59,467 bases of DNA from Alphaproteobacteria bacterium (GTDB taxonomy: Bacteria; Pseudomonadota; Alphaproteobacteria; Rhizobiales; Xanthobacteraceae). The DNA is taken from contig VGEP01000028.1 in NCBI GenBank assembly GCA_016869215.1, forward strand, positions 1 through 59,467. The letters are read 5' to 3'. The stretch's first letter is position 1, and each line of letters starts with the position of its first letter. Position numbers and translations under genes: made by a program. Below, piece after piece: positions 1-59,467 of the stretch. A model generated the notes under the pieces. That model was not told the DNA's origin and made no database searches. It was given only the letters and a program-made list of their open reading frames with translations.

Positions 1-235
1 ACGGGCCGGCGGTCGCGTCGCCGCCGGAGCCGTACGACCATTCGGTGCGCACGTAGCCGCCGATCTTCATGCAGATATCGGTGCCGGGGATGTAGTAGTA
101 GCCGGCGCCGTACAGGGAGCAGACCTTCACGTACTCGACCGGCTTGGCCTTGACGGGAAGGTCGGCAGCCTGCGCTCCTGCAACCGCAACGAGTCCCGCC
201 GCGGAGCCGAGGAGCAAGCTTTTCACCATCTTCAT
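1..235 (-). CDS. Outer-membrane porin (Omp2b/porin_2 type), N-terminal part only
   Basis: General diffusion porin of the outer membrane; only the first 78 codons lie in the window because the gene runs off the left edge. The start (ATG ending at 235) follows a strong GGAGGA site. A signal peptide ([15 protein letters not shown]..., cleavage after AQA) is followed by [16 protein letters not shown] and then [16 protein letters not shown], the hallmark beginning of rhizobial porins in which the first beta strand carries the GGYVR motif. Known of the family: 16-stranded trimeric barrels, usually present as several paralogues. Function is secure at family level; which paralogue cannot be told from this fragment. 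Confidence 0.9.
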
Positions 236-1052
236 TGTTGGTCCTCCGTGTTGTCCATCACTGGGAGGGTTCGGTCTCCGTCGGGTGCAAGCACCCCTGG
301 AAGGTCCCCTTATCTCCCCGAACCACCCGAAATCCCATACGCTACGCGGCATTCCGGTTGGGGCGACCCGGGGTTGCCCCCCTCCGTCGCACGATCACCT
401 TAGCCCAGAAGGTCGGTCAGGCAATCGTGAACACCCCCTTCCCACAGGCCTAAACGCTGGATTCCCAAGCGGTGTTGCACGAAAGGCACGCGACCTGTGA
501 ACAACTTTGGACTGGGCCGTTGAACTCTGGACAACCCCAATAAAATCAAACCGATTCGAGTCATTTTGGGGGCAATAAAAGCCGCTTTTGCGCCCGGCTC
601 GGCGCGCCAACAACCGCCTTTGTCCCAATCTGATGCAGATGCCGCCTGGATTTGCGGCGAGTCCCGGTTTCCGGTGCCGGTGCAACGGGACGGCACGCGA
701 CGCCCCCGTCGGTCTGCCCGATTCCGGAATTGGAACACGCATCAGGGACGCCTCCGCACCCGTTCGGGTGCGCACGACGCACAAGGTCGCGGCCGCCGAA
801 TCTTTGCGGTTGAGGCAAGGCCAGGCACGCGCTCTCTCGCAGGCCCATTCCGAGAAGCGCCGCCGCGTTATCCGGACACGGCGCGCGCATGAATCCGGAG
901 CAGATCGGTGCTGGCCGCGAGGCGAAGGCGCGAGAACGCAGACGCAGACCGAAACGCGAGCAGGATGGAGCGCCGCCGCGCCTTGCGCGCATGGCGCGAT
1001 CGAAATCGCCGCACGTCGTTCGTGCGGCCGGCTTTTACATCTGCGATTGAAC
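236..1052. other. Intergenic stretch without a recognisable gene
   Basis: About 800 bases between the porin start and the tRNA. It must hold the porin promoter on the minus strand, but I cannot pick one site with confidence. Open frames exist on both strands but their arginine/proline-rich, repeat-free translations look like out-of-frame GC-rich DNA, and none has a convincing ribosome site or family resemblance. A small hairpin (CGCACCCG TT CGGGTGCG, around 757-774) is the only structure I noted. Confidence 0.5.
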
Positions 1053-1144
1053 TGGCGGAGAGGGTGGGATTCGAACCCACGATACGGGGTAAACCGTATG
1101 ACGATTTAGCAAACCGTTGCCTTCAGCCACTCGGCCACCTCTCC
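1053..1144 (-). tRNA. tRNA-Ser, anticodon GCU
   Basis: Reads AGC/AGU serine codons. The acceptor stem GGAGAGG (5' end at 1144) pairs with CCTCTCC (1057-1063) and is followed by an encoded GCCA at 1053-1056. The anticodon loop TTTGCTAA places GCT at the anticodon position, and the T arm shows GGGTTCGAATCCC. A long variable arm between the anticodon stem and T arm fits the class II structure of tRNA-Ser, as does the total length of about 90 nt. Confidence 0.96.
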
Positions 1145-1236
1145 GGCGGAATCGGTATGCCCGACCGATATGGCATTGACAAGGCGCGCACGCCAGTGCG
1201 CGCCGGCAGAGCGCCCGCCCCTGCAAACGCGCGGCG

Positions 1237-1551
1237 TTACGCCGCCGCGCGCAGCGCCGGGGCCGCAGCCGCGGACGGCTCGGGATGCGCCTTCAGCCAG
1301 TCGCGCGCGGCGCGCTGCGCCTGCCCGATCTCGGCGTCGCTCATCTCGGCCGCGACCTCGCGGCGCCGCTGCGCGGCTTCCGCGTTGCCCTTCATGGCCG
1401 CGAGGTTGAACCACTTGTGCGCGGCGACGAGATCCGCCGGCACCGAGCGGCCGCTCGAGTACATCATGCCGAGTTCGAACAGCACGTCGGCTGTCGCCGG
1501 CGCTTCCGCGAGGCCTGCGCCCGCGACATCGGACATCTCATAGCGAGCCAT
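1237..1551 (-). CDS. Small Sel1-repeat protein
   Basis: A 104-residue protein with one clear Sel1-like repeat (about residues 22-58: LFELGMMYSSGRSVPADLVAAHKWFNLAA), a TPR-related helical hairpin used for protein-protein contacts. There is no signal peptide, so it is probably cytoplasmic. The C-terminus is a low-complexity alanine-rich tail (AAAAPALRAAA). It lies alone just upstream (in chromosome order) of the tRNA-Ser on the same strand. Small single-repeat Sel1 proteins of this kind are common in Bradyrhizobium relatives but I know of no assigned function. Start is the ATG at 1551; a shorter form beginning at MSDVAGAG is possible. Confidence 0.75.
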   Translation of the reverse strand: MARYEMSDVAGAGLAEAPATADVLFELGMMYSSGRSVPADLVAAHKWFNLAAMKGNAEAAQRRREVAAEMSDAEIGQAQRAARDWLKAHPEPSAAAAPALRAAA

Positions 1552-1833
1552 TGAAGGCCTCCCCCTGTCCGCGCGCCGCCGTCCCTGTCGTGCGGCGCGC
1601 TGAGCCCCGATCGGTGTCCCGATCCGATGGCGCGATCATGGGGAGGAAATTTGAATCGCAGTTTAAGCGTTGCGATGAATCGGCGGTGAATGCGTCGAAG
1701 CCACGGTTCCGCGTCAACCGTCCGTTAGCGACGCAAACCCTTGCCGCTGCTGGATTCTCCAGGACCGCCAAACGCCCGCTAACCGACCGCTAACCGCCCG
1801 CGTTGGCGTTCCGATAACCCTGCTTTGCGCCGC

Positions 1834-2580
1834 TCATCGCGCGCGCCGGTCGAACAGCACCGCACGCACCTTCGGGTCCATCACGTCGACCTTGCCCGCC
1901 GCCTCGATGCGGATGCCCATGCCGCGCTTCACCGCCGGCCGCGCGCGCACCGTATCGAGCCAGCGCTTCACGTGCGGAAAGGTCTGGAAGGTTTCGCCCA
2001 GGCGTTCCGCAAGCCTGATCCAGCCGACGCAGGCCATGTCGGCGATCGAATAGCGCCCGGCGAGATATTCGCGGTCCGCAAGCCGCCGGTCCATCACGCC
2101 GTGCAGCCTGTCGACCTCGTCGCTGAAACGCTTCTGCGCGTAGGGCACCGGCTCCGGCGCGTAGCGGCGGAAGTGGCTCGCCTCGCCTGCCTTCGGTCCG
2201 AGGTTCGCCATCTGCCAGAACAGCCATTCGTCGACCGCGACGCGCGCGCGTTCGTTCGCGGGATAGAATTTCCCCGTCTTGCGGCCGAGGTATTGCAGGA
2301 TCGCGCCCGACTCGAACACCGAGATCGGCCGCCCGCCCGGTCCGTCACGATCGACGATCGCGGGCATGCGGTTGTTCGGCGAGATTTTCAGGAACGCCGG
2401 ATCGAACTGATCGCCCCTGGCGATGTTCACCGGGATCACGTTGTAGGGCAGCCCGCACTCTTCGAGCATGATCGACACCTTCTGTCCGTTCGGCGTCGGC
2501 CAGTAGTAGAGGTCGATGGGCTTCGGCCGGCGGGGCCGCGATTTCGGCTTCGGCACGGGCGTTCTCCCCTTGTCTTTCAA
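1834..2580 (-). CDS. Glutathione S-transferase, YfcG/YghU/Ure2p-like
   Basis: Cytosolic thioredoxin-fold transferase of 248 residues. After a basic leader (KPKSRPRRPKP), the N-terminal thioredoxin domain begins at IDLYYWPTPNGQKVSIMLEE, the typical Ure2p/YfcG opening with the T-x-N-G-x-K motif that supplies the glutathione-contacting Asn. NNRMPAIVD carries the cis-proline, and SVFESGAILQYL the conserved E-S pair binding the glutathione gamma-glutamyl moiety. The all-helical C-terminal domain follows (about residues 115-240). Family members act as disulfide-bond reductases or peroxidases with glutathione; the substrate here cannot be predicted. Start could also be a little downstream of the basic leader. 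Confidence 0.88.
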   Translation of the reverse strand: MKDKGRTPVPKPKSRPRRPKPIDLYYWPTPNGQKVSIMLEECGLPYNVIPVNIARGDQFDPAFLKISPNNRMPAIVDRDGPGGRPISVFESGAILQYLGRKTGKFYPANERARVAVDEWLFWQMANLGPKAGEASHFRRYAPEPVPYAQKRFSDEVDRLHGVMDRRLADREYLAGRYSIADMACVGWIRLAERLGETFQTFPHVKRWLDTVRARPAVKRGMGIRIEAAGKVDVMDPKVRAVLFDRRAR

Positions 2581-2677
2581 TTCTAGGTTTAGGACGATCG
2601 GAACAGGTTGTAGCAGGTCGGGTTGTTGGTCCGGCGCGCAGCGCCCGATGCTACCGCGTCACGGTGTGGGGGCTGAC

Positions 2678-3511
2678 ATGTTGCAGAGCGTAGAACTGTC
2701 GATCCGGGCATTGCAGGAACATGCATTCAAATTCCTGATTGCCGCGTTATCGCTCTCGCCGTGCGCGGCGGCCGCCGCCACCATCGAGGTCCACAAGCGC
2801 GACAAGGGCCCGGCGCTGATCGTGCTCCGCGGCGAGATGGTCGCTGGCGACGTCGACACGTTCCGCACCAAGACCTCGGGCATTCAACACGCTGTCGTGG
2901 CGATGCACAGCCCCGGCGGACAGCTCTTTGCCGGCATCGAGATCGGCAAGATCATCCGGTTCAAAAACTACGCCACGATCGTACCCGATGGCGCGCGATG
3001 CGCGTCGGCGTGCGCCGTCGCATGGCTCGGCGGCACGCGCCGCTTCATCGACCGGAGCGGCAAGATCGGATTCCACGCTGCATATGTCGTCAAATCGGGT
3101 CGGGCCAAGGAAACGGGCGCCGGCAACGCCGTGCTCGGCTCTTATCTCGGTCAGCTCGGCCTGCCGGAAGAGGCCATCATCTACATCACCATGGCGGGTC
3201 CGAAGTCGATGACGTGGCTGGACGTGACCGAGGCGCAGCAGCTCGGCATCCAGGTCGCCCATGTCGGCATGAGCCGGAGCAAGGCCGCAACCTCCGGCAG
3301 CGCGCCTTCGGACGCCCAGCCAGCCAAGCCGCCTGCCGCCGAGCCGCAGCCCGCTCCAAAACGGGCCGACGGACAGGATGCCGACAAGCTCACACCCCAA
3401 CAAGCGCGCATGAAAGAGTGCGGAACCAGGTGGCAGGCCCACAAGAAGGAACACAACGTCCAGGGTCAGGCCGAATATCGCAAGTTTCTCAGCACCTGCC
3501 TGAAAGGCTAG
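2678..3511 (+). CDS. Secreted ClpP-fold serine protease-like protein with C-terminal PsiF-like domain
   Basis: 277 residues, start chosen at ATG 2678 because it gives a hydrophobic export signal (FLIAALSLSPCAAAAA); an in-frame extension to 2516 would bury it. The central domain (about 37-205) matches periplasmic ClpP-like proteins: MHSPGGQLFAG forms the oxyanion-type loop, GARCASACAVAWLGG carries the candidate nucleophile Ser110, and GKIGFHAAY the candidate His133. A proline/alanine linker (about 225-250) leads to a PsiF-like motif: LTPQQARMKECGTRWQAHKK then YRKFLSTCLKG. The same motif makes up the next gene, 33 bases downstream, so the two probably arose by domain duplication. Proteolysis is inferred from the conserved Ser and His only. 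Confidence 0.75.
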   Translation: MLQSVELSIRALQEHAFKFLIAALSLSPCAAAAATIEVHKRDKGPALIVLRGEMVAGDVDTFRTKTSGIQHAVVAMHSPGGQLFAGIEIGKIIRFKNYATIVPDGARCASACAVAWLGGTRRFIDRSGKIGFHAAYVVKSGRAKETGAGNAVLGSYLGQLGLPEEAIIYITMAGPKSMTWLDVTEAQQLGIQVAHVGMSRSKAATSGSAPSDAQPAKPPAAEPQPAPKRADGQDADKLTPQQARMKECGTRWQAHKKEHNVQGQAEYRKFLSTCLKG

Positions 3512-3543
3512 ACTCCATGCTTTCAAACCACGGAGCCGTTGCC

Positions 3544-3795
3544 ATGCTGAAGATGATGCTCGCGCTCGCCGTTTCAGCCACCTTGATTGCTGCGCCCGCC
3601 GCGCCCGTGTTGGCGCAGGCCAAATCCGAAAAAACCAAGTCCGAAAAGGCCCCGAAGAAGTCCGCCAAGAAGCTCACCCCGCAGCAGGCCAAGATGAAGG
3701 ACTGCGGCGCGAAGTGGCAGGCGCACAAGAAGGAAAAGAACGTCAAGGGCCAGGCCGAGTACCGCAAGTTTCTCAAGACCTGCCTGAAGGCGTGA
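3544..3795 (+). CDS. PsiF-repeat-like small periplasmic protein
   Basis: 83 residues. Start at 3544, preceded by GGAG about nine bases upstream; an upstream in-frame ATG at 3517 lacks a site. A signal peptide (MLKMMLALAVSATLIAA ... VLAQA) is followed by a lysine-rich segment and then the PsiF-like motif LTPQQAKMKDCGAKWQAHKK ... YRKFLKTCLKA with two conserved cysteines. E. coli PsiF is a phosphate-starvation-induced periplasmic protein of unknown role; the family name implies no mechanism. The motif is nearly identical to the tail of the ClpP-like protein just upstream, and the two genes are likely co-transcribed and end at the hairpin at 3834-3872. Confidence 0.8.
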   Translation: MLKMMLALAVSATLIAAPAAPVLAQAKSEKTKSEKAPKKSAKKLTPQQAKMKDCGAKWQAHKKEKNVKGQAEYRKFLKTCLKA

Positions 3796-3833
3796 GCCGC
3801 GGCACCCCGCGCAAGCCCGCCTCAGAAAACACC

Positions 3834-3872
3834 GAGGGCGTCGACGAGACTCTCAGTCTCGTCGACGCCCTC
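3834..3872. terminator. Perfect 18-bp hairpin after the PsiF-like gene
   Basis: GAGGGCGTCGACGAGACT (3834-3851) pairs with its exact complement (3855-3872) across a CTC loop. It sits 38 bases after the PsiF-like stop and between convergent genes, as a bidirectional terminator would. There is no T-run on either side, so it may act as a Rho-independent pause, an mRNA 3'-end protector, or both. Confidence 0.6.
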
Positions 3873-3990
3873 TGCCGTCAATCGGGTCCGGGACGATTCC
3901 CGCCTGGGGCATTTGCGCCCGCCGGCTGGATACGATCACCGGCCCGTCAAGACGAAACCTTCGACGCTAAGGCCGAAGATCGAGCCCGCG

Positions 3991-4056
3991 CTACTTCTTC
4001 TTGCGGCGGGTCTTCTTCGCGGCCTTCTTCGCCTTAGCTTTTCTCTTCTTCGCCAT
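3991..4056 (-). CDS. 21-residue lysine/arginine-rich peptide
   Basis: A very short gene: M then a chain dominated by Lys, Arg and Ala, ending RRKKK. ATG at 4056 follows GGAGGG with seven-base spacing (CTAGGAGGGCTGCA), a better site than many long genes here have. The composition (13 basic residues of 21) resembles histone-H1-like tails, and similar tiny AKKAKK-type peptides are, from memory, annotated in Bradyrhizobium relatives. A nucleic-acid-binding role is inference from charge. It lies convergent with the PsiF-like gene and separated by the strong hairpin. Confidence 0.6.
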   Translation of the reverse strand: MAKKRKAKAKKAAKKTRRKKK

Positions 4057-4572
4057 TGCAGCCCTCCTAGCCAGGATTAAGTGGCGATATCGAAACAGTG
4101 CCGTCGGGAATCGACGCGCACTGCATTCCGATTACACCAGCGCGACAGAAAAAACACCGACTCCACTTAACGGAGTGTGTACGCGGCGCACTTTTGCGCC
4201 GCGCCGGCGCGTGCGCCGCTTGCACGCGCGATGTCATGCGCGTGCTTGCGCTCGATCCGCAGTCGGTTCGCGCGGCAATTATCGCACGCATTGAAAACCC
4301 TTATTTCATCGGCGTTATTGCGCGTTCGCACAAACGCGCGCGTTCGCCGTTGCGCGACAAAAACTCACGCCGCTCGGCGGCGTTTGTCCGCTGCAAATCC
4401 AAGCGCTGTGTCGCCTTTGCCCCGATCAAAATAATTTTCCACAGAGCGCCTTGAATCGGCATTGCGCGGGACCGGATTCGATCAAAACCGTGCGAATCGG
4501 TGCGCGGTGATTCGCTTTTCGAGTCGCCGGACAATGCGCGCGCGAGCGTTCAACGCCCGGCGCGCGGCGGCG
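4057..4572. other. Intergenic stretch without a recognisable gene
   Basis: About 515 bases between the 21-residue peptide and the end of gatB, rich in CGCG/GCGC runs. It must contain the promoter of the peptide gene on the minus strand and the 3' end of the gatB transcript. I see no convincing terminator, repeat or coding frame. Confidence 0.45.
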
Positions 4573-6051
4573 TCAGAGCCCGAGCTTGCTCTTGAGCGCG
4601 GCGTTGACGGCTTGCGGGTTCGCCTTGCCGCCGGTCGCCTTCATCACCTGCCCGACGAACCAGCCGATGGCCTTCGGGTTGGTCCTGGCGTCGGCGACCT
4701 TGTCCGGATTGGCGGCGACGATGTCGTCCACCGCCTTCTCGATCGCGCCGGTGTCCGTCACCTGCTTCATGCCGCGCGCTTCCACGATCGAGCGCGGGTC
4801 GCCGCCTTCGCTCCAGACGATCTCGAACAGGTCCTTGGCGATCTTGCCGGAGATGACGCCCTCGCCGATCAGGTCGAGGATGGCACCGAGCTGGGCCGCG
4901 CTCACGGGCGACGCCTCGATGCCCTTGCCTTCCTTGTTGAGCCGCCCGGTCAATTCGTTGATCGTCCAGTTGGCGGCGGCCTTCGGATCGCGGCCCTTGG
5001 CTACGGTCTCGAAGAAGTCGGCGGTCGCGCGCTCGGCGACCAGCACGTCGGCGTCGTAGACGGACAGGCCGAAGTCCCTGACGAAGCGCCGCATCTTCCG
5101 GTCCGGCAGTTCCGGAAGCCCCGCCTTCAGCGCGTCGACATAGGCTTGGTCGAATTCCAGCGGCAGCAGGTCCGGATCGGGGAAATAGCGGTAGTCGTGC
5201 GCCTCTTCCTTGGAGCGCATCGAGCGCGTCTCACCCTTGTTCGGATCGAACAGCCGCGTCTCCTGGTCGATCGTGCCGCCGTCCTCGACGATCTCGATCT
5301 GGCGGCGCGCCTCGTAGCCGATGGCCTGGCCGATGAAGCGGATCGAGTTCATGTTCTTGATCTCGCAGCGCGTGCCAAGCCCTTCGCCCGGCCGCCGCAC
5401 CGAGACGTTCACGTCCGCGCGCAGGCTGCCCTTCTCCATGTCGCCGTCGCAGGTGCCGAGGTAGCGCAGGATCGAACGCAGCTTGGTGAGAAATGCCTGC
5501 GCCTGCTCCGCCGAGCGGATGTCGGGCTTCGACACGATCTCCATCAGCGCCACGCCCGAGCGGTTGAGGTCGACGTAGCTCAGGTTCGGATGCTGGTCGT
5601 GCAGGGACTTGCCGGCGTCCTGCTCCAGATGCACGCGCTCGATGCCGACCGCGACGCGCTCGCCGTCGGGCATGTCGACCTCGACGATGCCCTCGCCGAC
5701 GATCGGCTGCTTGTACTGGCTGATCTGATAGCCCTGCGGCAGGTCGGGATAGAAATAGTTCTTGCGGTCGAACACCGAGCGCAGGTTGATCTTCGCATTG
5801 AGCCCCAGCCCGGTGCGGATCGCCTGCCGCACGCATTCCTCGTTGATCACGGGCAGCATGCCGGGCATGGCGGCGTCGACCAGCGAGACGTGGCTGTTGG
5901 GCTCGCCGCCGAACTCCGTCGAGGCGCCGGAAAAGAGCTTCGAGTTGGAGGCGACCTGGGCATGGACCTCCATGCCGATCACGATTTCCCAATCGCCGGT
6001 CGTGCCTTTGATCAGCTTCTTGCGGGCGGCGGCTTGGACGTCAGCAGTCAT
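4573..6051 (-). CDS. gatB: Aspartyl/glutamyl-tRNA(Asn/Gln) amidotransferase subunit B
   Basis: Kinase-like, tRNA-binding subunit of GatCAB, which converts misacylated Glu-tRNA(Gln) and Asp-tRNA(Asn) to the amidated forms. 492 residues, the normal length. The start [16 protein letters not shown] is chosen because it directly precedes the conserved [12 protein letters not shown]. Diagnostic blocks are visible: SRPGVALMEI-like [14 protein letters not shown], and the signature [18 protein letters not shown]; the C-terminal YqeY-like helical domain (about 345-490) contacts tRNA. An open frame continues upstream of 6051 but only because it is antisense to the Uma2 gene. gatA and gatC are 5 kb further on; separation of gatB from gatCA is common in alphaproteobacteria. 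Confidence 0.97.
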
Positions 6052-6168
6052 GTCGGGCCCTTGGCACTCCGGGGGCGTCGTCGAACGGTTTATGTCGGGT
6101 CGGGAATGTCTTATCTTATGGGCACGCGGTCCGAAAGCCTGAGGACAATTCGCACGAAAGCGCGCCCG

Positions 6169-6723
6169 ATGACCGTCCATACGCCGGTGCCCATGACCAA
6201 GGAGGCCTTCCTCGCCTGGATCGAGAAGAGCGAGGAGCGCTGCGAATACGCAGGGGGGCGCGCCATGATGATGGTTCGGGTTACAAGGAATCACGCAGTC
6301 GTGGCCGGCAATCTTCAGGCGGCGCTCAGGACCAGGCTCGATGCCGAACGCTACGACGTTGCGGCCGAAGTCTTTGCCGTCCACGTCGGGTCCAGTGTCC
6401 GATTTCCCGACATCGTCGTCGAACCGGCTCAGCAAGACGGTCATGCTTTGCAGGCCAAGGCTCCGATCCTGATTGCGGAAGTGCTTTCGCCGGGCACCCT
6501 CCACGTCGATTTCGGCAGGAAGCGCGAGGAATATCTGAGCCTGCCCACGCTGCAGGTCTATCTCGTGCTCTCGCCCGACGAACCCAAAGTCTGGGTCTGG
6601 TACCGGGAGGATTCCGGATTCGATCCCGAACCCGAGATCGTCGAGGGCCGCGACGGTCGATTGACTTTGCCTGCGCTCGGTCTTGAGATTCCGATCGCCG
6701 AGATTTATCGCGGCATCCGTTGA
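6169..6723 (+). CDS. Uma2 family (DUF820) PD-(D/E)XK nuclease-like protein
   Basis: 184 residues from [17 protein letters not shown]. The Uma2 pattern is present: an N-terminal [19 protein letters not shown] entry, PDIVVEP supplying the first acidic metal ligand, then [11 protein letters not shown] with the second acidic residue, and [20 protein letters not shown] with the lysine and the conserved tyrosine region. The family folds like restriction endonucleases, but biological roles are largely unknown; it is most abundant in cyanobacteria and scattered elsewhere. Starts at 6106 or 6118 in the same frame are possible; none has a clear ribosome site. It is divergent from gatB with 117 bases between. 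Confidence 0.8.
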
Positions 6724-6780
6724 CGCGGGCCGCGCGAACAGCGTCAAACCGGTCTACGAAGACCATCTACGGGGGATGTC

Positions 6781-7848
6781 ATGCGCAGGAATTGCCTGGC
6801 CCGCGGGCTCGCGGGCGCAGCCCTGTTCGGACTGCTGGCCGGGCCGGCCGCGGCCCAGACCGCCTTCCAGTTCGGCCTGGTCGGCGACACCGGCTACAGC
6901 AAGTCCGAAGAGCAGCAGTTCGAGCGCGTGATCGCGGCGATGAACGCCTCCGATCTGGCCTTCGTCATTCACGTCGGCGACTTCCAGAACGATCCGCGGC
7001 CGCACAACCGCAATCCGGACCGCTCCTCGGTGCCCTGCACCGAGGCGAGCAACAAGCGCGTGCTGGCGTCGTTCCAGCGCGTCCGGCATCCGCTGGTGCT
7101 GACGCCCGGCGACAACGACTGGACCGACTGCCATCACCTGAAGCCCAACCCGGTCGATCCGCTGAAGGCGCTCGCCGCCGTGCGCGCGACGTTCTATCCG
7201 AAAGGAACGAGCCTCGGCGGGCGCACCATGCCGGTCGAGAGCCAGTCGTCGGATCCGGCGCACGCCCGTTACGTCGAGAACCAGCGCTGGTCGATCGGCG
7301 GCGTGACCTTCGCAACCGCTCATGTCGTCGGCAGCAACGACAACTCCGGCCGCTCGCCCGAGATGGACGCCGAGCAGAAGGAGCGCAAGGCCGCCAACCT
7401 CGCCTGGATCAAGGCGGCCTTCGCCAAGGCCCGCGCCGACGGAAGCCGCGGGCTTGTCCTGATGATCCAGGCCAATCCGGGCTTCGAGAACCACTGGCCG
7501 CCCGCCGCCAAGGGCCGCTATTTCGGGCCGTTCGTCGGCCGCACCGGGGCGCCGGCGATCCCCGCGGGCGATGCCTTCGGGGACTACGTCGCGCTGCTCG
7601 CCGAGGAGCTTGAAAGCTACGACCGCCCGGTCGTGCTGCTGCACGGCGACACGCATCTGCTGCGCATCGACAAGCCGCTGTACAGCAAGAAGTCCAATCG
7701 CGCGTTCGAGAACTTCACCCGCGTCGAGACCTTCGGCTCGCCGGACATGCACTGGGTGCGGATCACCGTGGACCCGGCCTATTCCGGCCTGTTCCGGTTC
7801 CAGCCGGAAATCGTCGCCGAGAATGCGCTGAGCCGTAAGGGAAAGTGA
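6781..7848 (+). CDS. Exported metallophosphoesterase
   Basis: 355-residue calcineurin-like phosphoesterase with a signal peptide (LARGLAGAALFGLLAGPAAAQT). The metal-binding blocks appear in order: GLVGDTGYS (D-x-[HG] equivalent), HVGDFQND, TPGDNDWTDC (GDN/GNH block) and, near the C-terminus, LLHGDTHLLR carrying the G-D-x-H block. Two cysteines (about residues 82 and 120) may form a disulfide after export. The substrate is unknown; such proteins hydrolyse phosphomono- or diesters in the periplasm. Its stop overlaps the start of the binding-protein gene downstream, so the two are translationally coupled. Confidence 0.85.
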   Translation: MRRNCLARGLAGAALFGLLAGPAAAQTAFQFGLVGDTGYSKSEEQQFERVIAAMNASDLAFVIHVGDFQNDPRPHNRNPDRSSVPCTEASNKRVLASFQRVRHPLVLTPGDNDWTDCHHLKPNPVDPLKALAAVRATFYPKGTSLGGRTMPVESQSSDPAHARYVENQRWSIGGVTFATAHVVGSNDNSGRSPEMDAEQKERKAANLAWIKAAFAKARADGSRGLVLMIQANPGFENHWPPAAKGRYFGPFVGRTGAPAIPAGDAFGDYVALLAEELESYDRPVVLLHGDTHLLRIDKPLYSKKSNRAFENFTRVETFGSPDMHWVRITVDPAYSGLFRFQPEIVAENALSRKGK

Positions 7849-8543
7849 AAGCCGAACGTATGGACGTCGAAGTCCTTTCCTCCATCGCCACCCGCGAGGC
7901 CTATCTGGAGCTCGTGCCGCAGTTCGAGCGCGAGACCGGCAGCAAGGTGCTCACCACCTGGTCCGGCACCACCGACATCATGAAGCGGATGGCGGCGGGC
8001 GAAACGTATGACCTCGTCATCGTCTCCAGCGTGGAGCTGGAGAAGCTGATCGAGCAGGGCCGCATCCAGGCCGGCAGCCGCACCGACATCGCGACCTGCG
8101 GCATCGGCGTCGCGGTTGCAAAAGGCGCGCCGAAGCCCGACATCGGCTCGGCCGACAGGCTCAAGCAGGCGCTGCTCGCGGCAAAGACCGTCGGCTACAC
8201 CTCCGGCCCGAGCGGCGTGTACATGGCGCAACTTGTCGAGCGCATGGGCATCGCGGACGCGGTGAAGGCCAAGCACCGCGGCGTGCCGTCCGGCGGCACC
8301 ATCGGTTCGATCGTCGCGACCGGCGAGGCCGAGATCGGCTTCCAGCAGATCAGCGAGCTCGTGCACATCGGCGGCATCGACGTCGTCGGCCCCCTGCCCG
8401 CCGAGATCCAGTGCATCACGCGGTTCTGCTGCGGCGTGCATTCCGGCGCGAAAAACCCCGACGGCGCGCGTGCGCTGGCGCGCTTTCTTGCGGCGCCCGC
8501 GCGGCTGCCGGTGATGAAGAAGCACGGGCTGGAGCCGGCCTGA
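7845..8543 (+). CDS. ModA-like extracellular-type solute-binding protein lacking a signal peptide
   Basis: 232 residues in the periplasmic-binding-protein type II fold (SBP_bac_11/ModA-like): VEVLSSIATREAYLELVPQF, then TTDIMKRMAAGETYDLVIVS, GYTSGPSGVYMAQLVERMGI and SGGTIGSIVATGEAEIGFQQ, the usual ligand-cleft blocks of molybdate-type binders. A GTG start at 7845 overlaps the phosphoesterase stop by four bases; an ATG at 7860 is an alternative. From either start there is no export signal, which is common in this subgroup of rhizobial ModA-like proteins. No permease or ATPase gene is adjacent, so transport is not demonstrated. Confidence 0.8.
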   Translation: MKAERMDVEVLSSIATREAYLELVPQFERETGSKVLTTWSGTTDIMKRMAAGETYDLVIVSSVELEKLIEQGRIQAGSRTDIATCGIGVAVAKGAPKPDIGSADRLKQALLAAKTVGYTSGPSGVYMAQLVERMGIADAVKAKHRGVPSGGTIGSIVATGEAEIGFQQISELVHIGGIDVVGPLPAEIQCITRFCCGVHSGAKNPDGARALARFLAAPARLPVMKKHGLEPA

Positions 8544-8608
8544 GGCCATAGCGTTTTCGAGCGAAGTGGGGACCGGTTCGCGTTAAGAAACGCGTCAAAT
8601 CAAAAAAG

Positions 8609-10075
8609 CTAACGCGGCTCTGCCGCAACGGCCGCGACCGGCATTCCCGCCACGGGCTGCGGCCTCGGCGGCACGGGTCGCCGCGCCGGCGCGCTGCGGC
8701 CGAGGCTGCCCAGAAAATCGCGATACGCCTTGTTGGCGCGCAGCGCGTCGCGGCCGGCCGCGATCAGGTGGTCGACCTGCTCCGGCGGCAGCTTGAACCG
8801 CGTCGGCACGGCGTTCAGTTCGGCCGCGCGCTCCGCGCCGAGCTGGTCGAACGCGACGCGATTGACGGTGAACTTCAGGTCCCGGCAGTTCCAGTTCGCC
8901 GGCGCCCCGTAGCGCCGCCTCTGCTCCGCCGATAGCCCGCAGCGCCAGCGGATCAGCGCGCCCTGCCACTCCGCCGTGGTGCTGTCGAAGGCGGTGAAGC
9001 TTGCGCGCACGCTCGCGTCGATCGCAGTGTCGGCGGCCGCCATCACCAGCTCCGTGCCGCTCGGCCCCGCGACGGTGCGCGTCCAGTCGCCCGACGGCCC
9101 GCGCCCGGCATCGACCACGACGAACAGCGCGCGCCGCAGCTTGACCGCCTGCTCCGGCGTCAGCGGCCCGTAAGGCGTGTCCGACGACAGCCGCGCGATG
9201 GTGAATCCCGACAGCCCGTAATTGTCGACCAGGCCGCCGTCGAGCAGCTTGATGTAGCGCATCGAGCCGTCGCGGTAGCGGCCCATGGCGTCGGCGAAGG
9301 TCTTCAGCATCGGCGGCGCCGAGGGATTGGCCCGCGCGCGCTCGATCCAGGCCGGCAGGCGCGCCGCGCAGTCGCCGGGGTAGGACTCGATCACGATCGG
9401 CGCGAACACCACCGGCACCGCGGCGGACGCCGCGACCGCCTGCGCCACCGGATAGGCGTCGAGGTCCGAGCAGATCGCGGTAAAGGCCGTGCGCCCGAAC
9501 ACGAACGTCGTGCGGTTGTAGATGTCGGCGGCGTTGATCCACACCCGCGGCCGCCGGTCGTGGCGCATCTGGGCAAACGTCGCGCCCTCGAACAGGTTGC
9601 GGTCGAGCCAGCGGGGAAACTGGCTGGCGTCGTTGATGCCGCCGGCAAACGCGCGCGCGACGCTGTTCGGGTTGAGGCCGGACAGCGACTCTTCCGCGTC
9701 GCGCAGCAGAAACCGCTCGCGGAAGTCGGCGAGCGCTGAGCGCCGCTTCAGGCCGTAGTAGGCGGCAAGCACCGAGCCGCCGGACACGCCGGACACGAAG
9801 TCGACGCGGTCGAGCAGCGTGCCCTGCCCGGTTCGCGTCTCGTCGAGCTCTTGCAGCACGCCGAACGCGAACGCCGCCGCGCGCGTGCCGCCGCCGGAGA
9901 AGGCGAGCCCGATCAGCAGGTCGTCCGAGTAGGTGGCGACGTCGCGCCCCAGGTCGATGGTGTGGCGCGCGGCTCCGCTCAACGGCCGATTGACCGGCTC
10001 GTTGTGGATGGTCGCGCAGCCCGCGAGCGCAAGCGCGAACGCGGCTGCAGGCGCTATGGCGCGAATGCGAAACAT
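8609..10075 (-). CDS. Patatin-like phospholipase, predicted lipoprotein
   Basis: 488 residues. Starting at ATG 10075 gives a lipoprotein signal (AAAFALALAGCATI, lipobox LAGC); an in-frame ATG at 10120 would add 15 residues. Patatin catalytic parts are all visible: the oxyanion loop FSGGGTRAAAFAFG, nucleophile elbow GVSGGS, and the catalytic aspartate in DGGLVDNYG, giving a Ser-Asp dyad. Patatins act on acyl lipids; an outer-membrane or periplasmic-face location is inferred from the lipobox. Several cysteines may form disulfides. It is convergent with the binding-protein gene. Confidence 0.88.
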   Translation of the reverse strand: MFRIRAIAPAAAFALALAGCATIHNEPVNRPLSGAARHTIDLGRDVATYSDDLLIGLAFSGGGTRAAAFAFGVLQELDETRTGQGTLLDRVDFVSGVSGGSVLAAYYGLKRRSALADFRERFLLRDAEESLSGLNPNSVARAFAGGINDASQFPRWLDRNLFEGATFAQMRHDRRPRVWINAADIYNRTTFVFGRTAFTAICSDLDAYPVAQAVAASAAVPVVFAPIVIESYPGDCAARLPAWIERARANPSAPPMLKTFADAMGRYRDGSMRYIKLLDGGLVDNYGLSGFTIARLSSDTPYGPLTPEQAVKLRRALFVVVDAGRGPSGDWTRTVAGPSGTELVMAAADTAIDASVRASFTAFDSTTAEWQGALIRWRCGLSAEQRRRYGAPANWNCRDLKFTVNRVAFDQLGAERAAELNAVPTRFKLPPEQVDHLIAAGRDALRANKAYRDFLGSLGRSAPARRPVPPRPQPVAGMPVAAVAAEPR

Positions 10076-10207
10076 CGGCGGGACTGCTCCCCACGGCTCC
10101 CGGCCGATCCTTAACCGCATGGCCTTAAGGCAGTCTCAAGGCAGCCGGAACCGGGGGAGTACGCCGCTCTATAGCATTGAAAGAATTAGCGGAACGCACC
10201 GCGCCGG

Positions 10208-10645
10208 CTACTCCGGATAGGCCTGCTCCACGGCGATCTCGCGGCCCAGTGTCTGCTGCAGCAGGTCGAAGCCGTCCAGGAAGGCGGTGTATTCGATCAG
10301 CTTGCCGTCCCGGTAGCGGTGGAAGGCGGCGACCTTGTAGCGCAGGACCCGGCCGTTCGCCCGCAGCCGCACCGCGCGGTTGCTGACCACCGCGGCACGA
10401 TCGACGTCGGCGACCACCACTTCGAGCTTGTCGTCGACCATCTCGACCACCTCGTCGATGCGCTTGAGCGCCGCGAGCACCGCCACCTTGCCGGTGACGC
10501 GATTGGGAATCGGAAGCGCCTCGGGCGGGCTGTAAAACTGCCATTCGATGTCGTCGTGAAAATGATCGACGAAGGCCTCGCGGTCGCCGTCGAAATAGGC
10601 CGCGTAGGACAGACGCACGAGTTCGCGAATTTGATCCGCAGTCAT
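10208..10645 (-). CDS. SnoaL-like / NTF2-superfamily protein
   Basis: 145 residues with the cone-shaped alpha+beta SnoaL/ketosteroid-isomerase layout: helix IRELVRLSYAAYFDGDREAF, strand HFHDDIEWQFY, then paired strands ending RYKVAAFHRYRDGKLIEY. This superfamily contains isomerases, cyclases and many small-molecule binders, and the substrate cannot be inferred. Cytosolic, no signal peptide. ATG at 10645. The neighbours (patatin on the same strand, gatA behind it) give no functional hint. Confidence 0.78.
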   Translation of the reverse strand: MTADQIRELVRLSYAAYFDGDREAFVDHFHDDIEWQFYSPPEALPIPNRVTGKVAVLAALKRIDEVVEMVDDKLEVVVADVDRAAVVSNRAVRLRANGRVLRYKVAAFHRYRDGKLIEYTAFLDGFDLLQQTLGREIAVEQAYPE

Positions 10646-10835
10646 TCAGTCCCCCCAGACATGAATCGTTGCGGATTCAATCTCGCGCAGGTCCGTCGCC
10701 AATGGCAACCGCTGCGTGCGCCAAACGGCTGCGGCAAACGAACTGTGATTAACGGCAATCACAGAATCGTTCTGCGGTACGGCCGCGTGCAATGCGCGAG
10801 GGATTCAATCGCGCGCATGCCGCGCGCGAGTCGCG

Positions 10836-12307
<1,472 letters not shown>

Positions 12308-12311
<4 letters not shown>

Positions 12312-12565
12312 TCAGGCGTGTCGCAGGCGAAGGCTGCGGGCTTGGCTTTAGCTTTGGCGCGCTTGCCGCGCGCGGCGCGCACCGGTGCGGACTTGATGAA
12401 ATCCGGCAAGGCTTCGGTCTCGGACTTCGCGGCGGTCTGCGGCTGCTCGTCATCCGCCGGAAACAGGATCACCTCGCACTGCCACGGCTGCGCCATGCGC
12501 TTCTCGGCCTCGAGCGCGTCGAGATACTGGTAGTAGATTTCCATCTCCTGGCAGGCCATGCACAT
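12308..12565 (-). CDS. Conserved small protein of unknown function inserted between gatC and gatA
   Basis: 85 residues. It begins [20 protein letters not shown], with a C-x-x-C pair at the N-terminus, and ends in a basic alanine/lysine segment ([16 protein letters not shown]). I recognise the opening (MC-ACQE ... YLD) as one seen in short hypothetical proteins of Bradyrhizobium relatives, but no function is known to me. It overlaps gatA by four bases, so its translation is coupled to the amidotransferase. A start at the second Met (12559) is equally possible. Confidence 0.7.
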
Positions 12566-12606
12566 GGGCAGTTCGTCCGTTCAATCCGATCCGTGGTCGC
12601 CGGCGG

Positions 12607-12894
12607 TCACTCTACGACTTTCGGCACCACGAAGTAATTCCCCTCGCGCGCCGGGGCGTTCTTCAGCACCGCCTCGGCGTCGCCGCCGTCGGTCACCGCG
12701 TCCTGGCGCTTCTTCATCGCCATCGGCGTGACCGAGGTCATCGGCTCGACGCCGTCGACCTTCACCTCCGACAGTTGCTCGACGAAGGCCAGGATCGAAT
12801 TGATCTCGCCCCGCAGGTGCTCGACCTCGTCCTCGGCGACCGCAATCCGCGCCAGATGCGCGATGCGGCGGACGGTTGCGGCGTCGACGGACAT
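12607..12894 (-). CDS. gatC: Asp/Glu-tRNA amidotransferase subunit C
   Basis: 95 residues; the small belt subunit that wraps around GatA and GatB and stabilises the complex. The N-terminal helical block [13 protein letters not shown] and the middle [22 protein letters not shown] are the standard GatC motifs, followed by the RQDAVTDGG region and a C-terminal FVVPKVVE that inserts into GatA. GAGG lies seven bases before the ATG. First gene of the gatC-orf85-gatA operon; its promoter must lie in 12895-13000 on the minus strand, back to back with the plus-strand promoter at 12964. Confidence 0.95.
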
Positions 12895-12963
12895 ATGGCG
12901 CCTCGGTGGGAATGAAAGAATCCGACGCCATAAAGCAGTGCCGGGTTTCGTGCGGCAAGCCTC

Positions 12964-12992
12964 TTGACTATGTTCCTATATTGCGGAATATT
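12964..12992 (+). promoter_or_regulatory. Sigma-70-type promoter in front of the structured region
   Basis: TTGACT (12964-12969), a 17-base spacer, and AATATT (12987-12992) give a good match to a housekeeping promoter in otherwise very GC-rich DNA. The AT-rich core also holds a small inverted repeat (ATATT GCGG AATAT). Transcription would start near 13,000, just before the foldable region. Confidence 0.6.
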
Positions 12993-12999
12993 GTCTTGT

Positions 13000-13390
13000 C
13001 CCATCCACCGAGGGCGTTTTCATGAGGCGTCATGCGAGCGGGATGGGATGCGGCGCCCGCGGGCCGGTTTCGCAGACCGGCACCCGGGAGGCCCGGGTCA
13101 CCGTCCGCTCTCACTACGGAGAGCCGCCCTTCGGTGGGCTGAACGGGACAGGACGAAGGCGGCGAAAGCCGCTGGATCGGAAGGGCGAAGAGTCTTCCGT
13201 CCGAGTCCCGGAAGCTACGGTCCCGGCGCCCAAAATCCCGCGGTGAAGCGCCGAAAGGCGCGCCGGCTCGCGTCATGAGCCGGCGGTCCCAAGTTGGACC
13301 GGCCCGACCGCAAGGCGGGCCACGCGGTGCGGCGATCCGCACCGGCGCCTGTCGGCGCTTCACCCCCTCGGGCTTTCGAGGGTGGAGAAA
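13000..13390 (+). ncRNA. Candidate structured non-coding RNA, family not recognised
   Basis: Downstream of a good promoter, about 390 bases carry a dense nested set of complementary segments. CCGAGGG (13008-13014) can close the whole element with CCCTCGG (13365-13371). A perfect 13-bp helix (13242-13254 with 13352-13364) encloses four hairpins: 13261-13285, 13285-13300, 13301-13321 and 13325-13344 (8 bp, CGAT loop). Upstream, CGGGAC (13144-13149) and GTCCCG (13205-13210) enclose a GAAA-capped hairpin (13159-13172) and another at 13178-13199; further hairpins lie at 13063-13081, 13082-13098 and 13107-13124. I checked for the conserved cores of RNase P RNA, tmRNA, SRP RNA and TPP, FMN, cobalamin and glycine riboswitches and saw none. 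A 74-codon frame from 13022 has a plausible ribosome site but an arginine-rich, unfamiliar product. Confidence 0.45.
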
Positions 13391-13546
13391 AAAGACACCG
13401 GCGACCGGGCGCCGTGACAAAACCCCGGGCGATGAAACGCGGCCTCACGACAACATGGAGGGAGTGATGCGCACAGCGCGAGCGGCAGACGCACTTATCC
13501 CTCCTCGCACGAAGCGTGGGAATGGATGGAGCAAGCGTTGACGGCG

Positions 13547-14623
13547 CTATCCTGCCATCCGCTGCATCAGCGCCTGCGCTTCCGCGGCGAGCGCTCGTGT
13601 CAGTTCGCGCGCCGGCATCGCGCGGCCGAGCGGGGCGGCCTGCCCCGACGACATCGGCGAAAAATCGGCGGAGCCCTGCGCCTCGGCCTTGGCGCGCAGC
13701 GGCGCGAGCGCGCCTGCGGCCAATGGAAACTCCGGCGCCAGGTCACTGATCGGACCGACTTCGCGCACCAGCCGGTTGACGATGTAGCGCGCCGGACGGC
13801 CGGTCATCAGGTTGGTCTGCACGGTGCCGTTGCTCGGCAGCGACTTGAGCGCGGCGCGATGGAACGCGGAAATCTTCGCCTCCGGGCAATGCATGAACGC
13901 GGTGCCGATCTGAACGCCCGCGGCGCCCAGCATGAAGGCCGCGGCGATGCCGCGCGCATCGCCGATCCCGCCGGCAGCGATCACCGGCACCTTCACGGCG
14001 TCGACCACCTGCGGCACCAAGGCGAAGGTTCCCACCTGCGCCGCCAGGTCGTCGGTCAGAAACATGGACCGGTGACCGCCGGCCTCGTAGCCCTGCGCAA
14101 TCACGGCGTCGACGCCCTGCCCTTCCAGCCAGCGCGCTTCCTCAGCGGTCGTGGCCGAGCTGATCAGCTTGCAGCCCGTCGCTTTCACGCGCTTGAGCAA
14201 TCCGGCTTCCGGCAGACCGAAATGGAAGCTGACGATCTCAGGCTTCAGGTCTTCCATTATGCCGCAAAGCGTTTCATCGAACGGCACGCGGTTTGTGACC
14301 GGCACCGGCGCGGCCGGATCGATGTTCAGTTCGCGGTAATAAGCGTCGAGCCGCTCCCGCCACCGCACCTGATGCGCATTGTTGAGCGCCGGCGGCTTGT
14401 GGCTGAAGAAATTGAGATTGACCGGCTTTCGCGTGCCGCCGCGAATCCGAGCCATTTCCGAGCGGACCTGGGCCGGATCGATCATTGCAGTCGGCAGCGA
14501 GCCCAGCCCGCCCGCCTCGCAGACTTCAATCGCAAGCTCCGCATCCATCGCGCCCGCAATCGGCGCGAGCAGGATCGGATGCTCGATCCGAAACAGGTCG
14601 ATCAGTCGTCGGTCGGGCCACAT
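13547..14623 (-). CDS. Nitronate monooxygenase (2-nitropropane dioxygenase family)
   Basis: FMN-dependent TIM-barrel enzyme of 358 residues that oxidises alkyl nitronates or related toxins. Start at 14623 (MWPDRRLIDLF) is preceded by AGGGAG at good spacing; an in-frame start at 14641 is weaker. Characteristic segments: HPILLAPIAGAMDAELA at the start, the phosphate-binding VIAAGGIGDARGIAAAFMLG, GVQIGTAFMHCPEA, and QGYEAGGHRSMF carrying the catalytic-type histidine. The closest subgroup is class I NMO. Convergent neighbour is the structured region; the physiological substrate is unknown. Confidence 0.88.
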   Translation of the reverse strand: MWPDRRLIDLFRIEHPILLAPIAGAMDAELAIEVCEAGGLGSLPTAMIDPAQVRSEMARIRGGTRKPVNLNFFSHKPPALNNAHQVRWRERLDAYYRELNIDPAAPVPVTNRVPFDETLCGIMEDLKPEIVSFHFGLPEAGLLKRVKATGCKLISSATTAEEARWLEGQGVDAVIAQGYEAGGHRSMFLTDDLAAQVGTFALVPQVVDAVKVPVIAAGGIGDARGIAAAFMLGAAGVQIGTAFMHCPEAKISAFHRAALKSLPSNGTVQTNLMTGRPARYIVNRLVREVGPISDLAPEFPLAAGALAPLRAKAEAQGSADFSPMSSGQAAPLGRAMPARELTRALAAEAQALMQRMAG

Positions 14624-14778
14624 GGCCGGCTCCCTGCGCAATTTCGCGGCGCACTATGCCGCCTGCCGCCGCGCGCGCCTAGCGGCCCGGCCATCGCAGC
14701 CTTCGTCCCCGGCGGAGCGGCGTTTCAGCGCCGGCGAATGAGGTTGTATCCAGGCCGCCGAAGAACGATATAGACGCC

Positions 14779-15660
14779 ATGGACGCACCCAATCCTTCGG
14801 CCACGCCCACGTTCGCCAATCGCACCCCGCTGCGCATCGGCGCCGTCGGCCTGATCGCGCGCGATCTGGAGCTGCTGACGAACTACTACACGCAGTTGCT
14901 CAAGCTCACCGTCATGGAGCGCACCGGCCGCTTCGTCCGTCTCGGCACCGGCGGCGTCATGCTGCTCGAACTCGAGCACCGGCCCGACGCCAGGCCCGAC
15001 GATCCGTCCGAAGCCGGCCTCTACCACACCGCGTTCCTGATGCCGACGCGCGCGGACCTGGCGCGCTGGATCCTGCACGTGGCGAAGGCCCGCGTGCCGA
15101 TCACCGGCGCGTCGGACCACGACGTCAGCGAGGCGATTTACCTGGACGACCCGGAAGGCAACGGCATCGAGGTCTATTCCGACCGCCAAGCCGACCAATG
15201 GCGCCGCGAGGGCAAGACGATCTTCCAGAAGACCGACCCGCTCGACATCGACGCGATCATCCGCGAGGTCGATCCCACGACCGCGGCCTATCCTGCGGCG
15301 CCCGAGGGCCTGCGCGTCGGCCACATCCATCTGCGCGTCGGCGACACCGCCGAAGCGGAGCGGTTCTACTGCGGCGGGCTTGGCATGGAGGTGACGCGGC
15401 AGCGCACCGGCGCGACCTTCATCTCCTCCGGAGGCTATCACCATCACGTCGGCGCCAACGTCTGGCACAGCCACGGCGCACGCAAACGCGACAACAACCG
15501 CGCGGGCCTGGCGTGGTTCTCGGTGGAAGCGGAGAATGCCGCGATGTTCGATGCGACCCGATCGGCGATTGCCGCAACCGGCGCGCCGGTCGGCGCCATC
15601 GACGGCGGCATCGAGACCGCCGACCCTTGGGGCACGCGAATGCGGCTTCTGACTGCCTGA
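14779..15660 (+). CDS. Two-domain VOC protein, CatE-like ring-cleavage dioxygenase family
   Basis: 293 residues made of two vicinal-oxygen-chelate modules: the first begins LRIGAVGLIARDLELLTNYYTQ and ends IYLDDPEGNGIEVYSDR; the second begins LRVGHIHLRVGDTAEAERFY and ends with DPWGTRMRL. Histidines in YHTAFLMP and HIHLRVG plus the glutamate of GIEVYSD are the likely metal ligands. This arrangement matches Bacillus CatE (catechol 2,3-dioxygenase-type) proteins, but many such proteins are glyoxalase-like of unknown substrate. Cytosolic. It is divergent from the nitronate monooxygenase, 155 bases away, and might share detoxification duties with it (inference). Confidence 0.8.
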   Translation: MDAPNPSATPTFANRTPLRIGAVGLIARDLELLTNYYTQLLKLTVMERTGRFVRLGTGGVMLLELEHRPDARPDDPSEAGLYHTAFLMPTRADLARWILHVAKARVPITGASDHDVSEAIYLDDPEGNGIEVYSDRQADQWRREGKTIFQKTDPLDIDAIIREVDPTTAAYPAAPEGLRVGHIHLRVGDTAEAERFYCGGLGMEVTRQRTGATFISSGGYHHHVGANVWHSHGARKRDNNRAGLAWFSVEAENAAMFDATRSAIAATGAPVGAIDGGIETADPWGTRMRLLTA

Positions 15661-15670
15661 GCCGTTGCAG

Positions 15671-16627
15671 TCACGCCGGCTGCGGCGCGGCTTGCGCGTT
15701 CGCGGCTTCGGCGGCGAGACGACGGCCGACGACTTTCGCCGCAGCAATCGCCAGGATGGCAACTGCGATCCCGGCCGCGAGATCGACAAAGTAGTGTCCG
15801 CCAGTGATCGGCGTCGCCGCCAGCATCGCAAGGTTCGACACGACGGCGATGGGGCGGAACCATTTCGATCCCCACAGCGCCCAGGTGTAGAGCGCAGCGG
15901 ATGCGGCGTGGAAACTCGGAAATGTGATGATGCCCGACAGCGCGCCGACGTCGAGCACGCGCAGGCCGCCGCCGCGCACCGCCGGCAGGTCCTGCACCTG
16001 CCCGAGGTAGGCGACCGGATTAACGTTCGGGAAATCGGTGACCGCGACACCGATCTGCTGGAACACGCCGATGGCGGGAACCAGCGTCGAGCTCACGGTG
16101 GTCGCGATCAGCGCCAGCGCGAAGGCCAGCGTATATTCCTGCAGGCGGCGATACTGCGCCAATGCCGCAAGCACGACCGGCACGATGAACAGCGGCCACT
16201 TGATCATGCTGTAGCCGAAGTCGAGCCAGGAGGCGAGCGTCGGCCGCGCATCGACGAACGTCACATACGCCAGCCAGTCGAGGCCGAAGGCCCGGTCGAT
16301 GGCCAGGAGATTGGCGTCCTGCATCGGAAAGTTCGCAGCCGCCGCGATGTACGTGAACGGCGCGAACAGCAGCGTGGTCAGCACGATCTGCGCCGTGCCG
16401 CCGAGGACGTACACGACCTGCGGGTCGCGGCGGCGGGGCGCGAGCGCGTTGTAGAACGAGAACGCGGCATAGACCGCGACGAACCCGCAGCCGACGGCGA
16501 AGTTGATCGGCGACAGAGAAAAATCCGTCAGCGCGAGCGCCAGCGCAAATGCCGCGCCGATCGCACCGAGCAGATACCAGTTGAGCAGATGAAGCCGCCA
16601 AGCCGCGGCCGCCTCGCCCGTCCCCAT
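15671..16627 (-). CDS. Membrane PAP2-superfamily phosphatase (Aur1/Ipt1-like branch)
   Basis: 318 residues with about six hydrophobic membrane segments. The catalytic signature sits in the C-terminal half: SFHAASAAL (the S-x-H block) followed about 35 residues later by GGHYFVDLAAG (the H-x3-D block), as in the Aur1/Ipt1 branch, where the acid phosphatase residues face the periplasm. Family members dephosphorylate lipid phosphates or transfer head groups. Stop lies only 11 bases from the convergent VOC gene. The exact lipid substrate is not predictable from sequence. Confidence 0.85.
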   Translation of the reverse strand: MGTGEAAAAWRLHLLNWYLLGAIGAAFALALALTDFSLSPINFAVGCGFVAVYAAFSFYNALAPRRRDPQVVYVLGGTAQIVLTTLLFAPFTYIAAAANFPMQDANLLAIDRAFGLDWLAYVTFVDARPTLASWLDFGYSMIKWPLFIVPVVLAALAQYRRLQEYTLAFALALIATTVSSTLVPAIGVFQQIGVAVTDFPNVNPVAYLGQVQDLPAVRGGGLRVLDVGALSGIITFPSFHAASAALYTWALWGSKWFRPIAVVSNLAMLAATPITGGHYFVDLAAGIAVAILAIAAAKVVGRRLAAEAANAQAAPQPA

Positions 16628-16771
16628 GTCGCGCCTCGTCGCGGCCGGCGGTCCATGGCCGCCGGCGTTCTCCCGCGGCGTTCTAGGGGGCCAAGTCTAA
16701 GATCGGGCGAACAAGCGTGGTTACCGCATCGTTGCCGCGACGGCACAGCCGCGGCTTTTGGCATTCGGCGG

Positions 16772-17143
16772 CTATTTGATCGCCTGCCCCATGCCGCGAA
16801 TGCGGCGCGCCATGACGTTCATGATGTAGTGGGCGAAGTTCGGAACCTCGTCGACCATGAAGCGGAACTTGCGCGTGTCGATGGCCGACAGTTCGCAGCC
16901 TTCCTTGACGCGGGCGGTGGACGAACGCGGCGCGCCGTCGATCATCGACATGAATCCGATCGCCTCGTTCGGCCCGACCGTTTCGATCACGGTGTCGCCG
17001 ATCACCATTTCGATGACGCCAGACTGCACGATGTACATGCAGGCGCCCGGATCGCCCTTGTTGAAGACGATACTGCCGGCCGTGAACGCCTGATTGCGCC
17101 CGGCGCTGCGGGCGAACTGGCGCATATCGATGTCTTGCGTCAT
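16772..17143 (-). CDS. Single-domain cyclic-nucleotide-binding protein
   Basis: 123 residues forming only a cNMP-binding beta-roll (GSIVFNKGDPGACMYIVQSG ... IGFMSMIDGAPRSSTARV), the canonical Crp-type phosphate-binding cassette region with the conserved glycine-rich turn. The usual G-E-x-x-L/A-R-S-A contact is altered to GFMSMIDGAPRSSTA, so the Glu is replaced and ligand choice is uncertain. There is no DNA-binding helix-turn-helix, so this is not a transcription factor; it would act through a partner protein. Ends with a short helix (NVMARRIRGMGQAIK). Stand-alone proteins like this are common in rhizobia. Confidence 0.85.
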   Translation of the reverse strand: MTQDIDMRQFARSAGRNQAFTAGSIVFNKGDPGACMYIVQSGVIEMVIGDTVIETVGPNEAIGFMSMIDGAPRSSTARVKEGCELSAIDTRKFRFMVDEVPNFAHYIMNVMARRIRGMGQAIK

Positions 17144-17274
17144 GGCAATTTCTCAAGGGCAGGAAAATCGGCGGAACCGCAATTCCGTATCCCAAAACCC
17201 GATGCCGAGTGCAACGGCGCACCGGCGCTTTTCACGAATTGACCCTGCGCGGAATTCGGCGCAGGAACCTATGC

Positions 17275-17751
17275 ATGTCCGCTCTGATCGCCAGCGTCGC
17301 CGGCATTGCGCCTCACCTGCCGCCGCGGGGCGCGCTGATCGGGCTCGACCTCGGCACCAAGACGGTCGGCGTGGCCGTCTCCGATCCGGACCGCAAGCTC
17401 GCAACCGGCGTCGAAACGATCGCGCGAACGAATTTCAAGGCCGACGCCGGGCGCGTACTGGCTTTGGCGGGCGAGCGGCGATGCGCGGGCTTTGTGCTGG
17501 GCCTGCCGGTGAACATGGACGGCAGCGAGGGACCGCGCGCGCAGTCGGCGCGCGCCTTCGCGCGCAACTTCGCCAATCTCACCGAACTTCCGATCGCGCT
17601 GTGGGACGAGCGGCTCTCGACCGCGGCGGTCGAGCGCGAATTGATCGCCGCCGACGTCAGCCGCGGCAAGCGCGCAGCAGTGATCGACCAGCACGCCGCG
17701 GCGTTCATTCTGCAGGGGGCGCTCGACCGGCTGGCGCAAATGCAAAAATGA
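17275..17751 (+). CDS. ruvX: Putative Holliday junction resolvase / pre-16S rRNA nuclease YqgF
   Basis: 158-residue RNase H-fold nuclease. Start at 17275 has AGGA eight bases upstream; an in-frame frame extension to 17209 is antisense-like. Conserved blocks: IGLDLGTKTVGVAVSD (first catalytic Asp), FVLGLPVNMDGSEGPRAQ (conserved G-L-P-x-N-x-D-G), PIALWDERLSTAAVE (acidic residue) and AVIDQHAAAFILQGAL (final acidic residue). E. coli YqgF is needed for 5' maturation of 16S rRNA. In many alphaproteobacteria ruvX adjoins gatC or pyrB; here pyrB is 2.4 kb downstream with aidB between. Confidence 0.93.
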   Translation: MSALIASVAGIAPHLPPRGALIGLDLGTKTVGVAVSDPDRKLATGVETIARTNFKADAGRVLALAGERRCAGFVLGLPVNMDGSEGPRAQSARAFARNFANLTELPIALWDERLSTAAVERELIAADVSRGKRAAVIDQHAAAFILQGALDRLAQMQK

Positions 17752-17753
17752 AA

Positions 17754-17773
17754 GGACCGGCTTGCGCCGGCCC
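17754..17773 (-). terminator. Hairpin between ruvX and the Tyr-rich secreted protein
   Basis: GGACCGGC TTGC GCCGGCCC forms an 8-bp stem with one A-C mismatch. Read on the minus strand it is followed by TTTCATTTTTG, so it is a reasonable intrinsic terminator for the gene at 17796-18182, and it begins three bases after the ruvX stop. Confidence 0.6.
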
Positions 17774-17795
17774 TCTCGCGTCAAGCTGTGACGGC

Positions 17796-18182
17796 CTAGT
17801 AATCGCCGCCGGTCAGCTGCCGCTCGCGCATCGGATCGTTCTGCGGCCAGCCGCCCGCGCTGTAACGCCAGCTGTCCACCGGCGCATAGGCAGGCACCGG
17901 CGCATAGGCATAGGAGTCGTAAGCCGGAGCGTAGGTGTAGGTCCGCGCCGGGACATACGTGTAGCTCGGCTCGTAGTAGTAGCCGGGCGCATAGGCATAG
18001 TGGCTGTGATAGTAGTGGTTTGCGTGGGCATTCGCCGCCGCAGCGCCGATCAGGGCGCCGGCCGCAAAGCCGATGCCGGCCGCGGCCCAGCCGCGCGGGC
18101 GCGCATCGGACGCAGTGGCCGAAGCCAGCGCCAGAGCGCCGGCAACGCCGATGACGGCCAGAGGTTTCGCGATCGCTTTCAT
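17796..18182 (-). CDS. Secreted tyrosine/alanine-rich small protein
   Basis: 128 residues from MKAIAKPLAVIGV, with GGAG six to seven bases before the ATG; a GTG at 18194 is the alternative. A signal peptide (about 1-28, ending ASDARP) is followed by a glycine/alanine helix WAAAGIGFAAGALIGAAAA, then a low-complexity region dominated by Tyr, Pro and Ala (HYYHSHYAYAPGYYYEP...). It ends with SWRYSAGGWPQNDPMRERQL. The glycine-alanine segment plus Tyr-rich tail is typical of small envelope proteins of rhizobia (BA14K-like in style), with no established function. Confidence 0.75.
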   Translation of the reverse strand: MKAIAKPLAVIGVAGALALASATASDARPRGWAAAGIGFAAGALIGAAAANAHANHYYHSHYAYAPGYYYEPSYTYVPARTYTYAPAYDSYAYAPVPAYAPVDSWRYSAGGWPQNDPMRERQLTGGDY

Positions 18183-18350
18183 TTCAATCTCCACCGTTCG
18201 AGGGGATTAACCGGCTCGCTCGGACACGCCGCGTCGTTCGGTCCGGGCGCGTGCCGCCGGTCTCGCAAGTCAACGTTTGGCGGACGCCGAGGTTCCACGC
18301 CGCCTCCGCGCGCGCTGCATCTCACAGGCTTGTGACCGGGAAGCCGGTGG

Positions 18351-20000
18351 CTATTGGGACGGCCAAGCGCGCTCGAGCAGCAAGGCCGACACGCCGGAAT
18401 CGATCATGGCCGTACCGTAGGTCGCGCCGCGTTCGCCCGAGAGCCTGGAGCGGGCAAAGCCCTCCGCAACGGCAGCAGGCGCGCTCGCCCGTAGCGCAGC
18501 CGCCGCCGCAAGCCGGGCGAGCCGCTCCACCACGATGCGCGCATCACCCTCGGCGCCCGGCGACGCAAGCGCGCGTCCGATCGCTTCGGCCGCTTCCGCC
18601 GCGCCGGCACAATCGCCAGCCTCGCGCGCCAGATCGTCGATCGCCGCGCGCGCGCCCTCGCCGTCCCGGCTTGCGGCGCGCAGCACGTCGAGTGCAACGA
18701 CATTGCCGGAGCCTTCCCAGATCGCATTGACCGGCGCTTCGCGATAGAGCCTCGCCATCGGACCGTCCTCGACGTAGCCGTTGCCGCCCAGGCACTCCAT
18801 CGCCTCATAGACCAGCGCCGGCGCGGCCTTGCAGACCCAGTACTTGATCGCGGGCGTAAGCAGCCGCGCGCGCGCGGCCTCGGCGGGCGAGACAGCGGCC
18901 AGATCGAACGACCGGCAGAGCCGCATCACCGCGGCAACCGCACCTTCGCTTTCCAGTGCCATGTCGGCCAGCACGGTCCGCATCATCGGCTGGTCGATCA
19001 ACCGTTTCTGGAACACCGTCCGGTGCCGGCAATGATGGAACGCCTGCGCGACGGCTGCCCGCATCATGCCGGCCGACGAGATCGCGCAGTCGAGACGCGT
19101 GAGCTGGACCATCTGCAAGATGGTGCGGACGCCCGCGCCCTCCTCGCCGACGCGCAGCGCATAGGCATCCGCGAACTCCACCTCCGAGGACGCATTGGAG
19201 CGGTTGCCGAGCTTGTCCTTGAGGCGCTGCAACCGCAGCGCATTGACGCTGCCGTCGGGCTTGAATCGCGGCAGGAAGAAGCACGTCAGCCCGCCCGGCG
19301 CCTGCGCCAGCACCAGGAACGCGTCGCACATCGGCGCCGACATGAACCACTTGTGGCCGGTCAGGAGATAGTGGTCCCCCGCAGGCGCGGCGGCGGTCGT
19401 GTTGGCGCGAACGTCGGTGCCGCCCTGCTTCTCGGTCATGCCCATGCCGAGCGTGATGCCGGCTTTCTCGCGCCATGGCCGGAACACGGGATCGTAATGC
19501 CGCGACGTCAGCTTTGGCATGACCATGCCGACCAGCGACGGTTCCTCGAACAACGCAGCGACCGAGGCCCGCGTCATGGTGATCGGACACATGTGCCCGT
19601 TCTCCACCTGGGCGACCATGTAGAAGCGCGCCGCGCGCGCGACCTCCGCCGGCGCGGCCTCGGGCGTGGCGTCAGGCCGCCACGTCGACGCGTGCAGGCC
19701 CGCAGCCACGCTTTCGGCCATGAAGTGGTGGTAGGCGGGATGGAACTCGATTGTGTCGCTGCGTCTGCCGCCGGCGTCGAAGCTCCGGAGCACCGGCGGA
19801 TTCGCGTTGGCGAGCCGGGCCTGTTCGAACATGGCGGCCGCGCCCCAGCGCAGACCGAAGGCCGAAAGCGCCTCGGCCTCGGCGCCCGCGACGTTCGCGG
19901 CCACCGCTTCCTGCAACGGCCGGTCGCTGCCGTACAGGTCCACGTCCTGAAACGGCGGCGACTGGTTAATGACCTCGTGGGTGTCGAAGCGGCCTGCCAT
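18351..20000 (-). CDS. aidB: AidB-like acyl-CoA dehydrogenase family protein
   Basis: 549 residues, colinear with E. coli AidB, a flavoprotein of the alkylation-damage (Ada) response. Start at 20000 with GAGGGA upstream. Shared blocks: HEVINQSPPFQDVDLYGSD at the N-terminus, NANPPVLRSFDAGGRR, CPITMTRASV, GMGMTEKQGGTDVRANTT, and the FAD-domain segments LTGHKWFMSAPMCDAFLV and KDKLGNRSNASSEVEF, then CLGGNGYVED and IWEGSGNVVALDVLRA. AidB binds DNA and FAD; its catalytic activity is not settled. No ada gene is nearby. Confidence 0.92.
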   Translation of the reverse strand: MAGRFDTHEVINQSPPFQDVDLYGSDRPLQEAVAANVAGAEAEALSAFGLRWGAAAMFEQARLANANPPVLRSFDAGGRRSDTIEFHPAYHHFMAESVAAGLHASTWRPDATPEAAPAEVARAARFYMVAQVENGHMCPITMTRASVAALFEEPSLVGMVMPKLTSRHYDPVFRPWREKAGITLGMGMTEKQGGTDVRANTTAAAPAGDHYLLTGHKWFMSAPMCDAFLVLAQAPGGLTCFFLPRFKPDGSVNALRLQRLKDKLGNRSNASSEVEFADAYALRVGEEGAGVRTILQMVQLTRLDCAISSAGMMRAAVAQAFHHCRHRTVFQKRLIDQPMMRTVLADMALESEGAVAAVMRLCRSFDLAAVSPAEAARARLLTPAIKYWVCKAAPALVYEAMECLGGNGYVEDGPMARLYREAPVNAIWEGSGNVVALDVLRAASRDGEGARAAIDDLAREAGDCAGAAEAAEAIGRALASPGAEGDARIVVERLARLAAAAALRASAPAAVAEGFARSRLSGERGATYGTAMIDSGVSALLLERAWPSQ

Positions 20001-20126
20001 CACGGCTCCCTCGGAGCGCCGACGCGGACAGTCTAGCACGCCTGCCACAATCGCCCTTCGCCGCTTGTGGACCGTCCGAACGCGCCCTTGCCGGGACGCG
20101 CCGCCGCGCCTATAGGTTCCGCTTTA

Positions 20127-21080
20127 ATGAACATCGCCCACAAGTCCACATTCGTCCTCAGCAGCCGCCATTTGCTGGGCATCGAAGGACTTTCGCATGC
20201 CGATATCGTCGGCCTGCTCGATCTTGCGGAAGAATTCGTCGAGTTGAACCGGCAAGTCGAGAAGAAGACCGCGAGCCTGCGCGGCCGCACCCTGATCAAC
20301 ATGTTTTTCGAGGCCTCGACCCGTACCCAGGCTTCGTTCGAACTGGCCGGCAAACGGCTCGGCGCCGACGTCATGAACATGTCGGTGTCGTCGTCCTCGA
20401 TCCGCAAGGGCGAGACGCTGATCGACACGGCCGTAACGCTCAACGCCATGCACCCCGACATCATCGTGATGCGGCATCATGCGTCGGGCGCGGTCGAACT
20501 CCTGTCCCAGAAGGTCGACTGCTCGGTGATCAACGCCGGCGACGGCCAGCACGAGCACCCGACCCAGGCGCTGCTCGACGCGCTCACCATCCGCCGCAAC
20601 AAGGGCGCGATCGAGAATCTCACGGTCGCGATCTGCGGCGACATCCTGCATTCGCGGGTGGCGCGCTCCAACATCATCCTGCTCAACACCCTCGGCGCAC
20701 GGGTGCGCGTGGTCGCACCGTCGACTCTCCTGCCGCTCGGCATCGAACGCTTCGGCGTCGAGGTAACGCGCGACATGCGCGAGGGACTGCGCGGAGCCGA
20801 TATCGTGATGATGCTGCGGCTCCAGCGCGAGCGCATGAACGGTTCGTTTGTGCCTTCGACGCAGGAGTACTTCGCGTATTTCGGCCTCGATCAGAAAAAG
20901 CTCGCCTTCGCCAAGCCGGACGCGCTCGTGATGCATCCTGGCCCGATGAACCGCGGGGTCGAGATCGACTCAATCGTCGCCGACGGCGCGCAGTCCCTGA
21001 TCCGCGAACAGGTCGAGATGGGCGTCGCCGTGCGCATGGCGGTGCTGGAAGCGCTGTCCCGCAACCTGCCGAATGCATAA
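20127..21080 (+). CDS. pyrB: Aspartate carbamoyltransferase, catalytic subunit
   Basis: Second step of pyrimidine synthesis: carbamoyl phosphate plus aspartate to carbamoyl aspartate. 317 residues from [17 protein letters not shown]; an upstream in-frame ATG at 20067 is antisense to the aidB promoter region and unlikely. The carbamoyl-phosphate loop STRTQASFE (64-72), the 80s loop SSSIRKGET (88-96), HPTQALLD and [10 protein letters not shown] are all present. It lies three bases before the dihydroorotase-like gene, the usual PyrB-PyrC' pair, so the two subunits are probably made together and form a complex. Confidence 0.97.
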
Positions 21081-21083
21081 CCG

Positions 21084-22385
21084 ATGCTCTCAGACCGCCG
21101 CCCGATCCTGCTGACGAACGCCCGGATCGTCGATCCGTCTCGCGATCTCGATTTTCCCGGCGACCTGCTGATTGCCGACGGCACGATCCGCGAAGCCAAG
21201 CGCGGCATCGGCGCGGCCGGCGTGCCCGAAGGCACCGAAGTGGTCGATTGCCGCGGCCGCGTGGTCGCGCCCGGCCTGATCGACATGCGCGCCTTCGTCG
21301 GCGAGCCCGGCGCCGAGCACCGCGAGACCATCGCCTCTGCGAGCCAGGCCGCGGCAGCGGGCGGCGTCACCACCATCGTCTGCCAGCCCGACACGACGCC
21401 CGCGATCGACGACCCGACCATGGTCGACTTCGTGCAGCGCCGCGCGCGCGACACCGGCATCGTGCACGTGCATCCGATGGCCGCGCTGACCAAAGGCCTC
21501 GCCGGCGAGGAAATGACCGAAATCGGACTGCTGAAAGCAGCCGGCGCGGTCGCCTTCACCGACGGCCTCAAGAGCGTCACCAACGCCCAGGTCATGCGCC
21601 GCGCTCTGATCTATGCCAGCGACTTCGACGTGCTGATCGTGCACCACACCGAGGACCCGGCGCTGGTCGGCGAAGGGGTAATGAACGAGGGCGAGTTCGC
21701 CGCGCGGCTCGGCCTGATCGGGGTGCCGAAGGCCGCCGAAACGATCATGCTGGAGCGCGACGTGCGGCTCGTGGCCCTCACCGGCGGGCGCTATCACGCG
21801 GCCTCGGTCACCTGCGCGGACTCGCTCGACGTGCTGCGCCGCGCCAAGGACGCGGGGCTCACGGTCACCGCGTCGGCTTCGATCAATCACCTCACGCTCA
21901 ACGAAAACGACGTCGGGTCCTACCGCACCTTCTACAAGATGGAGCCGCCGCTTCGCGCCGAGGACGACCGCGAGGCGCTGGTCGAGGCGCTCGCATCGGG
22001 CCTGATCGACGTCGTCATGTCCGACCACAATCCGCAGGACGTCGAGGTCAAGCGTCTGCCGTTCGCGGAGGCCGCGGCGGGCGCAGTCGGCATCGAGACC
22101 ATGTTGCCTGCGGGATTGCGTCTCGTGCACAACGGCGAGATCAAACTCATCAAGCTGCTGCACGCCATGTCGACCAAGCCCGCCGAGTTGCTCGGCCTCC
22201 CCGGCGGCACGCTGCGGCCGGGCGCGCCGGCCGACGTGGTGGTGGTCGATCTCGACGAACCCTGGATTCTCGACCGCGACAATTTGAAGTCGAAGTGCCG
22301 CAATACGCCGTTCGACGAGGCGCGCATGCAGGGCCGCGCGGTGCGCACCATCGTCGCCGGGCGCACAGTTTACGAATACGTGTGA
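21084..22385 (+). CDS. Dihydroorotase-like protein (PyrC'), missing the HxH metal ligands
   Basis: 433 residues, homologous to class I dihydroorotases throughout. The normally invariant metal-binding HxH is replaced: the block reads [16 protein letters not shown], giving Arg69 and Phe71 where His would be. Later blocks ([34 protein letters not shown]) remain. In Pseudomonas, PyrC' has lost activity but is needed for PyrB assembly; the same role is inferred here because pyrB is adjacent. From memory this Arg/Phe form is common to Bradyrhizobium-like genomes. An active pyrC should exist elsewhere in the genome. Confidence 0.85.
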
Positions 22386-22419
22386 TACGATTGCGGCATC
22401 GGCGCCGGGGGCACGCGCT

Positions 22420-23058
22420 TTGGAACCGTATCTCTATTTGGCCATGCCGATTCCGGCCGCCGCGCTGCTGGCGCTGACCGTCGGCTATTTGCTCGGGTCG
22501 ATTCCGTTCGGACTGATCCTCACGAGGCTCGCGGGCGCAGGCGACATCCGCACCGTCGGCTCCGGCAACATCGGCGCCACCAACGTGCTGCGCACCGGCC
22601 GCAAGGGCCTGGCCGCGGCAACGCTGCTGCTCGATGCGCTCAAGGGCGCGGCGGCGGTGCTGATCATGCGGCGCGCGAACGGCGGCGACGCCGCATTGGC
22701 CGCAGCCCTCGGCGCGGTCGCAGGCCACATGTTTCCGGTCTGGCTGCGCTTCCAGGGCGGCAAGGGCGTCGCGACCTTCATCGGCGCCCTGATCGCCGTC
22801 TCCTTGCCGGTGGCGGCGGCCTTCGGCGTCATCTGGGGCGCGGTCGCGGCGCTGACGCGCTACTCCTCGCTGTCCGCGCTGATCGCCTGCGCGTGCGTTC
22901 CGCCGCTATTGTGGCACTGGACCGGCCAGCGCGCGGCGCTGGTGTTTTTGGCTCTCGCCGTACTGGTGTTCGTCCGGCACCGCGGCAACATCGCGCGGCT
23001 GATGCGGGGCAGCGAGCCCAAGATCGGCGCTCGGACGCCGGACGCGCCGAAACCCTGA
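22420..23058 (+). CDS. plsY: Glycerol-3-phosphate acyltransferase, acyl-phosphate dependent
   Basis: Inner-membrane enzyme making lysophosphatidic acid from acyl phosphate and glycerol-3-phosphate. 212 residues from a TTG start (22420) with a GGGGG site upstream, or 204 from ATG 22444. Diagnostic PlsY motifs: [29 protein letters not shown] (motif 1), and [12 protein letters not shown] (motif 3 region with the phosphate-binding glycines). Five or more hydrophobic segments are visible. It follows the pyrB-pyrC' pair on the same strand. The 3' end is eight bases from the convergent cytochrome gene. Confidence 0.93.
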
Positions 23059-23065
23059 CGTCCGC

Positions 23066-23629
23066 TCAGCCGGCGTGCGGCGGCGGCCGGTCTGCGGTCA
23101 TGTAGTCCTGGATCGCGATGCCGATGTGCAGCACGACCAGCGCCAGCAAGGCGAAGGCGGCGTAGGCGTGCCATTTCAGGAGCAGCGCGTCGTAACCCAG
23201 GCCCTCGGGCCAGATCGCCGGCAGCACGATCCCGAATGCGGCGTCGCGCGCACCGAAATCCGAAACGCCGGCCCAGCCGAGCAGCGGCACGAGGATCACG
23301 ACCGCGTACAGCGTCCAATGCAGCATCGGCCGCGATTGCGGCTGGTCGGCGTGCGGCGGCAACGAGCGGAACAGGCGATAGCCGACACGCAACGCCAGCA
23401 CCGCAAGCGTCACCGCGCCGAACAGCTTGTGCAGACCGAACAGCAGGTCGGCCGCGGGGCCGCCGCTGAGCTGTTTGGCGATCACCCCGGTCGACACCAT
23501 GAACACGATCAGCACGGCGGTGAGCCAATGAAACACTTTCGCCGGCATGCGGTACTGACGCACGGCGTATCTGCGCCTCGCAACGGCTTCGTCAACGGGA
23601 TGCGATGCGTCAGCGACCGCCGATTTCAT
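23066..23629 (-). CDS. Cytochrome b561 (di-heme, membrane)
   Basis: 187 residues with four membrane helices, the cytochrome b561 layout. Candidate heme-ligand histidines: [35 protein letters not shown] and [21 protein letters not shown]. The family shuttles electrons between ubiquinol and periplasmic or oxygen acceptors, including superoxide in the CybB group. The ATG overlaps the stop of the chemoreceptor gene (23626-23629), so the two are coupled: an odd partner pair, perhaps redox sensing (inference only). Confidence 0.87.
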
Positions 23630-25035
23630 GACGCAATCCTTTCCGTCGTCTCGATGAAGCGCTCGACCGCGCCGCGCAGGTCGGTTGCCTGCTGGCCCAG
23701 GTCCGTGGACACTTTCGTCACCAGATCCGCGGCCTGCTTGGCATCCGAGATCATGCCGGCGACATCCTTCACCGTGGCGGCGACCTCGTGCACATCGGCC
23801 GCGGTCTTGCTGGTGTTCGAGGTGATCGCCTGCGAGTTGGCGTCCTGGGTCCGCGTCGACTGCGCGATCGCGCCTGTAACCGCGGCGACCTGCTCGATGG
23901 AGCCGACCAGCGTCGTGACGCGTTCGGCGATGCGCTTGGACGATTCCGTGATGCCCTGAAGCCTGCCGCGCACATCGACCGTCGCCTGCGACGTCCGCGT
24001 GGCGAGCTGCTTGACCTCCTGCGCGACCACGCCGAAGCCGCGGCCCATTTCGCCCGCACGCGCGGCTTCGATGGTGGCGTTGAGGGCGAGCAGGTTGGTC
24101 TGCTCGGCGACGTCCTCGATCAGCATCACAACCTGCTCGATCGTACGCGCCGCCTCGTTCAGCGCCTTGGCGTCGTCCTGCGCCGCCTCGACAATGGTTC
24201 GCGCCGTAGCTGCGACCGTCGACGTGCGATCGGCTTCTTCTGCGACGTTCGTCAGCGTTGTCGCGATGTCGCGGATCGACGACGCCACCACGTCGACATG
24301 GCCGGATACCCGGGCGGTCGACTGCACCGACGCGCCTGCGCGCGACTGCGCCTCGGCCGAAATCGTCGCCAGCTCCCGGGAGGCGTCCGACATGCGGCCG
24401 GCATGGCCTTCGAGTTTGCGAACAATGTCGCCGATCCGCTCCTGGAACGACAGGCTCTCGCGCCGGAAGTCCTCCTGATGGCGCAACCGGTCGGACAGCC
24501 TCGTCTGTTCGGCCTGCGCCGCCTGTTGCTGGCTCTGAACCAGCGCGAAATGATCGGTCAGCGCGCGCGCAAAGGCGCCGATCTCGTCGCGCCGCAACGC
24601 GTAGGATCGCAAAGCCTGCGGCGCGCGCTCTGCGGACCGCAGTAAGTTGGCGATCCGCACCACCGGACCGATCAGCCAGCGGAATTCGAGGAACAGGATC
24701 TGTCCGACGACGAACAGCGCCAGCAGCGCGATTAGAACCTGGTTCTGATGGTGATTGGCCGAAAGATAGGCTTGGCGATCGTCGATCTCGCTGATCGCCC
24801 CGATCAGATTCTGGCCGACCGCCAGGCGCGACGTCTCGTCGGGATACATCGCGGCGCCGCCGGAGATAAACGCCTGCGCCTCGGCCGTGGCCCGGCTGCG
24901 GTCCACCGCGATCTGCGCCGACTGCCAGGAATGAATGACCTGGATGGCGGCGTAGAGAGCAAACAGGAATCCAAGCACGGCGCCCCATACGGCCATGCGT
25001 TCTCTGACCCGGGCGTTGAAGGACTGGGGAAACAT
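23626..25035 (-). CDS. Methyl-accepting chemotaxis-type receptor
   Basis: 469 residues from [17 protein letters not shown] (25035). Two membrane segments (about 16-36 and 101-122) bracket a short periplasmic domain of roughly 65 residues, then a long cytoplasmic coiled coil. The signalling tip is unmistakable: [45 protein letters not shown]-like segment follows the second helix ([14 protein letters not shown]). The small ligand domain has no recognised sensor fold. It sits alone with cytochrome b561, not with che genes, so it may signal to a distant cluster. An in-frame frame extends to 25155 but its start has no ribosome site. Confidence 0.85.
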
Positions 25036-25184
25036 CCGCGCGTCGAGACCTGAATCGTCACCTGCAGGGTAAGCGGCGCGTGGTAAACAATTCGCTCTCG
25101 CTGGCGCTGGCGGCGGGGGACTACTTCCGGTTGTCAACGCTGCCAAAGGGCGCAATTCTGCGCGTTCCTGAGCGGGAGGCCGGG

Positions 25185-26309
25185 ATGGCGTCAGATCGAT
25201 CTGCGGCGGGAATGCGCCTGACCGATGAGCAACGGCTGGATTGGCTTCGGCTGATCCGAAGCGAGCACGTCGGCCCGCGCACGTTCCGGATGCTGATCAA
25301 CCGCTACGGCGGGGCGCGAACCGCGCTCGACGCCCTGCCCGAACTGGCGCGGCGGGGCGGAGCAGCCGGGCCGGGCCGCATCTGCACGCTGGAGGACGCC
25401 GAGCGCGAACTTGCAGCGTCTCGCCGCCGCGGCATCGAGTTAATCGCTCTCGGCGAACCGGACTACCCCGCGCGGCTGCGCATGATCGACGATGCACCGC
25501 CCCTGCTCGCGGTCCGCGGCCAACTCACGTCGCTGGCAGCGCCGATGATCGCGCTGGTCGGATCGCGCAACGCCTCCGCCGCCGGCGTCAAATTCGCCGA
25601 GCGCCTTGCACGCGAGCTTGGCGAATCCGGGTTTACGATCGTCTCGGGGCTGGCGCGCGGCATCGACGCCGCGGCGCATCGCGCGAGCGCGCCGACCGGA
25701 ACGGTCGCGGTGCTCGCCGGCGGCCATGACCACGTCTATCCGGCGGAACATATCCCGTTGCTTTAGACGATCCTCGACCGTGGCGCGGCGGTCAGCGAAA
25801 TGCCGATTGCATGGGAGCCACGCGGCCGCGACTTTCCGCGCCGCAACCGGCTGATTTCCGGGCTCGCAGTCGGCGTGGTGATCGTTGAGGCGGCACGCCG
25901 CTCGGGCTCGCTGATCACGGCGCGAATGGCGCTGGAACAGGGCCGGGAAGTGTTCGCGGTGCCGGGCTCGCCGCTCGATCCGCGCGCCGAAGGCACGAAC
26001 GGTTTGCTCAAGCAGGGCGCAACGCTGGTGACCGAGGCAGCCGACGTGCTGGCGGTGATCCAGCCGATCCTGGGCCGGCCGCCCGAACTGCCTGCCGAGG
26101 AGCCCGACCGCGAGCATGTCCCGGCTTCGGAGCCGGACTCCGGCGTGCGAAGCCGCATCGTGGCGCTCCTCGGACCGACCCCGTGCAGCATCGACGATCT
26201 GGTGCGGCTGTCCGGGGCCACGCCCGCCATCGTGCGGACCGTTCTTCTGGAGCTGGACATCGCGGGACGGCTGGAGCGGCACGGCGGCGGGCTCGTGTCG
26301 CTGGTGTAG
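25185..26309 (+). pseudogene. dprA: DprA/Smf DNA-processing protein, interrupted by an in-frame amber codon
   Basis: DprA loads RecA on incoming single-stranded DNA during transformation. The frame is intact from GGGAGG-preceded ATG 25185 to TAG at 25764-25766 (codon 194), and resumes in the same frame immediately after, through to a normal stop at 26309. Before the stop: helical N-domain and Rossmann segments [39 protein letters not shown]. After it: [39 protein letters not shown], and a C-terminal winged helix. One base change (GAG to TAG at the Glu usually following the conserved His) would explain it. A fragment restarting at Met 25800 would lack the first half of the fold. A sequencing error is the alternative. 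Confidence 0.85.
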
Positions 26310-26334
26310 GCTTGGCGCATGATTCTTCGCGCAG

Positions 26335-26457
26335 CTAACCCAGCGCGTCCAGGCCGTGCCGGCGGGCTATCGCCGCCAGTTGCCCGGACAGCTCCGCGAC
26401 ATAGGCGGCCGCTGCCGCCTGATCGCCCTCCCCGTCGCTGCTGGAGTTCCCCGACAT
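26335..26457 (-). CDS. 40-residue small conserved-type protein, possibly C-terminally shortened
   Basis: A short minus-strand gene in the dprA-topA gap: it begins MSGNSSSDGEGDQAAAAAYV and continues AELSGQLAAIARRHGLDALG before TAG. From memory, Bradyrhizobium genomes encode a slightly longer protein at this position with the same AAAYIAEL...IARRHGL core, continuing GYLL-MARLEAE. Here the stop falls just after ALG, where that family has a Tyr codon, so this copy may be truncated by a Tyr-to-stop change. The ribosome site is weak. Function unknown. Confidence 0.45.
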   Translation of the reverse strand: MSGNSSSDGEGDQAAAAAYVAELSGQLAAIARRHGLDALG

Positions 26458-26615
26458 CGCATCGCCCAGGAGCTGGCGTAAGCGCCAGCCGGCCCCGAGG
26501 AACCGTATCCCTATGGGAGAATATATTCAATGACGCACGCAATAGTTGCAGTCGCGTGTGGACGATTTCCGCTTGCAGAGCAGTCGTCTCGGGACCTCTT
26601 GCGTGCCTTCACGAT

Positions 26616-26644
26616 TTGACAGGTAGGGATGAGTTACCCATGTT
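26616..26644 (+). promoter_or_regulatory. Possible topA promoter
   Basis: TTGACA (26616-26621), a 17-base spacer and CATGTT (26639-26644), about 70 bases before the topA start. The -35 is perfect, the -10 weak. With dprA broken, an own promoter for topA-rnr-nudix-rpmG would matter. Confidence 0.4.
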
Positions 26645-26713
26645 CGCGGGCGAGTCGGGCCGCCGAATGGCGTCTCTGCCAGCCCCATTTGTCACCCAAC
26701 GCATTGGAAATCA

Positions 26714-29413
26714 ATGAAAATCGTCGTTGTTGAGTCGCCCGCCAAGGCGAAGACGATCAACAAGTACCTGGGGCCTGGCTACGAGGTCCTGGCGTCGTTC
26801 GGTCACGTCCGGGACCTACCGCCCAAGGATGGCTCGGTCGACCCGGAACATGATTTCCGCATGATCTGGGAGGTCGACGACAAGGCCGCCAAGCGCCTGG
26901 GCGACATCGCACGCGCGGTCAAAGGGGCCGACAAGCTGATCCTCGCCACCGACCCGGACCGCGAGGGCGAAGCGATCTCCTGGCACGTGCTTGAAGTCCT
27001 GAAGGAGAAGAAGGCGCTCAAGGAGCAGCCGGTCGAGCGCGTGGTGTTCAACGCCATCACCAAGCAGTCGGTGGCGGACGCCATGAAGAACCCGCGCCAG
27101 ATCGACGGAGCGCTGGTCGACGCCTATCTCGCGCGCCGTGCTCTCGACTATCTCGTGGGCTTCACCCTCTCCCCGGTGCTCTGGCGCAAGCTTCCCGGCG
27201 CGCGCTCGGCGGGGCGCGTCCAGTCTGTGGCCCTGCGGCTCGTTTGCGACCGTGAACTGGAGATCGAGAAGTTCGTTGCACGCGAATACTGGTCGCTGGT
27301 CGCGACGCTTGCGACGCCCCGCGGCGAGGCCTTCGAGGCACGGCTCGTCGGCGCCGACGGCCGGAAAATCCAGCGGCTCGACATCGGCTCGGGCGCAGAG
27401 GCCGAAGACTTCAAGCGCGCGCTGGAACAGGCTGCATTCACGGTCGGCTCGGTCGAGGCGCGGCCCGCACGCCGCAATCCCTACCCGCCGTTCATGACCT
27501 CGACCTTGCAGCAGGAGGCGAGCCGCAAGTTCGGCTTCGCGCCCGCGCACACCATGCGGATCGCGCAACGGCTCTACGAGGGCATCGACATCGGCGGCGA
27601 CACCGTCGGCCTCATCACCTACATGCGAACCGACGGCGTCGATATCGCGCCCGAGGCGATCGCCGCCGCCCGCCGCGTGATCGAGACCGACTACGGCGCG
27701 AAATACGTGCCCTCGTCGCCGCGCCAGTACGTTTCGAAGTCAAAGAACGCCCAGGAGGCGCACGAGGCGATCCGCCCGACCGACCTCGCCTGCCGCCCGG
27801 CGGAAATCCGCAACCTGCTCGAATCCGACCAGGCCAAGCTCTACGAATTGATCTGGCTGCGCACCATCGCGAGCCAGATGGAGTCGGCCGAACTCGAGCG
27901 CACCACGGTCGACATCGCAGCCAAAGCAGGCGGCCGCACCATCGACCTGCGCGCCACCGGCACTGTGGTGAAGTTCGACGGCTTCCTGACGCTCTACACC
28001 GAAGACCAGGACGACAAGAGCGACGACGAGGACGCAAACCGCCTGCCGGAGATGGCGGCGGGCGACGCCCTGTCGAAGCGCGAGATTGCCGCCACCCAGC
28101 ACTTCACCGAGCCGCCGCCGCGCTACTCGGAAGCCTCTCTCGTGAAACGCATGGAGGAGCTCGGCATCGGCCGGCCCTCGACCTACGCCTCGATCCTTCA
28201 GGTGCTGAAGGACCGCGGCTATGTGCGGCTCGACAAGAAGCGGCTGGTGCCTGAGGACAAGGGCCGCGTGCTGACGGCGTTCCTGGAGAACTTCTTCCAG
28301 AAATACGTCGAATACGATTTCACCGCAGGCCTCGAAGAGCAGCTCGACAAGATTTCCAACAACGAACTGCCCTACAAGGACGTGCTGCGCGACTTCTGGC
28401 GCGACTTCACGGGCGCGGTCGGCGAGATCAAGGAACTGCGCGTCGCGCAGGTCATCGACGCGCTTGACGAGATGCTGGCGCCGCACCTGTTCCCGCCCAG
28501 CAAGGACGGCAGCGATCCGCGCAAGTGTCCCAACTGCGGCACCGGCAAGATCGGCCTCAAGCTCGGGCGCTTCGGCGGCTTCATCGGCTGCTCGAACTAT
28601 CCGGAGTGCAAATACACCCGGCAGCTTTCCGTCGGTCCCGACGGCAACGGCGGCGGCATGCGCAAGCTCGGCGAAGACCCCGAGACCGGTCTCGAAGTCA
28701 CCGTGCGCAGCGGCCGTTTCGGCAGCTATCTGCAGCTCGGCGAGGCGACCAAGGACGCAGCCGGCGAGACTGTGAAGCCCAAGCGCGCCAGCCTGCCCAA
28801 GGGCGTCGCACCCGACGAAATCGACCTTGACCGCGCGGTCAAGCTCCTGTCGCTGCCGCGCCTGATCGGCAAGCACCCCGACGACGGCGAGGACATCGTC
28901 GCCGGCATCGGCCGCTTCGGTCCTTACGTGAAGCACGGCAAGACCTACGCCAACATCGGCGGCGACGAGGACATCCTCACCATCGGCCTCAACCGCGCCG
29001 TGATGCTGATCGAGGAGAAGAAAGCCAATCCCGGCAAGGGCCGCCGCTTCGGCGCCGACCCAGGCAAGCAGATCGGCGAGCATCCGCAGAAGGGCGGCAT
29101 GATCGTCGCCAAGAACGGCCGCTACGGCCCCTACGTCAGCCACGACGGCGTCAACGCCAACCTGCCGAACGACAAGACGCCCGAGACCATCACGCTCGAC
29201 GAGGCGGTGGCGCTGCTCGACGCCCGCGCGGCGCGCGGCGGCGGATCGACGTCGCGGCGGAAGCGTCCGGCGCGTGGAAACACTGCGAAGGCCGCGCCAA
29301 GCGCAAAGCCCGCGGCCAAATCCGCAAAGCCCAAGAAAGCCGTTGCCAAGCGCGCGGCCGCCGCCAGCGGCAAGGGCAAGCTCGCCAAGAAGTCCAAAGT
29401 CGCCGCCGAATGA
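26714..29413 (+). CDS. topA: DNA topoisomerase I
   Basis: Type IA topoisomerase that relaxes negative supercoils, 899 residues. Toprim domain at the N-terminus (IVVVESPAKAKTINKYL; the acidic metal site DPDREGEAISWH), and active-site Tyr303 in GLITYMRTDG. RSAGRVQSVALRLV and the GRPSTYASILQVLKDRGYV gate region follow. One CxxC...CxxxxxC zinc ribbon at 605-625 (CPNCGTGKIGLKLGRFGGFI then CSNYPEC), then two or more topoisomerase C-terminal repeats of the GRFGPYVKHG type, and a lysine/alanine-rich tail. ATG at 26714 preceded by GGAAATCA. Start of the topA-rnr-nudix operon. Confidence 0.97.
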   Translation: MKIVVVESPAKAKTINKYLGPGYEVLASFGHVRDLPPKDGSVDPEHDFRMIWEVDDKAAKRLGDIARAVKGADKLILATDPDREGEAISWHVLEVLKEKKALKEQPVERVVFNAITKQSVADAMKNPRQIDGALVDAYLARRALDYLVGFTLSPVLWRKLPGARSAGRVQSVALRLVCDRELEIEKFVAREYWSLVATLATPRGEAFEARLVGADGRKIQRLDIGSGAEAEDFKRALEQAAFTVGSVEARPARRNPYPPFMTSTLQQEASRKFGFAPAHTMRIAQRLYEGIDIGGDTVGLITYMRTDGVDIAPEAIAAARRVIETDYGAKYVPSSPRQYVSKSKNAQEAHEAIRPTDLACRPAEIRNLLESDQAKLYELIWLRTIASQMESAELERTTVDIAAKAGGRTIDLRATGTVVKFDGFLTLYTEDQDDKSDDEDANRLPEMAAGDALSKREIAATQHFTEPPPRYSEASLVKRMEELGIGRPSTYASILQVLKDRGYVRLDKKRLVPEDKGRVLTAFLENFFQKYVEYDFTAGLEEQLDKISNNELPYKDVLRDFWRDFTGAVGEIKELRVAQVIDALDEMLAPHLFPPSKDGSDPRKCPNCGTGKIGLKLGRFGGFIGCSNYPECKYTRQLSVGPDGNGGGMRKLGEDPETGLEVTVRSGRFGSYLQLGEATKDAAGETVKPKRASLPKGVAPDEIDLDRAVKLLSLPRLIGKHPDDGEDIVAGIGRFGPYVKHGKTYANIGGDEDILTIGLNRAVMLIEEKKANPGKGRRFGADPGKQIGEHPQKGGMIVAKNGRYGPYVSHDGVNANLPNDKTPETITLDEAVALLDARAARGGGSTSRRKRPARGNTAKAAPSAKPAAKSAKPKKAVAKRAAAASGKGKLAKKSKVAAE

Positions 29414-29446
29414 TCGGCTGGCATTGCAGCCGGGCAATCCCTAAGT

Positions 29447-31804
29447 TTGCAGCGTCTGGCCGCGCGCCGCGCGGCCGTTGCATCCGTGCCAGGCGCATCA
29501 TTGGCTAAACATCCCCCGAGGTCAGCGCCCTTTCCGTCGAAGGAGGAGGTTCTCGCCTTCATCGGCGAACGGGCCGGCAAAGTCGGCACGCGCGAGATCG
29601 CGCGCGCGTTCAATCTCAAGAATGAGCGCCGCGCCGAGCTCAAGCGCATGCTGCGCGAACTCGCCGACGCCGGACGCATCGAGTCGCGCCGCAAGAAGCT
29701 CCACCATCCGGGCGCCCTGCCCTCGGTGGCGCTTGCCGACATTTCCGAACGCGACGCCGACGGAGAACTGATCGCGTTCCCGACCGAATGGGACGAGGAT
29801 GCGCACGGTCCGGTGCCGAAAATCCGCATCTTGACGCCGCGCAAGCCGCGTCCCGGCGAAGTCGCGGGCGTGGGCGACCGCGCACTGCTGCGCGTCGAGG
29901 AGACCGCCGACGAGGACGACGCGGTGCGCTACAGCGGCCGCGTCATCAAGGTCGTCGCCAAGGCCAAGGTCCGCGCACTCGGCATCTTCCGCACGCTGCC
30001 GTCCGGCGGCGGGCGGCTGGTGCCGATCGACAAGAAGCAGCTTGGCAAGGAACTGGCGATCCCGCGCGACGCCACCAAGGACGCCCAGGACGGCGACCTG
30101 ATCGCGGTCAGCGTCGAGCGCCATGGCCGTTTCGGGCTTCCGACCGCGCGGGTCCAGGAGCGGCTCGGCTCGCTCAAGAGCGAGCGCGCGGTGAGCCTGA
30201 TCGCGATCCACGCCCACGACATCCCGCATGTGTTTCCGGTCGCGGCCGAGGCGGAAGCGCATGCGGCCAAGCCCGCGACCGTGGCCGGGCGCGAGGACTG
30301 GCGGACGCTGCCGCTTGTCACCATCGATCCGGTCGACGCCAAGGACCACGACGACGCAGTGCACGCCGCGCCCGATCCCGATCCGGCCAATCCCGGCGGC
30401 CACATTGTCACGGTCGCGATTGCGGACGTCGCGCACTATGTCCGGCCAGGTTCGGCGCTCGACCGCGAAGCTCTGCACCGCGGCAACTCGGTCTATTTCC
30501 CCGACCGCGTGGTGCCGATGCTGCCCGAGCGCATATCGAACGATTTGTGCTCGCTGCGTCCGAACGAAGATCGCGCGGCGCTCGCGGTCCGCATGATCGT
30601 CGGCCGCGACGGCCGCAAGCGCTCGCACACCTTCCACCGCGTGCTGATGCGTTCGGCCGCGAAGCTGAACTACCAGCAGGCGCAGGCCGCCATCGGCGGC
30701 CGTACCGACGAGGACACACAGCCGCTGCTCGATCTCGCGCTCAAGCCGCTGTACGAGGCCTATGAGGCGCTCAAGCGCGCGCGCGACGCCCGCGGCCCGC
30801 TCGATCTCGACCTGCCCGAGCGCAAAATCCTGCTCAAGCACGACGGCACCGTGGACCGAGTTATCGTGCCGGAGCGGCTGGAGTCGCACCGGCTGATCGA
30901 GGAGTTCATGATCCTCGCCAACGTCGCCGCCGCCGAGACGCTGGAGAAGGCGCGCACGCCGCTCGTGTACCGCGTGCACGACGAGCCGTCGCTGGAGAAG
31001 GTCGAGGCTCTGCGGAAATTTCTTGAAACGCTGCACATCTCGCTGCCCAAGGGCGGCGCGATGCGCGCCGAACAGTTCAACCGCATCCTCGACCGCGTGA
31101 AGGGCCAGGACGTCGAAACCCTGGTCAACGAGGTGGTGCTGCGCAGCCAATCGCAGGCCGAATACGCGGCCGAGAACTACGGCCACTTCGGCCTCAACCT
31201 GCGCCGCTACGCCCATTTCACTTCGCCGATCCGCCGCTACGCCGATCTGGTCGTGCACCGCGGCCTGATCCGCACCCAGGCCTTTGGCCACGACGGCCTG
31301 CCGGAAGGCCACGACGTGCGCGCGCTCGGCGAGATCGCCGCGCAGATTTCCGCGTCCGAGCGCCGCGCCATGAAGGCCGAGCGCGAAACGATCGACCGCC
31401 TGATCGCGCACCACTTGGCCGACCGGATCGGCGCGACGTTCGAAGGCCGCATCTCGGGCGTGACGCGCGCCGGCCTGTTCGTGAAGCTCGATCACACCGG
31501 CGCCGACGGATTCGTGCCGGCCCGCACCATCGGCCGCGACTATTACCGCTACGAGGAGGCCATGCACGCCATGGTCGGCAGCCGCAGCGGCGAGACCCAC
31601 CGGCTCGGCGACCGGGTCACGGTGCGGCTGGTCGAGGCCGCGCCGGTCGCGGGCGCGCTGCGGTTCGAACTCCTGTCCGAGGGCCGCATGGCCGGCCCCG
31701 GAACGGCCCGGGGAGAACGCCCCGGTCAACGCCCGCGCGCGGGGCGAAGCCATGCGCAAGCGCGGGAGCGCGGCCCGCGCCGCCGTGATAAGCGTCGGCC
31801 ATGA
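29447..31804 (+). CDS. rnr: Ribonuclease R
   Basis: 3'-5' exoribonuclease acting on structured RNA; 785 residues from TTG 29447. The winged-helix N-domain (SKEEVLAFIGERAGKVGTRE) is followed by cold-shock-like RNA-binding domains, then the RNB catalytic core with DPVDAKDHDDAV holding the magnesium-binding aspartates, NSVYFPDRVVPMLPERISN, and HFTSPIRRYADLVVHR. A C-terminal S1 domain (FEGRISGVTRAGLFVKLD) and an arginine-rich tail complete it. Start is uncertain: GTG 29486 or TTG 29501 are also possible and none has a clear ribosome site. Only 33 bases from topA; its stop overlaps the next ATG. Confidence 0.95.
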   Translation: MQRLAARRAAVASVPGASLAKHPPRSAPFPSKEEVLAFIGERAGKVGTREIARAFNLKNERRAELKRMLRELADAGRIESRRKKLHHPGALPSVALADISERDADGELIAFPTEWDEDAHGPVPKIRILTPRKPRPGEVAGVGDRALLRVEETADEDDAVRYSGRVIKVVAKAKVRALGIFRTLPSGGGRLVPIDKKQLGKELAIPRDATKDAQDGDLIAVSVERHGRFGLPTARVQERLGSLKSERAVSLIAIHAHDIPHVFPVAAEAEAHAAKPATVAGREDWRTLPLVTIDPVDAKDHDDAVHAAPDPDPANPGGHIVTVAIADVAHYVRPGSALDREALHRGNSVYFPDRVVPMLPERISNDLCSLRPNEDRAALAVRMIVGRDGRKRSHTFHRVLMRSAAKLNYQQAQAAIGGRTDEDTQPLLDLALKPLYEAYEALKRARDARGPLDLDLPERKILLKHDGTVDRVIVPERLESHRLIEEFMILANVAAAETLEKARTPLVYRVHDEPSLEKVEALRKFLETLHISLPKGGAMRAEQFNRILDRVKGQDVETLVNEVVLRSQSQAEYAAENYGHFGLNLRRYAHFTSPIRRYADLVVHRGLIRTQAFGHDGLPEGHDVRALGEIAAQISASERRAMKAERETIDRLIAHHLADRIGATFEGRISGVTRAGLFVKLDHTGADGFVPARTIGRDYYRYEEAMHAMVGSRSGETHRLGDRVTVRLVEAAPVAGALRFELLSEGRMAGPGTARGERPGQRPRAGRSHAQARERGPRRRDKRRP

Positions 31805-32529
31805 CCGAGCTGATGCAGAAGTTTTCCACGGATGCCAATCCGACGCATCCGAACCTGCCGCCGAAGGACGCCTCGACTCTGATTCTGATCGACCGCAGTT
31901 CGGGCAAGCCCAAGATTCTGCTCGGCCGGCGGCACAAGGGCCACGCCTTTGTGCCGGACCGGTTCGTGTTTCCCGGCGGGCGGGTCGATCCCGGCGACCG
32001 GCAGATGAGCGTGTCGCGGCCGCTCGATCCGCGCACCCAGGACAAGCTGATGCGCCACACCAAACGCCCGAGCGCCGCCAAGGCGCAGGCGCTGGCGCTG
32101 GCGGCAATCCGCGAGACGTTCGAGGAAACCGGCCTCCTGCTCGGCGAGAAGCGCGCCGAGCCGCCGGCAGCACCCGCAGGCCCCTGGGCCGCATTCGCCG
32201 AAGCGAATGTGCATCCGGCGCTGGCCGACATCCATTTCATTGCCCGCGCTATCACGCCGCCGCGGCGGCCGCGGCGCTACGACACCCGTTTCTTTGCCGT
32301 GGATGCGAGCGCCATCGCCCACCGGATCGAGGGCAAGGTCGGGCCCGAGGCGGAGCTGGTGGAATTGGTCTGGCTGCCGCTCGACGAGACCAAGTCGCTG
32401 GACCTGATGATCATCACCCAGCTTGCGCTGCAGGACCTGCAGGCAAGGATCGAGGCCGGCCTCGACCCCGGCCTGCCGGTGCCTTTCTACCGGGTGCTGC
32501 ACGGCAAACGGGTCCGGGAATGGCTTTAG
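31801..32529 (+). CDS. NUDIX hydrolase
   Basis: 242-residue hydrolase of nucleoside-diphosphate-linked compounds. The Nudix helix region reads ALAAIRETFEETGLLLG (REx2EExG core intact). FVFPGGRVDPGD provides the upstream conserved glycines. The C-terminal half (EAELVELVWLPLDETKSLDL) fits the common ADP-ribose/NAD-pyrophosphatase style but the substrate is not determined. ATG overlaps rnr's TGA (31801-31804), so it is translated with rnr; this rnr-nudix-rpmG order is common in Bradyrhizobium-like genomes. Confidence 0.9.
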   Translation: MTELMQKFSTDANPTHPNLPPKDASTLILIDRSSGKPKILLGRRHKGHAFVPDRFVFPGGRVDPGDRQMSVSRPLDPRTQDKLMRHTKRPSAAKAQALALAAIRETFEETGLLLGEKRAEPPAAPAGPWAAFAEANVHPALADIHFIARAITPPRRPRRYDTRFFAVDASAIAHRIEGKVGPEAELVELVWLPLDETKSLDLMIITQLALQDLQARIEAGLDPGLPVPFYRVLHGKRVREWL

Positions 32530-32612
32530 CTCCCGGGTGTGACGCGTTTTCTTGACTTTCCGGCCCCGGTCCTTAGTTTGCCCGCAACGCCGCTAACCCT
32601 TTTGAGGATGCC

Positions 32613-32780
32613 ATGGCCAAGGCCGTCACCACCAAGATCAAGCTCATCTCCAGCGCCGACACCGGGTTCTATTACGTCACCAAGAAGAACTCGCGCACGA
32701 TGACCGAGAAGCTGAAGATGAAGAAGTACGACCCGATCGCGAAGAAGCACGTCGAGTTCGTCGAATCCAAGATCAAGTAA
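32613..32780 (+). CDS. rpmG: 50S ribosomal protein L33
   Basis: 55 residues from [19 protein letters not shown], with TTGAGGATGCC before the ATG. The family signature [20 protein letters not shown] is complete, then [16 protein letters not shown]. It has no zinc-binding cysteines, so it is the C-minus (zinc-independent) form usual in proteobacteria. It ends the topA-rnr-nudix-rpmG run and is followed 26 bases later by a strong terminator. Confidence 0.97.
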
Positions 32781-32806
32781 GCCGCGCGACATCCACGCAA
32801 AGCTGA

Positions 32807-32831
32807 AAAGGGCGCCGCTGCGGCGCCCTTT
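32807..32831 (+). terminator. Rho-independent terminator of rpmG
   Basis: AAAGGGCGCCG CTG CGGCGCCCTTT, an 11-bp perfect stem with a three-base loop, followed by GTCGTTT. It starts 27 bases after the rpmG stop. Confidence 0.85.
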
Positions 32832-32907
32832 GTCGTTTCGGGAGTCTCCGCGCAGCCGGCTCGATCGCCGACGCGGCAGGCTCAGCGGCAATGTCGAGAA
32901 AAAAGGT

Positions 32908-32962
32908 GGCCGGCCGGGAGCGATGTCATGAGGAGGCCACTCGCATCGCTCCCAGGCCGGCC
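32908..32962. repeat. 18-bp near-perfect inverted repeat in the rpmG-pleD gap
   Basis: GGCCGGCCGGGAGCGATG (32908-32925) is complementary to 32944-32962 with a single extra base, leaving an 18-base loop that contains GAGGAGG. It lies between the convergent rpmG and pleD genes, beyond the rpmG terminator. Possibly a pleD terminator on the minus strand, although no T-run follows. The rest of 32,840-33,228 shows nothing I can support; an 83-codon frame starting inside the loop looks non-coding. Confidence 0.45.
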
Positions 32963-33228
32963 GAACCCCACGGACTCAAGAGATGCGGCGGACCTGAGCG
33001 AACCGCAGGGTTATCGTTTTAGGAGAGCAACCGCGCAGCGATCCGAACGATCGAACCGAGCCTTCCAGATACCGGCCGCCTCCCAAGTGCGGTCACGCTA
33101 TCGGATCGACCGACGAAAGCAATTTGATAACGCCCGTTTACTCTGTCGTTCGCGCGTCAACGTAAAGCGTTATGGTTGACGCGCGCAGGCGCGTCCGGAT
33201 TCGGCGCAAAATGGCGTGGAATCTGGAT

Positions 33229-34599
33229 TTACGCGGCGTCGGCGACGACGCGGTTGCGGCCGTCGCGCTTGGCGCGATAGAGCGCCTGGTCGGCGCGCTT
33301 GAGGATGGTTCCGGCGTTGTCGTCGGCATCGAGCGTCGCAAGACCGATCGAGATCGTCACCTCGATCGCGCGCGTACCGTTGCCGATCGCGAACGACTCG
33401 GAGGCGATGCGCCGCCGCAACCGCTCGGCGACGATGGCCGCGACGCCCATGTCGGTTTCCGGCATGACGATCACGAACTCCTCGCCGCCGTAGCGGCAGG
33501 CCAGGTCGATGCCGCGGATCGACTTGCGCACGCGCGTCGCGAATTCGCGCAGCACGTCGTCGCCGGCGTCGTGCCCATGGGTGTCGTTGATCGACTTGAA
33601 GAAATCGATATCGAGCACCAGCACGGTCAGCGGCTTGCCGCGGGACACCGCCTGCTCCACCAGCGACGACAAGTGGGTTTCCATGTAGCGGCGATTGTAC
33701 AGTCCGGTCAGCGCGTCGGTGATCGCCATCTCGATCGACTGCTGGACGTTGTCGCGCAGCCGTTCGGTGTAACGCTTCTTGCGGATCTGGGTGCGCACCC
33801 GCGCCGACAGCTCGTTGCGGTCGATCGGGCGCATCAGGTAATCGTTCACGCCGATTTCGAGGCCGCGGATCAGGCGAGCATTGTCCTCGCCGTCGCAGAC
33901 CGCAAGGACCGGGACGTTGCGCGTGCGTTCGAGCGACCGGATCTGGCTGCACAGGCGCAGTGCATCGTGGTTCTGCAGCGCCAGCGACACGACGATCAGG
34001 TCGTAGTTGCCTTCGGCGGCATGGAACAGCGCGTCGGACGGATTGAGCTCCACGTCCGCCGTATGCTCGGCGGCAAGCATCGCAGCGAGCCGCTCGGCCG
34101 ACGACGCGCGGTCGTCGACGATCAGGATACGGCCCCCTCGGCCGGCATCGGCGATGGTGTCGTTCTCGGCGCTGCCAAGCCCGATTTCGCGCGAAGTCAG
34201 CGCGCGCATGCGAAGCTCGTCGGTCATCATCTTGAGCCGCGCCAGCGAGCGCACGCGAGCGATCAGCGCCACGTCGGACACCGGTTTGGTGAGGAAATCG
34301 TCGGCGCCGGCGTCGAGCCCGCGCACCCGGTCGGACGGATGGTCGAGCGCTGTGACCATGACCACCGGGATGTGGTGCGTGGCCGGATTGGATTTGATGC
34401 GGCGGCAGACCTCGAAGCCGTCCATGTCCGGCATCATCACGTCGAGCAGGACGATGTCGCATTCCGCCTTGTCGCAGATCGCGAGCGCTTCGGCCCCGTT
34501 CATCGCGGTCAGAACGTCGAAGTACTCGGCCGAAAGCCGCGCTTCGAGCAGCTTCACATTGGCCGGTACGTCGTCGACGACGAGAACGCGAGCGGTCAC
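33229..34599 (-). CDS. pleD: PleD-type response regulator/diguanylate cyclase
   Basis: 456 residues: a receiver domain with phospho-acceptor Asp53 (VLLDVMMPDMDGFEVCRR) and TKPV lysine; a second receiver-like domain (about 155-275, RILIVDDRASSAERL) in which the Asp position is DLIVVSLALQ, so it cannot be phosphorylated and serves as a dimer adaptor; and a C-terminal GGDEF domain. The active site is GGEEF, and RGID five residues upstream forms the inhibitory c-di-GMP site. It makes c-di-GMP to drive the swarmer-to-stalked style cell-cycle transition. It starts 13 bases after divK ends, so divK-pleD are one operon. Confidence 0.95.
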   Translation of the reverse strand: MTARVLVVDDVPANVKLLEARLSAEYFDVLTAMNGAEALAICDKAECDIVLLDVMMPDMDGFEVCRRIKSNPATHHIPVVMVTALDHPSDRVRGLDAGADDFLTKPVSDVALIARVRSLARLKMMTDELRMRALTSREIGLGSAENDTIADAGRGGRILIVDDRASSAERLAAMLAAEHTADVELNPSDALFHAAEGNYDLIVVSLALQNHDALRLCSQIRSLERTRNVPVLAVCDGEDNARLIRGLEIGVNDYLMRPIDRNELSARVRTQIRKKRYTERLRDNVQQSIEMAITDALTGLYNRRYMETHLSSLVEQAVSRGKPLTVLVLDIDFFKSINDTHGHDAGDDVLREFATRVRKSIRGIDLACRYGGEEFVIVMPETDMGVAAIVAERLRRRIASESFAIGNGTRAIEVTISIGLATLDADDNAGTILKRADQALYRAKRDGRNRVVADAA

Positions 34600-34612
34600 G
34601 AAACGCTACTCC

Positions 34613-34984
34613 TCAGGCGGTCCCCAGGAAGTGCCGGATGGTTTCGATGAACTTGCCGACCGAAATCGGCTTCGACAGATAGGCCTCGCAGCCGCCCTCG
34701 CGGATGCGCTCCTCGTCGCCCTTCATGGCGAAGGCCGTGACGGCGACGACGGGAATGGTCCGGAGCTGCGGGTCGTCCTTCAGCCACTTGGTCACTTCCA
34801 GGCCGGACACCTCCGGCAACTGGATGTCCATCAGCACGAGATCGGGGCGATGTTTACGGGCGAGATCGAGCGCTTCGATGCCGTTGCGGGTTCCGACGGT
34901 CTGGTAGCCGTGCGCCTCCAACAGATCGTGGAAGAGCTTCATGTTGAGCTCGTTGTCCTCCACGATCAGGACCGTCTTGGCCAT
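34613..34984 (-). CDS. divK: Single-domain response regulator DivK
   Basis: 123-residue receiver-only protein. Start at [18 protein letters not shown] (34984), with a GGGGA site; the longer frame to 35074 is not needed. Acidic pocket VEDNE, phospho-acceptor Asp53 in [13 protein letters not shown], and the LSKPISV lysine loop. In Caulobacter DivK is phosphorylated by DivJ, dephosphorylated by PleC, and signals through DivL-CckA-CtrA. Adjacent pleD fits the conserved divK-pleD pair. Confidence 0.95.
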
Positions 34985-35261
34985 CGGCTCGTCCCCGCCA
35001 TTCCCCGCCGCACCAACAGCCGAGCGCGCCCGAACCGGACGCCGCAGCGCCGGACCGGTCGCGTCCCGGCACAATGCTTAACAGGCTAGTGACGAATTCT
35101 TACGGAATGGCAAACGGCGGCAACCAATTGCACGGCACAGCATCGAAATTGCGGCGCCGTGCATCCAAATCCAACGACGTTCATGCGATTTTTCGCGCAC
35201 AAGACTTTCGGCACCCGCCGCCCTGCTCCGCTGCATCTGCCTCAAGTGTTAACGGGCGCGC

Positions 35262-35969
35262 CTATCTGAACGGCGTGAAGCGCTGGTTGAGGCCGACCTT
35301 GACGACATGCGTGTCGATCTTCAGCGCGGCAGCCGTGGCGGCAATTCCGCCGGTGGTGGCCGGCGTCACTGTGCTGCTGCCGAAGTCCATGTAGTTGTAT
35401 TCGATCTTGCCAGACACGGTTTCGGTCAGCGCATGTTCGATGCCGAAGCCGATCAACCATCCGGTCCGGGTGCCGGAGTCGGTCGCCGTGCCGCCCGCGG
35501 CCGACCGGTAGTCGCGCTTGTATTCGGTCCAGGCCACGCCACCCTTGAGGAAGTAGAGCGTGCGGCCGCTTGCGACGCCGAAACGTCCGGCGAGGGTCGC
35601 AAACCAATCGTGCTTCGCGCTGCCCGTAACCGACGTGCCGCCGATCGTGCCGCTGCCGCCGCCGCTCATTCCGGCCGCCGACAGTTCGGTCTCCGCGCCG
35701 AACACCAGATTGTCGACTTGGTAGTTCAGGCCCGCCTGCAACCCGCCGATCACTCCGCTCGGACTTGCGGACGCGTCGCCTGCCAAGTGGCTCCAGCCGC
35801 CACCGAGATGCACGCCGAGATAAAAGCTCGGATAATTGGTCTTGCGCTCGATCTCCGGCATCGGCGGCGGCGCTTTGTGCACCGCGCGCTTTCGCGGCGC
35901 CGCGTCTGCCGCACCGGCGAAACTCGCACCAACGCTTGCGCACAACGCCAGCATCGCGAGACGGCGCAT
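35262..35969 (-). CDS. Outer-membrane beta-barrel protein (Omp25/Omp31 type)
   Basis: 235 residues. Signal peptide MRRLAMLALCASVGASFAGA(A)DA, then a proline-rich linker and an eight-stranded barrel: SFYLGVHLGGGWSH, LQAGLNYQVDNLVFGAETEL, LAGRFGVASGRTLYFLKGGV, GWLIGFGIEHALTETVSGKI, and a C-terminal strand ending VVKVGLNQRFTPFR with the terminal aromatic-x-aromatic-like end. Known relatives in Brucella and Rhizobium are abundant surface proteins. GGGAGG precedes the ATG. Stand-alone; the 280 bases to divK on the same strand show nothing to support beyond their own promoter region. Confidence 0.88.
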   Translation of the reverse strand: MRRLAMLALCASVGASFAGAADAAPRKRAVHKAPPPMPEIERKTNYPSFYLGVHLGGGWSHLAGDASASPSGVIGGLQAGLNYQVDNLVFGAETELSAAGMSGGGSGTIGGTSVTGSAKHDWFATLAGRFGVASGRTLYFLKGGVAWTEYKRDYRSAAGGTATDSGTRTGWLIGFGIEHALTETVSGKIEYNYMDFGSSTVTPATTGGIAATAAALKIDTHVVKVGLNQRFTPFR

Positions 35970-36170
35970 AACGATCCTCCCATCCGTGCCGTCCTCCGCG
36001 ATAGAATTCAACGCCTTGATTCGCAGCGTGATTTCCAATGTTGTCCACAGCAATCCGAAGCGCTTTCCCCAGCTTGTCCCCGCTCCCTTCGACACTTTGT
36101 CCCCAGCTTCCCCACAGGTTGCTAAGCTCGCGCTCCGCGCGATCCCGCATGGGCTCTGAGGAATCGAACG

Positions 36171-36485
36171 ATGACACAACGGCCGGCCCGCACCAATCCG
36201 GCCGCCGCACGCCGCGACGCCGCGCAATCGCTTGCCATCGCCGCGCTGTCGTTTCTCGCCGGCGAGCCAGAACGGCTTGCGCGCTTCTTCGACTCCGCCG
36301 GCATCGACCCCGGCGCGATCCGGGACGCCGCACGCGACGCGGGCTTCCTTCTTGGCGTGCTCGATCATGTGTCGAGCGACGAGGAACTGCTGATCGCTTT
36401 CGCCGGACATGCCGCCATCGATCCGGCCGAGGTCGAGCGCGCCCGCGCCGCACTCGGCGGCGCGTGGGAGCGGGACATTCCCTGA
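36171..36485 (+). CDS. DUF3572 family protein
   Basis: 104-residue helical protein of unknown function, widespread in alphaproteobacteria. Central blocks: [50 protein letters not shown] (seen here in pieces) and [27 protein letters not shown]. Its stop overlaps the start of dinB by one base (TGATG), so the two are coupled; the pairing with dinB and the preceding pleD-divK group recurs in this order of bacteria. A role linked to the error-prone polymerase is possible but unproven. Confidence 0.85.
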
Positions 36486-37744
36486 TGCCTGCGTTCTGCC
36501 GCGATTGCCTCAGAGACGCCGGCGACGCCGCCCGGTGCCCGCGATGCCACTCCCCGCGCGTCCTGCGCCATGCCGAACTCGATACGCTGACTATCGCCCA
36601 CGTCGACTGCGACGCGTTCTACGCCACCATCGAAAAGCGCGACGATCCATCGCTCGCCGACAAACCGGTGGTCATCGGCGGCGGCCGCCGCGGCGTGGTC
36701 TCGACCGCCTGCTATATCGCGCGGACCTTCGGCGTGCGATCGGCGATGCCGATGTTCGAGGCGCGCAAGCTCTGCCCGCATGCCACGGTCATCCGCCCAA
36801 ACATGGAAAAATACGCGGGCGTAAGCCGCGAGATCCGCAAACTGATGCTGGAACTGACGCCGCTGGTCGAGCCGCTGTCGATCGACGAAGCGTTCATGGA
36901 CCTATCGGGAACCGAACGGCTGCACGGCATGCCGCCGGCGAAGGTGCTGGCGCGGTTTTCCGCGCGGGTGGAGAGCGAGATCGGAATCACGGTGTCGATC
37001 GGGCTCGCCGCCAACAAGTTCCTGGCCAAGATCGCATCCGACCTCGACAAGCCGCGCGGATTTGCGGTGCTCGGCCAGGCCGAGGCCGCTTCGTTTCTTG
37101 CCGACAAGCCGGCGAACACGATCTACGGCGTCGGCAGGGTCGCCCAGCAGCGCCTCGCCCGCGACGGCTTCCGCACCATCGGCGATCTGCAGCGAGCCGA
37201 CGAGCGCGATTTGATGCGCCGCTTCGGCGTGGAAGGTCAAAGGCTGTTTCGGCTGGCGCGCGGCATCGACCGCCGCGCGGTCAATCCGGAGCGCGAGCGC
37301 AAGAGCGTGTCGGCCGAAAACACCTTCGCGCGTGACCTGTCGTCGTTCCGGCCGCTGGAAAAGCGCCTGTGGGCCGCGGCCGAGGAAGTCTCCGACCGCC
37401 TGAAGGAAAAGCGGCTGGCCGGCACGACCGTCACGCTCAAGCTCAAGACCGCCGACTTCCGGATCCTGACGCGCGCCCGCTCGCTCGACAGCCCGACGCA
37501 GCTTGCTGGCAGGATATTCGGGGCCGCACGCGAGCTTCTGGCGCGCGAGATCGACGGTACGCGCTACCGCCTGCTCGGCGTCGGCGTCAGCGCGCTGGCG
37601 GACGCGACGGAGGCAGACCCTGGCGATCTGATCGACAGCGGTGCGGCGAGGCGAGCGGCCGCGGAACGCGCGGTCGACCGCGTGCGCGGCAAGTTCGGAC
37701 AGGAGGCCGTGATCAAGGGCCTCGCGCTCGACAACGACGAGTAG
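36485..37744 (+). CDS. dinB: DNA polymerase IV
   Basis: Y-family translesion polymerase, 419 residues. Unlike enterobacterial DinB it has an N-terminal zinc-ribbon-like extension (C5, C8, C18, C21: CRDC...CPRC), typical of the alphaproteobacterial form. Polymerase core: [19 protein letters not shown] with the metal-binding Asp, [19 protein letters not shown], and [12 protein letters not shown]. Then helix-hairpin-helix [18 protein letters not shown] and a little-finger domain ending with a KGLALDNDE tail (no clear beta-clamp QL motif at the very end). Translation couples to DUF3572. Confidence 0.95.
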
Positions 37745-37768
37745 GGTTTCGCGAACCTCACCGCCGCG

Positions 37769-38620
37769 TCAGGGACACGGCTTGGTGTCCTTCATCTCGA
37801 TCGAGGTCATCTCGCCGCTGAGCACGAAGCTGCCGTAGTCCAGGATCAGCGCCCGCGACACGCCGTTCTCGTAGAGCTCGAAGGTGATGGCATAGACCGG
37901 CGTCTGCTCGCCGCCCTCTGCCGCCTTGGCGCGGTCGAAATAGCTGATCGTCACCGGCCAGCGCATGAGCCTGGCGAATTCGCCGTTCTTGGCGAGAGCA
38001 TCGGCCGGCATCTGCGCGTTGGGCGCGATCGCACGGCCGATGACGGTCAGGGTGTCGTAGATCTTTTCGCCGGTGTCGGAACCGTCGTACACCGGAACCT
38101 GCAGCAGCGTCTTGCCCTCGCGCGCCGCACCGATAATCAGGCGGACGTGTTCGGTCGGGAACGCGACCTCGGTCTTGAAGTCGACCGACTTCGCGTTCGG
38201 CTTGGTCAGGCGCACCGAAAAGCCGGAAGCGGCTCGCTCGGCCTGGCCGTCGATGGAATCCTTGAGCTGCTGGTCGAAGAAATTCTGCGAATGGAACCGC
38301 AGGCGTTTGGCCGCTCCGTCCTCCCAGGACGTCGCGCGCAGGTCGCTCACGGCCACCCGCCCCTCGCCGCTGTTCAGCTCGGAAACCTGGCGGAACTGCA
38401 GCGCGTAACCCTCGCAGGCGCTGCCGGTGAAGTCGTACAGGATTCGCCCGCGCACCGATTCCATCGCCTGCTTGCCGGCCCGATCCGCCAGCTTGAGGTC
38501 GTACACCGCCCGGTGCGACGCGAGCGCGACCGCGCTCGCCTGGGCGTGACCGGGGATCGGCATCGACATCAGCACGATGGCCGACGCAAAAAGGGTAAGA
38601 GGCGCCTTGGCCGCCAGCAT
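37769..38620 (-). CDS. EipB family envelope-stability protein (DUF1849)
   Basis: 283 residues, periplasmic. Start at 38620 (MLAAKAPLTLFAS) with GAGGAG six bases before; the signal peptide ends GHAQA. The DUF1849 beta-spiral repeats include ASHRAVYDLKLADR, LRATSWEDGAAKRLRFHSQNFF and ITFELYENGVSRALILDYGSF. Two cysteines (SACEGYAL and KPCP at the end) match the conserved disulfide of Brucella EipB, which is essential for envelope integrity there. Convergent with dinB, divergent from the RidA gene. Confidence 0.88.
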   Translation of the reverse strand: MLAAKAPLTLFASAIVLMSMPIPGHAQASAVALASHRAVYDLKLADRAGKQAMESVRGRILYDFTGSACEGYALQFRQVSELNSGEGRVAVSDLRATSWEDGAAKRLRFHSQNFFDQQLKDSIDGQAERAASGFSVRLTKPNAKSVDFKTEVAFPTEHVRLIIGAAREGKTLLQVPVYDGSDTGEKIYDTLTVIGRAIAPNAQMPADALAKNGEFARLMRWPVTISYFDRAKAAEGGEQTPVYAITFELYENGVSRALILDYGSFVLSGEMTSIEMKDTKPCP

Positions 38621-38795
38621 TGCATTCTCCTCGAATTCAGGCCGCAAGATAGGCGTGCGGTTCGAGAGCCGCAACGGCGCCGCCCGATCCGCGCTTGCAA
38701 GCGCTTCTGTGATCGGCGAAGAGAAAGACGGCAAATCGAGGGCGTCCGGACCGGCAAATCCGATTCTGGTTCCGCCGCCGAGCAGGAGGACCGTT

Positions 38796-39263
38796 ATGCC
38801 GGGTGTCGTCGACAAAAAGCTTGCCGAACTGGGGATCGTGCTGCCGACGCCGGCAGCTCCGGTTGCCAACTATGTACCGTTCGTGCGCAGCGGCAATCTG
38901 CTGATCGTCTCGGGCCAGCTCTGCTTCGACGCCGACGGCAAGCTCGTCGCCAAGGGCCAGCTCGGCGCCGGCGTGAGCATCGACGACGGCGCGAAGGCCG
39001 CGCGTGCCTGCGCGGTCAATTTGATCGCGCATTTGAAGTCGGCGCTCGGCGACCTCGACAAGGTGACGCGGGTAGTGCGGCTCGGCGGCTTTATCAATTC
39101 CGCGCCGGGCTTCGGCGACGGCCCTAAGGTGATGAACGGCGCTTCCGACCTGATGGTGGCGGTGTTCGGCGACAAAGGACGGCACGCGCGCACCACCATC
39201 GGCGTATCTGCCCTGCCGCTCGACGCCGCGGTCGAGGTCGAGGGCGCGTTCGAAGTGTCGTGA
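38796..39263 (+). CDS. RidA (YjgF/YER057c/UK114) family protein
   Basis: 155 residues. Start at 38796 with GGAGGACCGTT before it. The RidA fold signatures are visible: VRSGNLLIVSGQLCFDADGK, LGDLDKVTRVVRLGGFINSA, GARTTIGVSALPLDAAVEVEG-like RTTIGVSALPLDAAVEVEG. RidA hydrolyses reactive enamine/imine intermediates from PLP enzymes, using an arginine (here in GRHARTTIGV) in the trimer interface. This longer subgroup lies outside classical RidA, so the substrate is uncertain. The next gene begins 10 bases on. Confidence 0.88.
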   Translation: MPGVVDKKLAELGIVLPTPAAPVANYVPFVRSGNLLIVSGQLCFDADGKLVAKGQLGAGVSIDDGAKAARACAVNLIAHLKSALGDLDKVTRVVRLGGFINSAPGFGDGPKVMNGASDLMVAVFGDKGRHARTTIGVSALPLDAAVEVEGAFEVS

Positions 39264-39273
39264 CGCGGCCGCC

Positions 39274-39993
39274 GTGCGCGACTGGCTGACCGCACGCCCT
39301 GTCGCCCACCGCGGGCTGCACGACGCCGCGGCCGGCATCGTCGAGAATTCGGCATCGGCGTTTCGCGCGGCCATCGCCGGCAACTACGCGATCGAATGCG
39401 ACGTGCAAATCAGCGCCGACGGCGAGGCGATGGTCCATCACGACGATGCGCTCGGCCGCCTGAACGAAGGCAGCGAGCGGCTCGACACCATGACCGCCGC
39501 AGCGCTTCGGCAGGTCGCGTTTCGCACCACCGCCGACCGGATGCTGACGCTCGGCGAACTCTGCGACCTCGTCGCCGGCAAGGTGACATTGGTTGTCGAA
39601 ATGAAGTGCCGGTTCGACGGCAATCTGCACATTGCAAGGCGCACAGCCTCGGTGCTGTCGAGCTATGTCGGTCCCGCCGCGGCCATGTCGTTCGATCCCG
39701 CGCTGGTCGCAGCCCTGCGCGAGGCTGCGCCGGGGATCGTCCGCGGCCTCGTTGCACAGAACCGCGACGGCGCCTCGCGCGGCGTGTCGATGCCGGGATA
39801 CGTCCGGCGGGCGCTGGCCGCGCACATCGAGTTTCTCGCCTATCGCGTTCAGGACCTTCCCTCCACCGTCCCGACGATTGCGCGGCGCGCGCTCGGCCTG
39901 CCCCTCTTGACCTGGACGGTTCGCAGTGCCGAAGATCGCGCACGCGCCAGTCGCTACGCCGATCAGATCATTTTCGAAGGTTTCCGGCCCTAG
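39274..39993 (+). CDS. Glycerophosphodiester phosphodiesterase
   Basis: 239 residues from a GTG start. TIM-barrel GDPD with the catalytic HRGLHD (His and Arg) at the N-terminus, ENSASAFRAA (Glu), ECDVQISADGEAMVHHD (Glu-x-Asp metal ligands and HD), and a final LTWTVRSAEDRARA. Hydrolyses glycerophosphodiesters to glycerol-3-phosphate plus alcohol. No signal peptide, so it acts in the cytosol. Ten bases after the RidA gene; the two are probably co-transcribed. Confidence 0.88.
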   Translation: MRDWLTARPVAHRGLHDAAAGIVENSASAFRAAIAGNYAIECDVQISADGEAMVHHDDALGRLNEGSERLDTMTAAALRQVAFRTTADRMLTLGELCDLVAGKVTLVVEMKCRFDGNLHIARRTASVLSSYVGPAAAMSFDPALVAALREAAPGIVRGLVAQNRDGASRGVSMPGYVRRALAAHIEFLAYRVQDLPSTVPTIARRALGLPLLTWTVRSAEDRARASRYADQIIFEGFRP

Positions 39994-40059
39994 GCCGACG
40001 AAAGCGGCCGCAGCCGGACGGGCGACTGCGCGCCGACGTCTGCAGCACAGGAGCAGGAC

Positions 40060-40377
40060 ATGCCGATCGCTCCCTTGATCGCCTTCGTCGCAGCCGCTTC
40101 ATTTCTTGCAGCACCGGCGCAGGCCGGCACGGACCCCGTGCCACAACCGCAGCTCAACACCATGGCAGAAGTCCGCATTGACGCGGCCGCGGAGTGGTCG
40201 GCGCAGGCCAAGCGGGCCACCAAGACCAAGAAGCGAGCGGTGCGGCCCGCGCAACGCCGGATCGCCTGCACGCGCGCCGGCTGCGGAGATGTCCCACGGG
40301 GCTGCATGGCCGTACCGGAGCGCAGCTGGGACGGCACACCGACCGGCTTTGAAATGATTGTATGCCCGCGACGGTAG
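40060..40377 (+). CDS. Small secreted cysteine-containing protein of unknown function
   Basis: 105 residues from MPIAPLIAFVAAASFLAAPA (signal peptide to about 22), with GAGCAGG before the ATG. The mature part contains a basic KRATKTKKRAVRPAQRR stretch and then four cysteines in IACTRAGCGDVPRGC...VPERSWDGTPTGFEMIVCPR. I recognise the pattern C-T-x3-C...P-x-G-C...GTPTGFE as one found in small hypothetical secreted proteins of Bradyrhizobium relatives. Two disulfides are likely. No role known. Confidence 0.75.
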   Translation: MPIAPLIAFVAAASFLAAPAQAGTDPVPQPQLNTMAEVRIDAAAEWSAQAKRATKTKKRAVRPAQRRIACTRAGCGDVPRGCMAVPERSWDGTPTGFEMIVCPRR

Positions 40378-40464
40378 CCATGCGGCCATGGCCATTGCAC
40401 GCATGCTTGAGCCGCAGACAATAGCGGCAGGCCGAACGGCCCGATGCGTGGTAAATCCGTCTCG

Positions 40465-41703
40465 ATGACTGCACCCAACCTGCACATTCGTGTTGTCACG
40501 AAAATCTCCGAAATCGCCGCGCCAGCCTGGGACGCGTGCGCCAATCCGGCATCGCAGGATCCGTTTCCACATCTTGAAACAGCACGCGAGCCTGCTCATA
40601 TATTAATCGAAGAGTTCCCCTATAACCCATTTGTCTCCCATGACTTTCTTCGAATATTGGAAGAATCGGGATCGGCCACCGCGCGGACCGGCTGGCAGCC
40701 CCAACACCTGACCCTCGAGGACCAAAGCGGCCACGTGCTGGGCGCTGTCCCCTGCTACCTGAAGTCACATTCGCGCGGCGAATATGTCTTCGACCGCGGC
40801 TGGGCGGAGGCCTACGAGCGCGCCGGCGGCCAGTACTACCCCAAGCTCCAGGTGTCGGTGCCGTTCACGCCCGCGACCGGGCCGCGGCTGCTGGTGCGCC
40901 CGGGCGAAGCGGTCGAGCCGGTGCGCTCGGCACTCACCGCGGGCCTGGTGGAGCTGTGCCGCCGGCACGAGGCGTCCTCGGTGCACGTCACCTTCATGCC
41001 CGAGGGCGAGTGCCGCTTCCTGGCCGACAACGGCTTTCTGCACCGCACCGACCAGCAGTTTCACTGGCTGAACGAAGGCTACGCGACCTTCGACGCCTTC
41101 CTCGAAGCGTTGTCGGCGCGCAAGCGCAAGACGATCCGGCGCGAGCGGCGCGACGCGCTGGAAAACGGCGTCACAGTGCATTGGCTGACCGGCAGCGACC
41201 TGACCGAAGAGGTCTGGGACACATTCTTCGAGTTCTACATGGAGACCGGCTCGCGCAAATGGGGCCGACCCTACCTCACCCGGCAGTTCTACTCGCTGAT
41301 CGGCGAACGCATGGCCGACAAGGTGCTGCTGGTGATGGCCAGGCGCGCCGGGCGCTGGATCGCGGGCGCAATCAACTTCATCGGCTCGGAGACGCTGTTC
41401 GGCCGCCACTGGGGCGCGGTCGAACACCACCCGTTCCTGCATTTCGAGCTTTGCTACTACCAGGCCATCGATTTCGCCATCGCGCGCAAACTCAAGCGCG
41501 TCGAGGCAGGCGCCCAGGGCGAGCACAAGCTGGCGCGCGGCTACATGCCGACCACGACCCACTCCGCCCATTACATCGCCGATCCCGGCCTGCGGCGGGC
41601 CATTGCCGACTATCTGGTGCGCGAGCGGGCCTATGTGGACGCAGCGGGCGAAGAGCTTGCGGCGGCGGCCCCGTTCCGCAAGGATTTAGTCGAGCAGGAA
41701 TAG
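40465..41703 (+). CDS. GNAT-fold peptidoglycan-biosynthesis-like protein (DUF482)
   Basis: 412 residues from MTAPNLHIRVV; an ATG at 40444 is possible. FemAB/GNAT-related family often called peptidogalycan biosynthesis. Blocks: NPFVSHDFLRILEESGSATARTGW, VFDRGWAEAYERAGGQYYPK, LNEGYATFDAFLEALSARKR, TGSRKWGRPYLTRQFYSLIG, GAINFIGSETLFGRHWGAVE and GEHKLARGYMPTTTHSAHYI. About 20 extra residues (DPFPHLETAREPAHILIEEF) precede the YNPFVSH block, in a patch with lower GC than the rest of the gene. The acceptor and donor of any aminoacyl/acyl transfer are unknown. Confidence 0.82.
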   Translation: MTAPNLHIRVVTKISEIAAPAWDACANPASQDPFPHLETAREPAHILIEEFPYNPFVSHDFLRILEESGSATARTGWQPQHLTLEDQSGHVLGAVPCYLKSHSRGEYVFDRGWAEAYERAGGQYYPKLQVSVPFTPATGPRLLVRPGEAVEPVRSALTAGLVELCRRHEASSVHVTFMPEGECRFLADNGFLHRTDQQFHWLNEGYATFDAFLEALSARKRKTIRRERRDALENGVTVHWLTGSDLTEEVWDTFFEFYMETGSRKWGRPYLTRQFYSLIGERMADKVLLVMARRAGRWIAGAINFIGSETLFGRHWGAVEHHPFLHFELCYYQAIDFAIARKLKRVEAGAQGEHKLARGYMPTTTHSAHYIADPGLRRAIADYLVRERAYVDAAGEELAAAAPFRKDLVEQE

Positions 41704-41737
41704 GCCCTCGCTCGGAACGCCACGCCGGAGACCGGAC

Positions 41738-42163
41738 ATGCCCGCCTACGATCCGCAGAACGTGTTCGCGAAAATCCTGCGCGGCGAACTGCCCAGCTAC
41801 AAGGTTTACGAGACCGACAAGGTGTTCGCGTTCCTCGACATCATGCCGCGCGCACCCGGCCATACCCTGGTGATCCCGAAGGCGCCGGCCCGCAACCTGC
41901 TCGACGCCGAGCCCGGCGATCTCGCCGCGGTCGCGGAGGCAGCCCAGAAAATCGCCAAGGCCGCCATGCAGGTGTTCGGCGCCGAAGGCGTCACCATCCA
42001 GCAGTTCAACGAGAGCGCCGGCGGACAGGTGGTGTTCCACCTCCACGTTCACGTAATCCCGCGCAAGATAGGCGTTCCGATGAAGCCGCCGGCAAGCGAG
42101 AAGGAAAAGCCGGACGTGCTGGCCGACCATGCAGCGAAGCTCGCGGCGGCACTCAGGAGCTAG
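41738..42163 (+). CDS. HIT family nucleotide-binding protein
   Basis: 141-residue Hint-type HIT protein. The nucleophile motif HLHVHVIPR (H-phi-H-phi-H) is complete, preceded by FAKILRGELPSYKVYETDKV and the FLDIMPRAPGHTLVIPK block. Family members hydrolyse AMP-linked substrates such as AMP-lysine or adenosine phosphoramidates. It follows the DUF482 gene by 34 bases on the same strand. Confidence 0.92.
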   Translation: MPAYDPQNVFAKILRGELPSYKVYETDKVFAFLDIMPRAPGHTLVIPKAPARNLLDAEPGDLAAVAEAAQKIAKAAMQVFGAEGVTIQQFNESAGGQVVFHLHVHVIPRKIGVPMKPPASEKEKPDVLADHAAKLAAALRS

Positions 42164-42296
42164 GTCGTAGTGTCAGTTTGTGCGACCGAGCAAAGCTATC
42201 GTCCGACTGAATTGTCTCGATTGCCGGTGATAAGTCGAATCCCAAAGGAAGCGCGCGCCGGCATGGCGTGCATTTCCGTCGTCAAGCTGAACGAGC

Positions 42297-44873
42297 ATGG
42301 CTGAGCAGTCCCCGCCATCACCCGCCGTTGCCCATTCGGTTACACCGTTCATCCGCACGCCGGACCAACGGCTGCGGGTTTTCATCAGCTCTACCTTGGG
42401 GGAGCTTGCGCCTGAGCGTCAGGCGGTCAAAGCCGCGATCGAACGGCTCCACCTCGTGCCGGTCATGTTCGAGGACGGCGCCCGCCCGCATGCGCCGCGG
42501 ACGCTCTATCGGACGTACCTGGCTCAAAGCCAAGTGTTTCTGGGCATCTACTGGCAGCGCTACGGATGGATCGCTGAGGGCGAAGACATCTCGGGACTGG
42601 AGGACGAGTACCGGCTGGCGGTGAACCAGCCCCGGTTGCTCTACATCAAGGACCCGGCACCGCAACGGGAAGAACGGCTCGGGGATTTGATCAAGCAGTT
42701 CCAGGCGGACGACACCGCCTCCTACAAGCGTTTCGGCTCCCTCGACGAATTGGTCGGTCTGGTCGGGCGCGACCTGGCGCTGCTTTTGTCGGAGCGCTTC
42801 GAGGCCGCCGCCGCCCGGCCCACCTCCCCGACACCGACCGCGACTTCGCCCGTCCCACTAACCAGGACATACGGGCGCGAAAATGAAATCGGCGCGGTAC
42901 AGCGCCTGCTCATGACCGGCGCCCGGCTGCTCACGCTCACCGGCCCCGGCGGCGTGGGCAAAACCAGGCTTGCCCAAGCCACCGCGACCGCCTTGTCGGC
43001 GAAGTATCCGGACGGCATCCACTTCATCCCGCTCGAAACGGTCACGACAGCCTCTTTGGTTGCACGCGTTATTGTCGACCGGCTTGGGATACGAACGGAA
43101 GGAACCTGGTCGCCAGAGATTGCGCTCGCCCATCACTTGGAAGGCCGCAGTACGCTGCTGGTACTCGACAATCTCGAACAGATCGAGGGCATCGAAACGG
43201 CGGTTCGGCAAATGCTCGAACGCAGCCCCAATCTGCAAGTGCTCGCCACCAGCCGGCGTGCCCTGCGGATCGCGGGCGAACAGGAACTGCCAATTTCGCC
43301 GTTGCCGGTGCCAGGAACGGAAGCCGGCGTGGCGCCGGGCACGCAGCCGGCAATCGACCTGTTTCTGGACCGTGCCCGCGGGATCGATCCCAGGTTTTCG
43401 CCGGACGCGAACGCCTTGGACTCGATCTCCGAAGTCTGCCGGCGTGTCGACGGCCTTCCACTCGCCATCGAACTCGCCGCGGCTCGGATTCGCCTGCTGC
43501 CACCACAGGAGATTGTGCAGCGGCTGCGCTCGGGCTTTGAGCTGCTGCGTTCGAAGAGCGCCGACCTGCCGGCCCGGCAACAGACGCTTCGGGCCACATT
43601 GGATTGGAGCTACGAGCTTCTAAAGCCGAGCGAGCGCCGGTTGCTGGCCAGACTTTCGGTATTCGAGGGCAGTTTCTCCCTCGACGCCGCAACCTCGGTC
43701 TGCGAGGACGCTACGGTCAACGTGGTGGACGACCTGACCGCTCTTCTCGAAAGCAGTCTGATCTTACCGTCGGACGAGTCGCAGAACGTTGCGCCGCGCT
43801 TCCACATGCTGCAGACGGTCCGCGACTACGCCGCAGACCGGCTTGGGCAGTCCAGCGAAGTCAAAATCGTGCAAACGCGGTTCATCGCGTGGTTCATCGA
43901 ACTCAGCCATCAGGCGATGCCGTATCTGTGCGGTCCGAACCAGCGCGATTGGATGGCGCGCTTCGACGCGGAGCGCGCGAACTTGCGTGCGGTCATGAGG
44001 GCATCGCTGGATAGCGGAAATTTCAAGGACGTCATAGATTTTTCCTGGAATGCCGCCGTCTTCTATCAAATCCGGGATGCAAGTGCGGAACCGCGCGCCT
44101 GGATCGGGGAAGCGGTCGCCGCCAAACCTGCGCTCGACACGGTGACGGCGGCGAGACTTCGTCTGGTGGACACGCTGTTCCGGGCCGAGGCCGGCGACTT
44201 GGCGGGTGCCGACGAAGCGCTGGCGTCCGCCTGCGACGTTTTTATCGAACGGGATCTCCGGCTGGAAGCGGCCGTGACCCTAATGGTCTGGTCGGAAGTG
44301 CATCTGCATCTCAGAAACGATCTTGCCGCGGCCAAGTCGACTCTTCAACGTTCGATGGAAGCCTTTGCTTCGTTCCAGCACGATTGGGGGGTCGCGCGCA
44401 CACAAATCATGATGAGCCTGCTGCATTGGATGGGCGGCGATACCGATGCGGCGAAGGTCTGTCTGAAGAACTCGCTCGTCCTTTCCCGCAAGATCGCAAA
44501 CGAACCTCAGATCGCCCTCGCCGTAAGCCTCCTCGCCGTTCTTGGACCGGATGCCGAGATCGCCGACGGCCTGTCTTTGCGCGACGCGGCGGAGATCGTG
44601 GTTCGCGGGCGGTACAGGACGGAAGCGGCGGCCTGTCTCGATGCGCTCGCTCTCGAGAGTCACCGGGCAGGCCGTGACGCGGAAGCGCTCCACGCCGTCC
44701 GGCTCTCGAGCCGCCTTAGGGACCAGTTGCAGATTCCCCGTCCCGCACCGCTCGCTGGCGTGCTGTCGGCAAGCGGACTCTTGAAAGCCGGTCACGACAC
44801 AGACGCAATTCCCCTCGCGGACAACACGTTTGCGTTCTTGTCCAAATCTTTTCTGTCGGCCAGCGCTCGGTAG
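42297..44873 (+). CDS. DUF4062-STAND ATPase with TPR-like C-terminus (NLR-like sensor)
   Basis: 858 residues with three parts. First a DUF4062 domain (about 25-115): RVFISSTLGELAPERQAVKA, ... SQVFLGIYWQRYGW, related in fold to TIR domains. Then a STAND NTPase (about 190-480): Walker A GPGGVGKTRLA at 216-226, Walker B LLVLDN at 287-292, sensor TSRRALRI, ARC-type GLPLAIELAAARIRLLPP at 386-403, and a winged helix (ARLSVFEGSFSLDAATSVCE). The rest (about 520-858) is all-helical and repeat-like, suitable as a ligand-sensing arm. There is no terminal HTH, so this is not a LuxR-type regulator. Bacterial DUF4062-STAND proteins include candidates for anti-phage or stress signalling; that role is inference. 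The gene looks less GC-rich than its neighbours and has no partner gene. Confidence 0.85.
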   Translation: MAEQSPPSPAVAHSVTPFIRTPDQRLRVFISSTLGELAPERQAVKAAIERLHLVPVMFEDGARPHAPRTLYRTYLAQSQVFLGIYWQRYGWIAEGEDISGLEDEYRLAVNQPRLLYIKDPAPQREERLGDLIKQFQADDTASYKRFGSLDELVGLVGRDLALLLSERFEAAAARPTSPTPTATSPVPLTRTYGRENEIGAVQRLLMTGARLLTLTGPGGVGKTRLAQATATALSAKYPDGIHFIPLETVTTASLVARVIVDRLGIRTEGTWSPEIALAHHLEGRSTLLVLDNLEQIEGIETAVRQMLERSPNLQVLATSRRALRIAGEQELPISPLPVPGTEAGVAPGTQPAIDLFLDRARGIDPRFSPDANALDSISEVCRRVDGLPLAIELAAARIRLLPPQEIVQRLRSGFELLRSKSADLPARQQTLRATLDWSYELLKPSERRLLARLSVFEGSFSLDAATSVCEDATVNVVDDLTALLESSLILPSDESQNVAPRFHMLQTVRDYAADRLGQSSEVKIVQTRFIAWFIELSHQAMPYLCGPNQRDWMARFDAERANLRAVMRASLDSGNFKDVIDFSWNAAVFYQIRDASAEPRAWIGEAVAAKPALDTVTAARLRLVDTLFRAEAGDLAGADEALASACDVFIERDLRLEAAVTLMVWSEVHLHLRNDLAAAKSTLQRSMEAFASFQHDWGVARTQIMMSLLHWMGGDTDAAKVCLKNSLVLSRKIANEPQIALAVSLLAVLGPDAEIADGLSLRDAAEIVVRGRYRTEAAACLDALALESHRAGRDAEALHAVRLSSRLRDQLQIPRPAPLAGVLSASGLLKAGHDTDAIPLADNTFAFLSKSFLSASAR

Positions 44874-44946
44874 CGAACGCCGGCCGACGCGAGCCGCGCC
44901 TCGAAACATCAACCCGAGGCTCGGACCGTTGGGTCGGCGGCCGAAT

Positions 44947-45294
44947 TCAATACCCCATTAGATATGCACCCAGAACGAACGCCCCGACGCCGGCCGCGAC
45001 ACCTGCAAACACCGAACGTCGCGCCGCGAAGAACGCCAGCAGGCCCACCGCCGCGGCCCCTATCCGCACCCAGAGCGGTACGGCGGCGAGCGCGCCCGAC
45101 GACGCGAGGATGAGCTGCGCCAGCACGCCCGCCAGCATCGCGGTCGCGACCGCCCTCACCCACACGATGAACTGCGAGCGCTCGTCGAGCCCGCGCACCA
45201 GCACGAGGCCCAGCACACGCCAGACCTCGTTGGGCAGGAAGCCCACCAGGATCAGCGCGAGGTAAGGGCCGATCTCGGCCATGGTCGCGCTCAT
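44947..45294 (-). CDS. azlD: AzlD-type small subunit of branched-chain amino-acid exporter (copy 1)
   Basis: 115 residues, about four membrane helices. Start at 45294 (MSATMAEIGPYLALILV), overlapping the stop of azlC copy 1 (ATGA at 45291-45294). Typical AzlD opening: LALILVGFLPNEVWRVLGLV and WVRAVATAMLAGVLAQLI. With AzlC it forms a two-gene exporter of the LIV-E/AzlCD family that expels branched-chain amino acids. Very similar in layout to copy 2 (46029-46367). Confidence 0.88.
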   Translation of the reverse strand: MSATMAEIGPYLALILVGFLPNEVWRVLGLVLVRGLDERSQFIVWVRAVATAMLAGVLAQLILASSGALAAVPLWVRIGAAAVGLLAFFAARRSVFAGVAAGVGAFVLGAYLMGY

Positions 45295-46025
45295 CGCACG
45301 CCCTCCCGCACGCGGTGGACGACATAGGCGATGGTCCCCGCGATCAGCCCGGTCCACATCAGCTCAAGCCCGAGCTTCATGGCCGCGACGGCGGGCCAGA
45401 CCACGAGGCCGAGCCCGAAGGAAAGCCCGTCGAGCAGCGTGCGGCTGTTGCGGGCCGACACCATCAGCACCGCCATCGGCGTGAAGAACAGCAACGCCGC
45501 GGCGAGCAGCGGCGGCAGCGTGGCGGCGAGGTAATAACCGCCAGCGCTCGCAACGGCCGCGGAGAACATGAGTCCCGTGCCGAGCCCGTTATAGAACGCC
45601 ACGCGTTCGGCGCGCGGGAGGAGGCCTGCAAGCCGCAGGCCTTCGACCCAGACGCTGATCGCCGTGAAATGCATCGGCAGCACGAGATCGCGCTGCCGTG
45701 TGCCTTCGGCGCGCAGCGTCGGCAGCAATCCAGCGACCATCGGCAGGAACCGCACGCTGGAGAGCGTCACCGCGATCGCCACCTCGATCAGGGTCGAGGT
45801 TCCGAGCGTCGATATCAAAATGAGCTGTGCGGGCGCAGCCCAGATCAGGATCGTCGACAGCACCATCCAGAGGACGCTGAAGTTGAACTCATGCGCCAGC
45901 GCCCCGATGCCGAGGTAGTTGCCGAGCAGGACATAGAAGAACACCGAGCCGAAGGCGCTCCGCAATCCGTCCGCGAACGCCTTGGCGGCGGACTTCGGCG
46001 GGCTCTCGGCGGACGGCTCGGACAT
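45291..46025 (-). CDS. azlC: AzlC-type large subunit of branched-chain amino-acid exporter (copy 1)
   Basis: 244 residues, seven to eight membrane segments. Diagnostic AzlC features: GLRSAFGSVFFYVLLGNYLGIG, STILIWAAPAQLILISTLG, TLSSVRFLPMVAGLLPTLRA and MHFTAISVWVEGLRL. The first of the azlC-azlD pairs to end; translation couples to azlD copy 1. The upstream azlD (copy 2) ends four bases before this ATG, so all four genes are one operon reading leftward. Confidence 0.9.
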   Translation of the reverse strand: MSEPSAESPPKSAAKAFADGLRSAFGSVFFYVLLGNYLGIGALAHEFNFSVLWMVLSTILIWAAPAQLILISTLGTSTLIEVAIAVTLSSVRFLPMVAGLLPTLRAEGTRQRDLVLPMHFTAISVWVEGLRLAGLLPRAERVAFYNGLGTGLMFSAAVASAGGYYLAATLPPLLAAALLFFTPMAVLMVSARNSRTLLDGLSFGLGLVVWPAVAAMKLGLELMWTGLIAGTIAYVVHRVREGVR

Positions 46026-46028
46026 GGC

Positions 46029-46367
46029 TCAGGTTCCGAACGCCAGCGCGCCCGCGATCAGCAGCGCCTCGCCCGCGAGCACGCCCGCAAACGCCGAGCG
46101 GCGGATGAACAGGAACGCCAGAAAGCCGCCGCCGAGCGCCACGAGCCGCACCGACAGCGGCACGCCGGCCAGCGCGCCGGGCGGGATCAGCACGATGCGC
46201 GCCACGACGCCCGCGATCAGCGCGGTCGCCACCGCCCTCACCCACAGGATGATCTCGGAGTTTTCGTCGAGCCCGCGGCCCAGCACGATGCCAAGCCAGC
46301 GCCACGCCTCGCTCGGCAGGAAGCCGATCAGCAGCAGCGCCAGATAGGGCTCCATGGCGAAGCTCAT
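46029..46367 (-). CDS. azlD: AzlD-type small subunit (copy 2)
   Basis: 112 residues, start MSFAMEPYLALLLIGFLPSE, overlapping azlC copy 2 by four bases (ATGA at 46364-46367). GFLPSEAWRWLGIVLGRGLDEN and WVRAVATALIAGVVARIVL match copy 1 closely, indicating tandem duplication of the azlCD pair rather than acquisition of an unrelated gene. Membrane protein with about four helices. Confidence 0.87.
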   Translation of the reverse strand: MSFAMEPYLALLLIGFLPSEAWRWLGIVLGRGLDENSEIILWVRAVATALIAGVVARIVLIPPGALAGVPLSVRLVALGGGFLAFLFIRRSAFAGVLAGEALLIAGALAFGT

Positions 46368-47143
46368 GGCATGGTGCTCGAAGATTCGGGACCCGAAGAT
46401 TTAGCGCTCCGCTGCCTGTGCCGCTGCCAGCGGTGCAGCAGATAAGCCAGCGTGCCGCCGATCACGCCGGTCCAGAGCAGGTCGAATCCCACGCCCGCAT
46501 AGGCCAGCACCGGCGCGAGCAACAGACCCAGCGCCAGCGCCGCCTTCTCCAGGAGGATGCGCGCATTACGGGCGGTCGACACGAGAAATGAGATCGGGGT
46601 GATGAACATCGCCGCAGCCCCGAACAGCGCCGGCAGCGCCGCCTGCATGTAGTAGCCCACCGCCGTAAACACGGTGCCGAGCGTCAGCAGCGTCAGGCCG
46701 ACGCCATTGCAGAATGGAATGCGGTGCTCGCGCGGCAGCGTGGGCGCATGCCGCATCGCCTCGACCCAAACGCTCACAGCCATGAAATGCGCCGGGATCA
46801 CAAGCTGCCAGGGGCGCGAATTCTCCCGCCGCACCATCGGCAGGAGTGCGACCACGATCGGCAGAAGGCGCACACTCGACAGCGACACCGCGATCGCGGT
46901 CTCAAGGACCAGCGCGCCGGGGCCGAGCCCGGTGACCAGGATGACCTGCGCCGGCCCCGCCCACTGCAGCACCGTCGACAGCATCGCCCAGCCGACCGAG
47001 AAGCCGTAATCGTGGCACAGCGCGCCGTAGCCGATGTAGGTGAAAACGATGACGAAGGCGAACACCGACGTCAGCGCGACGCGGGTGCCGTGAAGGAATG
47101 CCCCGGCAGCGGTGCCGGACGTTGCGAAGGCCGGTTCGGGCAT
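46364..47143 (-). CDS. azlC: AzlC-type large subunit (copy 2)
   Basis: 259 residues from MPEPAFATSGTAAGAFLHGT. AzlC blocks are aligned with copy 1: VFAFVIVFTYIGYGALCHDY, STVLQWAGPAQVILVTGLG, SLSSVRLLPIVVALLPMVRR, PAHFMAVSVWVEAMR. First gene of the four-gene leftward operon. Its promoter should lie in 47144-47210, close to the clpA terminator. Substrate specificity of the two pairs may differ; that cannot be judged here. Confidence 0.9.
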   Translation of the reverse strand: MPEPAFATSGTAAGAFLHGTRVALTSVFAFVIVFTYIGYGALCHDYGFSVGWAMLSTVLQWAGPAQVILVTGLGPGALVLETAIAVSLSSVRLLPIVVALLPMVRRENSRPWQLVIPAHFMAVSVWVEAMRHAPTLPREHRIPFCNGVGLTLLTLGTVFTAVGYYMQAALPALFGAAAMFITPISFLVSTARNARILLEKAALALGLLLAPVLAYAGVGFDLLWTGVIGGTLAYLLHRWQRHRQRSAKSSGPESSSTMP

Positions 47144-47209
47144 GCGCTCCGTTCGTCACATGCCGCAGGCGGCGGCGCAACCGGCCATCGCGCATGGAGG
47201 GCAGTCGGA

Positions 47210-47241
47210 AGACAAATTGGCCCGGCTCGGGGCCGGGCCAA
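47210..47241 (-). terminator. clpA terminator
   Basis: Read on the minus strand: TTGGCCCGGC, a five-base loop, GCCGGGCCAA (10-bp perfect stem, 47217-47241), followed by TTTGTC. It starts about 20 bases after the clpA stop. Confidence 0.75.
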
Positions 47242-47259
47242 TCGCAGTCGATTGTCGGA

Positions 47260-49698
47260 TCAGACCTTGACCAGCGGGACCTTCGGCACCGACCCGCCGC
47301 GCGGCGGACCGCCGCCGCCATCGCCCTTGGGGCCAGGCGGCTTGCGCCTCGCTGCCGTCCGCTTGCGCGGTTTGGCGCGCGCCTGCGGCAATTTTTCGGG
47401 CTTGGGCGTGACCGGGCCATCGAGGAACTCGAAGCCGAGTTTATCCCTGCCGTCCTCGTCCTTGACCACCGCGACGCGGACGTGGCCGCCGTTCTTGAGC
47501 TTGCCGAACAGAACCTCGTCGGCGAGGCCCTTTTTGATGTGCTCCTGGATGATGCGCGCCATCGGCCGCGCGCCCATCAGCTCGTCGTAGCCGTTGGCGA
47601 TCAGCCACCGGCTCGCCTCGTCCGTCAGTTCGATGGTTACGTTGCGGTCGGCGAGTTGTGCCTCGAGCTGAAGCACGAACTTCTCCACCACCTTGGCGAT
47701 GATCTCCGGCGACAGGTGATTGAAGGTGACGATCGCGTCGAGCCGGTTGCGGAATTCGGGCGCAAACAGCCGGTTGATCGCCTCCTGGTCGTCGCCCTCG
47801 CGCTTGGACCGGGTAAAGCCGAACGCCTGCTTGGCCAGGTCGGAAGCGCCCGCGTTCGTGGTCATGATCAGGATCACGTTGCGGAAATCGACCTGCTTGC
47901 CGTTGTGATCGGTCAGCTTGCCGTGATCCATGATCTGCAAGAGCACGTTGTAAAGGTCCGGATGCGCCTTCTCGATCTCGTCGAGCAGGAGCACGGAGTG
48001 CGGATGCTGGTCGATGGCGTCGGTGAGCAGGCCGCCCTGGTCGAATCCGACATATCCCGGAGGCGCGCCGATCAGCCGCGAGACGGTGTGCCGCTCCATG
48101 TACTCGGACATGTCGAACCGGGTCAGGTTCACGCCAAGGCCGGCCGCAAGCTGCTTGGCCACTTCGGTCTTGCCGACGCCGGTCGGACCCGAGAACAGGT
48201 AACACCCGATCGGCTTCTCCGGCTCGCGCAGGCCTGCGCGGGCGAGCTTGATCGAGGCGGCCAGCGCCTCGATCGGCTTGTCCTGGCCGTAGACCGTCGA
48301 TTTCAGCGTCTGCTCGAGATGCCGAAGCACCTCGGCGTCGTCCTTGGACACGGTCTTCGGCGGGATCCGCGCCATGGTGGCGATCGTGGTCTCGATCTCC
48401 TTGATGCCAATGGTCTTCTTGCGCTTGCTCTCCGGCAGCAGCATCTGCGCCGCACCCGACTCGTCGATCACGTCGATCGCCTTGTCCGGCAGCTTGCGGT
48501 CGTGGATGTAGCGCGCCGAAAGCTCCACCGCCGACTTGATCGCGTCGTTGGTGTATTTGAGCTTGTGGTAGGCCTCGAAATACGGCTTCAGGCCCTTCAT
48601 GATCTCGATGGCGTCGGGGATCGACGGCTCGTTGACGTCGATCTTCTGGAAGCGGCGCACCAGCGCGCGATCCTTCTCGAAGTACTGGCGGTATTCCTTG
48701 TAAGTGGTCGAGCCGATGCAGCGGATCGTGCCGCCCGCAAGCGCGGGCTTGAGCAGATTCGAGGCATCCATCGCGCCGCCCGAGGTCGCGCCCGCACCGA
48801 TCACGGTGTGGATCTCGTCGATGAACATGATCGCGCCGGGATAGGCCTCGATCTCCTTGATCACCTGCTTGAGCCGCTCCTCGAAGTCGCCGCGGTAACG
48901 GGTTCCGGCGAGCAGCGTGCCCATGTCGAGCGCGAACACCGTCGCGTTCTTCAGCACGTCCGGCACCTCGCCGTGCACGATCCGGCGCGCCAGGCCTTCG
49001 GCGATGGCGGTCTTGCCGACGCCCGCGTCGCCGACATAAAGCGGGTTGTTCTTCTGGCGGCGGCACAGCACCTGGATGGTGCGGTTGATTTCCGCCTCGC
49101 GGCCGATCAGCGGGTCGATCTTGCCTTCCTTGGCCTTCTTGTTGAGGTTGATGCAGTAGGCGTCGAGCGCGTCGCCCTTCTTCTTCGGCTCGTCGCCGGA
49201 GCCCTTGTTGTCGGACTCCTCGTCGTTGCCGCGGACCGGACGCGCCTCCGACATGCCCGGCCGCTTGGCGATGCCATGGCTGATGTAATTGACCGCGTCG
49301 TAACGCGTCATCTCCTGCTCCTGCAGGAAATAGGCGGCGTGGCTCTCGCGCTCCGCGAAAATCGCCACCAACACGTTGGCGCCGGTGACCTCCTCGCGGC
49401 CGGACGACTGCACATGGATCACCGCGCGCTGGATGACGCGCTGGAAGCCCGCGGTCGGCTTGGAATCCTCGCCCCCTTCGGTGACGAGATTCTCCAACTC
49501 GGATTCGAGATACGAGACCAGGTTGCGCTTGAGCTTTTCGGCGTCGACGTTGCAGGCGCGCATCACGGCAGCTGCGTCCTGGTCGTCGATCAACGCCAGC
49601 AGCAGATGCTCGAGCGTAGCGTATTCGTGATGGCGCTCGTTGGCGAGCGCGAGCGCCCGGTGAAGCGATTGCTCGAGGCTGCGCGAGAACGTGGGCAT
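47260..49698 (-). CDS. clpA: ATP-dependent Clp protease ATP-binding subunit ClpA
   Basis: 812-residue AAA+ unfoldase partnering ClpP. Start at [20 protein letters not shown] (49698); a longer frame to 49800 lacks the Clp N-domain start. The N-domain (about 1-150) receives ClpS. First AAA module: [18 protein letters not shown] and the Walker [18 protein letters not shown]; second: [17 protein letters not shown] and [20 protein letters not shown], ending with the D2 small domain. IGF/VGF-type ClpP-docking loop not pinned down. The C-terminal tail is arginine/proline/glycine-rich and longer than E. coli's. clpS is immediately upstream. Confidence 0.96.
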
Positions 49699-49750
49699 CA
49701 GTTGCTCTTCCGCTTTTGTATTGGACGCCCTCCCCAGGGCCTTCGTTCCG

Positions 49751-50191
49751 TCACTTCTTCTCCATGACGCACTGCAAAGGATGCTGGTGTTTGCGGGCAA
49801 AGTCCATGACCTGGGTGACCTTGGTTTCGGCCACTTCGTAGGTATAGACCCCGCACTCCCCGATCCCGTGGTGATGGACGTGCAGCATGATCCGGGTGGC
49901 GGCCTCGCGGTCCTTGTTGAAGAACCGTTCCAAGACGTGAACCACGAACTCCATCGGCGTGTAATCGTCGTTCAGCAGCAGCACCCGGTAGAGGTTGGGC
50001 CGCTTGGTCTGCGGCTTGGTCTTGGTGATGACCGCGGTGCCGGGCCCGCGCTCGGAGCCGCGCTTCTTGTCGTCGTCGCCGGCGAGCCGCGCCGGAAGGG
50101 AACCCCGGCCGGATGACCCCGCCGACGCCCCGCGGTCCAGCCCGCCGGAAAGACCGTTCATCGGATTTTGCATAGCTGAATCGGCAAGCAT
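49751..50191 (-). CDS. clpS: ClpS, adaptor for ClpA (N-end rule)
   Basis: 146 residues from [17 protein letters not shown] (AAGG six bases before); starts further in are possible because the first 45 residues are disordered. Core: [27 protein letters not shown] with the N-degron pocket residues, [27 protein letters not shown], ending [13 protein letters not shown]. It delivers N-degron substrates to ClpAP. Lies 52 bases upstream of clpA on the same strand, the usual clpS-clpA arrangement. Confidence 0.95.
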
Positions 50192-50511
50192 TTCGGGCCT
50201 TGGCTGGCAGTCATCGTCTCATTTTAGGGGCCCATCCGCCGCCGTGCCAGATCGCCGTCCCCCCGCCATACACAGGCGGATGACGGGCCACCGCGCGGCC
50301 ATCGCGGCCGATGCCCCAAAGATAGAGTTAAACGCCCATAACGCAATCGCGAACCATTGGCGGCAAGTTTGCCGAAATTCCGGTCATCCACAGCCATGCA
50401 ATCTCAATGCCCGGCGCGCATAAGAACCGCGAGATTCACGCCGAAGGCCATAAAAAACCCTCCCAAACCAATGGCGCCGCGCGGAACTCGGCTCAACCGG
50501 GGGCATGACCC
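50192..50511. other. Intergenic region between clpS and the first TadG-like gene
   Basis: About 320 bases that hold both outward promoters. I did not find the CTTTAC-N17-CGTTTA pair seen ahead of the next two TadG-like genes. No ribosomal or structured element stands out; one imperfect hairpin occurs around the GGCGGCAAGTTTGCCG segment. Confidence 0.4.
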
Positions 50512-51792
50512 ATGCTGTTGCTTCGCCGCTTCCTGCACAACCGCGACGCCAGCGTCGCACCGATGCTCGCGATCGCGGCCCTGCCGCTGTTCGGCTTCGT
50601 GGGCGCGGCCGTCGACTTCAGCCGTGCCGCTTCGGTGCGCACCGCGATGCAGGCGGCGCTCGATTCCAGCGCACTGATGCTGTCCAGGGACGCCCAGGAC
50701 CTGAGCGGCGCGGAACTGTCCCAGAAATCGAAGGACTACTTCACGTCCCTGTTCACAAGGCCCGAGCTCAACGCGGTCCAGGTGACCCCGGTGTTCAGCG
50801 CGCCGCAGGAGGGCAATTTCCAGCTCAAGCTCACCGCGAGCGGCACGGTGAAGACCATCTTCACCAAGCTGCTGGGGCATTCCGAGATCGACCTGTCGGC
50901 CTCGTCGGAGGTCCTGTGGGGCATCAAGAAGCTCAACCTGGCGCTGGTGCTCGACAACACCGGCTCGATGTCGTCCAGCAGCAAGATGAGCCAGTTGAAA
51001 ACCGCGGCGCACAATCTCCTGAACACGCTGGAAGCCGCCGCCAAGAAGCCGGGCGACGTCCAGGTCGCCATCGTGCCGTTCGCGACCGACGTCAACGTCG
51101 GCAAGGGCTATGTGGACGCAGCCTGGATCGACTGGACGGATTGGGACGCCAACAACGGCACGTGCAGCAATACGACCTACAAGAAGAAGAGCTCCTGCGA
51201 GTCCAACGGCAAGGTCTGGACCCCCGCCGCCCGCAGCACCTGGAACGGCTGCGTCTACGATCGCGACCAGAACAACGACGTCTCCAACACGGTTCCGATC
51301 TCCGGCGCGCCGGCGACCATGTTCCGCGCCAACCAGGCCTCGTCCTGCCCGACCGCGATGATCACACTCGGCCACGACTGGTCCGCGCTGCACGCCAAGA
51401 TCGACGCCATGACGCCGGCCGGCAACACCAACGTCACGATCGGGCTTGCCTGGGGCTTTCAGCTGCTCTCCCCGGTCGAGCCGTTCAACGCGCCGGCGTA
51501 CGCGCCCGACCTCGACAAGGTCGTCGTCGTTCTGACCGACGGCGATAACACGCAGAACCGCTGGACCACCAGCGGATCGGCCATCGACCTGCGCACGCAG
51601 AAGGCCTGCGACAACATCAAGGCCGCGAACGTCAAGCTCTACACCGTGCGGGTGATCAACGGCGACGCCACGCTGCTGAAGAACTGCGCCACCAAGTTGA
51701 GCATGTACTACGACGTCCAGGATGCACTGCAGCTCAACAGCGTGTTCAGCTCCATCGCGCAGAACCTCGCCAACCTGCGGATCACCAAATGA
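50512..51792 (+). CDS. TadG-like pilus-assembly protein with VWA domain (array member 1)
   Basis: 426 residues. The N-terminal hydrophobic helix with TadE/G-type sequence (APMLAIAALPLFGFVGAAVDFS ... MQAALDSSALMLSRDA) anchors it in the membrane. A von Willebrand factor A domain follows: LALVLDNTGSMSSSSKM (metal-ion-dependent DxTxS site), VQVAIVPFATDVNVGKGYVD, and DKVVVVLTDGDNTQ; it then ends LANLRITK. A conserved internal stretch W-N-G-C-V-x-D-R-D-Q is shared with members 2 and 3. TadG proteins scaffold Flp/Tad pilus assembly; no tad secretion genes are nearby here. Confidence 0.88.
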   Translation: MLLLRRFLHNRDASVAPMLAIAALPLFGFVGAAVDFSRAASVRTAMQAALDSSALMLSRDAQDLSGAELSQKSKDYFTSLFTRPELNAVQVTPVFSAPQEGNFQLKLTASGTVKTIFTKLLGHSEIDLSASSEVLWGIKKLNLALVLDNTGSMSSSSKMSQLKTAAHNLLNTLEAAAKKPGDVQVAIVPFATDVNVGKGYVDAAWIDWTDWDANNGTCSNTTYKKKSSCESNGKVWTPAARSTWNGCVYDRDQNNDVSNTVPISGAPATMFRANQASSCPTAMITLGHDWSALHAKIDAMTPAGNTNVTIGLAWGFQLLSPVEPFNAPAYAPDLDKVVVVLTDGDNTQNRWTTSGSAIDLRTQKACDNIKAANVKLYTVRVINGDATLLKNCATKLSMYYDVQDALQLNSVFSSIAQNLANLRITK

Positions 51793-51959
51793 CGCCGCGG
51801 CGGCAAACCTGCTGAATTCGCCGCCGCCGCCCCGGCTTGGTTTCCGAAACTCTAACGCACTGACGAGAATCCGACCGACCGTTTCAACGGCCGTTTACGA
51901 CGCCGTGCGCTTTGAGGCGCGCGCCGTCCGATCGACGGCATTTGCCGGAGTTTCTGCAA

Positions 51960-51992
51960 TCGACTTTACGCTGTTTAAACACGTCCCGTTTA
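51960..51992 (+). promoter_or_regulatory. Shared upstream element of TadG-like genes, copy A
   Basis: TCGACTTTACGC at 51960-51971 and CCCGTTTA at 51985-51992. The CTTTAC and CGTTTA hexamers are 17 bases apart, as in a -35/-10 promoter, and 50 bases before the gene at 52042. The identical pair with the same spacing occurs before member 3 at 53486. Confidence 0.55.
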
Positions 51993-52041
51993 CGTCATAG
52001 GCAGACAAAAGCTGCAAAAGCGAACCACAGGGCAGGCTGCC

Positions 52042-53388
52042 ATGGCCATCAACGCAATCGTCGAACGCGCCAAGACGCTGCTGCGCGAATTGCGCAGGGC
52101 GAACAGCGGCAACGTCACCGTCACATTCGCGCTGGCGGTCATCCCGGTCGTCGGTGCGGTCGGCGCCGCGGTCGACTACAGCCAGGCCAACTCGGTAAAG
52201 GCCGCCATGCAGGCCGCCGCCGACTCGACCGCGCTGATGATTTCGAAGGAGGCATCGTCCCTGAACCAGAGTCAGGTTCAGACCAAGGCCGACGCGTTCT
52301 TCAAGGCGCTGTTCAACCGCCCCGAGGCGACCGGCCTGCAGGTCGTGACGACCTACACCACCACCGGCGGCTCGCAAGTGAAGGTCAACGCCACGTCGAA
52401 CGTGAAGACCAACTTCATGGGGCTGATGGGCATCACCTACATGAAGGTGGGCGTCGAATCCCAGGTAAAGTGGGGCACCACCAAGCTGCGGGTGGCGCTG
52501 GCGCTCGACGTCACCGGCTCGATGTCGAGCGACGGCAAAATGGACGCGCTTAAGACCGCGACCAAAAATCTCCTGAACCAGATGAAGGCGGCGGCGGCCA
52601 AGGACGGCGACGTTTACGTCTCGATCGTCCCCTTCAACAAAGACGTCAATGTCGGCAAGAGCAACTACACACAGCCGTGGGTCAGCTGGGCGGATCACAG
52701 CGGTTACGACGGCTGGGATTCCGAGAACGGCGACGACGTGAGTACGACCGTCTGTTATGGCTCTAGCGGCAAGAAGAAGAAGTGCACAACGTCGACGACG
52801 TGGGTACCTGACAACCACAACACCTGGAACGGCTGCGTTACCGACCGCGACCAGAATTACGACATCAGCAATGCCGCGCCGACCACGAGCAACAAGTCGA
52901 CGCTGTTCCCGGCCGAACAGTACGACCAGTGTCCGACGTCATTGATGGCGCTGTCCTACGATTGGAATGCGCTGAGCGCCAAGGTCGACGCCATGTCGCC
53001 TAAGGGCATGACCAACCAGCCGATCGGCATCGCCTGGGCGTTCCAGACGCTGACGGCCGCTCCTTTCACGATCCCGGCCAAGGACCCGAACTTCAAGTAC
53101 ACCGAAGTCATCATCCTGATGTCGGACGGCTTGAACACCGAGAACCGCTATCACAAAAGTCAATCGTCGATTGACGCGCGGCAGAAGCTGCTCTGCAACA
53201 ACGTCAAGGCCGCGGGCATCACGATCTACGCCATCCAGGTCAACACCGGCGGCGATCCGACCCAGAAGGTCATGCAGGAGTGTGCGAGCGAGGCCAGCAA
53301 GTTCTTCGAACTCAAGAGCGCAAACCAGCTGGTTTCGACCTTCAACTCGATCGGCACCGCGCTGTCCAACCTGCGCGTCTCCAAATAG
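52042..53388 (+). CDS. TadG-like pilus-assembly protein with VWA domain (array member 2)
   Basis: 448 residues. Same order as member 1: basic N-terminus (MAINAIVERAKTLLREL), TadE/G membrane helix SGNVTVTFALAVIPVVGAVG then AAVDYSQANSVKAAMQAAAD, then a VWA domain with ALDVTGSMSSDGKMDALKTA, DVYVSIVPFNKDVNVGKSNY and EVIILMSDGLNTENRY; ends LSNLRVSK. It is much closer to member 3 than to member 1 (the blocks SANQLV-TFNSIGTALSNLRV are near identical), pointing to a recent duplication. The upstream element at 51960 is shared. Confidence 0.88.
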   Translation: MAINAIVERAKTLLRELRRANSGNVTVTFALAVIPVVGAVGAAVDYSQANSVKAAMQAAADSTALMISKEASSLNQSQVQTKADAFFKALFNRPEATGLQVVTTYTTTGGSQVKVNATSNVKTNFMGLMGITYMKVGVESQVKWGTTKLRVALALDVTGSMSSDGKMDALKTATKNLLNQMKAAAAKDGDVYVSIVPFNKDVNVGKSNYTQPWVSWADHSGYDGWDSENGDDVSTTVCYGSSGKKKKCTTSTTWVPDNHNTWNGCVTDRDQNYDISNAAPTTSNKSTLFPAEQYDQCPTSLMALSYDWNALSAKVDAMSPKGMTNQPIGIAWAFQTLTAAPFTIPAKDPNFKYTEVIILMSDGLNTENRYHKSQSSIDARQKLLCNNVKAAGITIYAIQVNTGGDPTQKVMQECASEASKFFELKSANQLVSTFNSIGTALSNLRVSK

Positions 53389-53413
53389 ATCGGGCGCTAC
53401 CGCGATTGCTGCG

Positions 53414-53439
53414 CAAGCCCGGCCCCGCGGCCGGGCTTG
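53414..53439 (+). terminator. Terminator-like hairpin between TadG members 2 and 3
   Basis: CAAGCCCGGCC CCGC GGCCGGGCTTG: an 11-bp perfect stem with a four-base loop, 26 bases after member 2's stop, followed by TCGCATTTG. Makes it likely that members 2 and 3 are separate transcripts. Confidence 0.7.
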
Positions 53440-53485
53440 TCGCATTTGAGGCAAATTCAGCTCGGATTTGCCGCGGAATTCACGC

Positions 53486-53518
53486 TCGACTTTACGCAGT
53501 GGCCGCATCCCCCGTTTA
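53486..53518 (+). promoter_or_regulatory. Shared upstream element of TadG-like genes, copy B
   Basis: TCGACTTTACGC at 53486-53497 and CCCGTTTA at 53511-53518, the same two words and the same 25-base offset as copy A before member 2. It lies 53 bases before the preferred start of member 3 (53571). The intervening sequences differ, so the match is not due to general repeat identity. Confidence 0.55.
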
Positions 53519-53570
53519 GAAATGGCGGTCAGCAATGGCCTCCCAACGCTCGAATTCGGGGCTGGCCGCC

Positions 53571-54911
53571 ATGCCGACGAAGCGATTGCTCGACCGACTG
53601 CGCGCAAGCCTGCGCGCGCTTTGCGCCGCGACCGGCGCCAATGTCACCGTCACGTTCGCGCTGGCGACGATCCCGATGGTCAGCTTCGTGGGCGCGGCTG
53701 TCGACTACAGCCAAGCCAACTCGGTCAAGGCCGCGATGCAGGCCGCCGCCGACTCGACGGCGCTGATGCTGTCGAAGGATGCGCCGACGCTAAACAGCAG
53801 CCAGCTTCAGTCCAAGGCCACCGACTATTTCAAGGCGCTCTTCAACCGGCCCGAAGCGTCCAATGCGCTCGTGACCGTGACCTATTCGGCGACCGGCGGA
53901 TCGCAGGTCACGATCGGCGCCACGACCGACGTGAAGACCAGCTTCATGGGCGTGGTGGGCCACAAATACATGAAGGTCGGCGTCGCTTCCTACGTCAAAT
54001 GGGGCAACAGCCGGCTGCGCGTCGCGCTCGCCCTCGACGTGACCGGGTCGATGTCGAGCGACGGCAAGATGACCGCGCTCAAGACCGCGACCAAGGGGCT
54101 GCTGACTCAACTCAAATCCGCAGCCGTGACGAACGGCGACGTTTACGTTTCCATCGTTCCGTTCAGCAAGAGCGTCAACGTCGGCAAAAGCAACCACAAC
54201 GCCTATTGGCTGAAGTGGTCGGGGCAATCCGACACGTTCGACGAGAACGAGGGCAAGTGCAAAAACTACGACAGCTGGAGCGAGCCCAAGACCAAGAGCA
54301 AGTGCCTGGAAAAGGACGGCACCTGGACGCCCATGGCCCACGACCAGTGGAACGGCTGCGTCATGGACCGCGACCAGGACTACGACGTATCCAACGCGGC
54401 GCCCGACGTAAACGTGAAGGCCACGCTGTTTCCGGCGGAGCAATACAGCTCCTGCCCCACGCAATTGATGCCGCTGACCTACGACTGGGACGCGCTCAAC
54501 GCCAAGGTCGACGCCCTCTCGCCCGCCGGCATGACCAACCAAGTCATCGGCCTGGTCTGGGGCTTCCAGTCGCTCACGGCCGCGCCGTTCACGATTCCGG
54601 CGAAGGACCCCAACTACAAGTACACCGAGGTCATCATCCTGGTGACCGACGGCGAGAACACGCAGACGCGGTTCAGCACCAGCAAATCCACCATCGACGC
54701 GCGCGAGCTGACCGCCTGCGCCAACGCCAAGACCGCGGGGATGACGATCTACACCGTCCAGATCAACACCGGAGGGGATTCCACGCAAACGTTCCTGAAG
54801 ACCTGCGCGACCTCCGCCGACAAATTCATCGAGGTGAAGCAAGCCAACCAGCTGATCACGACGTTCAGCACGATCGGCACCGCGCTGTCCAATCTGCGCG
54901 TCGCGAAGTGA
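53571..54911 (+). CDS. TadG-like pilus-assembly protein with VWA domain (array member 3)
   Basis: 446 residues from MPTKRLLDRLRASLRAL. This start is preferred to 53535 because it gives exactly the same 27-residue lead to the NVTV motif as member 2. Membrane helix ANVTVTFALATIPMVSFVG then AAVDYSQANSVKAAMQAAAD; VWA domain with ALDVTGSMSSDGKMTALKTA, DVYVSIVPFSKSVNVGKSNH, EVIILVTDGENTQT; ends TFSTIGTALSNLRVAK. Conserved DRDQDYDVSNAAP segment. The third consecutive paralogue; array expansion suggests separate surface roles or allelic variation. Confidence 0.88.
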   Translation: MPTKRLLDRLRASLRALCAATGANVTVTFALATIPMVSFVGAAVDYSQANSVKAAMQAAADSTALMLSKDAPTLNSSQLQSKATDYFKALFNRPEASNALVTVTYSATGGSQVTIGATTDVKTSFMGVVGHKYMKVGVASYVKWGNSRLRVALALDVTGSMSSDGKMTALKTATKGLLTQLKSAAVTNGDVYVSIVPFSKSVNVGKSNHNAYWLKWSGQSDTFDENEGKCKNYDSWSEPKTKSKCLEKDGTWTPMAHDQWNGCVMDRDQDYDVSNAAPDVNVKATLFPAEQYSSCPTQLMPLTYDWDALNAKVDALSPAGMTNQVIGLVWGFQSLTAAPFTIPAKDPNYKYTEVIILVTDGENTQTRFSTSKSTIDARELTACANAKTAGMTIYTVQINTGGDSTQTFLKTCATSADKFIEVKQANQLITTFSTIGTALSNLRVAK

Positions 54912-54941
54912 GTACCCGCGCCGGCTGGCGCGGGACAGCAA

Positions 54942-54967
54942 AAAGCCCGGCCGTCCGGCCGGGCTTT
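54942..54967 (+). terminator. Terminator of TadG member 3
   Basis: AAAGCCCGGCCG TC CGGCCGGGCTTT, a 12-bp near-perfect palindrome with two unpaired bases (effectively 11 bp and a four-base loop), 31 bases after the stop and followed by GTCATCG. May also serve the convergent phasin gene. Confidence 0.75.
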
Positions 54968-55002
54968 GTCATCGTCGACGCTGAGGCGCCGTAGCGGCAA
55001 CG

Positions 55003-55341
55003 TCACTTCGCCGGAGTGGCCTTCACGACGTAAGCCTCGAACGGCTTGTAGGTCTCCTTCGCCAGGTCGGCATAGAGCTCGCCGATCTTGGTCGCCTCGG
55101 CGACGAAGCTCTCGTAGGCGGTCTTGGCGTAGTCGGTCTGGATCTCGATCGCCTTGTCGAGCGACTTGGCGCCGAGGAGCTTCTCCATGACCTTGGAGCT
55201 GTCCTCGAAGGACTTCTTCGAGTAGTCGGCGAACTCGGTCGCGATCGCCTGGGTCGCCTTGGACACCGCGCCGAACGACTTCATGGCGGCGTCCATGTTG
55301 TCTTTGCTCAGCTTCTGAACGTCATCGAAGTTCTTGATCAT
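55003..55341 (-). CDS. Phasin (PHA-granule-associated protein)
   Basis: 112 residues from MIKNFDDVQKLSKDNMDAAM, with GGAGAG before the ATG. An all-helical, heptad-rich protein: KSFGAVSKATQAIATEFADY, KKSFEDSSKVMEKLLGAKSL, AIEIQTDYAKTAYESFVAEA. This is the phasin_2 signature; phasins coat polyhydroxyalkanoate granules. The TGC-rich operator 100-140 bases upstream is where the repressor PhaR would be expected to bind. The stop is 36 bases from the TadG member 3 terminator. Confidence 0.9.
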   Translation of the reverse strand: MIKNFDDVQKLSKDNMDAAMKSFGAVSKATQAIATEFADYSKKSFEDSSKVMEKLLGAKSLDKAIEIQTDYAKTAYESFVAEATKIGELYADLAKETYKPFEAYVVKATPAK

Positions 55342-55440
55342 CGTCTCTCTCCGTCCCACCGCCTCGCGATCGGACAATTGGATGTGGCCCTGGGTTTGCC
55401 TTCAATTGCGCGCTCGACCGCCCGCATGATTGGCAATATA

Positions 55441-55482
55441 TTGCAGTGCACAAAAAATGCAAGGGGCAATTTTGCATTGCAC
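55441..55482 (-). promoter_or_regulatory. Phasin operator: two TTGCANTGCAC repeats overlapping the promoter
   Basis: TTGCAGTGCAC (55441-55451) and TTGCATTGCAC (55472-55482), 31 bases apart (about three helical turns). Read on the minus strand, TTGCAT ... ATATTG (17 bases between) is a plausible promoter for the phasin, with one repeat between its two hexamers and the other upstream. PhaR repressors of related bacteria bind TGC-rich sites; PhaR binding here is inference. Confidence 0.6.
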
Positions 55483-55709
55483 TAGAGTCAACCGGATATC
55501 GCCCCAAATTGTGGCATTTGCCTTTGATTTGCTTTAACTTTTTGGCAACCCCGTGAGCATAGTTTCGAACCCTGTGCCGCAATGGCCACGCTCTGCCCGA
55601 TGTGCGGGCGGCAGCGGGACGGCATGCCGAGGCCGCCGCAAGGGGGATCTCGGCTTGGATGTGGGCGCCCGGGACTGCGCCCGCCTGAAACGGCGACGGG
55701 GAGCGAGTC

Positions 55710-57290
55710 ATGGTTCGCGTACCGGCCGGCGCATCGCGCGGGCTACGTTGGGGTTGTCTGGGCCTCGCCACCGCAGTGGCGCTGGTGGCGGCGGTCGACA
55801 CCGCCGACGCGCGCTCCAAGCGCAAGCGCTACCACGCCAAGAAGGTCCACCACGCCCAGAAGTACAACCCGCCCTACGCCGCAATCGTCATCGACGCCAA
55901 GACCGGCGCCACCTTGCACCAATCGAGCCCCGACGCGCTCCGCCACCCGGCGTCGCTGACCAAGGTCATGACGCTGTATCTGCTTTTCGAGCAGCTTGAG
56001 ACCGGCAAGATCGACCTCAACTCGCGCATCGAATTCTCGGCCGCCGCATCCGCGCAACCCCCGACCAAGATCGGTCTGCGGCCGGGCCAGACCATCGCCG
56101 TGGAAGACGCGATCAAGGCGCTGGTCACCAAGTCCGCCAACGATGTGGCCGTCGCGGTCGCCGAAGCGCTCGGCGGCACCGAGGACACCTTCGCGCGCCA
56201 CATGACCCGCAAAGCCCATGCGCTCGGCATGACGCGCACGGTCTATCGCAACGCCTCAGGTCTGCCGGATGGCGACCAGGTGACGACCGCGCGCGACCAG
56301 GCACTGCTCGGCATCGCCATCCAGGAGCGTTTCCCGCGCTTCTATCGATACTTCTCGACGACGAGCTTCGTTCACAACGGCCGCTCGATCCAGAACCACA
56401 ACCGTCTGCTGGGCCAGGTCGACGGTGTGGACGGCATCAAGACCGGCTACACGCGCGCCTCCGGCTTCAACCTGCTGACGTCGATGCGGCAGGGCGACCG
56501 CCGCGTCGTGGCCGTGGTCCTCGGCGGCAAATCGAGCCGGCAGCGCGACGCACGCATGGCGGAACTGGTGCGCGGCCATATCGCCATGGCCTCGACACAG
56601 CGGCCCTACTCCAGGGTTGCCCAGGCTCCTGCGCCAAAGGTCGAGCCGGCAGCGCCGCAGCAACTCGCCTCCGCCATCAATCTGCCATTCAAGCTGCCCC
56701 CGCTGCCGTCGCAGCCACAGCAGCCACGCGCGGCTGAAGCCGATGCCGGCGTGCAAGACACGCCCATCGGCTCGGCCGAACCGATCAAGCCGGTCCAGGT
56801 GAAGACGGTGGCCGTGACGATGGTGCCGCCGCGGCGGCCTGCCCCGGTGCACACTGCCTCCGTTCCGCCGGCGCCCGCGGCCGCGGCGCCAGCCGCGCAG
56901 CCCAGGCAGGCCGCGCCTTCGAACGTTCCGCCGCCGGGCGCCAGACCGGGCGTTCTGGGCGTGCTTCCTGCGGCGGCGGTCGAAGCAAAACCTGCTCCCG
57001 CCAAACTCGCGCAGGCGGAACCCACCGCGAGCCGCGCCGCTCCGCGCGGCGGCTGGGCAATCCAAGTCGGCGCATTCGAAGAGGAAAGCGAGGCCAAGCA
57101 GCGCCTCACCGCGGCGCAGAACAAGGCCGCAGCGATCCTCGGCCGGGCCGATCCCTACACCGAACGCACCGTCAAGGGCGACAAGACGTATTACCGCGCA
57201 CGCTTCGCCGGATTCGACCGCGACCAGGCGCAGGCCGCCTGCCGCCAGCTAAAGCGCAGCGACATCGTCTGCATGCCACTGAAGATGTGA
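55710..57290 (+). CDS. D-alanyl-D-alanine carboxypeptidase (PBP5-like) with SPOR domain
   Basis: 526 residues. ATG preceded by GGGGAG. Signal peptide or anchor (WGCLGLATAVALVAAVDTADA), then the DD-peptidase domain with SLTK (82-85, catalytic Ser and Lys), SAN (142-144) and KTG (244-246). It trims the terminal D-Ala of peptidoglycan stem peptides. A long proline/alanine linker (about 295-445) leads to a C-terminal SPOR domain (about 449-526, GGWAIQVGAFEEESEAKQRL), which binds denuded glycan strands at the division septum. The usual PBP5 C-terminal beta domain and amphipathic anchor are absent, so the SPOR domain probably positions the enzyme. Confidence 0.92.
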   Translation: MVRVPAGASRGLRWGCLGLATAVALVAAVDTADARSKRKRYHAKKVHHAQKYNPPYAAIVIDAKTGATLHQSSPDALRHPASLTKVMTLYLLFEQLETGKIDLNSRIEFSAAASAQPPTKIGLRPGQTIAVEDAIKALVTKSANDVAVAVAEALGGTEDTFARHMTRKAHALGMTRTVYRNASGLPDGDQVTTARDQALLGIAIQERFPRFYRYFSTTSFVHNGRSIQNHNRLLGQVDGVDGIKTGYTRASGFNLLTSMRQGDRRVVAVVLGGKSSRQRDARMAELVRGHIAMASTQRPYSRVAQAPAPKVEPAAPQQLASAINLPFKLPPLPSQPQQPRAAEADAGVQDTPIGSAEPIKPVQVKTVAVTMVPPRRPAPVHTASVPPAPAAAAPAAQPRQAAPSNVPPPGARPGVLGVLPAAAVEAKPAPAKLAQAEPTASRAAPRGGWAIQVGAFEEESEAKQRLTAAQNKAAAILGRADPYTERTVKGDKTYYRARFAGFDRDQAQAACRQLKRSDIVCMPLKM

Positions 57291-57327
57291 CGGCAAGACC
57301 GGACAGGGCGTAAAGCCGGGGATCGTA

Positions 57328-58029
57328 TCAACGATGGCGGCGCAGCAGGATTTCCTTGGCCTCGTTGATCTGCGCCGCGAGATACGTCGACCCCCCCTGG
57401 TCGGGATGCAGTTTTTTCATCAGCGTCCGGTGGGCCCGGCCGATCTCTTCGGCCCCCGCTCCGGGTTTCAGGCCAAGGATCTGATAGGCTTCATCTTCCG
57501 TCATTTTGCCGCGCGACGCCGCACGCTGTCCCGCCGACGCGTGATCCTGTGCGTGTTCACGCCAGCGGGGATCCCTGCGGTCAAGATACGCTGCCATTAG
57601 CGCGCGGCTCTCGTCGTCAAACTCCGCAAGCAAGCCCAACAGCGCCGTGACGTCGAGATCGTCGAGCGACGCGCCGCGGCGGCTGCCGGCAAGGATTTGG
57701 CCGCGCATCTGGCCGGAGTCGTGATCGAGCTCCATCTCGACGAACCGCGAACGCACGCGCGAGGTCTGGCCCGGGGTCTTCTGGGTGCGCTGGAACACGC
57801 CGGTCGAGGCGAGCGGGCCCCATCCGAGCAGCCCCGCGCCGAACAGCCCGAGCGGGATGGCGATGTCGAGGCGGCCGCGGAAGCCGAGGAACCCGGCCAC
57901 CGCCAACGCAGCAATGCCGCCGGCCGGCCGCAGCACCTGCGCGAGCTTTTTGGGATCGGCCTTGGAATAGACGTTGAGCGCCCACAACGCCAGGATCAGC
58001 ACCAGGATGCCGAAGATGATGGTCGGCAT
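57328..58029 (-). CDS. Membrane-anchored J-domain protein
   Basis: 233 residues: an N-terminal membrane segment (IIFGILVLILALWALNVY), a second hydrophobic stretch (GGIAALAVAGFLGFRG then LDIAIPLGLFGAGLLGWGPL), then a cytoplasmic linker and a C-terminal J domain (about 175-233: TEDEAYQILGLKPGAGAEEI ... HRTLMKKLHPDQGG with the HPD motif). Known J-domain proteins stimulate Hsp70 ATPase; the membrane anchor places it at the inner membrane, like TIM14-type bacterial proteins. Two bases from the VWA-like gene upstream, so both belong to one transcript. Confidence 0.85.
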   Translation of the reverse strand: MPTIIFGILVLILALWALNVYSKADPKKLAQVLRPAGGIAALAVAGFLGFRGRLDIAIPLGLFGAGLLGWGPLASTGVFQRTQKTPGQTSRVRSRFVEMELDHDSGQMRGQILAGSRRGASLDDLDVTALLGLLAEFDDESRALMAAYLDRRDPRWREHAQDHASAGQRAASRGKMTEDEAYQILGLKPGAGAEEIGRAHRTLMKKLHPDQGGSTYLAAQINEAKEILLRRHR

Positions 58030-58031
58030 GG

Positions 58032-58763
58032 CTATCGCAGCTGCTCCAGCAGCCTCACCGCGCCCGCGTTCCGCTTCGCCTTGAGATCGGCGAGCGCCGC
58101 CATGCCGCCCGCCGCATAGGCTGCGACCGCGCGCAGAAGCTCGGCCAGTTCATGGGCCGCGCCGGCGTCGAAACGGCAATAGGCGCCGTGCGACAGCCGC
58201 GCGATTTCGCGATAGGCCTGTTCGGCGATGGCGTCGCGGCCCTCCTGGAACATGAAGGCCTTGACGCCCATGAGGCCGAGTGTGCCCGCCGCCGCGCACA
58301 GGTCGTCGATCGGCTCCTCCATCGCGTCGCCGACGAACACCAGCGCCTGGACCTTCTGCTTCCCGTGCTCGCGCTTGGCATGCGCCAGCACCTTGCCGAT
58401 CTGGCTGTGGCCGCCGCGGCAGTCGATTTTCTCCATCAATCCGCCGAGCCGCCGCGCGTCCGAGACCCACTGCGATGCGCGGCACTCGGCCAGCCCGCGG
58501 TAATAGACGAGCTGGACGTCGAGCCCGCCGATGGCCGCGGTTTCCGCGAACATGTCGGCCTGCAGCTTGCAGGCGGTGTCCCACAAAGGCTGACGGCTCA
58601 TGGTGGCGTCGAGGGCGAAGATCAGCCGCCCGCGCGGCCCCGCCTTCACGGCCGGACCGAGCGCGCGCACCTGCGACAGGAACGCATCGATCTCCGAACG
58701 CGGCGAGCCTGCGGCCGGCTCGTTGCGGCTTTCGGTCGGTGCGGGCGGGCGGTCCTTCGCCAT
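58032..58763 (-). CDS. VWA-like protein (rhizobial type)
   Basis: 243 residues from MAKDRPPAPTESRNEP; start at 58763 with GGGACC upstream. The middle carries a von Willebrand A-like fold with a degenerate metal site (RLIFALDATMSRQPLWDTAC, DxTxS replaced by DATMS), then GGHSQIGKVLAHAKREHGKQ and QALVFVGDAMEEPIDDLCAA and AFMFQEGRDAIAEQAYREIA. No signal peptide, so it is cytosolic. Translationally packed with the J-domain gene (2 bases). The function is unknown; a chaperone-adaptor partnership with the J-domain protein is a guess. Confidence 0.78.
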   Translation of the reverse strand: MAKDRPPAPTESRNEPAAGSPRSEIDAFLSQVRALGPAVKAGPRGRLIFALDATMSRQPLWDTACKLQADMFAETAAIGGLDVQLVYYRGLAECRASQWVSDARRLGGLMEKIDCRGGHSQIGKVLAHAKREHGKQKVQALVFVGDAMEEPIDDLCAAAGTLGLMGVKAFMFQEGRDAIAEQAYREIARLSHGAYCRFDAGAAHELAELLRAVAAYAAGGMAALADLKAKRNAGAVRLLEQLR

Positions 58764-58895
58764 GGCGGTCCCGGATGGATTCGAAATTGCCTTATAAGTG
58801 TCGTTTTGCGCGCCGAGCGCAATGGCCCAGACCCGTGCAACGTCCGCGCAGGGGCGGCGCACAACCGACGGCGACCGGCTTCCGGCAAGCGCCTC

Positions 58896-59345
58896 TCAGG
58901 CGATGATTTCGTGCAGATCGAGCGGCGTGTCCTGGGCCGCGAACCATTCGGCGCGCGCGGCCGCCCGCCGCAGGCCGCGCTCGTCCAGCGGCAACCGCAG
59001 CGTCGCCAGAAGGGTCTCCACCTCCTGCCGCGCGGTGACATGCGACATGCTGGGGCGGGTGCCGAGCGTGGCTTCGTCGAGCGCGTCGAGCGCGGTCAGG
59101 CCGCGCGGATAGAACTCGCGGAAAATCACCCGCTCCGCGAGGCCGTCGACCGCTCGGAACCCGAGCCGCAGCGACAGCTCGTGCAGTCCCTCGCCCACCA
59201 GGCGCTTGTTGCGCGAGCCGAGCATGGAGAGCCGGTTGCGCACCACGATCCAGTCGGTCGTGGCGTGATCGACCACGCGGCGCTGCCGCCGCGCCTCCCG
59301 CACCATGTCCGAGAAATGGCTCGTGCCGGTGACCGCGAAGAGAGA
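58896..59345 (-). pseudogene. mipZ: MipZ division-plane ATPase, 5' end missing, interrupted by IS3-type element
   Basis: The last 136 residues of MipZ survive: DMVREARRQRRVVDHATTDW, VVRNRLSMLGSRNKRLVGEG, LRLGFRAVDGLAERVIFREF, YPRGLTALDALDEATLGTRP and a tail ending LDLHEIIA. Upstream the frame reads FAVTGTSHFSDM, still MipZ-like, to about 59345; beyond that the sequence is the end of an insertion sequence. The Walker P-loop half of this MinD-family ATPase, which positions FtsZ by forming a gradient from ParB, is therefore absent in this window. In Caulobacter MipZ is essential, so either a second intact copy exists, or the junction is recent, heterogeneous or misassembled. Confidence 0.85.
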
Positions 59346-59467
59346 TGGTCCCGGTTTCCGGGACAGTTTGGCGGCTTGGCTAAGATGGATTCTGGGTTTG
59401 ATTACGCCGCCAATTTTTCTGGCTCCATGTCGATATCATAGACCTCGTCGGGCGTCCTGCCGCCGAG
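59346..59467 (-). mobile_element. End of an IS3-family insertion sequence
   Basis: The terminal region TGGTCCCGGTTTCCGGGAC (59346-59364), with an internal GTCCCGG/CCGGGAC inverted repeat and a TG start, sits directly against MipZ coding sequence. The transposase end follows after about 40 bases. The other end and any target duplication lie outside the window. Confidence 0.7.
59402..59467 (-). CDS. IS3-family transposase (integrase core), C-terminal fragment
   Basis: Only 21 codons are inside the window. They read LGGRTPDEVYDIDMEPEKLA(A) and stop, matching the typical SLGGRTPDEVY ending of IS3-family orfB transposases, where the G-R-T-P-x-E/D-V-Y follows the last catalytic Glu region. The gene runs off the right edge on the minus strand. 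Confidence 0.85.
   Translation of the reverse strand, partial: LGGRTPDEVYDIDMEPEKLAA

Follow-up and report, generated by a model that had tools for sequence, protein, structure and literature searches.

Relation to described repeats and large RNAs

The nearest known kind of element to the one described here is the dispersed, partly structured repeat, such as bcr1 through bcr18 of the Bacillus cereus group. Those are described as interspersed repeats that are intergenic, multicopy and partly transcribed; bcr1–bcr3 are MITE-like, and bcr10 and bcr18 have conserved secondary structures and are predicted to be functional RNAs (PMC3446304). Compared by that description only, the present element is also intergenic and multicopy, but it differs in its size (∼430–480 nt), in having two pseudoknots and a promoter-like sequence of its own and, in many copies, a boxA tail; the two copies tested had no terminal inverted repeats, and the inverted repeats found in them are internal. 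In the related genus Bradyrhizobium, Br-REP1 and Br-REP2 repeats and BjsR sRNAs have been reported (PMC5082802). These are likewise intergenic repeats or multicopy sRNAs, but the REPs are short and palindromic and differ in sequence, and nothing on this element was found in that paper.

A different likeness is to ROOL, GOLLD, and OLE, which are large ornate bacterial RNAs (PMC12286853). The RNA described here shares with them a long, intricate, noncoding character. ROOL, GOLLD, and OLE have Rfam models and usually occur once per genome or phage, whereas this RNA is dispersed in many copies and matches no Rfam family. The last relevant system is the antitermination site of rRNA leaders (boxA, bound by NusB/S10); the consensus TGGCTGTTTGAAAATTGAATCGG in which many copies of the element end resembles the rRNA leaders of this lineage, but here it follows a long RNA other than rRNA, at its 3′ end. 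In E. coli, RNA is shielded from Rho by translation and, where untranslated, can be shielded by boxA with NusB/S10, and the boxA/Nus complex promotes rRNA maturation (both PMC4807359). The boxA-dependent repression of suhB indicates that boxA can also reduce expression (PMC5725501). A word search of PMC8632094 gave no occurrence of the element, and none was found in searches of an open-access library; the family is apparently undescribed.

Features of the locus

The window is the whole stretch of DNA that was analysed, 59,467 nt of contig VGEP01000028.1 from an alphaproteobacterium of the Xanthobacteraceae. The locus lies between two genes on the minus strand, gatC (12607–12894) and a nitronate monooxygenase gene (13547–14641), names that we adopt as assigned in the earlier note. 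The sequences support the interpretation of 12964 to ∼13430 as belonging to a family of large (∼430–480 nt) noncoding structured RNAs that is dispersed and mosaic, and whose copies each have a promoter-like sequence, two covarying pseudoknots and a very conserved 13 bp helix. Its parts are as follows.

12964–12992, plus strand: promoter-like sequence; TTGACT (12964–12969), 17-nt spacer, AATATT (12987–12992)
12999–13048, plus strand: 5′ hairpin P1; TCCCATCC (12999–13006) pairs with GGATGGGA (13041–13048), inner stem-loop between them
13008–13014, plus strand: 5′ strand of the long-range pairing, CCGAGGG; covaries with 13365–13371
13049–13241, plus strand: middle domain, type A; closed by helix P2 (13050–13053 with 13238–13241)
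13242–13364, plus strand: P3 domain; 13 bp helix (13242–13254/13352–13364) around a variable set of hairpins
13365–13382, plus strand: 3′ hairpin, CCCTCG/CGAGGG; 13365–13371 doubles as the 3′ strand of the long-range pairing
13399–13428, plus strand: H-type pseudoknot; CGGCG (13399–13403)/CGCCG (13410–13414) and CCGGG (13405–13409)/CCCGG (13424–13428)
13457–13541, plus strand: tail of the window copy; no boxA, Shine-Dalgarno-like GGAGGGAG, ATG at 13467 and a 24-codon frame

The promoter proposed in the earlier note has the sequence claimed for it, and its TTGAC recurs 5′ of the 5′ domain in other copies (45 of 122; five control windows taken from these extracts average 2.2 of 122). In other copies the same position is occupied by a second promoter-like class, ATCCCCGC ... 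TTANNNT; an origin of this class from an rRNA promoter was considered and rejected on comparison. Many copies in genome G003 (L229–L258) have another type of upstream sequence with the palindrome TTTGC-N6-GCAAA at about −48 to −1, and the Afipia copies have GGGGATNCNAATCCCC-like palindromes upstream; by eye, both look like operator sites for putative regulators.

Structure and covariation of the RNA

Positions 12999–13436 fold at −261.6 kcal/mol (z −7.45), and none of 100 shuffled sequences was equally stable, so the density of helices does exceed chance expectation, as the earlier note had suspected. The test named there, compensatory change among relatives, gives abundant examples in P1, P3, the long-range pairing and the 3′ pseudoknot. 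Both sides are changed at 14 of the 35 predicted pairs of the 5′ domain (alignment A2, 17 copies) and at 9 of 26 in the P3 domain (alignment A3, 18 copies). The 13 bp helix of P3 is present exactly as first proposed, was recovered in an inverted-repeat scan as 20-nt arms that are 95% complementary, and covaries in A3, where its outer pair goes from GC (12 copies) to AU (6) and another pair from AU (9) to GC (8). The five-way junction of four hairpins that had been drawn inside it exists in some copies, but the set is shorter in others. The middle domain comes in two types. RNAalifold finds 114 consensus pairs over the whole RNA in 8 type A copies, 37 of them changed on both sides, and 104 in 7 type B copies, with 27 changed on both sides. 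The three-way junction with a GAAA-capped arm belongs to one of these types and is missing from the other; P2 is longer in other copies than in the window copy, whose single-sequence fold pairs part of the middle domain differently from the consensus.

The 7 bp pairing of 13008–13014 with 13365–13371 was originally taken for a closing helix. It is present and it covaries, with both strands altered in other copies (CCAAGGG/CCCTTGG, CCGGGGG/CCCCCGG, and GAAGGG/CCCTTC) and a mean longest helix of 6.07 bp over 82 copies, whereas 200 permutations average 5.27 and never exceed 5.54. It is not, however, a simple outer closure, since its 5′ strand lies within P1 (12999–13006/13041–13048); it crosses P1 and is therefore a pseudoknot. 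Its 3′ strand has two mutually exclusive partners, the distant 13008–13014 and the local 13377–13382, and a switch between them is thus possible.

The 3′ pseudoknot at 13399–13428 is an addition to the helices first listed. At least 9 bp of it can be formed in 57 of 74 copies, whereas after mononucleotide shuffling an average of 12 do so, although some of the pairings in divergent copies are plainly due to chance and lie elsewhere in the tail. In alignment A4 its covariation score is 0.147 as opposed to 0.066 when shuffled, a value that none of 500 shuffles reaches, in a test biased towards structure because its 33 tails were chosen from 37 extracted ones that had been picked for a readable pseudoknot; the second stem is misaligned in some rows. 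Double-changed pairs in the same 33 tails are not above those of the shuffles (5 against 4.1; 158 of 500), though the remaining measures of this test are.

A 74-codon frame exists at 13022–13246, and it was rejected as a protein-coding gene since neither its start codon nor its frame is conserved among 8 aligned copies: only two have the ATG, the others having TAG or CGG, the frames shift and stop, and the second ATG-bearing copy has an in-frame stop. The view that the region holds no convincing protein therefore stands. A covariance-model search of Rfam 15 at gathering scores found no family at the structured-RNA locus, and a permissive search of the locus gave only matches at E 1.5–5. This search, which the earlier note had called for, bears out its statement that the cores of RNase P RNA, tmRNA and common riboswitches are absent. 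Together, the compensatory changes, the unconserved frame and the lack of an Rfam match support its central proposal, a putative promoter-driven, highly structured noncoding RNA.

Copies and distribution

The locus first singled out proves to be one of many dispersed copies. A similarity search of its own genome with the region gave 11 matches on 9 contigs (self and fragments included), and similar DNA is found in 25 of 61 genomes, counting its own and those of relatives. A covariance model of the 5′ domain built from 17 copies (R1) hits the own genome 12 times, in 11 cases with E no higher than 2.5e-11, and matches 17 of the 39 genomes of relatives on which it was run, with 48 matches in G003, 40 in G004, 23 in G006, and 17 in G010. 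The other 22, complete genomes of the same family among them, have no R1 match, and the RNA is therefore not generally essential. In a wider sample of the order at least 6 of 199 genomes match, other families of the order among them, and in a sample of the class at least 1 of 385 (the own genome); both counts are too low, since filtering was stricter for these two samples and no more than 18 and 9 candidates per genome, respectively, were scored. With a model of the 3′ module (R2) the counts are 17 for the own genome and 52 for G003, and 11 of 15 chosen genomes have a match.

When named genomes were scanned with a pattern, at least 114 stretches were found. Among the matches listed, the carriers include Afipia (A. 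massiliensis and A. birgiae), Rhodoplanes, Pseudorhodoplanes, Rhodopseudomonas rhenobacensis, Phreatobacter, and Pseudolabrys, as well as unnamed Xanthobacteraceae, mostly metagenome-assembled. On this evidence, Xanthobacteraceae-like Rhizobiales that carry the family have between one and ∼50 copies each. For the analyses of tails and neighbours, 162 matches were reduced to 138 copies by removing those repeated over 200–300 nt. Plasmid and phage collections gave no match to the element. A variant lies on one viral contig (L193, 880–1390, minus strand), directly adjoining a reading frame for a putative site-specific integrase. In G003, 34 of 52 positions among the matches listed are on the leading strand of replication, a weak bias.

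Borders and insertion sites

The extent of the repeated unit was defined by aligning 30 copies with their flanks from the one-contig genome G003. Column conservation is 0.87–0.97 over the first 260 nt, 0.66–0.94 to +420, ∼0.64 to +480 and mostly 0.25–0.6 beyond; upstream it is 0.64–0.71 from −40 to 0, the promoter site, and 0.14–0.47 farther out. Pairwise identity has a median of 0.87 in the body (0.44–0.98) and of 0.33 and 0.36 in the two flanks, where one downstream pair reaches 0.70. With body and promoter stretch conserved and flanks unconserved, the repeated unit is promoter plus RNA, and its many intergenic copies among unrelated flanks are what is seen in bcr-like dispersed repeats. Some copies do share flanks between species (L139 and L080) and hence occupy the same place.

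Orthologous sites show the element absent, reversed or partial. At the window's site in G010, gatC and the monooxygenase gene are ∼75 bp apart and the element is absent, although this junction is too diverged for any target duplication to show; at L127 the same gap contains an element in the opposite orientation. In G004 (L040, reverse complement of ∼97–1564) the gap holds a different insert of >1 kb, and so it seems to accept other DNA. R1 matches none of the six same-genus monooxygenase loci (L039–L044), of which only L043 and L040 have gatC nearby. Only the 3′ third of the element is present at L048 (G000 contig 32, ∼1490–1700), at the end of a gene that by our own reading is presumably a hydroxyacid dehydrogenase; this could be either a truncated insertion or the result of a later deletion. 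The copies are also mosaic. L002 and L004 have nearly identical 5′ domains with differing pseudoknots and tails, and copies before serS retain the 3′ module beneath a different 5′ half.

The gap between tatC and serS was compared at 30 family loci and L077. The R1 element is present only in the own genome (L199) and L077, and a variant with another 5′ half in L200, L201, and L203; in all five genomes it points towards serS, and tatC was recognised across the gap in four of the five, the exception being L201. No element was found in the other tatC–serS loci, seven gaps having been inspected and the rest covered by R1, two profile searches and a motif. As an ancestral site tatC–serS was rejected, since the element or its variant is present at five loci only and has differing 5′ types; it looks like repeated arrival, each time oriented towards serS. 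No convincing recurrent protein was found among called genes within 600 bp of the copies. The largest clusters have 11, 10, and 6 loci. On inspection, those of 11 and 10 resemble chains of frames that are repeat-derived or antisense, and that of 6 is composed of chained sensor kinases, two of its loci matching kinase domains in Pfam. From the sequence comparisons above, this dispersed RNA family is probably mobile.

Tails, boxA and the direction of the next gene

The word TGTTTGA of the tail consensus is present in 44 of 114 family tails and in 3 of 765 control windows. All four rRNA leaders examined (G033, G003, G032, and G034) contain a similar word 220–248 nt before 16S, GGGCTGTTTGACA in three and CGCTGTTTGAAA in one; a 16S match was obtained in four of eight genomes searched, the own assembly being among those that gave none. 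We take this word to be the boxA of the lineage by its position and its likeness to the E. coli sequence. By eye, a small hairpin lies just before boxA in the G003 tails, much as boxB precedes boxA. Neither the window copy nor any of 21 G004 copies (20 plus L017) has boxA. A Shine-Dalgarno sequence with ATG is found in the tails of 9 of 20 copies in G004 and 21 of 68 others, whereas among control windows 43 of 526 have it; where a copy is codirectional, it may be no more than the start of the next gene.

Gene strands were called with a codon model at the 115 of 138 copies with enough flank, of which 114 have a downstream gene. The next gene is convergent for 38 boxA copies and codirectional for 5 (n = 43, this definition of boxA needing one base more than that which gave 44), whereas boxA-less copies precede 22 convergent and 49 codirectional genes (n = 71). 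Fisher's test gives p 1.8e-9, and such values are too good because related copies are not independent; the Mantel–Haenszel result within genomes is 4.13/0.125, a ratio slightly affected by one genome having entered under two labels (G008 and JAKFYI), which leaves the pooled table unaffected. As a check on the strand calls, 20 of the 108 called genes within limits were scanned with Pfam; 15 have a match on the called strand and 5 have none there, the called strand being the only one scanned for those 5. The association is weaker in G003 alone (convergent in 13 of 18 copies with boxA and 5 of 12 without; p 0.14). In G004, where none of 21 copies has boxA, 13 next genes are convergent and 8 codirectional. 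In G010, boxA is present in just one of six additional copies, L334, which precedes a codirectional gene 635 nt away, and the window copy has a convergent next gene, the nitronate monooxygenase gene, yet lacks boxA.

The G004 tails often carry a Shine-Dalgarno-like run and an ATG instead. Twelve of the 13 convergent G004 copies have some frame of >150 codons, in nine of them the frame of the tail start codon itself. These nine frames are 164 to 689 codons long, three of them running off the end of the stretch; none of the nine has a Pfam match, and the opposite strand has one in seven (a post hoc result, with a one-sided p of ∼0.004 by our own arithmetic). The frames of L302, L310, L318, L308, and L304 run for 449–689 codons from the tail ATG antisense to genes that bear domains (TctC, TPP-enzyme, ACP-synthase III, and L-PSP). 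A tenth G004 frame that was scanned, at L322, proved to be a real sense gene.

Possible function and alternative explanations

We tentatively favor, at somewhat less than an even chance, a reading in which each copy would be a unit of transcription and the family would owe its spread to copying. RNA polymerase would start at ∼13000, make the folded RNA and continue past its 3′ end, and the tail would then determine whether Rho can stop it. Many copies would add the lineage's own rRNA boxA, chiefly where the next gene is convergent and the extended transcript would be an untranslated antisense RNA; from others, transcription would enter a codirectional gene, or the tail would start a translated frame by means of a Shine-Dalgarno sequence and ATG. 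The two kinds of tail correspond to the two shields against Rho known from E. coli, translation and boxA, from which we infer that the shields may be placed by context. The folded body may protect the 5′ part as a stable RNA, perhaps the substrate for the spread, and the window copy would be a boxA-less member aimed at the nitronate monooxygenase gene from its 3′ side. Copies, bordered unit, structure, noncoding character, promoter-like sequence, boxA and gene context are the evidence behind this reading, and promoter activity, 3′ end and read-through are its predictions. The boxA and orientation data fit just as well an alternative in which boxA is the default tail and has been lost or purged before sense genes, where read-through would be harmful. 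A bolder version, which we regard as rather unlikely, would make the element a mobile RNA cassette, composed of a promoter, an armoured RNA and either boxA or a translated antisense frame, that serves to drive untranslated or antisense transcription and takes polymerase through neighbouring convergent genes despite Rho.

Two other explanations share much of the evidence. The copies could encode a trans-acting or structural noncoding RNA, an RNP or RNA-only particle that is only incidentally multicopy, with a processed 3′ end and boxA serving folding or maturation. The long, pseudoknotted, covarying fold, the R1 matches in other families of the order and the flanks common to different species (as at L139 and L080) agree with this, as does the role of the boxA/Nus complex in E. 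coli rRNA maturation, and RNA maturation may be the main job of boxA (PMC4807359). We nevertheless consider it unlikely, since a stand-alone RNA would not need a tail that goes with the direction of its neighbour, and R1 is absent from 22 of 39 relatives that include complete genomes of the same family. A purely selfish, nonautonomous mobile element that depends for its movement in trans on an unlinked transposase or reverse transcriptase is also doubtful. Its fold would be a recognition substrate and the tail differences by-products of selection against boxA before sense genes; high copy number, unrelated flanks, the empty site in G010, the reversed element at L127, the 3′ fragment in the gene end at L048 and the exchange of 5′ and 3′ parts are all as such an element would have them. 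Against it, covariation across families argues for a function of the RNA, two copies were tested for terminal inverted repeats and had none, and no neighbouring protein recurs convincingly.

A riboswitch-like, cis-acting 5′ leader of the downstream gene might account for the 49 of 114 copies that lack boxA and have a codirectional next gene, in some of which family members a called start codon follows the pseudoknot by ∼10–100 nt. This reading is mostly refuted and very improbable, because 60 of 114 copies, the window copy included, face a convergent gene and the downstream genes have no convincing common family. The region is GC-rich and has its 74-codon frame, but chance hairpins, REP palindromes or a small protein gene have a practically negligible probability in view of the z score of −7.45, the covariation and the unconserved frame.

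What the family offers is a large RNA with two covarying pseudoknots, present in up to ∼50 copies per genome and outside all Rfam 15 families. The link between boxA tail and gene direction is a direct genetic handle on Nus factors outside rRNA, and it bears on how noncoding transcription survives Rho. If the antisense reading were true, these dispersed elements would be founded on rRNA-type antitermination and would amount to an antisense system, natural and genome-wide, of a new kind beyond bcr-like repeats.

Other RNA genes in the window

Elsewhere in the window, Rfam identifies two other RNA genes, both on the minus strand: a tRNA gene at 1056–1144 (58.2 bits) and, at 32903–33013, a member of RF02500 (the Atu_C6/EcpR1 sRNA), whose score of 88.6 bits is above the gathering score.
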